Source: Deltaproteobacteria bacterium
GTDB lineage: Bacteria; Desulfobacterota; DSM-4660; Desulfatiglandales; HGW-15
Assembly: GCA_019310525.1 (NCBI GenBank)
Contig: JAFDEE010000011.1
Location: forward strand, 1 to 52,337
Direction: 5' to 3'
Length of the DNA: 52,337 nt
Position numbers and translations under genes: made by a program. The first letter of the stretch is position 1; the number at the start of each line of letters is the position of its first letter. Shown one piece after another: positions 1-52,337 of this stretch. The notes beneath the pieces were generated by a model. The model saw only the letters and a list, made by a program, of their open reading frames with translations, was not told the DNA's origin and did no database searches.

Positions 1-295
1 ATAGTCCCTAGAGGACAAATCTGCAGACCTCCCCGGGTAAGGGTAACGGCCTCCGCTCCACATCCGCCGCATTTACTGGGGAACCACTTGATGGCTATGG
101 GCTTTGTCCTGTCATGTGGACTCACCCTGGTACCACAGCCTTTTATGCGATTCGTATTCCTCGGATCAGAGCTTTGCCTTAGGCTTCCTTCAGACCCCAC
201 CTCGCGGTGGACGCCCTTGCCCTCGGCTAGCAGTTTCCGCCATCAGGACCTGCAGGGGACTTCAACCCCCAAGCCGTTGCCCATGCCGGGCACAC
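1..295 (-). mobile_element. Group II intron, 5' end (partial, runs off the left edge)
   Basis: Read on the minus strand from position 295, the sequence begins GTGTG, matching the GUGYG 5' boundary of group II introns. It continues with the GC-rich paired segments typical of domain I: a GCCCGGCATGGGC hairpin, then TTGGGGGTTGAAGTCCCC, then the AGCCGAGGGCAAGGG and TCTGAAGGAAGCC blocks that I recognise from bacterial group II introns. The exon side (304-323) is a perfect 9-bp stem with a 2-nt loop, 8 nt before the splice boundary. Class C introns are known to insert just after such hairpins, so class C is likely. The reverse transcriptase gene and 3' domains V and VI would lie left of the window and cannot be checked. 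Short reading frames inside are not coding. Confidence 0.75.
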
Positions 296-297
296 AT

Positions 298-377
298 GAA
301 CTACTATCGGCTGAAGCCGATAGCTTTAGGGGCCAAGGGTTCAGGGTTCAAGCGAAAATCATTTTACCTTTAATCCC
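298..377 (+). repeat. Repeat family A, copy 1 (truncated)
   Basis: It begins ACTACTATCGGCTGAAGCCG and continues with TTTAGGGGCCAAGGGTTCAGG. The same series recurs at 27406-27535 and 43256-43388, and more loosely at 21069-21153. Here the opening hairpin (304-323) is perfect, whereas in the other copies its second arm is altered. The complementary half rich in CTTGACCCC is missing. The group II intron sits directly against this copy, so the repeat may have served as its target. Confidence 0.65.
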
Positions 378-389
378 ATTACTGTCCAA

Positions 390-430
390 AATAGAATTAT
401 TTTGCTGTTAAATAGAATTATTTTGCTGTT
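390..430. repeat. Tandem duplication of a 20-bp A+T-rich unit
   Basis: The 20-mer AATAGAATTATTTTGCTGTT occurs at 390-409 and again, identically, at 411-430 with one base between. It lies between repeat A and repeat D in non-coding DNA. It could be a target duplication left by an excised element, or simple slippage. Confidence 0.8.
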
Positions 431-520
431 CATTTATAATAAAATCAGATGAATACCCATACATAACGTTTACTCTCAAATTCAGGTTCCTTTGCAGGTC
501 AGCAGAAAGCAGACGCTTCG

Positions 521-650
521 GATTTTCTCCGTAGCGGGCGTATTTCGGTCCTGAATCAGGACAGATGAAGGGCCAAAATCCGCAGTGAGCGAAGCCATGG
601 AGGGCGGAGTGCTTGCCCGCCGGCTGTTTGGCGGGAACGTTAGCGAGGAG
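521..650 (+). repeat. Repeat family D, copy 1
   Basis: About 130 bp shared with 38434-38580. Shared blocks are GATTTTC-CCG-AGCGG near the start, then AAATCC-CAGTGAGCG and AGCCATGG, and the strong hairpin CCCGCC-GGCTGTTT-GGCGGG followed by AACGT. Between the first blocks each copy carries a different small hairpin. The minus-strand reading frame through it recurs in copy 2 only because the repeat recurs, so I do not call it a gene. Confidence 0.7.
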
Positions 651-737
651 AACAAACAGCTCAGCCTCTGCTTGAAGCGGCAAACTCCTTATTAAAGCCA
701 TTGAAGTGGCTTTCTAATCGATGGACCCGGGTTCGGC

Positions 738-1514
738 TTATTCGAATTCGGCCACGAGAAAGGTATGATCGGAAGGCTTTGGTTTCAGCCGGGCCGCCGT
801 GTCGACCCAGGCCTTGATGGATCTTTCGGCCAGGGGGGCCGTTGCGAGGATGTAATCGATCCGCCAGCCCATCTTCCTCTTCAGTGCGTTGGGGATGCGG
901 TAGTCCCAGAAGGTGTAATGCCCTTCCCCCGGCTCGTGTTTCCTGAAAATATCCACCAGCCCCCAATCCAGGAACTCCCTCAGGATGGACTGCTCGTCGG
1001 GATGGAAACAGACCTCCCCCCGAAAGGCGTCCGGATCGTACACATCAATGTCCTCCAGGGCAATGTTGAAGTCCCCTGCCACCAGGAGGGGTCGGCCCGG
1101 ATCATAGGTGGTCCTGATGTGGGCGAAAAGATCCTTTAACCACCGAAGCTTGTACTCGAACTTATCGGTGCCGACGGCATACCCCTGGGGAACATAGACG
1201 TTTACCACCGGGATATCCCTGACAACGGTACTGATGAACCTGGCCTGGGAATCCCCCTCTTCGTGCAGGTCCCGCCGAATCCCCTCCAGGGGATGACGGG
1301 ATACGAGGGCAACCCCATTATAGGCCTTCTGGCCCCGAAAGGCCGTCCGATACCCGATCTCTTCAAAGACCCCTGCCGGGAAATCCTTATCCTGGACCTT
1401 GGTCTCCTGGAGGCAGAGGAGATCGGGGTTCCGTTTCTTCAGCCAGTCCAGGAGGATGGGCAAACGGGCCCGGATGGAATTGGTGTTGAACGTAGCGATG
1501 GTGAAAGGCATCAT
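738..1514 (-). CDS. xthA: Exodeoxyribonuclease III
   Basis: A Mg-dependent AP endonuclease and 3'-5' exonuclease of base excision repair. The protein shows the whole exonuclease III/APE1 motif series: FNTNSIRAR near the N-terminus (metal Asn), QETK (metal Glu), YNGVALVSRHP, NVYVPQG, AGDFNIA (catalytic Asp and Asn), a WRIDYIL segment and a C-terminal PSDH with the catalytic His. Length of about 258 residues is normal. Two ATGs (1514 and 1511) follow a GAGAGGG ribosome site at 1520-1526. An in-frame ATG at 1538 lies upstream of that site and is less likely. It is last in the row after the metal transporter genes, with a 60-bp gap, and may share their transcript. Confidence 0.93.
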   Translation of the reverse strand: MMPFTIATFNTNSIRARLPILLDWLKKRNPDLLCLQETKVQDKDFPAGVFEEIGYRTAFRGQKAYNGVALVSRHPLEGIRRDLHEEGDSQARFISTVVRDIPVVNVYVPQGYAVGTDKFEYKLRWLKDLFAHIRTTYDPGRPLLVAGDFNIALEDIDVYDPDAFRGEVCFHPDEQSILREFLDWGLVDIFRKHEPGEGHYTFWDYRIPNALKRKMGWRIDYILATAPLAERSIKAWVDTAARLKPKPSDHTFLVAEFE

Positions 1515-1574
1515 TTTTTCCCTCTCAGCACATTGCACTTGTTCGAAGTCGTTTCGACAATGGAGGCCGGATCT

Positions 1575-2426
1575 TCAGGATCGCCTCCAGCGGTGGATCA
1601 CCCGATCACCCACGGCCACTGCCAGGTACACTGCCCCGGCCAGGGCTATGATGGTAGCCCCGGAAGGCAGGTCCGGGCCGTAGCTGACCATGATCCCCAG
1701 AGTAGTGAAGGATGCCGAAAAAAAAATGGAAAGGACCATCATCTGCCAGAGCCTCTTGGAAAAATGCCCGGCTATGGCTGCGGGCAGGGTGAGGAGCGCG
1801 ATCACCATCACGATCCCCACCACCGTCACGAGGAGCACCACTGTCAGGGCGGTCATGCAGAGAAGCAGGATATAGTAGAACTCTACCCGGATTCCCCGGA
1901 TCCTGGCAAACTCCTCGTCGAAACAGACGGCCAGCAAGGGGTTGTAGAAAAGGATCCCAACCAGGAGAATGAATACATCCAGACCGGCGATGAGCCACAG
2001 GTCATCCACTGAAACCATCAGGATGTTGCCGAAAAGATAACTCATGAGGTCCTCATTGTATCCCGGTGTCTTGAAGATAAAGAGAACGCCCACGGCCATT
2101 CCGATGGCCCACACGGCCCCGATCACCGTGTCTTCCCTCTGCCGTGCATTCAGGCTGACCATTCCTATGATGACGGCCGAAAGCAGGGCGGCCCCGACGG
2201 CCCCGTGTATGGGATTCAGCCATTGCCACCCGCAAACCGTCTCAAAATACCTTGCAGCCCCCATCCCCCCCAGCACGCTGTGGGCGATGGCCCCGGCGAT
2301 GTAAGTGATCCTCCTCGTGACCACGTAACTCCCGATCATCCCGCAGGCAATGCTCGCCAGCAGGCCGGTCAATAGGGCGTACTGGAGAAAAGCCTGGCTC
2401 TCAAGATCCGACAAGAACTCACCCAT
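1575..2426 (-). CDS. Zinc/manganese-type ABC transporter permease (ABC-3 family)
   Basis: Membrane subunit of a metal importer, like ZnuB, MntB or TroC. The 283-residue protein is almost entirely hydrophobic with about eight or nine membrane spans. It starts with FLQYALLTGLLASIACGMIGSYVV, as usual for this family, and has the conserved IAHSVLGG and LLTLPAAIAGHFSKR segments, the latter in the usual place of the coupling region. It overlaps the upstream ATPase gene by 8 bp, a sign of translational coupling, and GAGGATC before the ATG serves as ribosome site. The ion (Zn or Mn) cannot be settled from the permease. Confidence 0.9.
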   Translation of the reverse strand: MGEFLSDLESQAFLQYALLTGLLASIACGMIGSYVVTRRITYIAGAIAHSVLGGMGAARYFETVCGWQWLNPIHGAVGAALLSAVIIGMVSLNARQREDTVIGAVWAIGMAVGVLFIFKTPGYNEDLMSYLFGNILMVSVDDLWLIAGLDVFILLVGILFYNPLLAVCFDEEFARIRGIRVEFYYILLLCMTALTVVLLVTVVGIVMVIALLTLPAAIAGHFSKRLWQMMVLSIFFSASFTTLGIMVSYGPDLPSGATIIALAGAVYLAVAVGDRVIHRWRRS

Positions 2427-3183
2427 GATCCTCGCCCCTTCCCTTCAGGGTGTCATGCCGGACCATGTGCATGTTGCACCCGTACATTTCATTGATCATT
2501 TCACCGGTGATCTCACTGGTGGGATGGACCACCACGCGCCGATTGACGCAGGCCACCCCCTTCACGTAGTGGGAAACAAACCCCAGGTCGTGGGTGACCA
2601 ATACGATTGTCATTTTTTCGTTGAGCCGGTTCAGGAGTTCATAGAGCTCAGTCTCGATGGCCGCGTCCACGCTGGAAGTGGGCTCGTCCAGGAGGAGAAT
2701 CTCCGGGTCCGAGACCAGTGCGCGGGCGATGAGGACCCTTTGCTGCTGCCCACCGGAGAGATCCGAGAAGGAACGATTCCTCACCTCGCTAAGTTCCACC
2801 TGCTCGAGGGCCTCCCTTGCGGCACTCCTGTCCCTTTTTCCAAAGAATCCGAAGTTGTCCCTGTTCCCCAGCCTGCCCATGAGCACTACGTCCATGACGC
2901 TTACAGGGAAAAGTGGATCCAGGGAGGCATGCTGGGGCATATATCCGATGCGGGCCCGGGCCTTCACCGGTGCTTGCCCGAACACCCTCACACTCCCTTG
3001 GGAAGGCCTGAGTAATCCCAGAATGAGCTTGAGTAGGGTAGTCTTACCTCCTGCATTGGGGCCGACGATACATAAAAAATCCTTCTCATAGACCCTGAGA
3101 TAAACCTCTTCCAGAACAAGATGGCCGTCGTAAGAAAAGGAGACCTCTTCCATCTCTATTACCGGTTTCCTCTCCGCTTTCAT
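2419..3183 (-). CDS. Zinc/manganese-type ABC transporter ATP-binding protein
   Basis: The cytoplasmic ATPase of the importer. It shows Walker A GPNAGGKTTLL (about residues 37-47), a Q-loop at YMPQH, the signature LSGGQQQR, Walker B ILLLDEPTSSVD and the switch His in VLVTHDLG. Alanine at the variable position of Walker A (GPNAGGKT rather than GPNGSGKS/T) is common in metal-type ABC ATPases. Length (254 residues) is normal. The start overlaps the end of the binding-protein gene by 4 bp, and GGAGG lies 5 nt before the ATG. Confidence 0.93.
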   Translation of the reverse strand: MKAERKPVIEMEEVSFSYDGHLVLEEVYLRVYEKDFLCIVGPNAGGKTTLLKLILGLLRPSQGSVRVFGQAPVKARARIGYMPQHASLDPLFPVSVMDVVLMGRLGNRDNFGFFGKRDRSAAREALEQVELSEVRNRSFSDLSGGQQQRVLIARALVSDPEILLLDEPTSSVDAAIETELYELLNRLNEKMTIVLVTHDLGFVSHYVKGVACVNRRVVVHPTSEITGEMINEMYGCNMHMVRHDTLKGRGEDHG

Positions 3184-4085
3184 TGTTTCCTCCCGGCCTC
3201 CGAAAGGCCCCCTTCATCCCTTTGAGTAAGGAGACCCTTTCGTAGCGCCTCGGCCATCCGCTCGAGGCCTTTCAGATAGTCCCTCGGGAGAGGATCTATG
3301 GGAACGACAGCCCCACCTATGGCCCGGGCTACCTTTTCCGCCAAATTTCTCGCAAACTGGGGCTGAACGAAGATAACCCTCACATGTTTCCTCCTGGCCC
3401 TCTCGATGAGTTCCGCCAGTTGTCTCGGGCCGGGTTGCTTTCCCGCTATTTCAACGGCCTCCTGCTTCAGGCCGTAGGAATCACCAAAGTACCCGAAGGC
3501 CGGGTGAAAGACAAAGAAGGTCCCCCCCTTCAAGGGCCCGAGAATATCCGCGATCCTTCTATCCAGCCGCTCCAGGTCCTCCAGGAAATTCTGGAGATTC
3601 CGTCTGAAGGTTTCGGCCCGCTCAGGGAGCAGGCGGCATAGGGTATCGCAGATGGTTGCGGCCTGGATTCTCACCCTCTTGGGATCCAGCCAGATGTGGG
3701 GATCCGGCACCTCGGTACCATCCCCGCGGCTCGTGGAAAAATAGCGGAGAGGCACTCCTTTGCGGGTATCCACGATTTCCAGGTTCTTGAAAGCAGCCTT
3801 CACCTTTCGGATGAATCCCTTCTCAAAAGGCGTTCCCACTCTGAAGTATACCCGCGCCCTCCCCAGCCTGGCCATCTGTTTCGGTGTAGGTTCATAGGTT
3901 GCCGGGGATTGACCGGGCCCCACCAGGACTTCTACATCCACGGCCTCCCCCCCGATCCTTTCCACGAAGTAGGCCTGGGGAAGGATGCTGACAAAGACCT
4001 TCAGCTTGTGGGATCCTGCGTCTACCTTTAGTCCCTGGCCAATCAGGAAACACCCGATGATCACCCAAAACCCTAATCTCCGCAT
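3180..4085 (-). CDS. Zinc/manganese-type ABC transporter substrate-binding protein (ZnuA/TroA-like)
   Basis: Exported metal-binding lipoprotein or periplasmic protein of the cluster A-I family. A signal peptide is visible (MRRLGFWVIIGCFLIGQG, then VDAGS). Family motifs follow: VSILPQAYFVERIGG, a SPATYEPTPKQMA block, PDPHIWLDP and FFVFHPAFGYFGD. The usual first metal His (PHxYEPTP) is Ala here, while the His of DPHIW and FHPAF remain. The His-rich loop typical of many ZnuA is absent. It overlaps the ATPase by 4 bp and lies 48 bp after the small regulator, so the four genes probably form one operon. Confidence 0.88.
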   Translation of the reverse strand: MRRLGFWVIIGCFLIGQGLKVDAGSHKLKVFVSILPQAYFVERIGGEAVDVEVLVGPGQSPATYEPTPKQMARLGRARVYFRVGTPFEKGFIRKVKAAFKNLEIVDTRKGVPLRYFSTSRGDGTEVPDPHIWLDPKRVRIQAATICDTLCRLLPERAETFRRNLQNFLEDLERLDRRIADILGPLKGGTFFVFHPAFGYFGDSYGLKQEAVEIAGKQPGPRQLAELIERARRKHVRVIFVQPQFARNLAEKVARAIGGAVVPIDPLPRDYLKGLERMAEALRKGLLTQRDEGGLSEAGRKQ

Positions 4086-4133
4086 CCTCTTTCTCCCGGG
4101 GTCTTTCCACTTCCTTCACTTTAAGAAGGCTCT

Positions 4134-4394
4134 TCACTTTTTGTGGTATGCGCACACCAGCACCCTTTCATCGCAGTCCCTGCATCGTTTCAAGGGGTGA
4201 TGGAGGGCGAAGTCGTCCCAGTGGCGTTTCTGGTTCGGGGTGAGCATCCCGCTCCCGTTACAAAGGGGACATACGCTTCCCAGTGCGGCCATGACGGCCC
4301 TGCGGATAAACTCTGATCGGTTTGGAATGCCCTTGATGATTTCACGGAAGTCTTCATCCACCTTGAAGGTAATAATATCCTGCTTCTTTTTCAT
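4134..4394 (-). CDS. Small ribbon-helix-helix/zinc-finger regulator
   Basis: An 86-residue protein. Residues 1-38 (DIITFKVDEDFREIIKG, then RSEFIRRAV) look like a CopG/NikR-type ribbon-helix-helix DNA-binding unit. The C-terminal half has paired metal-ligand motifs: CPLCNGSG, several His residues, CRDC and a final CAYH. The two CxxC pairs suggest a bound zinc. As the first gene of the metal-importer row it is a good candidate for its metal-sensing regulator. That role is inferred from position only. Confidence 0.7.
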   Translation of the reverse strand: MKKKQDIITFKVDEDFREIIKGIPNRSEFIRRAVMAALGSVCPLCNGSGMLTPNQKRHWDDFALHHPLKRCRDCDERVLVCAYHKK

Positions 4395-4412
4395 TTTCCC
4401 CCCGACTCCCCC

Positions 4413-4446
4413 TGTATTTTATTACTTTGTAACACCTACTGTATCA
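4413..4446. promoter_or_regulatory. Possible operator upstream of the metal-uptake operon
   Basis: Two copies of TGTAWCA (4428-4434 and 4440-4446) lie 12 bp apart, with a further TGTAT at 4413, in the A+T-rich leader just before the RHH regulator start. RHH proteins often bind such short repeated half-sites, so this may be an autoregulatory operator. No clear promoter boxes could be fixed. Confidence 0.25.
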
Positions 4447-4652
4447 CGATCGGGCATTCTGTCAATGCACCTTTTAAGTCAACGATCATCGGTCTAAGTC
4501 AATGGATTGAGGGTTATGGAAGGAAAAGAGGGGGCCAAAGAACACAGGACCACCGCGGTCAGGATTCAGAATAATTGGTGCAGGGTCAGCTCTTGGTCGG
4601 GGCCTGAAAGAGTCGTCTCGAGGGAACCGCCCGGATTTCAGGAGAGGTATTT

Positions 4653-4863
4653 AGCGCCCATCCATAAATGGCCAATTTCCGCAATCTCTGCGCCTGCCTG
4701 TGCCGGACCTATCTGCCATTCCAAGGGACAGGCAGGCACGGCAGACAGGTCAGACCCAGATTTTAATCCTCAAAATACTTCAATGTATGGTGCCTCTGCC
4801 GCTTGGCATTCTAAAGCGGGATGGTTAAAATCTTCGCCTTCCTTCGGCAAACTTGGCAATTGC
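4653..4863 (-). repeat. Repeat family B, copy 1 (terminal type 1, one end lost)
   Basis: It begins AGCGCCCATCCATAAATGGCC, which matches the terminal inverted repeat of the complete copy at 42128-42330. It contains the shared body in reverse: ATTTTAATCCTC, ACTTCAATGTATGG, CCGCTTGGCATTC, GGTTAAAATCTTCGCCTTCC. A different GC-rich palindrome (GCCTGCCTGTGCC to GGCAGGCACGG) replaces the middle arm. The far end diverges after CTTCC, so one terminal repeat is missing. Nothing else is recognisable in the gap 4395-5043. Confidence 0.7.
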
Positions 4864-5043
4864 TTAATCAGAGTTTAACGAAACCGACACGATGGCCCTT
4901 GATTCCGAGGGTGAAACGTACGATACTTTCCACGAGCATGAATGAACCTCTGTTTCGGGTATCTAGGGTGAACGCCCCAACCGATGGATTTGGCTCATGC
5001 TTTCAAGAGGGCTTTCTATCAGCAGATGGCTGGAGCTAAGACC

Positions 5044-5496
5044 ATGAAGAAAGAGATGGATCCCCGGATGCACACCGCCGAACACATCCTGAATCAAACC
5101 ATGGTCCGTATGTTTGACTGCGGCCGGGCCCTGTCCGCCCACATCGAAAAAAAGAAATCCAAGTGTGATTACCATTTTCATCGTCCTTTGACCGATGAGG
5201 AGATTCGAAAGATCCAGCAAAGGGTGAACGCCGTGATAACCGCCGATCTACCGGTCACGGACTTTTATCTGGACCGGGAGGAGGCTGCAAAAACATTCGA
5301 TCTGGGAAGATTGCCGGAGGCGGCTGGCGAGAGCATCAGGATCGTGAAGGTAGGAGAGTATGATGCATGTCCCTGTATCGGCCCCCATGTGGAATCCACC
5401 AGTGAAATCGGGGCCTTCAGGATCGTGTCCACGTCCCACCATGACGGTGTCTTGAGGGTGAGATTCAAGCTCTCAAAGCCTGCTGCGGGGGTCTGA
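5044..5496 (+). CDS. AlaX-like alanyl-tRNA editing domain protein
   Basis: A stand-alone protein with the second additional domain (tRNA_SAD) of alanyl- and threonyl-tRNA synthetases, expected to hydrolyse mischarged tRNA in the cytoplasm. The zinc ligands are visible: HTAEH near residues 10-14 and CPCIGPH (CxxxH) near the C-terminus, followed by ST-EIG. At about 150 residues it is a short AlaX type. I chose ATG 5044 because GGAG at 5032-5035 lies 8 nt before it. In-frame ATGs at 4984 and 5026 have no ribosome site. The substrate amino acid cannot be told from sequence. Confidence 0.8.
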   Translation: MKKEMDPRMHTAEHILNQTMVRMFDCGRALSAHIEKKKSKCDYHFHRPLTDEEIRKIQQRVNAVITADLPVTDFYLDREEAAKTFDLGRLPEAAGESIRIVKVGEYDACPCIGPHVESTSEIGAFRIVSTSHHDGVLRVRFKLSKPAAGV

Positions 5497-5554
5497 GGGA
5501 TTTCCTGTGACTCCATCAGTGCTGAAGGAACAGAAAGGGCCTTCGCCATCGGTC

Positions 5555-6115
5555 TCAGCAGATGGCTGTTGACACCAGGATCCGCAGCCCCAGCAGCACC
5601 AGTGCGATCCCGCCGGCCCTTTCCGCCCAAGGCCCCAGGATAGACCCGATCCCCCGGCCCAAGCGTATGCCGATCCACGTCATTCCGATAGTCACCCCAC
5701 CGATCACCGCAGCGGGAATCCAGACAGGGACCCCGATCAGGCCAAGAGAAATCCCCACGGCCAGCGCATCAATACTCGTTGCGACAGAAAGTCCTACTAA
5801 ACTCAGGCCCCGGGTCGGGTCTAAATTCCTTCTTTGCTTTTTCGGTCTAAAGGATTCTTTAAACATTCGGGCCCCGATAAACACCAGAAGCCCGGAGGCG
5901 ATCCAATGGGCAAAGGCGGCCGTGTAAGAGGAGGCCACCGATCCACCCAGCCACCCAAGAACAGGCATGGCGGCCTGGAAGAAACCGAAGTGCCAGGCCA
6001 AGCGGAAAACATGGCGGGAGGTCACCCTCTCGAGGCCCGCCCCGACCGCCGCCGCCACGGCAAAGGCGTCCATGGCCAATGCCCAGGCCGTACCAAGGAT
6101 TGCAAGCACGTCCAC
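5555..6115 (-). CDS. mntP: Manganese efflux pump MntP
   Basis: An inner-membrane manganese exporter. The 186-residue protein has six predicted spans and the family's two related acidic motifs, AMDAFAVAAAVG in the first span and SIDALAVGISLG in the fourth, whose Asp residues are needed for export. Start is GTG at 6115, with GGAG further upstream than ideal. No yybP-ykoY manganese riboswitch could be recognised in the short leader, because repeat C begins only about 60 bp upstream. Its presence with the metal importer 1.2 kb away suggests that manganese balance matters here. Confidence 0.93.
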   Translation of the reverse strand: MDVLAILGTAWALAMDAFAVAAAVGAGLERVTSRHVFRLAWHFGFFQAAMPVLGWLGGSVASSYTAAFAHWIASGLLVFIGARMFKESFRPKKQRRNLDPTRGLSLVGLSVATSIDALAVGISLGLIGVPVWIPAAVIGGVTIGMTWIGIRLGRGIGSILGPWAERAGGIALVLLGLRILVSTAIC

Positions 6116-6177
6116 TTTGTCCGGCTCAATCTCCTTCTATCGCAACGGGGAGCGGAAAAATCCCCAGGTTACTTTCA

Positions 6178-6407
6178 CCTAAATTGAGCGATCTTCGAGT
6201 TTTCAGGAGACCTGCCCGAGGCAGGCAACGCAACGGATCCTGTGAAATCGGAAATCCCGAAGGGTTTCAAAATTTGATGATTTAAAGAAGATACATATGC
6301 CATGCCCTTGACCTTACTGGTTGAGACCTTACCCGAGACTACCGTGTACTCTTTTGATATATCTAAATAAAAGGATCTCGTCAAAATTTTGAAACGCTCG
6401 GTTTAGG
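6178..6407 (-). repeat. Repeat family C, copy 1
   Basis: About 230 bp. It starts CCTAAATTGAGCGATCTTCGAG and ends TTTTGAAACGCTCGGTTTAGG, so its ends are imperfect inverted repeats. The body includes TCCCGAAGGGTTTCAAAATTTG and GTGTACTCTTTTGATATATCTA. A second copy lies at 14961-15211 in the opposite orientation, and a fragment at 48974-49030. The element sits exactly between mntP and the stop codon of the MarR gene. Confidence 0.8.
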
Positions 6408-6409
6408 TT

Positions 6410-6955
6410 TCAGCTGGGTGAATCTTCGTTCAACACTTCGCTTCCACGGGCGGCTCCACCGGGGACCCAACCCTTTTCCGGGAAACAACCTTTTCTCTCC
6501 AGCTTCACGTTGTTCCGAATGAGGCGCTTCACCAGTTCCAGGAGAACTCCTTTTTCCTCTGATGAAAGTCCTTTCAACATCAATTCCAGCCAATCGTCCT
6601 TTTCCTTCTCGATCTCCTTAAGGGCCTTTCTTCCTTTAGGAGTGATTTCCAAAAGGGTTACGCGTTCATCAGCGGGATCGGATTTCCTCACAATGAAACC
6701 CTTTTTTTCCATCCTCTTGGCGATCCCGGTCATGTTGGCGCCCGGCACGAGCATGATGCGACCCACATTGGTGATCCTGTTCCGGCCCCTGTCAGAGGCC
6801 TCCAGGACCCTCAAGATATTATACTGGGGGAAAGACAGCCCGAAGTTTCTGAATACGCCCGAATGGACCCTCTTGAAAATCTCAGCCGCCCTCACGATCG
6901 CCATGAGGACCTTCTCATTAGTACTCAGGTTGCTCCTGTAAGTGCTCTCCTCCAT
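6410..6955 (-). CDS. MarR-family transcriptional regulator
   Basis: A dimeric winged-helix DNA-binding protein. Visible family features are FGLSFPQYNILRVLE (helix 2 region), the recognition helix around PGANMTGIAKRMEKKGFI, the wing RKSDPADERVTLLEITPKGRKAL, and a C-terminal dimer helix (about 181 residues in all). The last 30 or so residues are not family-like, and the stop codon lies 2 bp beyond repeat C. It is divergent from the large histidine kinase at 7276, and might regulate either direction; the ligand is unknown. Confidence 0.88.
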   Translation of the reverse strand: MEESTYRSNLSTNEKVLMAIVRAAEIFKRVHSGVFRNFGLSFPQYNILRVLEASDRGRNRITNVGRIMLVPGANMTGIAKRMEKKGFIVRKSDPADERVTLLEITPKGRKALKEIEKEKDDWLELMLKGLSSEEKGVLLELVKRLIRNNVKLERKGCFPEKGWVPGGAARGSEVLNEDSPS

Positions 6956-7148
6956 GGGTCCATCCTATACCCTTTGTCCAGCGTAAAAGCAATATGGAAG
7001 TTCGCCGGGCCCGGGGCTTTTCTCCCCGTGAGCCGGTGGACCTGCTCTCCGGCTCTTGAATATTAGCGGTTTACAGTGGGATGAGCCGGAGCACTTTCTA
7101 TGCCGGAAACACTCATTTGTCTCCTTCAAAAAAAATCCTGTTTGGACA

Positions 7149-7166
7149 AACATGATCAATGATGTT
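7149..7166. promoter_or_regulatory. Palindrome in the divergent MarR/kinase intergenic region
   Basis: AACATGATCAATGATGTT has outer arms AACAT and ATGTT separated by 8 bp, a form compatible with a MarR-dimer operator. An A+T-rich TATATT follows at 7171. The rest of the 320-bp gap (6956-7275) holds nothing I recognise. Assignment to the adjacent MarR gene is only by position. Confidence 0.3.
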
Positions 7167-7275
7167 AAACTATATTTTGGCCGGTTTTTTTCCACAAATG
7201 GAGCCACCCCCGGGTAATGGACCCTGAGGGACGTGAACTCCAAAGGACGCACCGAACCAGGAACGGTGACACCTC

Positions 7276-10221
7276 ATGGAAAGGCCCGGTTTTCCCCCGA
7301 TTCCCCTTTGTTCTTTACTGCGTTCTGCCAAGGATCGCGGGTCAGGGTGCTCCCTGATTTCCCGAACATTGATCATCCTTGCAATCCTTATCTGGCCCGC
7401 CCTTTCACCCTTCCCTTGCCCTGCCTCCCCACCCAGGCCGACAGAACTCGTTGTGGGTGGGGACCATAATTTTCCGCCTTACGAATTCCTTGACTCCAAG
7501 GGCGAGCCTGCAGGCTTCAACATCGATCTTATCCGGGCCCTTGCCCGGCGGATGGATTTCAGGCTTACATTCCGTCTCGGCCCCTGGTCCCGTGTCAGGA
7601 AAGAGCTTGTGACGGGGAAAATCGACCTGCTGGCAGGCATGTTCTTTTCGAAGGAGAGGGACCGGTTCGTTGATTTCTCAACACCCCACACCGTCTTACG
7701 CCATGCCCTTTTCACCCGCAAGGGGTCACCCGAAATTCGTTCCCTGGAAGATCTCAGGGGCAAGGAAATCCTGGTCCAGCGGGACGATATCATGCACGAC
7801 TTCATACGGGAAAGGGTTCCAAAGGAGAACCTCTTCCTGGTAGACTCCCCCCTCGACGCCCTCAGGGTATTGAGCTCCGGCAAGCACGACTGTGCCCTGG
7901 TGGCGGAACTCCAGGGACTTTACCTGGCAAAGGCCTATGGCCTTAACAACCTCACCGCCAGGGACCTGGGCTTTCCCTCCAGGAAATACTGCTTTGCAGT
8001 AACCCAGGGGCGGGACATACTTCTGGGACAAATCAACGAGGGTCTGGCGATCCTCAAGGAGACAGGGGTCTACCAGGAGATCTACGACAAGTGGTTCGGG
8101 GTCCTGGAGCGGAAAGAAAGAACGCGCAGACAACTCTTTTGGATCGCCGGGCTGGCCCTCGTACCTATCCTCTTGATCCTGGGTTTTGTCTTCTTGTGGT
8201 CCTGGATGCTGAAAAAACAGGTCGCGAAAAAGACCCTCGAACTCAGGGAAGAAGTGGAGCGGCACCGGCAGACGGCCCAAGACCTCCGCGAGACCCAGGA
8301 ACGTTTCAGACTGGCCCTGGAGGCCACCAAGGACGGGCTGTGGGAAATACGATACAGGGATGGCTCACACTTTTTCAGCGACAACATGTTCACCATGCTG
8401 GGATATGATCCCAAAGATCAAAAAAAATCCCTCGATTTTTTCATTTCCATCTTTCATCCGGAAGATCTCCCCGCCGTAAGGCAGGCCTTCCACAAGCTCC
8501 TTCATGACCGGGGCCGGGACGACTACGCCGTGGAGTTCCGCCTCAGGGCCCGGGACGGGGCCTGGCACAACATCCTCTCGCGGGGCCGATGCGTCGATAG
8601 GGGAGAGGACGGGAAGGCCCTCCGAATCATCGGCACCCACACGGACATCACAGATCTGAGGAGAACGGAGCAGGCCCTGGGCCTTGAAAGGGAGAACTTC
8701 AGGCTTTTGGTGGAGGAATCCCCATTAGGCATATCCCTCATCGATGGAAAGGGCACCTATCTTTACGTGAATCCCAAGTTCGTGGAGATCTTCGGGTACG
8801 ACCTGAACGATTTTCACACCGGACGGGAATGGTTCCGGACGGCCTTCCCGGATCCGGAAACCAGGAGGCGGGTCATATCGGCCTGGACAAAGGACAACGA
8901 GGGTTCCAGGCCCGGAAACGCCGTGAGCCGAATATATACCGTGACCTGCAAGGACGGTAAGGAGAGGGAGGTCCATTTCAGGACGGTGCAGCTTAAAAAC
9001 AACCAGTATCTTATACTCTACGAGGATATCACCGAGACCAGGAGACTCGAAAGACAGCTCCAGCAGGCCCAGAAAATGGAGGCCGTAGGGACCCTGGCCG
9101 GGGGGATCGCCCATGATTTCAATAACATCCTCAGCGTTATCATAGGCCACGCAGACCTGATCCTGACGGACCTTGACCCCCGCCTGCCTTTTTACGACAA
9201 CATTCTGGAAATCCGGAAGGCTGGGGAACGGGCTGCTTCTCTTACTAGGCGGCTTCTGACCTTCAGCCGAAAACAGGTGGTGGAACCCCGAATCCTGGAC
9301 CTCAACCAGGTCATTGACGGAACGAAAAAGATGCTGGAGCGGTTGATCGGGGAAGACATCATCCTGAAGACCCGGCTTGAGACCTCCCTCTTCCCGGTAT
9401 TTATGGATCCGGGGCAGGTCGAGCAAATCCTTTTGAATCTAGCCTCCAACGCCCGCGACGCCATGCCCGAAGGAGGGACCCTGACCATTGAGACGGCCAA
9501 CAGGGTCCTGGACCCTGCATTTTTCGCGGACCGGGGCGTCAAAGGCACCCCCGGGCCATATGTCATGATTCGGGTCTCGGATACGGGCTTGGGGATGGAT
9601 GAGGCCACCAGGGAACGAATCTTCGAGCCCTTCTTTACCACCAAAGGGATGGGTAAGGGTACAGGTCTGGGTCTTGCCACTGTTTACGGGATCGTGAAGC
9701 AGAGCCGAGGGTTCATTTGGGCTGAGAGCCTGCCCGGAGAAGGCACCTTCTTTGAAATATTCATCCCCAGGACAGAAAGTGAGGGGGATTCCGCCCCAAG
9801 AGAATCCCAGAGCCGGAAACCGGAATCCGGAGGCACCGAAACGATCATGGTGGTTGAAGACGACAAGGACCTCAGGAATCTCGCCGCCAGGATCCTGGAA
9901 AGCCGCGGGTACACGGTTATTCTTTCCAGGGATGCAAGCTCCGCCTTACAGGTTGTCAGGGAATATCAGGGGCCTATCCACCTGCTCATCACCGACGTGG
10001 TAATGCCGGGGATGAGCGGCGTGGAGCTGGCCCGTCGGTTCCGTCCCCTGAGGCCCGGGGCCCGTATCCTATTCATGTCAGGGTACGCCGGTAACAACAT
10101 CGAGCGTTACGGCCCGCTCGCCGACGGTGACAACCTGATCATGAAACCTTTTACCCCGCAGGAGTTCGTCCGCAAGGTACGGGAAGTGCTTGCCGGCGAA
10201 CGAAGACCTGAACCCCCATGA
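7276..10221 (+). CDS. Hybrid sensor histidine kinase with periplasmic substrate-binding domain
   Basis: A 981-residue membrane sensor. Domain order: N-terminal signal or anchor (about 30-50); a family-3 amino-acid-type solute-binding domain (about 58-276, with FPPYEFLD and [10 protein letters not shown]); a membrane span (about 286-308); a coiled coil; two PAS domains (about 340-465 and 470-590); HisKA with phospho-acceptor His613 in AHDFNN; HATPase with [18 protein letters not shown] and GKGTGLGL; and a C-terminal receiver with Asp907 in ITDVVMPG. It probably senses an amino-acid-like ligand outside the cytoplasmic membrane. It heads the signalling cluster to 16980. The start ATG has only a weak ribosome site, and no better in-frame ATG precedes the signal. 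Confidence 0.9.
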
Positions 10222-10434
10222 GCCTGTATGCTGACCCGGTGAGGCCAACCATTCCATCCCTTTCATCCATCTTCCCCAAGATACCCCGCTGCTTGCAGCG
10301 GGACGCTTCATTTTCCTCCCCCACCGGACTAAACCCCTGGGCTGATTCTGCCGATATAGGGATGTGAACAAAAAGAAGGGCGAATCCGTTTTCAGGGTTC
10401 TCTACGAAAAGCACGAAAGAAAGGATCGATAGAA

Positions 10435-12546
10435 ATGTCTCGGAAAATCCTGGTCATGGATGACGATCGGCATGTATGCAAGGTACTTAAAAAGCTTCTC
10501 GAGGAAGAGGGTTTCACTTGTACGCTGGCATACACCGGTGCAGAGGCACGGGAGCACATCAAGGAACAAACGTTCGACCTTGCCCTGTGCGACATCCGGC
10601 TGCCTGATGAATCGGGCCTGGATGTGGCCAGAGCCATCAAGGACCGGCGCCCCGAAACAGCCCTCATGATCATCACGGCCCTCGAGGACCAGGAAATCGC
10701 CAAGGAGGCCCTTGATATGGGGGTCTTCGGTTACCTGGTCAAGCCTTTTCACCGTTCCCAGGTATTGATCAGCGTGGTCAACGCCCTCAGGAGGCACGAA
10801 CTCGAACAAAAGGAGCGTTCTTTTCGAAAGGTCCTGGAGGAAAAGGTGGCCGAGCGGACCAGGGAGCTCCGGGAAACCCTCCGGAGGGTCGAAGAGACCA
10901 AAGAGAAGCTCCGGGAGAGTGAGGAACAATTCCGCACCTTAGTAGAGCGATCTAACGACGGGATAGGGATCGTACAGGGTGAAATCCATGTTTACGTAAA
11001 CAAAAAGTACCTGCAAATATTCGGCTATTCCTCCTTTGACGAGATCATGGGAAAACCCATGGCCCCCCAAATCCATCCCGAGGACCGGGAGAAGGTCTAT
11101 GAGTACAGCCTGAGACGCCAGAGGGGTGAAAAGGTGCCTGAAAGGTACCGCTTCCGGTGCATTCGAAAGGACGGGAAGATCATCCACATTGAGGTCTCGG
11201 CCACCCGCATCCTTTACAAGGGAAGACCGGCCAGCCTCTCCATCCTCCGGGATGTCACAAAAGAGATCAGGATAACGGACGCCCTGCTGAAAAAAACACG
11301 GGAGCTCTCGGACAACAAGTCGGCCCTGCAAAAGGCCCTTTCCCAGACCTCCTCCCTGATCCAGCGGGTGGCTAAGGAAAAGAACTTCGGAATTCGGTTC
11401 GAAAATCCCAACCTCGTCACCTGCTACGAAATGATGGATTGCGAGGAAAAAGATTGTCCTTGTTTCGGCAAGGGTGCCACCCGGTGCTGGCAAACAAGGG
11501 GAACCTTTTGCGGCAAAGAGGGTGAACATCGATTCGAGGGTAAAGCCAGGGATTGCCTTGAATGCCCGGTCTTCCGCAAGAGCTGCTCGGACCCCTTCCA
11601 CGAGATCGGCGAGCATTTCAACAACATGATGCATATCCTCGAGAAGAAAAACCTCCAGTTGCAGGAGGCGAACCGCGAATTGAAAGGGACCCAGGGCCGG
11701 ATCATCCAGCAGGAAAAAATGGCCTCCATCGGCCAGCTCGCAGCAGGAATCGCCCACGAGATCAACAATCCCACCGGGTTTATCAACAGCAACCTGGGAA
11801 CCCTCCTGGAGTACCAGGAAGACCTCCTGAAACTCCTCGGAGAATGCAGGGCATTGCTGGAGGAAATCCAGAAGAGTGAAAGTACCGATAACATCAAAGA
11901 GCGGGTGAAGCGCATTCTGGAGATGGAGGAAGAAGCAGATATCGATTTTCTGATGGAGGACATGCCTCAACTCGTCAAGGAATCCATCGAGGGGACTGAG
12001 CGCATCAAGAAAATCATAAAAGATCTCAAGGAGTTCGCCCATCCAGGAAAACAGGAATTGGTCTATGCCGACATCAACCACAACCTGGACTCCACCCTCA
12101 ATATCGTCTGGAACGAGATCAAGTACAAGGCAACGGTAAAGAAGGATTACGGCCCTATTCCGGAGGTACGCTGCTATCCGCAGCAATTGAACCAGGTCTT
12201 CATGAACCTCCTGGTCAACGCGGCCCAGGCTATTGAAGAGAGCGGGGAAATCACCATCAAAACCCGGGAGGAGAACGGTTTCGTGCGGATCCAGGTAAGC
12301 GACACAGGAAAGGGCATTCCTCCTGAACACCTCTCACGTATCTTCGAGCCCTTCTTCACCACAAAGGAAGTGGGAAAGGGAACGGGTCTCGGTCTTCATG
12401 TAGCCTACGACATCGTAAAAAAGCACGGGGGAAGGATCCTGGTGGAGAGTACCCCGGGCAAGGGGACCACCTTTACCGTAGAACTCCCGACCGATGCCGG
12501 GGAAGGAGAAGAACATGATGAACCGCACGCTGCTGCTGGTAGATGA
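10435..12546 (+). CDS. REC-PAS histidine kinase with a nine-cysteine segment
   Basis: A soluble 703-residue kinase. It begins with a receiver domain (Asp53 in CDIRLPD, Lys in LVKPF), then a coiled coil, a PAS domain (about 160-290), a Cys-rich stretch (330-384), HisKA with His441 in AHEINNP and a HATPase ([27 protein letters not shown]). The Cys-rich stretch has nine Cys (330, 336, 341, 343, 351, 359, 374, 377, 384) and could bind metal or a redox cofactor. The receiver may take phosphate from the kinase encoded just upstream. Its end overlaps the next gene by 32 bp. Confidence 0.9.
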
Positions 12547-13600
12547 CGAGCAAAACGTCCTTGGGGCACTTAAACGTCAACTGCGCCGGGAAAGGTACAA
12601 GATCCTGGAAGCCTGCTCCGGGCCCCAGGCCCTGCGGCTCCTCGAGGAACAAGAGATCGGCGTCGTCCTATCCGACCTGACCATGCCCGGAATGGACGGA
12701 ATCACACTCCTGGGAGAGGTGAAGACCCGGTTTCCCGATACCGTAAGGATTCTTCTTACGGGGAACGGGACCCTGGAGAATGCCATGGAGGCCATCAACG
12801 GCCTGCAGGTCTTTGCCTTCCTGTCCAAGCCCTGGTCCCGGGAAGGACTGAAGGGAATCCTGGCCAGGGCCTTCGAGCATTATAACCTCATCAAGGAAAA
12901 CCGGAGGCTCCTCAAGCTCACCCAGGACCAAAACCAGGAACTGATGCGATTCAACAGGGATCTTGAACGACTGGTCCGGGAACGGACCCAACAGATGGAC
13001 CAGGCCGTGCGGGAGGGCATCCGGATGCTTGCAATCGCCGCCGAAGCCAAAGACGACGATACAGGGGAGCACGTAAAACGAATCCAGGAAATGACCCTTG
13101 ATATATGCAGGAACCTGGGGCTTTCAGACGAAGAATCGGACCGTATCAGTTTCTTCAGTACCGTGCATGATATCGGAAAAATCCATGTTCCGGATGCAAT
13201 CCTCAAAAAACCAGGCCCCCTTGACCCGGAGGAATGGGCGGTCATGAAGGCCCATACCCTGGTGGGGAGCCGCATCCTGGGTGTCCATCCCTTTTACCGG
13301 ACAGCGAGGGAGATCGCCCGGAGCCATCACGAGCGATGGGACGGGACCGGTTATCCGGACGAACTTCGCGGACACGACATCCCCTTGCCCGCCCGGATCG
13401 TGGCGGTGGCCGACGTTTACGACGCCCTTACCCATTCAAGGCCCTACAAGGTGGCCTGGCCCGTGGAGAAGGCCCTGGAGGAGATGAAAGCACAATCAGG
13501 CAAGGCCTTTGATCCTGAGATCCTCGAAGCCTTTCTCCATGTAATCTCCGAAGAAGGCCTTTTCAACAAAACCGGGAGGAAAAACCACGCATGCCCCTGA
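12515..13600 (+). CDS. REC/HD-GYP response regulator (cyclic-di-GMP phosphodiesterase), first copy
   Basis: An RpfG-like regulator of 361 residues: receiver (Asp54 in LSDLTMPG, LSKPW loop), coiled coil (about 120-170) and HD-GYP domain. The catalytic motifs are intact: HD pair His218-Asp219 in HDIGK and HHERWDGTGYP from His271, so it should hydrolyse cyclic di-GMP. I chose ATG 12515 because AAGGAG lies 6 nt upstream. An in-frame ATG at 12494 lacks a site. It overlaps both neighbours (32 bp and 10 bp), which implies one transcript with the kinase. Confidence 0.9.
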   Translation: MMNRTLLLVDDEQNVLGALKRQLRRERYKILEACSGPQALRLLEEQEIGVVLSDLTMPGMDGITLLGEVKTRFPDTVRILLTGNGTLENAMEAINGLQVFAFLSKPWSREGLKGILARAFEHYNLIKENRRLLKLTQDQNQELMRFNRDLERLVRERTQQMDQAVREGIRMLAIAAEAKDDDTGEHVKRIQEMTLDICRNLGLSDEESDRISFFSTVHDIGKIHVPDAILKKPGPLDPEEWAVMKAHTLVGSRILGVHPFYRTAREIARSHHERWDGTGYPDELRGHDIPLPARIVAVADVYDALTHSRPYKVAWPVEKALEEMKAQSGKAFDPEILEAFLHVISEEGLFNKTGRKNHACP

Positions 13601-14952
13601 AACGTAAACACACGATCCTGCTGGTCGACGACGAAGCGGCCATCATCAATGCCCTTCAGAGACTCCTGCGCAGGGAGGGTTTCAATATCCACTCGGCCTC
13701 CAACGGGAAAGAAGCCCTCGAAGTACTGAAGAAGCTCGGGAAAAGGGTATCCCTGATCATCTCGGACCAGAGGATGCCGGGGATGACCGGGTGCGAGTTT
13801 CTGGAGAAGGCCAAGGAGATGGCCCCTGACGCCATGAGGTTTCTCCTCACAGGGTATACCGATATGGACGTGGTGGTGGAGGCCATCAACCGCGGAGGGG
13901 TTCACCGATACATCAACAAACCCTGGAACGACAAGGAGTTTCGTCTCCAGGTCATCCAGGCCCTGGAGCAGTACGAACTGGTCCTGGAAAACCGTCGACT
14001 GACATTGTTGACGAAGAAACAAAACAGGATCCTCAAGGAACTCAACCAGAATCTTGAAAAGAAAGTAAAGGAGCGGACCCGGGAGATCATCGAGAAGAAC
14101 CGCACCCTTTCCCGGATGAACAAGGAACTGGAGTCCAGCTTTTTCAATACGGTTCGGGCCTTCGCCTCCCTGGCCGAGATGCATGCTCCTCTGCTTGCCG
14201 GGCACGGGAGGCGGGTAAGTCTTCTCGCCCGTGATATCGCCCTCATGCTGGAACTGCCGGAAAACGACGTAAACCATATCGAGGTGGCCGGTCTCCTCCA
14301 CGATGTTGGGAAGCTGGGGCTGCCGGATAAGGTGCTCAATTACCAGGAGGAGGCCTGGAGCGAGGAAGACAAGGTCGCCTATCACAGGCATCCTGAAGAA
14401 GGACAGACGATCGTACGTTTCATCAACAGACTGGGCCATGTGGGTCTCCTGATCAGGTCGCACCACGAGCGTTACGACGGCCTCGGGTACCCCGATCGCC
14501 TGAGCGAGGAGACCATCCCCCTGGGCTCCAGGATCATCGCCGTTGCCAACGCCTACGATAAGATAGCCCACCTGAGGGTGAACGGAAAATCTCTCCTCAG
14601 CGAATACCTCAGGGAAAGGGACACGACCGCAGACGATCTACCCAGGGACGAACTCTACCAGCAGGCCGCCCTTTTTCACTTAAAGAAGCACGCCTTTACC
14701 CATTTCGATCCGGACGTGGTAAAATCTCTATTGGGGGTCCTAAAAACAAGGGGAATCCGTTACAAGCAGGAGCAACTGGTTCCTGTAGAAGATCTCCGGC
14801 CGGGCATGGTGCTCACCCGTTCCATTTACACGAAGGGAGGGAGATTTCTCCTTCCCCACAATACCACCTTGACCCGGGACTACATCCAGAAACTGCAGGA
14901 GATCAACAAACGGGACCCCGTCCTTGAAGGTGTTTATATAATGGGCGAGTGA
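13591..14952 (+). CDS. REC/HD-GYP response regulator, second copy with C-terminal extension
   Basis: A paralogue of the preceding gene: receiver (Asp59 in SDQRMPGMTG, NKPWND loop), coiled coil (about 125-180), and HD-GYP with His237-Asp238 in HDVGK and HHERYDGLGYP from His291. It differs in an extension of about 120 residues ending in LRPGMVLTRSIYTKGG, a short segment often seen after HD-GYP domains. GGAGG lies 10 nt before the ATG, and the start overlaps the previous gene by 10 bp. Repeat C follows 8 bp after the stop codon. Confidence 0.88.
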   Translation: MPLKRKHTILLVDDEAAIINALQRLLRREGFNIHSASNGKEALEVLKKLGKRVSLIISDQRMPGMTGCEFLEKAKEMAPDAMRFLLTGYTDMDVVVEAINRGGVHRYINKPWNDKEFRLQVIQALEQYELVLENRRLTLLTKKQNRILKELNQNLEKKVKERTREIIEKNRTLSRMNKELESSFFNTVRAFASLAEMHAPLLAGHGRRVSLLARDIALMLELPENDVNHIEVAGLLHDVGKLGLPDKVLNYQEEAWSEEDKVAYHRHPEEGQTIVRFINRLGHVGLLIRSHHERYDGLGYPDRLSEETIPLGSRIIAVANAYDKIAHLRVNGKSLLSEYLRERDTTADDLPRDELYQQAALFHLKKHAFTHFDPDVVKSLLGVLKTRGIRYKQEQLVPVEDLRPGMVLTRSIYTKGGRFLLPHNTTLTRDYIQKLQEINKRDPVLEGVYIMGE

Positions 14953-14960
14953 CTTTACTC

Positions 14961-15211
14961 TAAACTGAGCGTTTCAAAATTTTGATGAGACTTTTTATTA
15001 GATATATCAAAAGAGTACATGGTAGTCTCCGGTAAGGTACCATAACCTGTGAGGTCAAGAGCATGCCATATGTATCTTTTTCAAATCATCAAATTTTGAA
15101 ACCCTTCGGGATATCCGATCTTACAGGATCTGCTGCTTTGCCTGCCTGTGCGCCGTCCCAACGGGACAGGCAGGTCTCCGGAAGACTCGGAAATCGCTCA
15201 ACTTAGGTTTA
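14961..15211 (+). repeat. Repeat family C, copy 2
   Basis: The inverted partner of 6178-6407. Most of the length matches closely, including TTTCAAAATTTTGATGAGA, GATATATCAAAAGAGTACATG and GAAACCCTTCGGGATATCC. The internal hairpin differs: here CCTGCCTGTGCGCC to GGGACAGGCAGG, a short CCTGCCCGAGGCAGG in copy 1. The element fills the gap between the second HD-GYP gene and the HDOD gene, so any HDOD promoter would have to lie within it. Confidence 0.82.
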
Positions 15212-15232
15212 CGGGAGGAATACAGAGAGACC

Positions 15233-16090
15233 ATGGGTCATCCGAACATCCTAGATCAACTGGATCGCATCCAGGACCTGCCCGCCCTCCCCGCTGTGGC
15301 CAGGGAGGTAAACGCCCTGTTGTGCGATCCGGACACTTCCATCGATAAGCTCAGCAGGACCATTGAAAAGGACCAGGCCATCGCCTCATCTATCCTGAAG
15401 CTTGTGAACTCGGCCTTCTTCGGCCTGTCCCGCCGGGTGGGAAACATCCCCCACGCCGTGGTTCTCCTTGGTTTCAATACCGTCAGGAACGCTGTTCTGG
15501 CCCTTTCCGTGGTCGATCTTTTCAAGCCCGTTCCTTTCCCCGGGTTTGACGCCACCCTTCTCTGGCGACACTCCATCGCCACTGCGGTAACAGGCAGGTA
15601 CCTTGCACAGGCATCGGGACTCTACCCGCCCGACGATGCCTTTGTGGGGGGGCTGCTCCATGACATGGGGAAATTTTTGCTCTCCCAGTTTTTCCAGGAA
15701 GATTTCCAAAAGGCCTGGGAGCTTTCCGAGGAACTGGGAATTCCCCTTCACGAGGCTGAACGGGAAAAGATAGGGATCAACCATGCCCAGGTCGGCAAAA
15801 GGCTTGCGAGAAAGTGGAAACTTCCCCCCGGGCTCACTGACGCCATCGGTTCTCATCATGCTTACAAAAAAAGCGCCCAGGAACCCCTTCTGTTAATCCT
15901 TGTCCATGCTGCCGATCACCTGGTAAACAGCCTTACCCAGAACCGTTCCAGAGCGATTCGGCAAGGGCTTTTTCCAGAGGCGGAAAAGGCCCTTGGAACG
16001 ATTCTTGATGATCACGAAAACTGGTTTCCTGAAATATGCGAAGAGATTGATTCCGCCTGCAGATTCTTCCTCAAGGAGCGAAAAGAATGA
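15233..16090 (+). CDS. HDOD domain protein
   Basis: A 285-residue protein filling one HDOD domain, a relative of HD hydrolases used in signalling. Recognisable segments are LPALPAVAREVNALL at the start, DQAIASSILKLVNSAFFG, IPHAVVLLGFNTVRN and LLHDMGKFLL. Here the HD pair and a second HHAY motif are kept, unlike many degenerate HDOD proteins. GGGAGG lies just past repeat C, about 14 nt before the ATG. It overlaps the following REC gene by 4 bp and likely acts with it; its target is unknown. Confidence 0.87.
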   Translation: MGHPNILDQLDRIQDLPALPAVAREVNALLCDPDTSIDKLSRTIEKDQAIASSILKLVNSAFFGLSRRVGNIPHAVVLLGFNTVRNAVLALSVVDLFKPVPFPGFDATLLWRHSIATAVTGRYLAQASGLYPPDDAFVGGLLHDMGKFLLSQFFQEDFQKAWELSEELGIPLHEAEREKIGINHAQVGKRLARKWKLPPGLTDAIGSHHAYKKSAQEPLLLILVHAADHLVNSLTQNRSRAIRQGLFPEAEKALGTILDDHENWFPEICEEIDSACRFFLKERKE

Positions 16091-16980
16091 AACCGGATCT
16101 GAAAAAAAATGCCGTTCTCATCGTGGACGATGAGGAAAACATCCTTGGAGCCCTGAGACGGCTGCTCAGAAAAGAGCCCTACAAAGTATTCACTGCATCG
16201 AGCGGGGAAGAAGGGCTGAACCGGATCAGGGAGGAAAGGGTCCAGGTGGTGGTATCAGACCAGAGGATGCCGGGGATGAGCGGCACCGAGTTTCTCGCCC
16301 GGGTGAGAGAAGAGTTCCCCGATATCATCCGGATAGTACTTACGGGCTACACCAACCTGGATTCCATCATGGAGGCCGTCAATAAGGGGCATGTCTACAA
16401 GTTGTTCCTGAAACCCTGGAACGACGAGGCCCTGAAACTGGAGATCCGCCGGGCCCTGGACCAGTATCATCTCGTTCAAACGAACAAAAAGTTGAGCCGT
16501 CAGGTCCTTGAACAAAACGAAGCCCTGAAGGCCCTCAACGAGAACCTAGGGAACCTCGTGCATGAGAGGACCAGGGAACTGGAGGTCCAGAACCGGGCGC
16601 TCGAACTCTCCCGTGAAATCCTCGAACATATCCCTCTACCAGTCCTGGGGGTCAGTTCAGACGGGTTGATCGTACTGAAAAACCGGGCCGCAGAGTCCCT
16701 GCCCTTTCCCCCAGGCGCCGCGGGCGTCGGAAAACACTTCTCAGAATGCTTTTCACCCCTGATGACCCGAAAGGCCAAAGCGGCTGTTTCCTCAGGCATT
16801 TCCCAAACCCTCACGGCCTGCCGGATCCTTGATAAACTGTACGATGTGGAGATGATTCCTTTGAAAGGGAAATTCGAGGGCAAAGGGGTCATCCTCGCAT
16901 TTCTGCCTGCATCCGGATCAGGGGGTTCAGGGGGAAAGGAAGAGATGACCTTTCTTGAAGGAGCGAGAGCTCACCTCTGA
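16087..16980 (+). CDS. Receiver-domain protein with coiled coil and PAS-like C-terminus
   Basis: Residues 1-125 are a receiver domain with phosphorylation Asp in VSDQRMPGMSG and a LKPWND loop, very close in sequence to the receivers of the two HD-GYP proteins, suggesting duplication. A coiled coil (about 130-175) and a weak PAS-like domain (about 180-275) follow. No catalytic or DNA-binding output domain is visible, so it may pass its signal by contact, perhaps with the HDOD protein whose gene it overlaps by 4 bp. The C-terminal 25 residues are Gly/Ser-rich and low complexity. Confidence 0.82.
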   Translation: MKPDLKKNAVLIVDDEENILGALRRLLRKEPYKVFTASSGEEGLNRIREERVQVVVSDQRMPGMSGTEFLARVREEFPDIIRIVLTGYTNLDSIMEAVNKGHVYKLFLKPWNDEALKLEIRRALDQYHLVQTNKKLSRQVLEQNEALKALNENLGNLVHERTRELEVQNRALELSREILEHIPLPVLGVSSDGLIVLKNRAAESLPFPPGAAGVGKHFSECFSPLMTRKAKAAVSSGISQTLTACRILDKLYDVEMIPLKGKFEGKGVILAFLPASGSGGSGGKEEMTFLEGARAHL

Positions 16981-17049
16981 AAAGAAGGGATAACGAACGG
17001 GGAGTGCCACAAGCTCCTGCCGGGGGAGTGTCGCTTTGGGATGAAACAG

Positions 17050-17086
17050 CCTTCCGCCGGCCCGAAAGGCCGACGGCGCCTTTTTT
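17050..17086 (+). terminator. Rho-independent terminator after the signalling cluster
   Basis: GCCGGCC-CGAA-AGGCCGACGGC forms a strong GC hairpin followed by CC and six T residues, 75-105 bp after the REC gene stop. It also separates the cluster from the convergent metG gene. Confidence 0.8.
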
Positions 17087-17124
17087 CCTTCCGGGGCTCC
17101 CGGATAAAATCCCGAACCACCGGC

Positions 17125-19041
17125 TCACCTGACCATGCTTCCCGGGGACGTCCTGGTATCCGGGGCGAGAAGGTGGACCCCTGTTTCGTCCTCGGCGGCC
17201 AGGATCATTCCCTTGGATTCCACGCCCATAAGCTTTACCGGTTCGAGGTTAGCGACTACGACCACCTGTTTCCCGACGAGTTCCTCTTCACTGTAATAAG
17301 CTTTTATTCCCGCCACGACCGTCCTCTCCTCGCCGAGGTCCACCGTGATCTTCAAGAGCTTCTTGGACCCGGGGATGGCCTCCACGGCCGTGACAGTGCC
17401 TACACGAAGATCCAGTTTCTGGAACTCCTGGAAAGAGATCAAAGGTCGAGTTTTTTCTGATTCCACTTTCTTCTTCCCTTTTCCGGCCGCTTTGACCGGG
17501 TGTTTCGCCTTCTTGATTTCAACCCTCGGGAAGAGGTGGGGGGCCTTTGAGACGAGTCCGTCGAAGAAGCTCATGTCCCAGCGGACCAGGTCCTCGAAGG
17601 ACCAATCTCTGCCCCGCCTTGAAAGCCCAAGGAGTCCCTGGATCTTTTCAGCCGTATCAGGCATGATGGGCCAGAGGAGCACGGAGACTGTCTTCAAGGA
17701 TTCCAGCAAGTGGGCCAGGACCGTCGCGTGGCGCTCCTTGTCGGTCTTGGCCAGCACCCATGGTTCCGTTGAAACGATGTAGCGGTTGACCTTTCCGATG
17801 AAATCCCAAAGAGCCATGAGGGCCTTGTGGAATCCCAGCTTCGCCATGTACCCCTTGTAACCCTCGACCAGTTCGAGGGCCGCCCCCTTCAATTCCTCGT
17901 CGATCTCCTCTGTAATTGCGGGCCGAGGGACCTCGCCTCCGAAAGATTTGTAGACCATGGTGAGAGTACGGCTTACGAGATTTCCCAGGTCATTGGCCAG
18001 GTCCGCGTTGATTCTCCCTACCAGGGCCTCTTCACTGAACTCGGAATCCAAACCGAAGACCATTTCACGCAGCAAGAAATAGCGAAAGGCGTCCAGGCCG
18101 TAAATGTCCACCAACTCCAGGGGCTTCACCACGTTGCCCAGGCTCTTGGACATTTTGCCCGTATCAATATTCCAGTACCCGTGGACATTGAGGTGACGGT
18201 AAGGCGGGATTCCAGCGGCCTTTAGCATGCAAGGCCAATAGATTCCGTGGGGTTTGAGGATGTCCTTGGCCACCAGATGCTGAGCCACGGGCCAGAAGGT
18301 CTTGAACTGTTCTCCGTCCGGGTACCCAAGGGCTGAGACATAGTTGATCAGGGCATCGAACCAGACGTAAGTTACGTAGTTCTCGTCGAAGGGAAGGGTG
18401 ATGCCCCAGTCCAGCCGGGACTTGGGCCGGGAAATGCAGAGGTCCTCCAGGGGATCCTTAAGGAAGGAGAGGACCTCGTTCCGGTACCTCTCTGGACGGA
18501 TGAATTCAGGGTTTTTCTTGATGTGGTCGATGAGCCAGTCCTGGTACCTGCTCATCCGAAAAAAGTAGTTGGATTCCTTGATTACTGTCGGCTCGGTCTG
18601 GTGATCGGGGCATTTTCCATCTACGAGCTCCCGCTCCGTGTAAAACCTCTCGCACCCGAAACAGTAAAGCCCCTCGTACTCGCTGAAATAGATATCACCC
18701 TTTTCCTGGACCCTGGAAAGGATCATCCTGACCACTTCCTGATGGTTCGGGTCCGTGGTACGGATGAAGGCGTCGTTGGAGATCTTCAGCTTCGGCCACA
18801 GGTCCCTGAAGAGGCTGCTGATCCTGTCCACGTATTCCTTGGGAGACTGCCCGGCCCCTTGGGCGGCCTTGACGATCTTGTCCCCGTGCTCGTCGGTTCC
18901 CGTGAGAAAAAAGGTTTCCCTGCCCGCGAGCCTGTGGAAACGGGCCATCACGTCCGCCACGATCGTGGTGTATGCATGCCCGAGGTGGGGTTCGGCGTTC
19001 ACGTAGTAAATAGGTGTCGTTACATAAAATTTTTCGCTCAA
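17125..19041 (-). CDS. metG: Methionyl-tRNA synthetase with C-terminal tRNA-binding domain
   Basis: Charges tRNA-Met in the cytoplasm. Class I signatures are present: HLGH in the first 25 residues and GKMSKS in the middle. The zinc knuckle region shows CFGCERFY and a later C-DH. Residues from about 530 form the EMAP/Trbp111-type tRNA-binding domain (DLRVGTV to KGMIL), joined by a Lys-rich linker. The 638-residue length suits the long bacterial form. The start is TTG at 19041, overlapping the ricT stop by 4 bp, with GGAG just upstream, so it is translationally coupled. Confidence 0.96.
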   Translation of the reverse strand: MSEKFYVTTPIYYVNAEPHLGHAYTTIVADVMARFHRLAGRETFFLTGTDEHGDKIVKAAQGAGQSPKEYVDRISSLFRDLWPKLKISNDAFIRTTDPNHQEVVRMILSRVQEKGDIYFSEYEGLYCFGCERFYTERELVDGKCPDHQTEPTVIKESNYFFRMSRYQDWLIDHIKKNPEFIRPERYRNEVLSFLKDPLEDLCISRPKSRLDWGITLPFDENYVTYVWFDALINYVSALGYPDGEQFKTFWPVAQHLVAKDILKPHGIYWPCMLKAAGIPPYRHLNVHGYWNIDTGKMSKSLGNVVKPLELVDIYGLDAFRYFLLREMVFGLDSEFSEEALVGRINADLANDLGNLVSRTLTMVYKSFGGEVPRPAITEEIDEELKGAALELVEGYKGYMAKLGFHKALMALWDFIGKVNRYIVSTEPWVLAKTDKERHATVLAHLLESLKTVSVLLWPIMPDTAEKIQGLLGLSRRGRDWSFEDLVRWDMSFFDGLVSKAPHLFPRVEIKKAKHPVKAAGKGKKKVESEKTRPLISFQEFQKLDLRVGTVTAVEAIPGSKKLLKITVDLGEERTVVAGIKAYYSEEELVGKQVVVVANLEPVKLMGVESKGMILAAEDETGVHLLAPDTRTSPGSMVR

Positions 19042-19889
19042 TGTTCTCCTTGGTTACTCCCTTTCTGGTGGTTTTTCCGCCCCTTTTGGTCGGGCCCGTT
19101 ACAGAAGCGGGAAAAGGGAAACTCTACTTCCTCTCCTGATTCCAGGACCACGGTCAGGGTCCGCTTCAAAGCATTCTGCCTGACCACCTTTCCCTCTCCC
19201 TGTTCGACCTTCACCCGTTTACCGACCCTGGGGACATTCTTCTTGACCCTCTCGTAGTATTCGTACTCGTAAGCGAGACAACACATCAGCCTTCCGCACA
19301 TTCCGGAAATCTTGGAAGGATTGAGGGAGAGATTTTGCTCCTTGGCCATCTTGATGGAGACAGGGTCGAAATTCTGCAGAAAGGAGGTACAGCACAAGGT
19401 TCGGCCGCAATTCCCAAGTCCGCCCACCATCTTGGCCTGGTGCCGGACGCCGATCTGACGCATCTCGATCCGGGTCCGGAAACGGCGCACGAGGTCTTTG
19501 ACCAACTCCCGGAAATCCACACGACCGTCTGCCGTGAAGTAGACCATGATCTTGCTCCCGTCGAAGAGCCGGTCCACAGAGACGAGGCACATGGGGAGTT
19601 CCCTCTTTTGAATCCTTTCATAGCAGAAGTCGTAGACTTCCCTTTCCAGTTCGCTGTGCCTTTCAAATCGGTCCAGATCCTCAGGCGTCGCGATCCGAAG
19701 AACCTTCTTGAGAGGCCGATCCGGAAAACTCTCCAGGCAATTCATGGGTTCGCCGCAAACCGTTCCCAGAGCCGCTCCCAGATCGGTCTCGACCAGGACC
19801 ATATCTCCCTTGGAAAGGGAGAAATCACCCGGGTCGAAGGTAAAGACATTTCCATATTTTCGAAGCTGTACGTCGACTATTTTTTTCAT
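19038..19889 (-). CDS. ricT: PSP1-domain protein RicT (YaaT family)
   Basis: A cytoplasmic protein homologous to Bacillus YaaT/RicT, which helps form an iron-sulfur-containing complex that affects RNA processing and phosphorelay. The conserved Cys pattern is plain: GGLGNCGRTLCC, CGRLMCC and a nearby YEYE, giving candidate Fe-S ligands. Length (283 residues) is normal, and the Lys-rich tail is unconserved. It lies between holB and metG with 4-bp overlaps on both sides. In Bacillus yaaT also follows holB, so this order is old. Partners RicA and RicF are not in the window. Confidence 0.9.
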   Translation of the reverse strand: MKKIVDVQLRKYGNVFTFDPGDFSLSKGDMVLVETDLGAALGTVCGEPMNCLESFPDRPLKKVLRIATPEDLDRFERHSELEREVYDFCYERIQKRELPMCLVSVDRLFDGSKIMVYFTADGRVDFRELVKDLVRRFRTRIEMRQIGVRHQAKMVGGLGNCGRTLCCTSFLQNFDPVSIKMAKEQNLSLNPSKISGMCGRLMCCLAYEYEYYERVKKNVPRVGKRVKVEQGEGKVVRQNALKRTLTVVLESGEEVEFPFSRFCNGPDQKGRKNHQKGSNQGEH

Positions 19890-20956
19890 GTGATATTGTC
19901 ACCTAAGGGGACTCCTCTTCCGGGACGATCGGAAAGTCTTCTCAAGGCCAGGATCGTGTTCTCCATCATCAGGTCCAGATTCCGCCCGCGCCTCAATTCC
20001 CTCTCGGATCTGTCCAGGATATGAACTCCCCGGATCAGGGCGTGTATTGTATAGTTTTCGGAAAAACTTTTCAACCGGCCCCAAAAATCCCCATGAATCA
20101 GGCGATCCTTCTCAGCACCCGTCTTGAGGAGTATGAGATCTCTGAAACAGGTCTTCCATAAGGCCAGCACCTCGGCGGGTTCAAGTTCCTCGATACCGGA
20201 CCGATCACCCCCACTCTTCCGCCCTCCGGCCGGACGGCCGCGCGCAAGGTCAAGGAGTTCATCGTGGGGAAGAAACGGGATGCGAAAAAGCGCATCCAGG
20301 CAGCCTTCCCTCTTCTCCAGGAAACCCTCCTCCTCCATCCCCAGGGCCCGCCCAAGGCTCCCTTCAGCCAGATTCGCCAGGACCCTGGCCCTTTCGGCCT
20401 CAATCCCCTTCTCCTCCTGGAGCCATTTTGCTATGAGGGCGGGAGGGATCGGCCGGAAGGACACCTTCTGGCAGCGGGATACGATGGTAGGCAGGAGATC
20501 AAGGGGTTCTGTGACCCCCAGGATCAGGATATTTTCCCTTGGGGGCTCCTCAAGGGTTTTCAGGAAAGAATTGGCTGCCTCCTCGGTCATGGCCTCCGCC
20601 CTTCGGAGGATGGTGACACGATACCTCCCGGAAAGGGGCCTGTAAGAAAATGAACGGTTAAGCTCCCTGATTTGTTCTATCTTGATGGCCTGCCCGTCGG
20701 GTTCCACAATTGCGAGGTCAGGAAAATTCCCTCCCGCCAGTTGCCGGCAAACGGAACACTTACCGCATCCTTCCCCCTCCACTGGATCCAGGCAGTTCAA
20801 GGCCTGGGCCAGGGCCAGGGCGGTCGTGGTCTTTCCCACCCCGTGAATTCCCACGAAAAGATAGGCATGGGGCATCTTGTCCCGGGCCATGGCCCGTTTC
20901 ATCAACAAGACGGCCCTGTCCTGACCGATAATCCGTGAAAAGGGAACGATTTCCAT
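19886..20956 (-). CDS. holB: DNA polymerase III subunit delta'
   Basis: A clamp-loader subunit of the replication machinery. It has an AAA+ fold with P-loop GIHGVGKTT (about residues 37-45), the four-Cys zinc module (CGKCSVC and a Cys before it), an ILRRAEAMTEEAANSFLKTLEEPP stretch (Walker B and sensor 1 region) and SRCQK. The C-terminal collar is diverged, with a Gly/Arg-rich insert near residue 250. Length 356 is normal. Its end overlaps ricT by 4 bp. Confidence 0.92.
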   Translation of the reverse strand: MEIVPFSRIIGQDRAVLLMKRAMARDKMPHAYLFVGIHGVGKTTTALALAQALNCLDPVEGEGCGKCSVCRQLAGGNFPDLAIVEPDGQAIKIEQIRELNRSFSYRPLSGRYRVTILRRAEAMTEEAANSFLKTLEEPPRENILILGVTEPLDLLPTIVSRCQKVSFRPIPPALIAKWLQEEKGIEAERARVLANLAEGSLGRALGMEEEGFLEKREGCLDALFRIPFLPHDELLDLARGRPAGGRKSGGDRSGIEELEPAEVLALWKTCFRDLILLKTGAEKDRLIHGDFWGRLKSFSENYTIHALIRGVHILDRSERELRRGRNLDLMMENTILALRRLSDRPGRGVPLGDNIT

Positions 20957-21068
20957 ACTTCACCGTTTCCCCCCCATTCATTCAGAGGCTAAGCCCAGGC
21001 GAAGGCATCCTGCTTGTGGGCCCCTTCGGGGGATGGGAAAGGAATCCCCACATTCAGGTTGAAACTTG

Positions 21069-21153
21069 GGAAAGGGTTCGAGGGATCAAGAGTTCCCTGG
21101 GATGTGTATGAATTTCATCACTTGAACCCATGTACCCTTGAGTCCTTGAACCA
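21069..21153. repeat. Repeat family A, diverged copy
   Basis: GGGAAAGGGTTCGAGGGATCAAG on the left pairs loosely with CTTGAACCCATGTACCCTTGAG on the right, as in the other A copies. The opening CTATCGG hairpin is absent. It fills much of the gap between tmk and holB, so those two genes may not share a transcript. Confidence 0.45.
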
Positions 21154-21184
21154 ACAAGCAATTCCGAACCGAAACGGTCGTTGA

Positions 21185-21811
21185 CTATATGTACGGAAGA
21201 ATCCGCTGAAGGATCTCCGCCTCTACCTGGTTTTCAGGGCGGGTGGCGTCGATGACCTGGAATCTTGCCGGTTCCGTTCGGGCCAGATCCAGGTAGGCGG
21301 CTCTGACCTTCCGGTGAAAGGCGAGGTCCTCACGGTCGAACCGATCCTGCCCCCTCTCTCCACTCCTCTCGTTGCGGCCCAAGGCCCGGCGGATGCCGGT
21401 CTCTTCCGGGCAATCCAGCAGGAAGGTCAGGTCCGGGGAGATTCCCCCCGTCACCCTGTTGTTGAGGAAACGGAGGAATTCCATGTCCAGCCCCCTCGCC
21501 GCCCCCTGATAGGCCATCGTGGCGTCGGTATACCGATCGCAGAGCACCCACCGGCCATCCTCAATGGCAGGCCGGATCACTTCATCCACGTGTTGGGCCC
21601 TATCCGCCTCGATAAGAATGAGTTCTGCAAGGGGCGTAAGGTTGCGGTGGCGGGAGTCCAGGAGAATTTTCCTGATCCGGGCGCCGATCTCCGTTCCTCC
21701 CGGCTCATGGGTGGCGATCACCGGAAGTCCACGCTCGACTAGGGTCTTCCGGAGGCGCTTGATCTGGGTGGTCTTCCCGCTGCCTTCTATGCCTTCAAAG
21801 GTGATGAACAC
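21185..21811 (-). CDS. tmk: Thymidylate kinase
   Basis: Phosphorylates dTMP to dTDP in the cytoplasm. The P-loop is GIEGSGKTT at the N-terminus, followed by HEPGGTEIG (dTMP contact), LIEADRAQHV, and CDRYTDAT carrying the DR(Y/H) motif. Basic residues in the LID region (RNERSGERGQDRFD) fit this enzyme. Length 208 is usual. Start is GTG at 21811 with no strong ribosome site. The tmk-holB-ricT-metG order suggests an ancestral operon now interrupted by repeat A. Confidence 0.95.
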   Translation of the reverse strand: MFITFEGIEGSGKTTQIKRLRKTLVERGLPVIATHEPGGTEIGARIRKILLDSRHRNLTPLAELILIEADRAQHVDEVIRPAIEDGRWVLCDRYTDATMAYQGAARGLDMEFLRFLNNRVTGGISPDLTFLLDCPEETGIRRALGRNERSGERGQDRFDREDLAFHRKVRAAYLDLARTEPARFQVIDATRPENQVEAEILQRILPYI

Positions 21812-21948
21812 GCCGGTCTCAGGTCCCGCCTTTCCCTATTCTTTATTCAATCCAAGGCCGGAGGCTCCCGTGCCCGGTCCCGGATCGCGAGGAGAGTATA
21901 GAGAAAAGGTGGTGGATAATCAAGCCGCACCGGGATGCACGGTGATTT

Positions 21949-23547
21949 TCACGCCTCTTTCGGAGATGAGGTCATCATGGCTTTCGATACCCGGGCGACC
22001 TTCACGGAAGGGAAAAGGGAAGTGTCTGTGTGGGGGATGAACTTCGCCGCGCTGAAACGGTTCATGAACTCCTGATTGACGTTCAGTTCGATGTAGGTCA
22101 CGTTGTCCCTGATCCTTTCCGCCTCCTCCATCGCGCCGTAAGATAGGAGCGCAAGAGTAGCCCCTTCCAGAGAGGTGTTTCCCAGGGTGCGGAAACGATC
22201 AGGAGGCAGGTCCGGAAGCATCCCGATGGTGATGGCCGATCGGGGGTCGATGGTGGTTCCGAAGGTCCCCGCAACGAGGAAGTGATGAATTTCTTCAAAA
22301 GAAAGGTTGGCCATTCGGGTGATGGTCACCAGGATCGTATACATGGCGGCTTTAGAGCGGATCAAGGCGTCAAGGTCCGGCTGACCCAGGGTCAGGTCTT
22401 CCCCCGTCCCGGAAGCCCCGGCAGGTACCAGAACCAGGTGTGCAATCCCGTCTATCTCCCGAAGCTTGTCTCCACAGACCTCTTTCACGAACTTCCCGCG
22501 AAGATCTATCATCCCGGTCAGGAAAAGCTGGGCCGCCAAATCGATGAGGCCCGAGCCGCATATGCCCGTGGGCGGCTGATCACCAATGGTTCGGATTTCC
22601 GGTTCGCCGGAATCGGGGTCAATCCGCACCCTGTCAATGGCCCCCGGACCCGCCATCATTCCGATGGAGGCCACTCCTCCTTCCAGGGCGGGACCAGCGG
22701 CCCCCGCACATCCCATGAGCCACTCCCGGTTTCCGAGAACGACCTCTGCGTTGGTCCCCACGTCCACCAGGAGCGAAATCTCTTTCCGGCGGGCCATTCC
22801 CGATGCAAGGATCCCGGCGATCAGATCACCCCCGAAATAGCTCCCCACGTTCGGGAAAACCAGTACCGGCGCATTCGGGTGAATAAAAAGACCCAATGCT
22901 TCAGCCCGGAGTATCCCTGTCCTGTTCACCACCGGGATATAAGGCTCCCGGCAGATCCAGAAGGGATCAAGCCCAAGGAAAAGATGGGTCATCGTGGTAT
23001 TTCCCGCCAAAACCATGCCTGCCAGAGACTCCTTTGCAAGGCCGTGCCTCCTGACCAATACCCCGATTTTCTCGTTGATGCCCTTGATTAAAGCCGAGTG
23101 GAGGGCATAGAGTCCATTCTCTCCTGAAGCGAAATGGATCCGGCTCAAAATATCTTCGCCCATGGGCCTCTGGGGGTTCAAAAAGGATACTTCATCCACT
23201 CCCCTTCCCTCGGCCAGGTCAACGAGCCGGATCACCACGGTGGAGGTACCGAGGTCCACGGCCAATCCGAAAAGCCTCGGTGTCTTCCGGGCCGGGTAAA
23301 GATCCATGACCCGCCAGATATCCCCATCCCGAAAGAGCACCACCCCGACCTTGAATCCCGATTCCCTCAAAAGGGACGGGAGGCGCCTCGTCAAAGGGAG
23401 GTCCATTGTGACATCGCCGGCCCCCAGGACCTTCCGGGCCTCCTTCAACAGGCGATCCCTGTCGGCCGTGTTATCTTTCAGGCTGGGCCGGGAAATCTCC
23501 AGAACCAGTCCTTTTATCCATGCCTGCCGTGTCTCAGTTGGTTGCAT
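21949..23547 (-). CDS. RACo-like corrinoid reactivation protein lacking the ferredoxin domain
   Basis: Resembles the ATP-dependent reductive activator of corrinoid proteins (DUF4445). Residues 1-90 match the linker domain (SRPSLKDN at about 20), then comes the ASKHA-like ATPase: LAVDLGTSTVV near 95, VLAGNTTMTHLFLG, VDVGTNAEVVLG, and GICGSGLIDL. A normal RACo begins with about 90 residues of 2Fe-2S ferredoxin; no Cys cluster exists here, and none is encoded just upstream. No methyltransferase or corrinoid-protein gene is in the window. Either the protein takes electrons from a separate ferredoxin or the function has shifted. Confidence 0.8.
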   Translation of the reverse strand: MQPTETRQAWIKGLVLEISRPSLKDNTADRDRLLKEARKVLGAGDVTMDLPLTRRLPSLLRESGFKVGVVLFRDGDIWRVMDLYPARKTPRLFGLAVDLGTSTVVIRLVDLAEGRGVDEVSFLNPQRPMGEDILSRIHFASGENGLYALHSALIKGINEKIGVLVRRHGLAKESLAGMVLAGNTTMTHLFLGLDPFWICREPYIPVVNRTGILRAEALGLFIHPNAPVLVFPNVGSYFGGDLIAGILASGMARRKEISLLVDVGTNAEVVLGNREWLMGCAGAAGPALEGGVASIGMMAGPGAIDRVRIDPDSGEPEIRTIGDQPPTGICGSGLIDLAAQLFLTGMIDLRGKFVKEVCGDKLREIDGIAHLVLVPAGASGTGEDLTLGQPDLDALIRSKAAMYTILVTITRMANLSFEEIHHFLVAGTFGTTIDPRSAITIGMLPDLPPDRFRTLGNTSLEGATLALLSYGAMEEAERIRDNVTYIELNVNQEFMNRFSAAKFIPHTDTSLFPSVKVARVSKAMMTSSPKEA

Positions 23548-23827
23548 GGGGGCGACCTTTCTTCACGATCTTGAGTCCCCGGCCCCGGGAAGCAGGATCA
23601 TTCCAGGGTCTCCCGGGACCGCCGGGTGCCGAGATTAATACGGAAATCCCGTTGATGTCAAACCCGCCCTCTTTTCCATGGACCTGCCGGCCCTAAGGGC
23701 ACGATAACTCCGTGAAGACATACCGAATCATTCTTTTTGGAGGGGAACACAGGAAATGTCTGAATTTTCTTGACCTTGGGATTTAAATTTTTCTAAGCTT
23801 AAGTTTGAAAACAACAACTCTTGCTAA

Positions 23828-23838
23828 TTTGCTATAAT
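23828..23838 (+). promoter_or_regulatory. Extended -10 promoter
   Basis: TTTGCTATAAT contains a consensus TATAAT preceded by TGn, within the most A+T-rich stretch of this part of the window (23740-23870). No good -35 box is seen, as is usual for extended -10 promoters. It would start a leader of about 200 nt ahead of the membrane protein at 24042. Confidence 0.5.
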
Positions 23839-23897
23839 TTATCGAAACCCGCTACCTCCTTGAAATAAAAGCGTCTTTTCCCCGAGATTCCCGGGGC

Positions 23898-23942
23898 GCC
23901 GGATCCCCGCGCCTTTAAAACAACCTGCCGGGGGGATCCGGC
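23898..23942 (+). promoter_or_regulatory. Leader hairpin upstream of the membrane protein/molybdoenzyme pair
   Basis: GCCGGATCCCC (23898-23908) pairs with GGGGGATCCGGC (23931-23942). Further on, a small GCCCGAAAGGGC hairpin is followed by GTTTTCC (about 23988-24006), like a weak attenuator. The leader could regulate expression. I recognise no known riboswitch in it. Confidence 0.4.
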
Positions 23943-24041
23943 AAGACCCTATTCGGTTCAGGGGGGTGGGAAAGTGTTTTCGAAGAAGCCCGAAAGGGCG
24001 TTTTCCGCCGCCCCGCCAAAACCCGCGTCAAGAGTCAGGCA

Positions 24042-24575
24042 ATGGATTACATCGACTGGCTCCTAATCATGGTCGATGACTTCTTGATCGGCCCTTACCG
24101 CTGGTTTCACCATCCCTTACTGGGCTGGTGGGCCGGAACCTTCATTCTTGCCCTTTGGGCGAGTATTCTGGGTGAGCTGACCCTGGCGGTGGCCTACCGC
24201 GTGAACCGCTCCGCCGTGAATGAGAGGCTTGAGGAGACGTCTCTTTATCACCAGCGTTCTCTCAATGCGCTCAAGAGCGGGGACAAAAAATCCTACAAGG
24301 CCATAAACAGGCTGGCCAACGAGGCCTTTGGAAAATCCTTTTTCCTGATGATGGCCATGGGGATGTCCTCCCTCTGGCCTGCCTTCATGGCCGCCGCCTG
24401 GCTGCAAAAACGATTTGGCGATATCCGGTTCCCCTTCCCTTTCGTGGAAAATGGGCTGAACTTCGTACCCTATTTCATTGTCTGTTACGTCATGGCCCGT
24501 ATTCTCGTGGGAGCTGCGAGAAGGAAACTGAAAAAACGAACCGCCTGTTCCGGGGGAAGAAATTCAATCGGATGA
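24042..24575 (+). CDS. Unknown membrane protein with a cytoplasmic helical segment
   Basis: I do not recognise this 177-residue protein with confidence. It has a membrane span at about 25-52, a charged helical segment at about 53-95 (ERLEETSLYHQRSL, then SGDKKSYKAINRLANEAFGK), a span at about 97-122, a short loop, and a last span at about 135-155 followed by a basic tail. Spans flanking a charged helical pair recall the DUF106/Oxa1-like insertase fold, but this is only a topological likeness. It lies 27 bp before the molybdoenzyme gene and is probably co-transcribed, so it may anchor or serve that enzyme. Confidence 0.6.
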   Translation: MDYIDWLLIMVDDFLIGPYRWFHHPLLGWWAGTFILALWASILGELTLAVAYRVNRSAVNERLEETSLYHQRSLNALKSGDKKSYKAINRLANEAFGKSFFLMMAMGMSSLWPAFMAAAWLQKRFGDIRFPFPFVENGLNFVPYFIVCYVMARILVGAARRKLKKRTACSGGRNSIG

Positions 24576-24602
24576 TTTATTCCATTACGGAGGCATGTTT
24601 TT

Positions 24603-27401
24603 ATGGATCCTGAATTGATGAAATCCAGGGCTAGGAGATACCAGTTCCTTTCCGCCCTCTATCGGGACGAAATCCCCCTCTCCCTCATTGAAGCCATGCA
24701 AAAAGAAGATTTTCTCGACAGGTTCAATGAGGCTGTTACGGGGTGCGGGTTCATCGACCTTTCAAGCGGGGCGGAGTTGATGACCCAGTACCTGAAGAGC
24801 GGGCCCGCCGAAGAGCTTTACAAGGAACTCCGTTATGATTATGCCGACCTTTTCCTGAACGCCGGACCCAATCCCGTCTTTCCTTACGAGTCCGTGATAA
24901 AGAGCGGGGAGCCCGTCGTCATGCAGGAACCGGTCTTTGAATTGAGGAAATACTTCCGGAGGGCCGGCGTCCGAAAGAACCCTAACTATAAAGATCTCGA
25001 AGAACACATCGCGGTCCAGATGGAACTCCTGAGGATCCTCCTGGAAAGGGGGGATGAAGACCTTTATTTGGACTTCTTCAAAAACAAGTACTGCAAGTGG
25101 GTGCCCGCCTTTTGTGATCAACTCATCGCCGCCGCCCCATCCAAAAACAATTTCTACCAGGGGCTCGCGGCATTCACCCGCGGTGCCCTTATGTGCGAGA
25201 GCCTCAGGATCGAAGGATTCACCCGAGGCGAAGAAACCACGAAGAAAATGCTGGGAGCAGTGGATTCCCTGGGACTCGATCCGGGCTATGTCACCCTTGA
25301 AGAGGGGCCGCTCGAGGAGGAGCCCGAGAAGAAGATACCGAGCCATTGTTACACCTGTGGAGCGCTTTGCGGCATCACGGCGCGGCTCAAGGACGGGATC
25401 CTTGTGGCCACCAGCGGGCTCCAGGGAGATCCAAAGAGCGGCGGAAGGATCTGCCCCAAGGGAGCCGCGGCCCCCAAGCACCTCTATTCGGCCTATCGCT
25501 TGAAAACTCCCCTTATCAAGGAGGACGGGCGCTTCCGAAAGGCCACCTGGGACGAGGCCTTGGACAGGGTGGTTGAAGCCTTCGGTAAGATCGAGCAGGG
25601 GAAGATAGGTTACATGAGGGGTAATGACTGGGCCAACAATATCCACGAGGCCCTCTTCGATCACCTGGGTTGCCCCAAGACCACCCACCGGCCCATGTGC
25701 GACAACTCGAACCGCATGGCCAACGAAAAGAACCTGAACGACAAGAGGCCATGGATCAACTATCAGGAGGCCGACTATATCCTTCACTTCGGCATGAACG
25801 AACTGGCCACCTCTTATGGCCAGCGCAAGACCGCCGAGTTGCGGGCAGCCCTGCGGAGGGGAGCCAAACTCGTCGTTTTTGACCCACGGCGTTCCGAAAC
25901 CGCAAGCGCCGCTACCGAATGGATCCCGATAAAACCCTCGACGGATGCAGCCGTGGCGATGGCTATGGCCTATGTAATCATCAAAAACGAGCTTTATGAC
26001 AAGGAATTCGTCGAGAACTGGACCCATGGATTCGAGGAGTTCAAGAAGAGGGTCCTGGGCGAAGAAGACGGTGTTCCCAGGGATCCGGAATGGGGAGCAA
26101 AAATCAGCGGTGTTCCAAAGGAAACCATCGAGCGGATTGCCATGGAGTTCGCCTCCGCCCGGAACAAGGGTTGTATTTCCTGGACAGGTCTGGCCCAGAC
26201 CCCGAACGGGATGTACGCGACCGCCGCGATCCAGGCCCTGAATGCCTTGTGCGGCACCTTCGACGCACCGGGCGGCCCTTCCCTTCCATTCAAGCGCAAG
26301 CTGAAATCCCCCTGGGGCAAAGGCCAGGAAAAGCCACCCGCCAAGGAAGCTCCCAAGCTCAACAAGTTCGGCATCTGGTCAGGTTGGGCCCCGGCTTATC
26401 TTCTGGCGGACGTGGAGGCCGGAAAGCTGAAGGGAATGATCAACTATTTCGGGGATCCGGTGCTGTCCTGGGGTAACCAGGAGGCCATAACCCGGGCCAT
26501 AGAAAAAATGGAATTCGTGGCCACCATCGACGCCTTCATGTGCAATACCGCGCTCTTGAGCGACGTTATCCTCCCGGACGCCACGTGGCTCGAACAGAGC
26601 CAGGTCAAAGCGGATTGGATGTACGAGGCCTTTATCGCCTATTACGCGGAAGTGGTGCCTCCCATGTACGATTCAAAGCCCATGTTCCGGATCACTGTGG
26701 AATTGGCCAAGAAACTGGGTCTCGGGAAATACTTCCCCTGGGAAAGCGCCGAGGAGGCCGAACGCAACCAGTTGGAGGGGACTCCCTGGTCTTATGACGA
26801 GTTGAAAGAGAAAGGTTTTATCGTCACGGATCCTGCCCGGTATTACAAGTACAAGAATTGGGGGTCTTTCAACGTTCCCGAAGGGTACGGTTCTTCGGGC
26901 AAGACCTCGACGGGGAAATACAATTTCCTCAATCCCGTGGCCCGGGAAAAGGGGATCGATCCCCTTCCCGACTACAAGGAACCGGATCCCGAAATCTTAC
27001 CCGATGATGAATTTCCCTTTATCTTTGGCAACTTCCGGTTGTTCATCCACGAGCATTCCTCGACCTTCAACAACTACCAGCTCATGAAGGCCCAAGGGAC
27101 CAATCCCCTGTGGATCAACAAGCTGGACGCCCAGGAACGGGGGATCGAAGAGGGAGACAGGGTTCGACTCTCTTCCCCCTGGGGCGCGGTGGAATTGAGG
27201 GCCCATCCTACCTGGGGTATCATGCGGGGAGTGCTGGGCTCCGCCGGAGGTTTCGGACACATCCGGGGTCTCGAGGGAGATCCCAAGTACCCTCAATTCA
27301 GGGGAGTGAATGCCCCCGGCATCATGAAACCAAATTACACGGAAGACGTGGGCGGCACCCCTTTGCTCAAATACATCAAGGTGAAGGTGGAGAAGATGTA
27401 A
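24603..27401 (+). CDS. TorD-type chaperone fused to a molybdopterin oxidoreductase
   Basis: A 932-residue fusion. Residues 1-235 form an all-helical TorD/DmsD-like domain (RRYQFLSALYRDE near the start, YADLFLNAGPNP, HIAVQMELLRIL), normally a separate chaperone. Residues from 245 are a Mo-bisPGD enzyme: Fe4S4 ligands Cys249, Cys252, Cys256 and Cys284 (GRICPKG), then the catalytic domains, with Cys366 in RPMCDNS as likely Mo ligand. The C-terminal cofactor-binding domain shows IHEHSSTFNNY. There is no Tat signal, so it should be cytoplasmic. No electron-transfer subunit follows. The nearest relatives are probably PhsA/PsrA-type enzymes; the substrate is unknown. GGAGG lies 9 nt before the ATG. 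Confidence 0.85.
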   Translation: MDPELMKSRARRYQFLSALYRDEIPLSLIEAMQKEDFLDRFNEAVTGCGFIDLSSGAELMTQYLKSGPAEELYKELRYDYADLFLNAGPNPVFPYESVIKSGEPVVMQEPVFELRKYFRRAGVRKNPNYKDLEEHIAVQMELLRILLERGDEDLYLDFFKNKYCKWVPAFCDQLIAAAPSKNNFYQGLAAFTRGALMCESLRIEGFTRGEETTKKMLGAVDSLGLDPGYVTLEEGPLEEEPEKKIPSHCYTCGALCGITARLKDGILVATSGLQGDPKSGGRICPKGAAAPKHLYSAYRLKTPLIKEDGRFRKATWDEALDRVVEAFGKIEQGKIGYMRGNDWANNIHEALFDHLGCPKTTHRPMCDNSNRMANEKNLNDKRPWINYQEADYILHFGMNELATSYGQRKTAELRAALRRGAKLVVFDPRRSETASAATEWIPIKPSTDAAVAMAMAYVIIKNELYDKEFVENWTHGFEEFKKRVLGEEDGVPRDPEWGAKISGVPKETIERIAMEFASARNKGCISWTGLAQTPNGMYATAAIQALNALCGTFDAPGGPSLPFKRKLKSPWGKGQEKPPAKEAPKLNKFGIWSGWAPAYLLADVEAGKLKGMINYFGDPVLSWGNQEAITRAIEKMEFVATIDAFMCNTALLSDVILPDATWLEQSQVKADWMYEAFIAYYAEVVPPMYDSKPMFRITVELAKKLGLGKYFPWESAEEAERNQLEGTPWSYDELKEKGFIVTDPARYYKYKNWGSFNVPEGYGSSGKTSTGKYNFLNPVAREKGIDPLPDYKEPDPEILPDDEFPFIFGNFRLFIHEHSSTFNNYQLMKAQGTNPLWINKLDAQERGIEEGDRVRLSSPWGAVELRAHPTWGIMRGVLGSAGGFGHIRGLEGDPKYPQFRGVNAPGIMKPNYTEDVGGTPLLKYIKVKVEKM

Positions 27402-27405
27402 ATCG

Positions 27406-27535
27406 CTATCGGCTGAAGCCGTAAGCTTAGGGGCCAAGGGGTTCAGGGTTCAAGGGTTCAAGCGCAACCTACTTTACCTCTAATCCTTTTTTCTCACTTG
27501 ACCCCTGGACCCCTCGAAGCCTTGAACCCTAATAA
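27406..27535. repeat. Repeat family A, full copy
   Basis: About 130 bp from CTATCGGCTGAAGCCGTAAGC to CTTGAACCCTAATAAAA. The left part (GGGGTTCAGGGTTCAAGG) pairs imperfectly with the right part (CTTGACCCCTGGACCCC), so the transcript would fold back on itself. It starts five bases after the molybdoenzyme stop codon and may act as its 3' end structure. Confidence 0.75.
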
Positions 27536-27635
27536 AAAACCATTGGACTGAAGTCTTCACCTGAAGGCACAGATTTCTCCCATTTTACAAATGGGACAAT
27601 AACGTCCCAGCGATCCCTTGATTCCGGGAAAAAGA

Positions 27636-27662
27636 GGCCGGGCAAGCCCGGCCTTTTCTTTT
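27636..27662 (+). terminator. Rho-independent terminator
   Basis: GGCCGGGC-AA-GCCCGGCC is a perfect 8-bp GC stem followed by TTTTCTTTT. It ends transcription from the molybdoenzyme side before pdxA. A-rich sequence on its left (AAAAAGA) could let it work on the other strand too. Confidence 0.85.
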
Positions 27663-27822
27663 CCTTCGCCCTTCCCGTCTCCATTCAAGGGGTCCGGAAA
27701 GACATTGACAGGCCCTGTCCCAGGACTGATAATTCCGGTGTCTCCGTGCCGGAGGATGAAATTTCCCGCTGTAAGCAGGGGGTATCCCAGGCAAAGGCGA
27801 ATGGAGAGGAGGTAGCGGGACC

Positions 27823-28854
27823 ATGCGCCCCATCGTCGGCATCACCATGGGCGATCCATCAGGGATCGGCCCTGAAGTGCTCCTGAAGGCCCTATCAGAC
27901 AAGTCCCTGTACGAAATCTGCCGTCCCGTGGTCTTCGGGGATGCCGGGGTATTGCTCAGGACCCGGGGAAGACCCGCAGATTTACGGATCCGGGAAATCG
28001 ACCATCCCCGTGAAGCCCTGGGAACCTTCGGACAGGTGGAGATCATCCCCCTCTCCTCTCTTCCTGATGAGGCCACATTCCCGGGAAGGCCCGGGATCCA
28101 GGGCGGAAAGGCCATGGTCCAATACATCCTCAGGGCAGTGGAATCGGCCCTGGAGCGGGAAATCGAGGCCGTGGTCACATGCCCCATCAGTAAGGCCCTC
28201 ATGCAAAAGGCGGGTTACGACTTCGAGGGGCATACCCCCCTGATCGCTCAACTTACCCGCACGGAGAATTACGTCATGATGCTCGCCGGCGAAAGCCTCA
28301 GGGTTTCCCTGGTCACAGTTCACTGTGCCCTCAAGGATGTCCCGGCCCTTCTGGACATCGAGGCGGTTTATAAAACCATCGCCATCACGGGGGCGGCGCT
28401 TGAGCAGGATTTCGGGATCCCTTCCCCACGGCTCGCTGTGGCCGCCCTCAATCCCCACGGAGGGGAGGCCGGGCTCTTCGGACGGGAAGAATCGGAGATC
28501 ATTCTTCCCGCCGTCAATAAGGCCAGAACCCGGGGAATCAGGGCGGAAGGGCCTTATCCACCCGACACCCTTTTTTACAAGGCCCGCCTGGAGCGATTCG
28601 ACGCCGTGGTGGCCATGTACCACGACCAGGGACTGATCCCCTTGAAACTTCTCCATTTCTCCGATGCGGTCAACGTGACCCTGGGGCTCCCTATTATCCG
28701 TACCTCCGTGGACCATGGCACTGCTTACGATATCGCGGGAAAGGACATGGCCGACCCCTCGAGCCTGAAGGCCGCACTTCGCATGGCGGTCGAGATGGCC
28801 CGCCACCGGGAAGCCCGCCGGAGGCGAAACCGGGATCCACTGGCGACCGACTAG
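27823..28854 (+). CDS. pdxA: 4-hydroxythreonine-4-phosphate dehydrogenase
   Basis: A metal-dependent NAD enzyme of the DXP-dependent pyridoxal phosphate pathway. Motifs are [10 protein letters not shown] at the N-terminus, TCPISKALM, the metal/substrate region [22 protein letters not shown], and [11 protein letters not shown], with [16 protein letters not shown] near the end. Metal-binding His residues lie in GHTPL, YHDQG and VDHGTA. The length (343) is normal. GGAGG precedes the ATG. The rest of the pyridoxal pathway is not in the window. Confidence 0.95.
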
Positions 28855-28985
28855 GCGAAGCTGGATCCTTCAAGGCAGGGATCGGAGGAAAGACTCCGTA
28901 CAGGATACTTAAAAGAAATGTGACTGCGAACCTCCGCTCTTCCATGAAGACGGGAGCGGTGAACGATTTTTTTACCCGGATTCCC

Positions 28986-31805
28986 ATGACCGCTGAATTC
29001 ATCAAAATACGGGGTGCACGCCAGCACAACCTCAAGGACATCTCTCTGGACATTCCCCGAAACCGGCTTGTCGTCATCACGGGTCTTTCCGGTTCGGGGA
29101 AGTCTTCCCTGGCCTTTGATACCATTTATGCCGAAGGCCAGAGGCGTTACGTGGAATCCCTCTCGGCCTATGCCCGGCAATTCCTGGAACGGATGGACAA
29201 GCCGGAGGTGGAGTCTATCGAAGGTCTCTCCCCGGCCATCGCCATTGAGCAGCGCTCCACGGGCCGCAATCCCCGTTCCACGGTAGGGACGGTCACGGAA
29301 ATCTACGATTACTTGAGGCTGCTCTTCGCGAGGATCGGACGACCCCACTGCCCCCGGTGCGGCCTGGAAATCTCCGCCCAGACAACCCAGCAGATCGTGG
29401 ATCAGATAATGGAACTGGAAGAAGGGACCCGTGTGCAGATCCTCGCCCCCCTGGTGGAAGGGAAGCGGGGGGAACACCTCCAGCTCCTGCGGAAACTTCG
29501 GAAAGACGGGTTTATACGGGTCAGGATCGATGGTGAAATTCGTCTCCTGGACGAAGATATACGCCTGGAGAAAAACAGGAAACATTCCATCTCCGTGGTG
29601 GTGGACCGGATCGTCATCAAGGAGGGAATCCGCAGACGCCTTACGGATTCTATGGAACTCACCCTGAGTCTGTCCGACGGCAAGGCCCTTCTGGATATCG
29701 TCGGCAAGGGGGAAATTTTATTCAGCCAGAAAGCAGCCTGTATCCGGTGCGGAATCAGCCTGCCGGAGCTGACCCCGCAGATGTTCTCCTTCAATAACCC
29801 CCAGGGGGCCTGTCCGGAGTGCACGGGTCTGGGGCTCAAGCGGTATTTTGATCCCGAAAAGATCGTCCCGGACCCCTCCCTCTCCCTTAGAGAAGGGGCC
29901 CTGGCACCCTGGGAAAAACGGGCCTCGGGGTATTATCATCAGATGCTCGACGCTGTTTGCAGGCATTATAAGGTTGACGGTTTCACCCCATTCAGGGACC
30001 TCCCTAAGAAGGTCCGGGACATCCTGCTATACGGGTCGGGCAAGGAAGAAATCCACTTCGACCTCAAGGGCGATACTCATCGCCACTCCTTCACCCGCCC
30101 CTTCGAGGGGATCATACCCAACCTCGAACGTCGTTACCGCCAGACCGGATCCTACCAGGTCCGCGAGGAACTCGATAATTATATCAGCCTGCTTCCCTGC
30201 CCCGCATGCGGGGGGGCGAGGCTGAAACCCGCCAGCCTGGCTGTGAAGGTAGGAGGAAAGTCCATCCACGAGATCACCTCCCTTTCCGTGGAAAAGGCCT
30301 GGTCCTTTTTCAGGAACCTGAAGCTCAGCGAGAAGGAGCAACACATCGCTGAAAGGATCCTGCGGGAAATTACGGAACGCCTGGGTTTCCTGAACAGCGT
30401 TGGGCTTTACTACCTCACCATCGACCGCTCCTCGGCCACCCTCTCCGGCGGGGAAGACCAACGAATCCGGCTGGCCACCCAGATCGGGTCCGGTCTGGCC
30501 GGGGTACTTTACGTCCTCGACGAACCGAGCATCGGGCTTCACCAGCGGGATAACCGTCGGCTGCTCGAAAACCTCCGGCGCCTTCGAGATCTCGGCAACA
30601 CCGTCTTAGTGGTGGAACACGACCTCGAGACAATCCTCTCCGCGGAACATGTCATCGACATGGGTCCGGGGGCCGGTATCCACGGTGGCAGAGTGGTCTT
30701 CGAGGGGCACCCCGAAGACCTCTTGAAAAGCAATGAATCCATAACAGGGCAGTACCTTTCCGGGTTTCGCCGGATTCCCCTCCCTCGATCCAGGCGAAGA
30801 GGAAACGGGAAAAAGCTCGTGATCAGGGGGGCACGGCAGAACAACCTGAAAGGCATCACCGTGGAAATTCCCCTGGGGACCCTGACTTGTGTCACCGGGG
30901 TGTCAGGATCAGGGAAAAGCAGCCTGATCAATGAGATCCTTTACCCGGCCCTGGCACGGAAGCTTTACCGCTCAAAAGAACCGGTCGGCCGTGTGGATGC
31001 CATTGAGGGGATCCGGCATGTGGATAAGGTCATCCGAATCGACCAAAGTCCCATAGGCCGTACTCCCCGTTCCAACCCCGCCACCTATACCGGGGTTTTC
31101 ACCCATATCCGGGACCTTTTCGCCATGCTCCCTGAATCCAAGATGAGGGGATACAAGCCAGGGCGTTTCAGCTTCAATGTCCGGGGCGGACGGTGTGAGG
31201 CCTGCAACGGGGACGGGATCATCAAGATCGAAATGCACTTCCTGCCCGACGTGTATGTGACTTGCGAATCCTGCAGGGGGCTCCGGTTCAACCGGGACAC
31301 CCTGGAGGTCAAGTACAAGGGATGCCATATCGCCGAGGTTTTGAATATGACGGTGAATCAGGCCCTCTCCTTTTTTGAGAACGTCCCCGGGATTCGCCAG
31401 AAGCTCAAGACCCTCTTGGATGTGGGCCTGGGATACATCACCCTCGGCCAACCGGCCACCACCCTTTCCGGTGGAGAGGCCCAGAGGCTCAAGCTCTCCA
31501 AGGAACTGAGCAAGAAAAATACAGGAAAGACCCTCTACCTCCTGGACGAACCCACGACGGGACTTCATTTCGAGGACATAAAGAGGCTGCTGGAAGTCCT
31601 CAATCACCTGGTGGGCCTCAATAACACCGTGTTGGTGATCGAGCACAACCTGGACGTCATCAAGACCGCGGATTACATCATCGATCTAGGACCCGAGGGG
31701 GGGGACCGGGGAGGATACCTGGTGGGGACGGGAACGCCGGAAGAGCTTGCCCGAAACAACTCCTCCTATACGGGCAGGTTTCTCAAAAAGGTCCTTCGAA
31801 CTTGA
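28986..31805 (+). CDS. uvrA: Excinuclease ABC subunit A
   Basis: Damage-recognition ATPase of nucleotide excision repair. Two ABC modules are present, each with an inserted zinc finger: Walker [13 protein letters not shown] and [11 protein letters not shown]; zinc clusters CIRC/CPEC in the first half and CEAC/CESC in the second; signatures [11 protein letters not shown] and [11 protein letters not shown]; and Walker [13 protein letters not shown] and [12 protein letters not shown]. The first signature has Asp where Ala is usual. I placed the start at ATG 28986 ([15 protein letters not shown]), the usual N-terminus. An in-frame GTG at 28920 would add 22 residues; neither has a strong ribosome site. 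Confidence 0.95.
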
Positions 31806-31836
31806 TTTTATACGTTCTCTATCCGTGGCACAAAAA

Positions 31837-31866
31837 GAGGCCTCCCCGTCGGGAGGCCTCTTTTTT
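31837..31866. terminator. Bidirectional terminator between uvrA and atpE
   Basis: GAGGCCTCCC-CGTC-GGGAGGCCTC is a perfect 10-bp stem flanked by AAAAA on the left and TTTTTT on the right, so it can end transcripts from both convergent genes. Confidence 0.92.
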
Positions 31867-31878
31867 ACGTAAGTATTC

Positions 31879-32256
31879 TTACCCACCGAAGGATTTGACG
31901 ATCGCCTCGAGCATGGGGGCCAGGTCGGGGATCTTGAATACGAGGATAAAGCAGATGAGCAATGCGTAAATACAGAGGGACTCGATGAGCGCCAAACCGA
32001 TGATCATAGTGGTCATGATCTTTCCGCTGGCCTCGGGATTCCTGGCCGTTCCCTGCAGGGCCCCGTTGATCGCATTTCCCATGCCCACGCCGGTGCCCAG
32101 GGTCGCGAGCCCGATACCCACGCCGCAAGCGATGGCGATACCAAAGAAGGCCCACAAACCCGCCGCCATTGCAGATCCGTCATCCGCGAAAGCTACTGAT
32201 ACCACTCCCAGGACCAGGACCGCCGTTAATAGTCCAACAACACCTTTCTTCGCCAT
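31879..32256 (-). CDS. atpE: F-type ATP synthase subunit c, with N-terminal leader
   Basis: The rotor-ring subunit of the F0 sector. Two membrane helices form a hairpin: the first with GLATLGTGVGMG, the polar loop RNPEASGK, the second with ion-binding Glu in ALIESLCIYALL. The first 25 residues (GVVGLLTAVLVLGVVSVAFA) look like a cleavable signal, a feature known in some deltaproteobacterial and cyanobacteria-like c subunits. Ser and Tyr near the Glu recall sodium-type rings, but the sodium-type Gln of helix 1 is Met here, which favours protons. The start at 32256 follows AGGAGG. Confidence 0.92.
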   Translation of the reverse strand: MAKKGVVGLLTAVLVLGVVSVAFADDGSAMAAGLWAFFGIAIACGVGIGLATLGTGVGMGNAINGALQGTARNPEASGKIMTTMIIGLALIESLCIYALLICFILVFKIPDLAPMLEAIVKSFGG

Positions 32257-32436
32257 ACTGACCTCCTTCCATTTTTTCATCTGTTGCCTTCTTCCAAAAA
32301 ACCTAAATTAGGTCGATAACCCTCTTTCCATGTACTGTCCCGCCCCACGGCGGATCTATTTTTTAGTTTTACAGGGAGCTTCTCTCCCCACTGGTATTGT
32401 CTTCCACCCTTTCAGCTTACCTGTTCAAGAGTCTGA

Positions 32437-33126
32437 TCAGTGGGCCTCCTCCATGGCACCCACGAAATACACGATGGAAAGGAGCATGAAAACCAGCGCC
32501 TGAATAAAACTGACCAAGATCCCTAAGAACAGGATGGGCAATGGGGCCAAATAAAGACCCGCCAAAGCGAAAAGGATGCCCAGGATTTTTTCCTTTCCCA
32601 TAATGTTACCGAAGAGACGAACGCTCAGGGACATAACCCTTGCCAGGTGCCCTATGCTCTCGATGATGAACATTATGGGGGCCAAGGCCCATACCGGTCC
32701 CAAAAAATGCTTGATGTACTTCACCCCGTGGAACTTGATTCCTATGGCATGGGTGAGGATAAAGGTGCATATGGCCATAGAAAGCGTTGTATTGATATTG
32801 GCGGTCGGGGAGAAGAAGCCGGGAATCAGGCCGATCAGGTTTGAAACCAGGATATACAGAAAAATGGTCGCGATAAAAGGAAAGAAGGCCCTTCCTTCGG
32901 GACCGGTGATCTCCACCATGAAATTTTCCATGGTTCCGATAATGATTTCAAGCAGGTTCTGCCCCTTGACCGGAACCAATTGAAGCCCTTTAGTGAGGAG
33001 GATGGAGCCGACGACCAGGATGATCATCACGAACCAGGTATGGATCACATGACTGTATTCATACGCGAAATGACCGAGCCCGACAGCAGCGAGGATTTCG
33101 TTCAGAAAATAATAGTGATGTTCCAT
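32437..33126 (-). CDS. atpB: F-type ATP synthase subunit a
   Basis: The stator channel subunit beside the c ring. Five or six membrane spans are visible. The essential Arg lies in LSVRLFGNIMG (about residue 170), preceded by IESIGHLARVMS, and the C-terminus ends with LVSFIQALVFMLLSIVYF, which is typical. Length 229 is on the short side but normal for this group. GGAGG lies 8 nt before the ATG. A 180-bp gap separates it from atpE, longer than usual, and holds no gene or clear terminator. Confidence 0.95.
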   Translation of the reverse strand: MEHHYYFLNEILAAVGLGHFAYEYSHVIHTWFVMIILVVGSILLTKGLQLVPVKGQNLLEIIIGTMENFMVEITGPEGRAFFPFIATIFLYILVSNLIGLIPGFFSPTANINTTLSMAICTFILTHAIGIKFHGVKYIKHFLGPVWALAPIMFIIESIGHLARVMSLSVRLFGNIMGKEKILGILFALAGLYLAPLPILFLGILVSFIQALVFMLLSIVYFVGAMEEAH

Positions 33127-33516
33127 TTATGTCGCCTCCCCCGTCTTTGATTTGATAACCATGAGGATTCCAAAAACGACAATACTCAAGACAACGGTAC
33201 TGAGGCCTACGGCCAGACCGATGGGATCCACCACCCTGTATGAAACGAGGAAATAGATGAGGACCCAAAGGGCCAGAAGCCTGAGGTAATATTTTGCTAT
33301 GATGGGGCCCTTTCCACTCTTCTGGCGCCCCTGGTGGTCAAAGGCCCTCGTCAGCGTGCGCTGCATGAGGTTGAAGTTGGCGATTATCGCCAGCCCCCCG
33401 AGAATGACCCCCAGGGTGAGGGAAGGACTCATGAAGAAAAAACTCAAGGAGGAAAAGACGAGTAGAATCGCCCAATTGAGTTTTCCCAGCACCCCTGCTT
33501 GAATTGTCCGGTTCAT
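33127..33516 (-). CDS. atpI: ATP synthase subunit I-like protein
   Basis: A 129-residue membrane protein of the ATP synthase I family, thought to help assemble the c ring or supply Mg. It has four spans: two near the N-terminus (about 13-50, with GVILGGLAIIANFNLMQRTL) and two after a basic loop (about 72-120). It abuts atpB directly and follows atpZ by 14 bp, the usual order atpZ-atpI-atpB-atpE. Confidence 0.82.
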   Translation of the reverse strand: MNRTIQAGVLGKLNWAILLVFSSLSFFFMSPSLTLGVILGGLAIIANFNLMQRTLTRAFDHQGRQKSGKGPIIAKYYLRLLALWVLIYFLVSYRVVDPIGLAVGLSTVVLSIVVFGILMVIKSKTGEAT

Positions 33517-33530
33517 TCCGATTCTAAAGG

Positions 33531-33749
33531 CTATTTATCCTTTATCCTTTTGTACATGATCTGGAGATTTCTGAATGCCGCTGCAATTCCGAATCCCAAA
33601 AAGACGATGAACAGCCACGGCCTGGTTCCGAACCTCCTGTCCAGGTAATCACCCAGTAACGCTCCTATCCCGATGGCGAAGGCCATGGACAGACCCACGG
33701 TACTCAGGTACCCTAAGGTCCTGATAAGTTTCTTGGTCTCATTGTCCAT
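33531..33749 (-). CDS. atpZ: AtpZ-like F0F1 ATPase-associated protein
   Basis: A 72-residue protein with two membrane spans. The family pattern is visible: GYLSTVGLSMAFAIGIGALLGDYLDRRFGTRPW, then a second span and an amphipathic tail. AtpZ proteins accompany atpI and may form a cation channel that supports ATP synthase assembly. The F1 genes are not in the window, as is usual where F0 and F1 genes are split. Confidence 0.85.
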   Translation of the reverse strand: MDNETKKLIRTLGYLSTVGLSMAFAIGIGALLGDYLDRRFGTRPWLFIVFLGFGIAAAFRNLQIMYKRIKDK

Positions 33750-33824
33750 TTATTGGCAGTGAGCGGCGGGTCTACTCGTAAAAAATTGAATGTGAACGGT
33801 TGTCCTTATCACAGGTACTTCCTT

Positions 33825-35123
33825 CTAGTCAATACTTTTGTCCCGAAAATCGCGGAAACTCCTTGCCGCGCAATCGATGGTCTTTCTGAGGTCTTCTTCG
33901 CCATGGGCCAAGGAAACAAACCAGGCCTCGAATGCGGAAGGTGCCACGTAGACCCCTTGCTCCAGCATGGATCGGTAAAAGGCCTTGAAGGCCCGGACGT
34001 CGCCCGTCTTGGCCGATGCGAAATCCGTAACGGGCCGGTCCGTAAAAAAGAGGGAGCCCAGGGAACCGACCCGGTTCACCCTGACCTTGACCCCCGCTGC
34101 GGCCGCGGCCTCTTCGAGGCCTTTGAAAAGCATGCCCGTCTTTGCCTCCAGTTCCTCGTAGATCCCGTTTTTCCTTAGGATTTCAAGGGTGGCGATACCT
34201 GCCGCCATGGCCAGGGGGTTCCCGGAAAGGGTTCCTGCCTGATAGACGTTTCCCTCCGGTGCCATATGCATCATGAGATCCTTTCTCCCCCCATAGGCTC
34301 CCACCGGCAGACCGCCTCCGATGATCTTTCCCAGACAGGTAAGATCAGGCATGATCCCGTAAAACCCTTGGGCACCGCCCGGTCCCACCCGGAAACCCGT
34401 GATAACCTCATCAAAAATCAAGAGTGAGCCGTGCCGGCGGGTGATTTCCCTCAGGCCTTCCAGAAATCCTTTTTTTGGAACGATCACACCCATATTTCCC
34501 GCAATGGGCTCCACAATGACGGCTGCGATCTCGGAACCGAACCTTTCAAAGGCCTCCTTGACTTCCTCCAAATCGTTGAATCCCAGGGAAAGGGTATGAC
34601 GGGCGAGATCCTCCGGGACCCCCGGGCTACCTGGAATGCCCAAGGTGGCGACCCCTGATCCGGCGGCGACCAGCAGGCTGTCTGCATGCCCGTGGTAGCA
34701 CCCCTCAAACTTTATGATCTTGGATCTTCCTGTGTAGCCCCTTGCCAGGCGGATGGCACTCATGGTGGCCTCGGTCCCGGAGTTGACCATCCTCACCATC
34801 TCCACCGAAGGCACCATGTCCACGATCAACTCCGCCAGGCGTACCTCAAGTTCGGTGGGAGCCCCATAACTGGTCCCCAGTGAAACCCTGTCCCGTATCG
34901 CTTGTACCACTTCAGGATGGGCATGACCCAGGATCATTGGGCCCCAGGAGCATACATAATCGATATAGCGGTTGCCATCCGCATCCCAGAGGAAACACCC
35001 CTGCGCCTTCTCGATAAAAGGCGGGTTCATGTCCACGGCCTTTCCGGCACGAACAGGGCTGTTGACGCCCCCCGGTATCCTCGCCTTTGCCCTTTCAAAC
35101 AGGCTTTCGGATCTATCCCCCAT
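33825..35123 (-). CDS. hemL: Glutamate-1-semialdehyde 2,1-aminomutase
   Basis: A PLP enzyme making 5-aminolevulinate in the C5 tetrapyrrole pathway. Family features: [17 protein letters not shown] at the start, [15 protein letters not shown], the [14 protein letters not shown] block, [12 protein letters not shown] (PLP Asp), and the PLP Lys in [15 protein letters not shown]. Length 432 is normal. AGGAA lies before the ATG. It follows the AhbB-like gene by about 85 bp and precedes the ATP synthase genes by 75 bp. Confidence 0.96.
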
Positions 35124-35207
35124 TTCCTAACTCCATAATAGTTTGCTCAAAAGCCCTGGTATTTCCGCGGGACCGCTCCGGTTATCAGTCCCCCGCTTTT
35201 ATACAAC

Positions 35208-35678
35208 CTAATCTTCGAAATATGCCATGCTCGTCTTCTTGAATTCCTTTTCACTGAAAAGAAGAGTGAAGTCTTTGATCCCGGATTTCCGAGACATTCG
35301 CTCGGCAATCCGATAACAGGTCTCCCGGTTTTCACCGTGTACCATGGTGTAAAGGTTGTAGCGAAGCTCCCCTTGGGGCCGTCTTTCGTAACAATGGGTC
35401 ACCTCCCGGAATCCCGCCATGATCTTCCCGACTTCCTCGATCCTTTCCTCCGGAACCACCCACGCAACCATGGCGTTCGAATTGAAACCGGCCTCCTGGT
35501 GCCTGAGGGTGGCCCCGAAACGCCGGATCACACCCTTCTTCTTGAGAGACGAGATCCTTCTCAGGAACTCCTCTTCACTGATCCCCATCCCTTCCGCCAA
35601 CTGCCGAAACGGACGGGGTTCGAGAGGAAGATCTCCTTGAATGAGTTGGATAATTTTCCTGTCCATTTCATCGATCAT
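35208..35678 (-). CDS. ahbB: Siroheme decarboxylase subunit (AhbA/AhbB-like, Lrp/AsnC fold)
   Basis: Part of the siroheme-dependent heme (or heme d1) pathway. The protein has an N-terminal helix-turn-helix like Lrp/AsnC (MDRKIIQLIQGDLP, then RISSLKKKGVIRRFGATL), then the ferredoxin-like domain with HCYERRP and YNLYTMVHG, the motif of siroheme decarboxylases, whose His is thought catalytic. Normally two homologous subunits, A and B, act together; only one is here, so the A/B assignment is uncertain. I set the start at ATG 35678; a longer frame to 35765 is unlike the family. Linkage to hemL supports the role. Confidence 0.78.
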   Translation of the reverse strand: MIDEMDRKIIQLIQGDLPLEPRPFRQLAEGMGISEEEFLRRISSLKKKGVIRRFGATLRHQEAGFNSNAMVAWVVPEERIEEVGKIMAGFREVTHCYERRPQGELRYNLYTMVHGENRETCYRIAERMSRKSGIKDFTLLFSEKEFKKTSMAYFED

Positions 35679-35875
35679 TTTCAAATCCGGTAGGCATCGG
35701 CTCGTCCCCTCCTGCGTCGGTGGCGACCCAAAGAGCGCGGCCCTGCAAGATGTTTCCGGGAACATTGACTTGATCCGGGAATTTCCTCGTGCCCATATCC
35801 AATCCCCGTTTCCTTGTCAAGCTGAAAGGGCGCCAAGGAAGGAGTCTGTCTTGAAAAACGGGCCGGAATGGATTA

Positions 35876-36307
35876 TTGTTCGATTCCGGGGAGGACTGGG
35901 AAAAGGAGGAAATATCCGAGACCGTGCTATTCGACAACCCCATCAGAAAAATCGCTGAAAGAAAGATCCGGGAGGCCCAGGAAAACGGAGAGTTCAACAA
36001 TCTTCCTGGAAGAGGTAAACCTCTGAAGCTTGAAGACGACCGGAATATCCCCGAGGATCTTCGCATCGCATACAAGATCCTGAAAAATGCGGACTGCCTT
36101 CCACCCGAACTCGAGGCCAAAAAAGAGATCAGGCAGATGGAGGACCTGCTGGAAACCATCCCGGACGAAAAAAAGAAATACAAACTCATCAAGAGGATCA
36201 ATTACCAGATCATGAAATTGAACATGATGGGGAAAAAATCGCCCCTGCTCGAAGAAAAGCAGGTTTATTATCAAAAGGTCCTGGAAAAATTTTCCAGGAG
36301 GAAATGA
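35876..36307 (+). CDS. DUF1992 (DnaJ homologue C28-like) protein
   Basis: The central motif NPIRKIAERKIREAQENGEFNNLPGRGKPL marks DUF1992, named from the human DNAJC28 region; its biochemical role is not known. The protein is mostly charged helices (143 residues), with no signal or membrane span. A TTG at 35876 opens this frame. A GTG at 35924, 14 nt after AAGGAGG, is another possible start and would give a protein nearer the usual N-terminus. Divergent from the ahbB-like gene. Confidence 0.75.
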   Translation: MFDSGEDWEKEEISETVLFDNPIRKIAERKIREAQENGEFNNLPGRGKPLKLEDDRNIPEDLRIAYKILKNADCLPPELEAKKEIRQMEDLLETIPDEKKKYKLIKRINYQIMKLNMMGKKSPLLEEKQVYYQKVLEKFSRRK

Positions 36308-36361
36308 CCGGCCCGTCCATCCGGGGAACCGAGCCCGGCTGACTACCCTGGAATCGGGGAT

Positions 36362-37309
36362 CTACCTGCCTCTTTCACTCCTTTTGCCCGTTCTTAGGGT
36401 TCCGATCAATTCCTTGATGGATTCGACACGTCTCTCCACGCAATAGGCCGTAAGACCTTCCAGGATATGAACCGTGGCCAAAGGGTCCACAAAGTTGGCA
36501 GTGCCCACCTGAATGGCGCTTGCACCGGCGATCAGGAATTGAAGGGCATCGCGGTAATCCATGATCCCCCCGATGCCGATGACCGGGATCTTCACAGCCT
36601 TTGCCGCCTGGTAAACCATATACAGAGCCACAGGCCGAATCGCGGGGCCTGAGAGTCCACCGGATACGTTGGCCAGAACGGGAGTTCGGGATTCAATATC
36701 GATAGCCATTCCCGTAAGGGTATTGATCAGGGAGAGTGCATGGGCCCCCGCGCCCTCTGCGGCTCGGGCAATCTCCCGGATATCCGTCACATTGGGGGAG
36801 AGCTTGACGATGACCGGCTTGTCAGTGCTTTCCACAACTTTTCCCGTAACCCTTGCGGTCATCTCCGGGTCAACCCCAAAGGCCATTCCCCCCTCTTCCA
36901 CGTTTGGACACGAAACATTCACCTCCAGGGCCGATACCCCTTCAACCCCCTTGAGGGCAGAGGCCAGTTCGCCATATTCCTCCACGTGATGGCCGTAAAT
37001 GTTGGTCACTACATGGGTGTCCAGTCCCCTCAGCCGGGGAAGCATATCCTTCAGAAAGGCCTCGATTCCCATGTTGGCGAGCCCGATGGCATTGAGCATG
37101 CCGCAAGGGGTCTCCACGATCCGTGGTGGGGGATTTCCAGCCCTCGGCTCGAGAGAAAGCCCCTTTACGACAACCGCCCCCAGGCGATCCAAATCAACAA
37201 GGGGTTGGTATTCCTTCCCGTACCCGAAGGTGCCGGAAGCGGTCATAACCGGGTTTTTAAGTACCAAGGGGCCCAGCTTGACCGATAGATCAGGTTTGAA
37301 TGGATCCAT
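36362..37309 (-). CDS. pyrD: Dihydroorotate dehydrogenase B, catalytic subunit
   Basis: Oxidises dihydroorotate to orotate in pyrimidine synthesis; cytoplasmic FMN TIM barrel. Class 1B is shown by catalytic Cys in [11 protein letters not shown], the neighbouring pyrK gene, and no N-terminal membrane helix. Other motifs are [27 protein letters not shown], and [15 protein letters not shown] with [12 protein letters not shown] near the FMN phosphate. Length 315 is normal. A gap of 121 bp separates it from pyrK, in the same direction. Confidence 0.95.
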
Positions 37310-37430
37310 TGCACCCTCTAAGAGCTTAAACCCTGAGTCTTGTAAGATCTGGGGCTTAAAGGTCTCTCTACTCTAAAGGATTCTGGAAGGCGAAATCACG
37401 AAACGTTTCTCCCCCCAACATCCCGGAATC

Positions 37431-38231
37431 TCAGGAATCTCTCCAATCGATTGCGGCCGCGGGAAAAACCGGCCCGTCCCGACACACATGGAAATAAAAG
37501 CGCCCTAATCCTTCTGCCGCGGGTACGGCGCAACCCTGGCAAGCCCCGAGCCCGCATGCCATCCGGGCCTCAAGAGAAACCTCGCAGGGGATCCCGCGTT
37601 CCAGGGACAGCATCGCCACTTTCCTGAGCATGGGTCGGGGTCCACAGGCAAAAACCTTCACTTTTTTCCCCGACCTTCCGGTCTCTTCAAGCCGCCTTTC
37701 CAGGAGATCCGTGACAAATCCTGCATAGCCCTCACTCCCGTCTTCGGTCGCCGGATGGAAGCCTACGTCAAAAATTCCCACCAGATCCGGAGTGAGGATA
37801 TCTTCGGCGCTCGGGAAACCCGCCAGAAAGGACACCTCCTCCCCTTTTAAAACATGAAGCAGAAAAAACAGGGGGGCTACACCGACTCCACCACCTACGA
37901 GAACCGGCTTCTCCCCACCCCTCGGCCCTTCAAAACCATTGCCCAGAGGCCCCAGAAGAGATACGCGCTCACCGGGCACCAGGCCTGTCATGAGACGTGT
38001 TCCCTCCCCGACCACACGATAAAGCACCTGGATTACGTCCCCGGACAGCCCACATATGGAAAAAGGCCTCCTGAGCAAAGGAGACACCTCTTCTCTGACC
38101 CGTATCATAATGAATTGACCGGGTTTGGCGGCCCGGGCGATCTCGGCGGCTTTCAAACCGAGCAGCCAAGTGTCGCGATTCAAAGGCCGGTTATACGCTG
38201 TCTCAGCCGATTTCTCGAATATCATGGACAC
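37431..38231 (-). CDS. pyrK: Dihydroorotate dehydrogenase electron transfer subunit
   Basis: The FAD and 2Fe-2S subunit that passes electrons from PyrD to NAD. It has the ferredoxin-reductase fold: RRPFSICGL (FAD contact), VGGGVGVAPLFFLLH (NAD site) and CGPRPMLRKVA. The cluster ligands are in ARMACGLGACQGCAV plus a later Cys in FHVCRDG. Length 266 is normal. GTG 38231 has AGGAT close upstream; ATG 38225 is equally possible. Confidence 0.95.
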   Translation of the reverse strand: MSMIFEKSAETAYNRPLNRDTWLLGLKAAEIARAAKPGQFIMIRVREEVSPLLRRPFSICGLSGDVIQVLYRVVGEGTRLMTGLVPGERVSLLGPLGNGFEGPRGGEKPVLVGGGVGVAPLFFLLHVLKGEEVSFLAGFPSAEDILTPDLVGIFDVGFHPATEDGSEGYAGFVTDLLERRLEETGRSGKKVKVFACGPRPMLRKVAMLSLERGIPCEVSLEARMACGLGACQGCAVPAAEGLGRFYFHVCRDGPVFPAAAIDWRDS

Positions 38232-38433
38232 AAGATATCCTATCAGGACCCGGCAGGGAAAGGAAAAATTGCCACCTGAAATCTTTCAGGCGTCGAGTTT
38301 ATCGAAGATGCAAGGCATCCAACGCGGTAGATTTAGTAAAATCGACCCTCCGGAAGGGTAGACAATCTTAAACCCGGATTATGCGTGAACGCTTGTTCGC
38401 CTCGGGCGCGGCCTGCCCAAGAAAGGGTAAAGA

Positions 38434-38580
38434 GATTTTCCCGGAGCGGCCTATTTTGGCTCTGGAGCAGCCTGCCTGCCGCAGGCAGGGAGAGCGGAAG
38501 AGCCGAAATCCACAGTGAGCGGAGCCATGGACGGCGTAGCGCCTGCCCGCCGGCTGTTTGGCGGGAACGTAGCGGAGGGG
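38434..38580 (+). repeat. Repeat family D, copy 2
   Basis: Matches 521-650 in order: GATTTTCCCGGAGCGG, AAATCCACAGTGAGCG, GAGCCATGGACGGCG, and the CCCGCC-GGCTGTTT-GGCGGGAACGT hairpin. The variable middle hairpin here is CCTGCCTGCC-GCAGGCAGG. The rest of the gap 38232-39015 shows no gene I can support. A possible small frame at 38515-38922 lies largely in the repeat and has no ribosome site. Confidence 0.7.
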
Positions 38581-39015
38581 ACATCTCATTACCCTTCACC
38601 TATCGGGTGCTCTCAGAATGCTTCAACATATTGTAATAAAGATCAATTTCATTTTTCACGAATAATTTGGGTTGAAATATTGCTCATTTTGCTCTCACTC
38701 TTCGGGTTAAACTTCCCCTTTTCCCGGTTATGCAAAAAACCCCAGGGTGCCCAGAAAAATGTGCGTATTTTCACAGAAAATCCAGGCCGGGTTTCCTGGA
38801 TCTGTTCAAAAAGGCCCCATCAATCAAGAGCGCCGTCCCACCTGGATATTAAAATGATTCATCAAAACAAGACATTATCTCCCTCCTCCACCCTAGTGGG
38901 CGGATCTATCCAAAACCTTTAGCGGTTCGGGTCCATCCTGGCATGGTACTTGATGAATAGATCCCGAAAGTTGGATTTGATGAGGCGCCACAGGGACTAG
39001 AAGAAAGGGGATCCA

Positions 39016-39369
39016 ATGAACCGGATGATTGCTTACTGCGGCCTTGCATGTGATGAATGCAGCATCTACCTCGCCACCAGAGAGGACAACGAGAAGAGGA
39101 GGGTTGAAGTTGCTGAGTTATGGTCCAACTTGTATGGGCGGAAAATCCTTCCAGAAGAAATCTATTGTGACGGCTGCAGGTCTCAAACAGGTCGGCTTTT
39201 CTCTTTCTGCTCACAATGTCCCGTAAGACGCTGCGCCCTTGAAAACGACCTCGAACTCTGTATCTATTGTACAAATTTCCCGTGCTGGCGGTTGAAATCC
39301 GTCTTCAAGGCTGTACCGGAATCCAAGACCCGGCTGGAAAATCTGAAACAATCTTGTGTCCATCCATAA
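39016..39369 (+). CDS. Cys-rich DUF3795 protein, C-terminus altered by a repeat
   Basis: A 117-residue protein with the DUF3795 pattern: MIAYCGLACDECSIYLAT at the start, YCDGCRSQTGRLFSFCSQCPVRRCAL in the middle, and CIYCTNFPC. The many Cys pairs suggest a zinc or Fe-S site; function is unknown. AAGGGG lies 5 nt before the ATG. The last residues (VHP, then stop) are read from the terminal repeat of a family B element starting near 39356, so the native end has probably been replaced. Confidence 0.78.
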   Translation: MNRMIAYCGLACDECSIYLATREDNEKRRVEVAELWSNLYGRKILPEEIYCDGCRSQTGRLFSFCSQCPVRRCALENDLELCIYCTNFPCWRLKSVFKAVPESKTRLENLKQSCVHP

Positions 39370-39478
39370 ACAGGCAATTTTGTTCAAGGTCAAGGAAGGC
39401 GAAGATTTTAACCATCCCGCTTTAGAATGCCAAGCGGCAGAGGCACCATACATTGAAGTATTTCGAGGATTAAATATA
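39356..39478 (+). repeat. Repeat family B, copy 2 (terminal type 1, right end lost)
   Basis: Begins GTGTCCATCCATAAACAGG, then the body TTTTGTTCAAGGTCAAGGAAGGCG, AAGATTTTAACC, CATACATTGAAGTATTTCGAGGATTAAAT. After that the sequence leaves the family, so the right terminal repeat is missing. The stop codon of the DUF3795 gene lies within it. Nothing further is recognised to 39748. Confidence 0.75.
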
Positions 39479-39748
39479 TCACGGGGAAGCAGCCCTTTCA
39501 ATCTCCCTCCAGAGAAAGGGCCCCTTGCGGTGGGATAGTTACAGATTTCACCTCTCCAGCGGTTGACTAAGGCAAGCCCTCCCGCCGCTGCTCACGGGAG
39601 ATCCTGAAAGCAATGGAACCTGCTGATTCGGCACATATTTTCAGGCGTTTTCCATTGACAGGAAAGGGGGTTTATCCGTATACTGGTCATAAAAATTGGG
39701 TGATCAACAGAGAACCGAAGCAACTACAACCCTTCAGGCAGGTGCAAG

Positions 39749-40789
39749 ATGAGATCAAGCGGGAACCTGGACGCCGAAGACTTCCACAAAATCATTGAAA
39801 GGCTGGAATACAACGAGGACATCTCTCAACGTTTTTTCGAGGTGGAGGTCAGCATTCTTTCCACTCTCAATTTTGCGGACTTCTTTGAAAGGCTGCTCAC
39901 AGAGATCAAGGAAAAATTCGATATCCCGTACGTCTGGCTTTCCCTTATCGACGAAAACGACCTCGTCCCCCTTATCGGGGCACTGGCCTCCTCCCCGCTC
40001 CTCAAAGAACGGTTGAATATTATCGACCGAAAAAATTTTCTGGAAATAGTGGGGAACAGAAAAGAACCCTTACTCGTAAACGAAGACCTGAGGCCTTTCT
40101 ACCGGATGTTCCCCCCGAACGAAAAATATCTTATCCGCTCCGCCGCCATCCTCCCAATCTTCCTGAACCAGGAACTGATCGGAAGTCTGAATCACGGGGA
40201 TCCTTCGGCCGAGCGGTATGTTCCAGGGATGAACACAACACTGTTGGAAAGGTTGGCGGTAAAGATTTCCATTTGCCTTTCCAATGTAACAGCCCACGAA
40301 AAGCTGAGGATTCTCGCCTCAAAGGATCCTCTCACAGGACTCTTGAACCGCGGTGTCATCGAGGCGGTGATGCAGCGGGAGGTCAACCGGGCCCTACGAT
40401 ACGATACCCCCCTCTCCCTCATCTTCATTGACCTTGACGATTTCAAGACTGTCAATGACAGCCACGGACATGACGCCGGGGATGCCCTTCTGAAGTACCT
40501 GGGTTCCCACCTTGTTGAAAAAAGCCGGGAAAGCGATGTGGTAGGGCGTTTCGCGGGCGACGAATTCGTTATTCTCCTTCCTTCCACCAACTCCCGGGAG
40601 GCCTTGAAGCTGGCCCAGCGGATCAAGCGCAATCTTCTGCAAAATCCCTTGAAATACAACGGGAAGACCATCCCTGTATCCTTCAGTTACGGGATCAGCC
40701 ACATCCATGATGACGGGGTCAAGGACCCGGCCTCTCTTGTAAAAAAAGCAGACGAGAGGTTATATCGTGCAAAACGGCGGAAACGCTGA
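39749..40789 (+). CDS. Diguanylate cyclase with N-terminal GAF-like sensor
   Basis: A soluble 346-residue protein. Residues 1-185 resemble the DUF484/GAF sensor domain (SILSTLNFADFFERLL, then RSAAILPIFLNQELIGSL). Residues 190-346 are a GGDEF domain with DPLTGLLNR, FIDLDDFKTVND and active site AGDEF (269-273), a variant known to be active in other proteins. An intact inhibitory site RESD ends five residues before it. It should make cyclic di-GMP, the opposite activity to the two HD-GYP proteins at 12.5-15 kb. AGGTG lies before the ATG. Confidence 0.9.
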   Translation: MRSSGNLDAEDFHKIIERLEYNEDISQRFFEVEVSILSTLNFADFFERLLTEIKEKFDIPYVWLSLIDENDLVPLIGALASSPLLKERLNIIDRKNFLEIVGNRKEPLLVNEDLRPFYRMFPPNEKYLIRSAAILPIFLNQELIGSLNHGDPSAERYVPGMNTTLLERLAVKISICLSNVTAHEKLRILASKDPLTGLLNRGVIEAVMQREVNRALRYDTPLSLIFIDLDDFKTVNDSHGHDAGDALLKYLGSHLVEKSRESDVVGRFAGDEFVILLPSTNSREALKLAQRIKRNLLQNPLKYNGKTIPVSFSYGISHIHDDGVKDPASLVKKADERLYRAKRRKR

Positions 40790-40883
40790 AGCGACTTCCT
40801 CCCCACCGGTCCCTCCTTTCGATAGTCCAAAGAGGTCGGCACCCCTGCCCCTTGGGACCCTGAGCCCGGAACCCGGTAGACCA

Positions 40884-41315
40884 TCAGCAGGCTGCTCCCT
40901 TCTCCAGGATCGCCTTCAGTTTAGGGGGCAAACGGGTGGGTTTTTGCTCTGAATTGATGCAGGCATGAACGGTGTGACCGGAGACCAGGAGTCGGCCCTC
41001 TTCGTCGAAAATCCGGTACTCGAAACGGACACGGATGCGCTTGAAGGGAAAGGCCCTAGTCCTTACCGTGATCATGGCGTCGTAGCGGGTATTTCCATGA
41101 TATTGGGCGGTGGCCTCAGTCACCACCAGACCGTACCCTTCGGCTTCAACCTTGGCATAAGGGTAACCCAGGGCACGCATGTATTCGCTCCGGGCCACCT
41201 CGAAGAAGGTAAAGTAGTTGCCATAATAGACAAGCCCCATCCTGTCCGTATCCTTGTACCGGATCCTTATCCTGGTCTCATGCCAACTCACCTCTTCGGC
41301 GCATCTTGCCTCCAT
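40884..41315 (-). CDS. YbgC/FadM-family acyl-CoA thioesterase
   Basis: A hotdog-fold thioesterase of 143 residues. The 4-hydroxybenzoyl-CoA thioesterase motif is clear: IRYKDTDRMGLVYYGNYFTFFEVARSEY, with the catalytic Asp in DTDRMG. Conserved later parts are ATAQYHGNTRYD and FEYRIFD. AAGGAG precedes the ATG. The substrate is unknown, and there is no obvious partner; a tol-pal context as in enterobacteria is absent. Confidence 0.88.
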   Translation of the reverse strand: MEARCAEEVSWHETRIRIRYKDTDRMGLVYYGNYFTFFEVARSEYMRALGYPYAKVEAEGYGLVVTEATAQYHGNTRYDAMITVRTRAFPFKRIRVRFEYRIFDEEGRLLVSGHTVHACINSEQKPTRLPPKLKAILEKGAAC

Positions 41316-41541
41316 ACCTTCTCCTTTCAGATCCTTGAAGAAATCTTCGGCCCTTGTGATCGGCAGCTATTGTTAGAGGTAGCCTGGTCCGTGTCAAGGA
41401 CTTTCCCCGAATGCTTGACACGAAGAGATCCCCCCTCTATATTCCACACATTTCACTTGTCTCGTGTTTCTCTGAGTTTCGCAGTGAAAGACGATTCCCT
41501 TTTCGACCCCAGCCGGCCAGCGATCCGGAGGACCGAACCTA

Positions 41542-41913
41542 ATGAACAAGACGGAAGATTTCATCAAGGCCTACTATGAGTTCAAGGATACGGTCGATTT
41601 CTCCAAGAGCGGCTACCTCCCTGATCTTGACAATCTCGTTTGGATGCTTCTCATGGGGATTCCCAGCGTCCCCGCCGACAAGGACACTTCCGATAAGGCC
41701 TCCATGGAGGCCGTTGATCAGAGGATCAGCATCCTCAAGGCCGTGTTCGTCGAGGTGAACAGGGAACAGCCTGAGGAATTCCTCGACAAGGGTCTTCTCA
41801 CCTACGATCAAGCCGGTAAGATGGCCAAACTCATGCTAAACGAAAAGCATTCCAAGTCAGGTTCCCGGTGCTCCAGCCGGCGGTCAACCGGAAAAAAGAA
41901 CAAGGATTCCTGA
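41542..41913 (+). CDS. Unknown small acidic protein
   Basis: I recognise no family. The protein has 123 residues: a helical, acidic main part (FIKAYYEFKDTVDFS, SMEAVDQRISILKAVFVEVNREQPEEFLDKG) and a basic Ser/Lys-rich tail from about 100. No signal or membrane span is seen. GGAGG lies 10 nt before the ATG, and the codon pattern looks real up to about residue 100. It stands alone between the thioesterase and a repeat cluster. Confidence 0.6.
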   Translation: MNKTEDFIKAYYEFKDTVDFSKSGYLPDLDNLVWMLLMGIPSVPADKDTSDKASMEAVDQRISILKAVFVEVNREQPEEFLDKGLLTYDQAGKMAKLMLNEKHSKSGSRCSSRRSTGKKNKDS

Positions 41914-42127
41914 TTCATCCTTCCTCAAGCCCTCTCCTGTATCTTTTGTTTGAGCCCACCTTGAATCCCCAAGAGAGAAACGTCAAAAGCTTGACACTTC
42001 CAGTCCCCAACCTCGCCCTTTCCCTCATATTTGCAGGCCGTATTGATCGTATCCAAACCAACTTATCAAGCTGATATTACGCGATTTTCCAGACAAAGAC
42101 CCTGGTGGCATGGATTCTGCTTCATTT

Positions 42128-42330
42128 AGTGTCCATCCATAAATAGGCAATTTTGTTCAAGGTCAAGGAAGGCGAAGATTTTAACCACCCCGCTTGGGAT
42201 ACCAAGCGGGACAAGCATCCATACATTGAAGTATTTCGAGGATTAAAATCTGAGCCTGACGCCGCTTGTCACGCCGTAGCCATAACGAAGGCGGAAGATT
42301 GGGCAAAAGGGCCATTTATGGATGGGCACT
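42128..42330 (+). mobile_element. Repeat family B, complete MITE-like copy (terminal type 1)
   Basis: A 203-bp element with terminal inverted repeats: AGTGTCCATCCATAAATAG at the left and CCATTTATGGATGGGCACT at the right (17 of 19 match when reversed). ATTT flanks both ends, a possible 4-bp target duplication. Inside, CCCGCTTGGGATACCAAGCGGG is a hairpin, and GATTTTAACC faces GGATTAAAATC, so the whole folds back. It has no coding capacity, so it would depend on a transposase elsewhere. Confidence 0.72.
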
Positions 42331-42432
42331 ATTTAATTCCATAGCATTTGTTTGTTCCCCGAGGATCGAAAGAGCGGCCCCGGGAGAGAAGACAATTCCT
42401 TAAAGAACAGGAATTCCCTTTTGAAGGCCGGT

Positions 42433-42660
42433 ATGGATCTTAAATCTGGAAAAAAGAACAAAGACGAAAAGGCGGCCCAGGGCAAGGAGAACCTTGCCCT
42501 CTTCTCAAAGCTCCTGGCCTTGAACGCCACATTCGAGGCCGCGAGGGCAGGTGCTGCCGGAATCGATCTGGCGATAGACACCGAAGCCTTCAGATCACTC
42601 CTGTTCCAGGACATGGAGCTTCACGGGCAGGCTTCTAAATCTGATGAAAACCGCTGGTGA
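42433..42660 (+). CDS. Small protein resembling a chemoreceptor hairpin tip
   Basis: A 75-residue protein. Residues about 25-50 (LLALNATFEAARAGAAG, then IDLAIDTEAFRSL) closely follow the signalling tip of methyl-accepting chemotaxis proteins, normally LLALNAxxEAARAGEAGxxFAVVAxEVR. No sensor, membrane span or full coiled coil is present. It may be a remnant of a longer receptor gene or a small independent protein. GAAGG lies 5 nt before the chosen ATG. An in-frame ATG at 42352 is less likely. Confidence 0.5.
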   Translation: MDLKSGKKNKDEKAAQGKENLALFSKLLALNATFEAARAGAAGIDLAIDTEAFRSLLFQDMELHGQASKSDENRW

Positions 42661-42715
42661 TGTTTTTCGGCGAAACGGGTAGGGATAGGCACGAATAATC
42701 GGGGGCTGAAGAGCT

Positions 42716-43063
42716 TCAGGAAGCGCCCTTTTTTGATCTCCCGTTCAAAAGCGCATTGAACCCTTCGATGGCCGGCCGCCAGGCCTTGTGAAAGTGTTCC
42801 CAAAAGAAGGATTGGGCCAGAACAAGGCGATTGTGGGAAGATCCTGCATGCCTCATCTTTCGGTCCCAGGAGGCCTGCCACTCTCTCATTTCTTTACGGA
42901 ATTCCGGATCCTCGATACTGTTGAGCAAGTCCTCCACGGCCTTTTTCCGCTCTCTTTCAAAGGAGAGCCGATCCTCCTTGAAAAGCTTGTGCAGTCTGGC
43001 ATGCTCCCGCAAGGCCTCTTCACGGATCCGCTCCTTTTCCTTCTCCCAGTTCCATTTCTCCAT
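42716..43063 (-). CDS. Small charged helical protein (DUF3135-like)
   Basis: About 115 residues, nearly all helical and charged: KWNWEKEKERIREEALREHARLH, then LFKEDRLSFERERKKAVEDLL, and a more conserved-looking end HAGSSHNRLVLAQSFFWEHF. The pattern of a bulky helix containing EDxxSFExER recalls DUF3135, which is of unknown function; this is a weak match. GGAG lies 7 nt before ATG 43063. It is convergent with the chemoreceptor-like gene. Confidence 0.6.
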   Translation of the reverse strand: MEKWNWEKEKERIREEALREHARLHKLFKEDRLSFERERKKAVEDLLNSIEDPEFRKEMREWQASWDRKMRHAGSSHNRLVLAQSFFWEHFHKAWRPAIEGFNALLNGRSKKGAS

Positions 43064-43137
43064 GATGATTCTCCAGCAAGGCATCCTCGAACGACTTCAT
43101 CCGTCAATCTACTACCCCTTGGGTTTCATTTCAACTT

Positions 43138-43474
43138 GAGACCTTTGAAAAACGTTCAATTTTGTTCAAGGTCAAGGAAGGCGAAAATTTTAACCGCCCC
43201 GCTTTGTATCCCAAGCGGGACAAGCATCCATACATTGAAGTATTTCGAGGAATAAACTACTATCGGCTGAAGCCGTAAGCTTAGGGGCCAAGGGGTCGAG
43301 GGGTCAAGGGGTCAAGTGAAAAACATCTTTCTTTAAATCCCGGTTTCTCACTCGAACCCTGGACCCCTTTAATCCTTGAACCCTATTAAAATTTCAGCCT
43401 GACGCAGCCTGGTCGCGCCGTAGCCGCGGCGGAGGCGGAAGATTGGGCAAAAGGGAGCGTTTTTCAAAGGTCTC
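43138..43474 (+). mobile_element. Repeat family B copy (terminal type 2) with a nested family A copy
   Basis: Terminal inverted repeats are GAGACCTTTGAAAAACGTTC (43138-43157) and GAGCGTTTTTCAAAGGTCTC (43455-43474), 19 of 20 matching when reversed. These differ from the type 1 termini, although the body (TCAATTTTGTTCAAGGTCAAGG, CCCGCTTTGTATCCCAAGCGGG, GAAGTATTTCGAGG, GCGGAAGATTGGGCAAAAGG) is the same. A family A unit interrupts it at 43256-43388, after which the body resumes with AAAATTTCAGCCTGACGC. Confidence 0.75.
43256..43388. repeat. Repeat family A, full copy nested in family B
   Basis: ACTACTATCGGCTGAAGCCGTAAGC to CCTTGAACCCTATTA, about 133 bp. It shares with the 27406 copy both the opening and the facing GGGGTCAAGG and CCTGGACCCC parts. 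Its position inside a split family B body shows that A arrived after B at this site. Confidence 0.75.
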
Positions 43475-43566
43475 TCCTGCTCAAGAGGTCCAGTTACAAT
43501 TGAAATTTGGGGACCAAGGATTAACGCTTTCGATCTTTTTCTCCTTGGAAGGAAGGTTCGAGCAAG

Positions 43567-43779
43567 GGCCGATGGCTCCTTTTCTGAAGTGACTGGCGGG
43601 AGGGCGCCGTGGTTTTCGCGGCTTATCAGTGGGGGAAGCCGCAGCTCACGCTCTCTTAGAGCGGGAGAATGCGGAGGGGGCCGGCCCGCCAGGAAGCGGC
43701 GGGCAGGTGTCCCCCGCTGATAAGCCGCTGAAAACACCAGCCCGGGAGCCTCCGAACGAAAGAAAAGGTGACATCGGCC
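43567..43779 (+). other. Long fold-back element P1 (possible structured RNA)
   Basis: A 213-bp imperfect palindrome. Outer arm GGCCGATG/CATCGGCC, then CCTTTTCT against AGAAAAGG, and inner arm 43618-43635 against 43711-43728 (17 of 18 Watson-Crick plus one G-T pair). The centre holds two hairpins: CTCACGCTC-TCTTA-GAGCGGGAG (43645-43667) and GCCCGCC/GGCGGGC (43684-43704). Unpaired motifs GAAGTGAC (43586) and GGGAGG (43598) recur in P2. I see no coding frame worth calling. Confidence 0.7.
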
Positions 43780-43823
43780 TTTTGGAGGTTGGTATCGAAT
43801 TGAAGTACTCACCGGATTATAAT

Positions 43824-44022
43824 GAAGGGGCATGGGGATCTTTTCCTCGTTCCCGAGTCTCACGGCCTGGTTATTTCAAGGGGTTAGGGACGGGGGAGTT
43901 TTGCCCCCTCCGCCGTTCTCCCGCTTTTACAAGCGGGAGCCGGGGTTTCCCCCATCCCTAACCCCTTGAAATAACGAAGGCCTCCCAACAGGTCACTTCC
44001 GAAAAGATCCCCATGCCCCTTC
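43824..44022 (-). other. Long fold-back element P2, inverted homologue of P1
   Basis: A 199-bp palindrome with perfect 22-bp outer arms (43824-43845 and 44001-44022) and perfect 20-bp inner arms (43871-43890 and 43955-43974). The centre has hairpin CTCCCGCT-TTTACA-AGCGGGAG (43918-43939) and a second GGGGG/CCCCC hairpin. On the minus strand it shares with P1 the motifs GAAGTGAC, GGGAGG, TGGGGGAA, AGCGGGAGAA and GCGGAGGGGG in the same order, while the arm sequences differ. It ends 90 bp before the acyl-CoA dehydrogenase. Confidence 0.75.
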
Positions 44023-44112
44023 TCCCGGTGGTGCAGGCAATGGTTTTCAGGTGAAATACTTACTCCAGAGAGACCTTTCCTGTTTTTATTCCGCTGAATT
44101 AGGAGGTGTGAT

Positions 44113-45255
44113 ATGCCTATTACGCCCGATCATATGTTTTTCAGGGATCAACTTTCCCGGTTTGTGAAGGATCGCATCCGGCCCCTTGCGGCGGAGATCG
44201 ATCGATCAGATACCTTTCCAAAGGAGCTCTTTCGTGAAATGGGGCGCCTGGGGTATTACGGGATCCGGTACCCGAAAAAAAGCGGCGGCCTTGAAGCTGA
44301 TACCCTGACCTGTTCCATCTTTGTTGAGGAAATCGCCCGCGGTTCCCTTGCCTTCGGCGTGATCTGCCTCATGCAAATCCTGATGGGTACTGATTTTCTC
44401 TTCAGGTTCGGGAGCCGGGAAATCAAGGAGCGGCTCTTTTACCCGGCCCTCAAGGGTGAAAAAATAGGGGTCATCGCCTTCACCGAACCCGATTGCGGCT
44501 CCGATCTCGCCTCCATTCGCACACTTGCACGCAAGGAAGGAAACGACTTCGTTCTCAAGGGTTCGAAGACCTGGATCACCAACGCCCCCATTGCGGACTT
44601 TTTTACCGTGGCCGCATCCACCGACCGGAGTCTGGGACTTAAAGGAATCAATTTCTTCCTTGTGGAAAAGGACACCCCCGGCTTTGAGGTGGGAAAGAAT
44701 ATCGAGAAAACCGGCGCCCTGGGCTCCTGTACCGGGGAAATATTCTTCGACGACTGCCGGATCCCAGGCGACCACCTTCTGGGAGCCGAACTCAACAAGG
44801 GATCGGTTTATCTACTGGAGATCCTGGGGGATATTCGAATCATGGTGGCATCCCTCGCCCTGGGTCTGGCCGGTGCAGCCCTTGACGAATCCATCTCCTA
44901 TGCCAAGGAGCGCCAGGCCTTTGGAAATCCCATCGCCAAGTATCAACTCATCCAGGAAAAGATCGCCCGAATGGCCACGGAGATCGAGGCCTCTCGGTGG
45001 TTGATCTACCAGGCCTGCACCCTTAAGGACCAGAAGGCCCCCTTTGCCCGGGAAGCAATGATGGCAAAGGTCCATGCTACTGAAACCGCCATGATGGCCG
45101 TGGATGAGGCAAGGCGCCTTCACGGAGCCTATGGTTTCTCCAGGGAATACACGGTGGAAAGGTTGTACCGGGACGCAGGGTTCCTCCTCTTCGGTGGCGG
45201 CACTCACGAGATTTTGGCCCTGAATATCGCGAGGGACATCCTCAAAAACGCCTAG
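44113..45255 (+). CDS. Acyl-CoA dehydrogenase lacking the usual catalytic glutamate
   Basis: A FAD flavoenzyme of the acyl-CoA dehydrogenase family, 380 residues. Family motifs are present: AFTEPDCGSDLASI, KGSKTWITNAPIADF, RQAFGNPIAKYQLIQEKIA, and the C-terminal LHGAYGFSREYTVERLYRDAG. The segment usually YEGTSEI is FGGGTHEI, so the catalytic Glu position (362) is Gly, and the alternate Glu position of the isovaleryl-CoA type seems not filled. Some cyclic acyl-CoA dehydrogenases use an Asp near residue 91; Asp94 is a candidate. AGGAGG lies 6 nt before the ATG. No electron-transfer flavoprotein gene is adjacent. Confidence 0.88.
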   Translation: MPITPDHMFFRDQLSRFVKDRIRPLAAEIDRSDTFPKELFREMGRLGYYGIRYPKKSGGLEADTLTCSIFVEEIARGSLAFGVICLMQILMGTDFLFRFGSREIKERLFYPALKGEKIGVIAFTEPDCGSDLASIRTLARKEGNDFVLKGSKTWITNAPIADFFTVAASTDRSLGLKGINFFLVEKDTPGFEVGKNIEKTGALGSCTGEIFFDDCRIPGDHLLGAELNKGSVYLLEILGDIRIMVASLALGLAGAALDESISYAKERQAFGNPIAKYQLIQEKIARMATEIEASRWLIYQACTLKDQKAPFAREAMMAKVHATETAMMAVDEARRLHGAYGFSREYTVERLYRDAGFLLFGGGTHEILALNIARDILKNA

Positions 45256-45271
45256 GCGCCCCGGTCGGCCT

Positions 45272-46057
45272 CTACCCTTTTTTCTTCAATCTTTCCAGTA
45301 TCTCTTCTGCGACCTTCCGGCCCGAGAGAAGCATTCCCCCGAAGATGGGTCCCATCCTTGGTCCTCCGAACGTAGCGTTGGCGGCCATCCCTGCCACGTA
45401 AAGCCCGGGGAAGACCTCACGGGTATTTTCCAAAGTGAGGGACTCGGCGCGATCGGACCACATGGATTTCTCCCCTTCAATATTCCCCGTCGGGGTCTGA
45501 AGGTTACCCGGGACCTTCCTATGGGCGACTTTCACAACTTCTGTGGCGTGTCCGGTAGCGTCGATAACAAATTCCGCCCTCATGGTCAGGGGATCCACGT
45601 GAAGTCCCGCCATTTCCACAGGCGACCAGTTCAAAACAAGGCCCATGATCCGGTCCTCCCTCATCATGACATCCTCAATACTCACACAATTGAATATCTT
45701 GAGGCCCGCCCGGAGCGCCGCAGTGACCAGGGACGCCACAGCCTCGACGGAATCCGCGGTGTAATAATGATCCTCGTATTTTCGAACCCGAACTCCGATA
45801 CGTTCCAGGATGTCCAGGGCGGCGTCCTGGACAACGATCTCGTTGAACATCATCCCGCCGCCCCACATGCCACCCCCGACACTCAGCTTGCGTTCAAAAA
45901 GAACGGCCTTGCAGCCAGCCTCGGCCAAGGTATATCCTGCCACCAATCCGGCGGGTCCACCACCCACAATCGCCACCTCACTCTCCATGGCGGAACGGAG
46001 TTTCTCCACGTAACGATCGATGATTGCCCTGGTGATGACGACTTCATTCAATTCCAT
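45272..46057 (-). CDS. thi4: Thi4-type thiazole synthase (sulfide-dependent type likely)
   Basis: Makes the ADP-thiazole precursor of thiamine from NAD, glycine and a sulfur source, or ribose-1,5-bisphosphate derivatives in related enzymes. The fold is flavoprotein-like: [48 protein letters not shown] and a C-terminal [20 protein letters not shown]. At the position of the sulfur-giving Cys of yeast THI4 a non-Cys residue seems to stand (VAHRKV), as in archaeal enzymes that use free sulfide. A TPP riboswitch lies upstream, which confirms a thiamine role. The start at 46057 has GGAGAAG; a longer frame would run into the terminator. Confidence 0.87.
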
Positions 46058-46090
46058 AGCGCTCTTCTCCTTTTTTAAAAAAAATTCATA

Positions 46091-46124
46091 AAAAAAGACC
46101 GTTTCCCCTTCATGAGAAACGGTC
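46091..46124 (-). terminator. Terminator of the TPP riboswitch expression platform
   Basis: On the minus strand GACCGTTTC-loop-GAAACGGTC (46124-46097) is a perfect 9-bp stem followed by six T residues, ending about 35 nt before the thi4 start. It lies directly after the TPP aptamer, so thiamine pyrophosphate should favour this terminator and stop thi4 transcription. Confidence 0.85.
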
Positions 46125-46149
46125 CTGGTTGAATACACTTCCGGCCCAG

Positions 46150-46243
46150 GCTCGTTTCCCTACGCAGGCATGATCCTGATCAGGTTCAAAGGGTTGCCCG
46201 GAACACCGGGCTCTCAGATGCTGAGCAACACCCCTAACGAGCG
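46150..46243 (-). promoter_or_regulatory. TPP (thi-box) riboswitch
   Basis: On the minus strand, GCTCGTTAGGGGTGTTGC, then GCTGAGA-like CTGAGAG, an ACCC TTTGAACCTGATC segment, and GCGTAGGGAAACGAGC match the TPP aptamer consensus, including closing P1 pairing CTCGTT with AACGAG. It senses thiamine pyrophosphate and controls the thi4 gene downstream. Confidence 0.95.
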
Positions 46244-46433
46244 AAAACCATCCTAGGAGAACCGTGCGGGCATGTCAAGCATTTCCTATCAACTTGCTCT
46301 GATATACACCCATCCGGTTCTTCTTGACGGCGGTATATGAATGTTCTAGTCTTCTTTCAAAGGGGAAAAAGCGCACAGCATTTCTCTCTTCCTGGTAAAA
46401 TCACGTAGAAAAAATATTCAGAGGAGGATGGCC

Positions 46434-47498
46434 ATGAACGTCCTTGACCTGCAGTATGCGGAATTCGAAAAACTCCCGAGTGAGGCCAAGATCGAACTCT
46501 TCAATCGGGACGGGCGCCTCTTTGATATGATCATTTCCCAGCAACTGAATCGGAAGATCCTTGATGATATTTACATCATCACCAACCGATTGCGGACCCT
46601 GGCCAAGAGCAAAAGCGGCTCCCTCTTCCTCCAGGATCTACTCCGGCATAAAAGGGCCATGCTCTATTTCGCCCAACCCTCCTCCCGGACCTTCCTCTCC
46701 TTTGAAAACGCCTGCCACATCCTGGGCATGAAGACCTCTGAGATCCGGGACACCCGGGTGTCCTCTGAGGTCAAAGGGGAAAGCTTCGATGACAGTTTGA
46801 GGACTTTCTCTTCTTACACGGACCTGATCATCATGAGACACAAGGAGCCCAACAGGGCGGAGAGGGCCGCCTGGCTTCTCAACACTTTTTCCTACAGACC
46901 TGTCCCGGTGATCAACGGGGGTTCGGGCGCCGATCAGCACCCCACCCAGGCCATTCTTGATGTCTATACCCTGCAGAAGTCTTTCGAAAACCAGGGAGGA
47001 TTGGACGGAAAGACGATCCTGATGTGCGGGGATCTCCGAAGGGGGCGAACGGTGAGGTCCCTGAGCTACCTGATGAAAAACTTCGAGGGGGTCAAAATCA
47101 TCTATGCCGCTCCAGATGGGTTTCAGATGAAAGAAGATGTTCTCACATTTCTCGAGGGAAAAGGCATTCCATATGTCATTGAAACCGAAAGCCTCGAAAA
47201 CGTTCTGCCCGAGGCCGACGCCATTTACATGACACGCATCCAGGATGAACACGACCTCGTCGCAGGTGAGTCCGACTTGATCGATACCTCCAGGTTCAAG
47301 CTCAAACCCGAAGACATGCGAAAAGTGCGCCCCAATGGTATAATCATGCATCCCTTTCCGAGAAGGGATGAAATCGACGTGGCCATCGACTCCGATCCCC
47401 GTGCCATGTACTGGAGGCAGGAACGAAACGGGATGTGGACCCGTGCCGCGCTTATTGCTTACATCTTCAACGTCGAAGGGCAAATCATGGATTACTGA
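46434..47498 (+). CDS. pyrB: Aspartate carbamoyltransferase (long, divergent form)
   Basis: Catalyses carbamoyl-aspartate formation in pyrimidine synthesis. The carbamoyl-phosphate site is PSSRTFLSFENA, where the usual form is PSTRTRxSFE. The aspartate carbamoyltransferase signature RPVPVINGG-GADQHPTQAILD is clear, and HPFPRRDEI lies near the end. At 354 residues it is about 40 longer than the common form, mostly at the N-terminus. Ornithine carbamoyltransferase would show other aspartate-loop residues. ATG 46434 has GGAGG 6 nt upstream, while the in-frame ATG at 46428 overlaps that site. No pyrI is adjacent. Confidence 0.88.
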   Translation: MNVLDLQYAEFEKLPSEAKIELFNRDGRLFDMIISQQLNRKILDDIYIITNRLRTLAKSKSGSLFLQDLLRHKRAMLYFAQPSSRTFLSFENACHILGMKTSEIRDTRVSSEVKGESFDDSLRTFSSYTDLIIMRHKEPNRAERAAWLLNTFSYRPVPVINGGSGADQHPTQAILDVYTLQKSFENQGGLDGKTILMCGDLRRGRTVRSLSYLMKNFEGVKIIYAAPDGFQMKEDVLTFLEGKGIPYVIETESLENVLPEADAIYMTRIQDEHDLVAGESDLIDTSRFKLKPEDMRKVRPNGIIMHPFPRRDEIDVAIDSDPRAMYWRQERNGMWTRAALIAYIFNVEGQIMDY

Positions 47499-47597
47499 TG
47501 TCTTAAAAAAGAAGGCCTGGCGGGGCCCTATACCTGCCTCCTGTCGCCCCCCACCAGACCCCTCTTTTTTTGCCAAGTATAAAGGAAACCGGGGTCT

Positions 47598-48923
47598 TTA
47601 ACCGGCCACCTCCCGGATGGATTCCTCCAAGATATTCAGGCAGGTGTCGACCTCCTCCTCAGTTACGGTGAGCGCCGGGCTGAAACGGATACTGTTTTCC
47701 CCACATCCCAGGAGAAGAAGGCCTCTTTTAAAGGCCGCCTGAATTATCTCGTCCCGCCAGTCCTTAGCGCGTTCTTTGCTCACCCGATCCTTTACCAGTT
47801 CCACAGCGACCATGAGGCCCAGCCCCCTCACGTCGCCCATACACTCATAGGACCTCTGCATTTCCCTTAGCCCCTCCAGCAGGCGTTTCCCTTGCTCCTC
47901 GGCGTTCTTCATGAGGCCTCCTTCCAGGAGTTCGATAGTCGCAAGGGCGGCCTGGCAGGAGATGGGGTTTCCCCCGAAGGTGGAGGCATGGGAACCGGCC
48001 TCCCAATCCATGATTTCCGCCTTTGCCACCATGGCACCAAGAGGCATGCCTGAAGCAATCCCCTTGGCCAGGGCCATTATATCAGGCGTCACCCCGAAGT
48101 GCTCCATGGCGAACATTTTCCCGGTCCGGCCCATTCCCGCCTGGACCTCGTCGGCCACGAAAAGGATACCGTATTGTTTTACGACGTCATACAATGCCTT
48201 GTGAAAATCAGGAGGCGGTACGATATACCCCCCCTCTCCCTGGATGGGCTCCACGAAAATTGCGGCCACCTCTTCAGGCGCCATGGTGGTTCGGAACAGG
48301 GTTTCTTCCACCCAGCGGACGCACTCCAGGGAACACTGGGGGTAGGTGAGATTGTATGGACACCTGTAGCAGTAAGGATAGGGGATGTGGGTGATTCCGG
48401 GAACGAAAGGATAATAGTGTTTTTTCTGAATCGTCTTGCTGGCGGTGAGGGATAAGGCCCCCATGGTGCGGCCGTGAAAGGCCCCGAAAAAAGCTATATT
48501 CAGTTCTCCGCGGGTGTGCCAGCGGGCCAGCTTGAAGGCGGCTTCCACGGCCTCAGCCCCTGAATTCCCGAAATAAACCTTTTTTCCTCCCTCCCCGGGC
48601 GCAAGGGAGGCGATTCTTTCTGCGAGCTTGATCTGTGGCACATAGTAGAAATCGGTTCCGGACATGTGCAGAAGCTTTTCCGCCTGTTCTTTGATGGCTT
48701 CAACCACCTTGGGGTGACAATGTCCTGTTGCGCATACCGCGATGCCGGCGGTGAAATCCAGGAAAAGGTTCTCATCCACGTCCCGGATCCAGACCCCTTC
48801 GGCCTTTTTCACTACAAGAGGATAGGCCCTCGTGTAAGAAGGGGACACATAGGTATGATCCGTTTCAATCAACTCCGAGGCCCTAGGCCCCGGCAGCGCC
48901 GTCTTGATAACCGGTTGTTTCAT
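47598..48923 (-). CDS. Class III aminotransferase (4-aminobutyrate/acetylornithine type)
   Basis: A PLP enzyme of 441 residues. It shows FGNSGAEAVEAAFKLAR (phosphate cup), FVEPIQGEGGY, LFVADEVQAGMGRTG (PLP Asp), and the PLP Lys in ALAKGIASGMPLGA. A Cys-rich insert CYRCPYNLTYPQCSLEC lies near residue 185, seen also in archaeal-type relatives such as omega-aminotransferases. GGAGG lies 8 nt before the ATG. Substrate cannot be told: GABA, lysine, ornithine and others are possible. It is convergent with pyrB. Confidence 0.85.
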   Translation of the reverse strand: MKQPVIKTALPGPRASELIETDHTYVSPSYTRAYPLVVKKAEGVWIRDVDENLFLDFTAGIAVCATGHCHPKVVEAIKEQAEKLLHMSGTDFYYVPQIKLAERIASLAPGEGGKKVYFGNSGAEAVEAAFKLARWHTRGELNIAFFGAFHGRTMGALSLTASKTIQKKHYYPFVPGITHIPYPYCYRCPYNLTYPQCSLECVRWVEETLFRTTMAPEEVAAIFVEPIQGEGGYIVPPPDFHKALYDVVKQYGILFVADEVQAGMGRTGKMFAMEHFGVTPDIMALAKGIASGMPLGAMVAKAEIMDWEAGSHASTFGGNPISCQAALATIELLEGGLMKNAEEQGKRLLEGLREMQRSYECMGDVRGLGLMVAVELVKDRVSKERAKDWRDEIIQAAFKRGLLLLGCGENSIRFSPALTVTEEEVDTCLNILEESIREVAG

Positions 48924-48973
48924 TTCTCACACCTCCCTCAAGGGAAAAACGAATTGATTCAAAAACAATCTTC

Positions 48974-49030
48974 ACCTAAATTGAGCGATTTCCGAGTTTT
49001 CTGGAGACCTGCCTGAGGCAGACAAGTGCA
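48974..49030 (-). repeat. Repeat family C, fragment
   Basis: CACCTAAATTGAGCGATTTCCGAG, then TTTTCTGGAGACCTGCCTGAGGCAG, matches the left end of copy 1. The body is absent; instead a CAAGTGCAAGGCGTGCGAGCC stretch follows. It sits just upstream of the aminotransferase start. The rest of 49031-49253 shows nothing I recognise. Confidence 0.65.
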
Positions 49031-49253
49031 AGGCGTGCGAGCCACGCCAAACAGCTGGCAGACAAGTCCGCGAAACTTCCCAAAAGGCCTTGATCAGTCA
49101 GCGAATCATTCTCTAACGAGCGCATCTATTTTTTCAAGAGAATTTTTGATAGAAACCCCTTATCGGAGCTCATAAAAAACGCCTTCAAATCCGTCAAGTT
49201 TTCCTGAAGACCCGGATAGCCGAATGTCATCCAATCTATGGAAAGGAGAGGCC

Positions 49254-49598
49254 ATGGAAGGAGAAAGAAAGAAGACCCGTTCCCAGACCCTCCGGCAACA
49301 CATGATTTCCCTCCTGGAGGAAGAAGGAATGAGCGGCAGGGACCTGTCAAAGGCCCTTGGCATCCGGGAAAGGGCGGTTTATGAACACCTGGCCCACGCC
49401 GCCAAGTCCGTTTCCAGAGCGGGAGGGCAACTGGTTGTGCTCCCCTTCAGGTGCCTCTCTTGTGGGTACGTCTTCAAGGACCGGAGGCGATTTTCCCCAC
49501 CCGGCCGCTGTCCACAGTGCAGAAAAGCTCATATCGAACGGCCTGTTTATCGGATTCTCAGGTCTTCTTCGGGCCGGTCCCAGCAGCATTCATCCTGA
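49254..49598 (+). CDS. Winged-helix/zinc-ribbon transcriptional regulator
   Basis: A 114-residue protein. Residues about 10-55 (RQHMISLLEEEGMSGRDLSKALGIRERAVYEHLAHAAKSV) are a helix-turn-helix of the ArsR-like type. The C-terminal part has CLSCGYVF and CPQCRKAH, a four-Cys zinc ribbon. This pairing is a known family of small predicted regulators, often of unknown target. AAGGAG lies 5 nt before ATG 49254. It lies 174 bp upstream of the phosphate transporter and might regulate it; that is only by position. Confidence 0.78.
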   Translation: MEGERKKTRSQTLRQHMISLLEEEGMSGRDLSKALGIRERAVYEHLAHAAKSVSRAGGQLVVLPFRCLSCGYVFKDRRRFSPPGRCPQCRKAHIERPVYRILRSSSGRSQQHSS

Positions 49599-49669
49599 AT
49601 TTTTTAATGGGACACCTCTTGTGCCGCCCTTTTGGAAGTAAAAAAATCGGTTGTTTTCCATTGATTCAG

Positions 49670-49679
49670 TTTACGTAAA
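49670..49679. promoter_or_regulatory. Perfect 10-bp palindrome ahead of the phosphate transporter
   Basis: TTTACGTAAA, followed by GTATTATACC, which resembles a -10 box (TATTAT). The pair lies about 90-100 bp before the transporter ATG. Could be an operator for the zinc-ribbon regulator encoded just upstream. Confidence 0.3.
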
Positions 49680-49772
49680 GTATTATACCCGGGCAAAACC
49701 TAACAGGGTGTTGAAAGCGAAGGTTTCCCTTATTTTCCGCGTGGGACAAAAAAGAAGGTATATTTTAAAACC

Positions 49773-52019
49773 ATGGAACTCTATCTTTTCTCCGTAATCC
49801 TTCTCATGGCCCTTGCCGTTTTGGACCTCATCGTGGGCGTCAGCAACGATGCCGTCAACTTCCTGAATTCTTCATTCGGGTCCAAGGTGGCTTCCCGCAC
49901 CGTGATCATGATCATCGCCAGCCTCGGGATTCTCGTGGGTGTTACCTTTTCAAGCGGCATGATGGAAGTCGCCAGGAAGGGAATCTTCCACCCTGAATAT
50001 TTCTATATGACCGATATCATGGTCATCTTCCTTGCGGTTATGCTGACCGACATCCTCCTCCTGGATTTTTTCAACACCTTTGGTTTTCCCACTTCCACTA
50101 CGGTCTCCATCGTCTTCGAACTCCTTGGATCGGCCGTGGCCGTATCTCTTATCAAGATCCACCAAAAAGGAAGTGGCTTCTCCGGCCTGGCCCACTACAT
50201 CAACACCGATAAGGCGTTGGCCATCATCATGGGTATCCTGCTCTCGGTGGTCGTTGCCTTCTTTTTCGGTATGATGGTCCAATTCATCAGTCGCCTCATC
50301 TTCACCTTTGATTTCAAAAAGCGTCTGCGGCGGTACGGGGCACTTTGGGGCGGTTGCGCCCTTTCCATCATCAGCTATTTCATTCTTATCAAGGGGGCCA
50401 AGGGGGCCTCCTTCATCAATCCCGAAACCGCCCGATGGATCATGGATCATGCCCCCATAGTCATGCTCTGGACATTCATGGGATCGGCCTTTTTTCTTCA
50501 ACTTCTTATGATCTTCACTCGGATCAACATCCTGAAACCCATCGTACTCATCGGGACCTTCGCCTTGGCCATGTCCTTCGCCGCAAACGATCTTGTCAAT
50601 TTCATCGGTGTGCCCCTTGCCGGGATGACGGCTTACGGCATCGCCAAGGCACAACCCTCTCCCTTGGGCACCCTTATGGAGGCATTGAAAGAACCGATCC
50701 AGACCAACACCTTCCTGCTGCTCGCAGCGGGCGCTATCATGGTCGCAACCCTATGGCTGTCCCGCAAGGCGCGCTCCGTGACCGAAACCGAGGTCCGCCT
50801 GGGCCGGCAGGAAGAAGGAATCGAACGGTTCGGATCTTCTCACCTTTCCCGGATCATCGTCCGCATGGGTTCATCCCTTTTCGAGGGGATCAAACGCTGG
50901 ATTCCCAGGCTCTGGAGACGGAGAATCTCCCAGCGCCTTGATCCGAATCGTTACAAGGCGGTCGGAGTGGAACTTGACGGCCCTCCTTCCTTCGACCTCC
51001 TAAGGGCTTCGGTCAACCTAGTCGTGGCCAGCGCTCTTGTCTCCTTCGCCACCTCTTTGAAACTGCCTCTTTCCACCACTTACGTAACCTTCATGGTGGC
51101 CATGGGGACCTCCCTTTCCGACCAGGCCTGGGGACGGGAGAGCGCAGCATACCGGGTGGCGGGGGTCCTGGCCGTGATCGGAGGATGGTTCTTCACGGCC
51201 TTCTGTGCCTTTACAGTTTCCCTCCTTTATGCCTTCACTATTTACTTCTTCAAGTTTCCCGCCATCCTCGGCCTCTTGGGACTCTCCCTCTTTCTGATCC
51301 GACAGAACTATCGTGTTCACCACAAACGGGTTCAGGAGGCCGACGAGATCGAGGTGATCGATCTGAAGAGGCTCCGGGACGCGGAGTACGGTATGCGGAA
51401 ATCTTTCGAGCACAGCGGTTTTTTTCTGAAACAGGTCAACCTTTCCCTCGCCGCTGCCCATGAGGCCCTCTATTCTCAGGACCGCCGCAAACTGAAACGG
51501 ACCCGAAAGGAAACCAAAAAAATCCAGAACATGGCCAACGTCATTATCGCCAACATCTTCAAGACCCTCAGGCTCCTCCATTCCGAAGATCAGGTTTACA
51601 CCCAGACTTATTATCAGACCATCCGTACCATTCAAGAGATTGCTGAAAGCCAGAGGGACTTCATCATCCGCGCCTTCGTTCACATCGATAATCACCACAA
51701 GGGCCTCCTAAAGGCCCAAGTCAGTGAATTGAGAGAGGTTTTTTCCAAGCTTACCCGGATCCTGGAGCACTCCTCGATGATTCTTATGAAAAGAGAACCG
51801 ATGGATTTCGATTCAATCTCTAAGGAAAAACAGGAACTTGAGGAAATGGTGAAGGTATTCAACAAGAGGCAGATCGTCAGGATCCGGGCAGGCGCCTCCA
51901 AAACCCGGCTGAGCATCCTTTATTACGCCCTCCTGAGGGATGTGCAAAAAATCGCTGATGCGACAGTGAACCTACTCGGGGTTTTCCAGGAATCCTTTAG
52001 CTTCAAGCAAAACCTTTAG
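49773..52019 (+). CDS. PiT-family inorganic phosphate transporter with C-terminal PhoU-like helical domain
   Basis: A 748-residue membrane protein. The PiT signatures occur twice, as expected for its internal repeat: VGVSNDAVNFLNSSFGSK with FGFPTSTTVSIVFELLG in the first half, and FAANDLVNFIGVPLAG with LKLPLSTTYVTFMVAMG later. About ten or eleven spans reach residue 515. After that, 230 residues are charged and helical (RKSFEHSGFFLKQVNLSLAAAHEALYSQD onwards), like PhoU or the PhoU-like regulator normally encoded beside PiT genes. Likely moves phosphate with a cation. A long central loop (about 330-405) is basic. The ribosome site is weak. Confidence 0.88.
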   Translation: MELYLFSVILLMALAVLDLIVGVSNDAVNFLNSSFGSKVASRTVIMIIASLGILVGVTFSSGMMEVARKGIFHPEYFYMTDIMVIFLAVMLTDILLLDFFNTFGFPTSTTVSIVFELLGSAVAVSLIKIHQKGSGFSGLAHYINTDKALAIIMGILLSVVVAFFFGMMVQFISRLIFTFDFKKRLRRYGALWGGCALSIISYFILIKGAKGASFINPETARWIMDHAPIVMLWTFMGSAFFLQLLMIFTRINILKPIVLIGTFALAMSFAANDLVNFIGVPLAGMTAYGIAKAQPSPLGTLMEALKEPIQTNTFLLLAAGAIMVATLWLSRKARSVTETEVRLGRQEEGIERFGSSHLSRIIVRMGSSLFEGIKRWIPRLWRRRISQRLDPNRYKAVGVELDGPPSFDLLRASVNLVVASALVSFATSLKLPLSTTYVTFMVAMGTSLSDQAWGRESAAYRVAGVLAVIGGWFFTAFCAFTVSLLYAFTIYFFKFPAILGLLGLSLFLIRQNYRVHHKRVQEADEIEVIDLKRLRDAEYGMRKSFEHSGFFLKQVNLSLAAAHEALYSQDRRKLKRTRKETKKIQNMANVIIANIFKTLRLLHSEDQVYTQTYYQTIRTIQEIAESQRDFIIRAFVHIDNHHKGLLKAQVSELREVFSKLTRILEHSSMILMKREPMDFDSISKEKQELEEMVKVFNKRQIVRIRAGASKTRLSILYYALLRDVQKIADATVNLLGVFQESFSFKQNL

Positions 52020-52224
52020 CTTCCACCACCCCCTCTTGAAGACACCCCTTTTTTCCCCGCCCATGTTCCGGGAGGTGTTGTGCCGGGTCACCCATCGGCA
52101 CGAAGGTTGATGATTGACATGGGCCGGCAAATATCCTATAGAACCTCTTCGAGCGGATTCTTGATAAAGAACCCTTAAATTCGGAGTGTGCAAAGAGCAG
52201 GAAACAAAACGTAATCCCTGAATT

Positions 52225-52337
52225 TGAGACCTTTGAAAAATGCTCAATTTTGGTCAAGTTCAAGGAAGGCGAAAATTTCAACCGCAGGAATACATTTAGT
52301 ATTTTGAGGATTGAAATTTGAGCCTGACGCCGCAATT
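52225..52337 (+). repeat. Repeat family B copy (terminal type 2), leaving the right edge
   Basis: Starts GAGACCTTTGAAAAATGCTC, the type 2 terminus also at 43138, then TCAATTTTGGTCAAGTTCAAGG, GAAAATTTCAACC, a shorter middle and GAGCCTGACGCCGC. The right end is outside the window. The sequence between 52020 and 52224 shows nothing I recognise. Confidence 0.75.

Follow-up and report, generated by a model that had tools for sequence, protein, structure and literature searches.

MITE-like dispersed repeats of Desulfobacterota-type bacteria with a portable, conserved core whose fold is probably kept as RNA

Two adjacent fold-back elements, P1 and P2, lie inverted to each other in the window, that is, the whole 52,337-nucleotide stretch of Deltaproteobacteria DNA analyzed here. 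We estimate a probability of roughly three in four that both belong to a MITE-like family of short mobile repeats, non-coding and dispersed through the genomes of Desulfobacterota-type bacteria, with a portable conserved core whose fold is kept as RNA. The units would presumably be moved in trans by a TA-targeting transposase, a type that we infer to be of the IS630/Tc1-mariner kind. Selection on the fold of one strand would maintain the core, which would most likely act as RNA produced by read-through transcription of its neighborhood.

Inverted-repeat searches and RNA folding against shuffled sequences confirmed the positions given to P1 and P2 in an earlier note, which had been made from the letters of the window (Table 1). 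End-to-end alignment of P1 (plus strand) with P2 (minus strand), both fold-backs of about 200 nt, also upheld the homology claimed there, with the named motifs in the same order, and 43660-43680 of P1 and 43905-43925 of P2 cross-matched as an inverted repeat. When folded as RNA, P1 reached -134.4 kcal/mol and P2 -139.7 kcal/mol, and none of 200 shuffled sequences folded equally well in either case. The outer arms of P1 paired imperfectly. For P2, the perfect 22-bp outer arms were recovered as described, whereas the inner arm, described as a perfect one of 20 bp, was 28 nt long and 96% paired. An acyl-CoA dehydrogenase gene (44113-45255) lies downstream of the pair.

Table 1. Positions in the window of P1, P2, their arms and the adjoining parts of the composite repeat. 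The R1 model was built from 21 sequences, P1 and P2 among them, and its E-values are rough.
Feature	Position	Strand	Observation
Composite linker, left half, upstream of P1	43480-43566	+	matches link79-167 of the unit as found on other contigs of this genome
P1 fold-back element, P1-type core	43567-43779	+	fold z -6.85; R1 model match 43566-43780, 174.6 bits, E 2.0e-38; dispersed copies
P1 inner arm, 5' side	43609-43636	+	28 nt, 86% complementary to 43710-43737
P1 inner arm, 3' side	43710-43737	+	pairs with 43609-43636 (28 nt, 86%)
44-nt spacer between P1 and P2	43780-43823		conserved in other composite copies
P2 fold-back element with P2-type core, in inverted orientation to P1	43824-44022	-	fold z -11.3; R1 model match 43827-44019, 174.6 bits; dispersed copies
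P2 outer arm	43824-43845	-	pairs with 44001-44022, 22/22
P2 inner arm	43870-43897	-	28 nt, 96% paired with 43948-43975
P2 inner arm, partner of 43870-43897	43948-43975	-	inverted-repeat search
P2 outer arm, partner of 43824-43845	44001-44022	-	inverted-repeat search
Composite linker, right half (link1-50), after P2	44023-44072	+	several genome copies break at link47-50

P1 and P2 proved to be dispersed repeats, a property beyond what could be seen from the window. The R1 model found 43 matches at E 1e-8 or better in the window's own genome (3.78 Mb in 158 contigs), one of which was the reverse strand of another copy. The core copies in this genome number about 42, with the provision that copy numbers throughout are lower bounds or approximate and that the genome records are MAGs, parts of which are masked. 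Most of these copies lie inside a composite repeat of about 620 bp, ordered as linker (167), P1 (213), spacer (44) and inverted P2 (199), which occurs whole, cut or repeated across dozens of contigs; mosaic and inverted partial copies were present as well. Two solitary core copies (contigs C12 and C22) have another kind of end. Many contigs of this genome end at or within the element, as would be expected of repeated, palindromic DNA assembled from short reads. The composite may have arisen in the window's lineage through head-to-head fusion of P1- and P2-type units and would then have spread as a repeat. Just upstream of P1, 43138-43474 holds another MITE-like element, whose 17-bp terminal inverted repeats (GAGACCTTTGAAAAACG) are perfect; a further end, with one mismatch, is found at 52226-52242, and elsewhere in the genome P1- or P2-type copies contain insertions of related pieces.

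The earlier note had proposed a search of related genomes with a covariance model, and relatives of the core were found in 34 of the 61 searched. The distribution across the phylum is sporadic: the core occurred in 13 of 395 genomes drawn across it, belonging to several families of the uncultured, sulfate-reducer type and including other orders. When one genome per species was scanned for the pattern, 65 stretches were returned, all of them in uncultured MAGs that, with few exceptions, carry the label Deltaproteobacteria, Desulfobacteraceae/Desulfobacterales, Proteobacteria or Pseudomonadota; a single one was on a short 'Bathyarchaeota' contig that is possibly misbinned. The element was not found in the phages, plasmids and viral contigs searched, and an origin from any of these was ruled out by the absence of matches in those collections. 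Three genomes (G032, G026 and G401) held weak model matches of about 177 nt and about 30-58 bits (e.g. G032:C1:951852-952029), which may represent a remoter subfamily or a different long hairpin.

In the relatives, a conserved folded core of about 160 nt sits inside units of 233-319 nt that have sharp, lineage-specific ends. The complete units are imperfect palindromes, short, non-coding and present in dozens of copies per genome, as MITEs are. In one genome (G052) the ends were sharp, reading TA-CTACTGAGAGCAT ... ATGCTCTGCTTAG-TA, and 35 matches to the left end were counted. One copy in this genome (L231) was flanked by TA on both sides and was absent from the congeneric genomes G040 and G028, which have a single TA at that place, indicating an insertion with TA target duplication and identifying the element as a MITE in that lineage. 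Against the main reading, target duplication is shown at this one insertion only. In another empty-site comparison (L184), only one flank was conserved. The L184 locus also holds, at 647-842, a different and very abundant palindromic repeat of about 195 nt, which occurs in many places in four genomes (G028, G034, G040 and G056) of genus g26; in G034, query position 657 is followed at once by 816, suggesting an empty site of that repeat.

The full units that were read comprised ten end types. Types A to E have terminal inverted repeats matching at 10-15 of the 15 terminal bases, and in types F and I they are offset through the choice of boundary. End type G has no terminal inverted repeat in the full units read, and thus one type of transposase cannot explain all ends. 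The type A terminal-repeat matches of G052, in which some stretches are masked, included neither an autonomous copy nor a transposase with matching ends. A 452-nt unit with type A ends and an unrelated interior was seen at L236:1501-1952, and its interior looks like a nested element with the ends GTATCGTTCAAA / TTTGAACGATAC.

We then turn to the fold. RNAalifold on 21 copies predicted 55 pairs, 27 of them with two-sided changes. When 98 distinct matches were aligned to the model, 94.6% of the cells were paired and two-sided changes appeared in 39 of the 55 pairs. The covariation test suggested in the earlier note was positive, with a score of 0.261 compared with 0.105 in shuffled alignments (0 of 500 as high) and 0.040-0.062 with slid partners, in an alignment that was fitted to the model and so favours structure. 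The G-T pair that had been read as fitting RNA better than DNA was no isolated case: on the strand read in the earlier note, isolated G-T mismatches outnumbered A-C mismatches 39 to 8 (24 to 8 by distinct column pairs) in a strand-symmetric fold-back without preference for wobble pairs. This strand bias is probable rather than proven, and the G-U excess was weaker among pairs that are predicted for both strands (26 versus 15, p 0.12). G-U states were frequent in the aligned core (e.g. U-G in 66 of 85). Together, the covariation, the conserved internal loops and the G-T excess suggest that the core folds as RNA.

The core is portable, since nearly identical cores were found within unrelated ends. 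Two copies in the same MAG (L209 and L185) had cores that were 96% identical, with a flank identity of 0.42 as against 0.47 for random 40-mers; for L209 and L192, core identity was 0.93 and flank identity 0.41. Across such comparisons, cores were 91-96% identical with flanks no more similar than random. The core tree follows the end type largely or in part, with exchanges, and because ends were exchanged round a fixed core, part of the outer-arm covariation is a change of ends. The inner helices keep two-sided changes of their own. The earlier claim that pairing was kept while sequence changed therefore stood for the conserved fold and its many two-sided changes, and needed correcting for part of the signal, in the outer arms, which reflects replacement of whole ends round a near-identical core in addition to any compensation base by base.

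With the fold of the core and the motifs of its internal loops persisting through several orders despite replaced arms, the core could instead be a self-standing functional non-coding RNA, carried as cargo in different mobile ends and with an activity of its own (regulatory, ribozyme or guide-like). It would then represent a new class of functional structured RNA, repeatedly transferred between unrelated miniature mobile elements and intact across several orders. The near-identity of cores in unrelated flanks, the strand bias of the wobble pairs and the frequent G-U states would all suit such an RNA. However, in the units examined the core is preceded by only tens of nucleotides of unit sequence, the distribution is sporadic, and the orientation and neighbors of the copies count against it as well. 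Of 67 distinct copies, 43 lay between two predicted genes, 15 overlapped a predicted ORF and 9 were at a locus edge, with no clear bias in orientation to neighboring genes; the absence of bias ruled out a cis-regulatory element of fixed orientation. It also counts against the RNA part of the main reading, for which a promoter could not be established either. No protein family recurred beside the copies in 65 loci beyond a generic cluster resembling signalling proteins. We regard an RNA class of this kind as possible but doubtful.

The fold might also act as DNA, as a hairpin or cruciform recognized in transposition or at replication forks, with RNA being irrelevant. The palindrome extends over the whole unit as far as its ends, some units have a REP-like hairpin at both ends, and the palindrome is evidently processed as DNA: at one site (L196), G040 has the full unit and G028 a core-deleted unit joined at a 4-nt repeat, indicating that some loss of the core happens in place. 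Core-less 121-nt forms were seen in several places, so the core may be dispensable for mobility, with at least one such form explained by the in-place deletion at L196; a suggestion that these forms move by themselves, argued from their shared junction, was dropped on the same ground. The conserved wobble pairs and unpaired loops exceed the needs of a DNA palindrome. Y1 transposases occurred in carriers and non-carriers alike and were absent from one carrier (G191), a distribution that ruled out Y1/REP mobilization as the general driver, and the surroundings of two Y1 transposase loci in G041 showed no matching REP motif. A purely DNA-level role is, in our judgement, unlikely.

A caution for the part of the main reading that concerns RNA and selection is that palindrome-templated repair can mimic covariation. 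Template switching between the long, near-perfect arms could keep complementarity as a mutational effect, free of selection, and the replacement of outer arms round a fixed core and the mosaic and inverted partial copies would accord with it. Such a process would, however, erase the conserved non-complementary internal loops and equalize G-T and A-C mismatches, neither of which was seen, and we consider it improbable as the source of the covariation.

The earlier note had been unable to place the elements in a known class, and for Rfam this held: a search of the window and six relatives gave no credible class for P1/P2, the matches to Metazoa_SRP and Dictyoglomi-1 scoring low and far below the gathering scores. 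The resemblance to HEARO/omega RNA raised there, which would make the core a guide RNA of an IscB- or TnpB-like element, lies in size range, a long closing stem and many copies, but it is very improbable given that the HEARO covariance model did not match the element even at E 10 with lax filters, that the six relatives gave no Rfam match either, and that no IscB/TnpB-type or other nuclease-type gene recurred near copies in the 65 loci when their neighbors were compared by clustering. The note had also allowed for remains of a known insertion sequence; the elements are indeed a mobile repeat, but no known insertion sequence or transposase partner was identified. The Rfam search also marked two features elsewhere in the window, both on the minus strand: a group II intron D1-D4-3 match (42-211, 135.8 bits) and a TPP riboswitch (46140-46245, 75 bits) directly upstream of a Thi4-family gene (45272-46138).

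Descriptions of bacterial MITEs usually define these repeats by their ends. The present family turns this picture round, with a conserved inside and exchanged ends. Should the core be a functional RNA, it would offer a case, open to direct testing, of a structured RNA travelling as the cargo of mobile elements; should it not be, the family would be a well-sampled case for weighing selection on structure against palindrome-templated mutation.

P1 and P2 are best read as members of a MITE-like repeat family akin in kind to ERIC and NEMIS, with a core that appears unusually complex, conserved and RNA-like. End type G resembles REP/BIME elements in carrying GTAG and a CCCACGGGC hairpin near both ends, but most end types here have terminal inverted repeats, the presence of Y1 transposases, which are found in genomes without the core, does not follow that of the element, and we know of no REP counterpart of the 160-nt core. 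ERIC (enterobacterial repetitive intergenic consensus, 127 bp) is predicted to form a single long stem-loop (PMC2267715) and alters the levels of transcripts that contain it (PMC10969869). It is likewise a dispersed palindromic MITE, a likeness of kind, but it belongs to another host group, and the core here is longer and branched, with conserved internal loops and many unrelated ends. NEMIS/Correia of Neisseria is also a small mobile repeat, and RNase III cuts its RNA within mRNAs (PMC10969869). The likeness is again one of kind, and RNase III cutting in mRNAs is a mechanism that may be considered for the core. Compared by description only, the Chunjie MITE of Geobacter uraniireducens (235 bp, multi-copy; PMC10969869) is a multi-copy MITE of similar size in a formerly deltaproteobacterial host.
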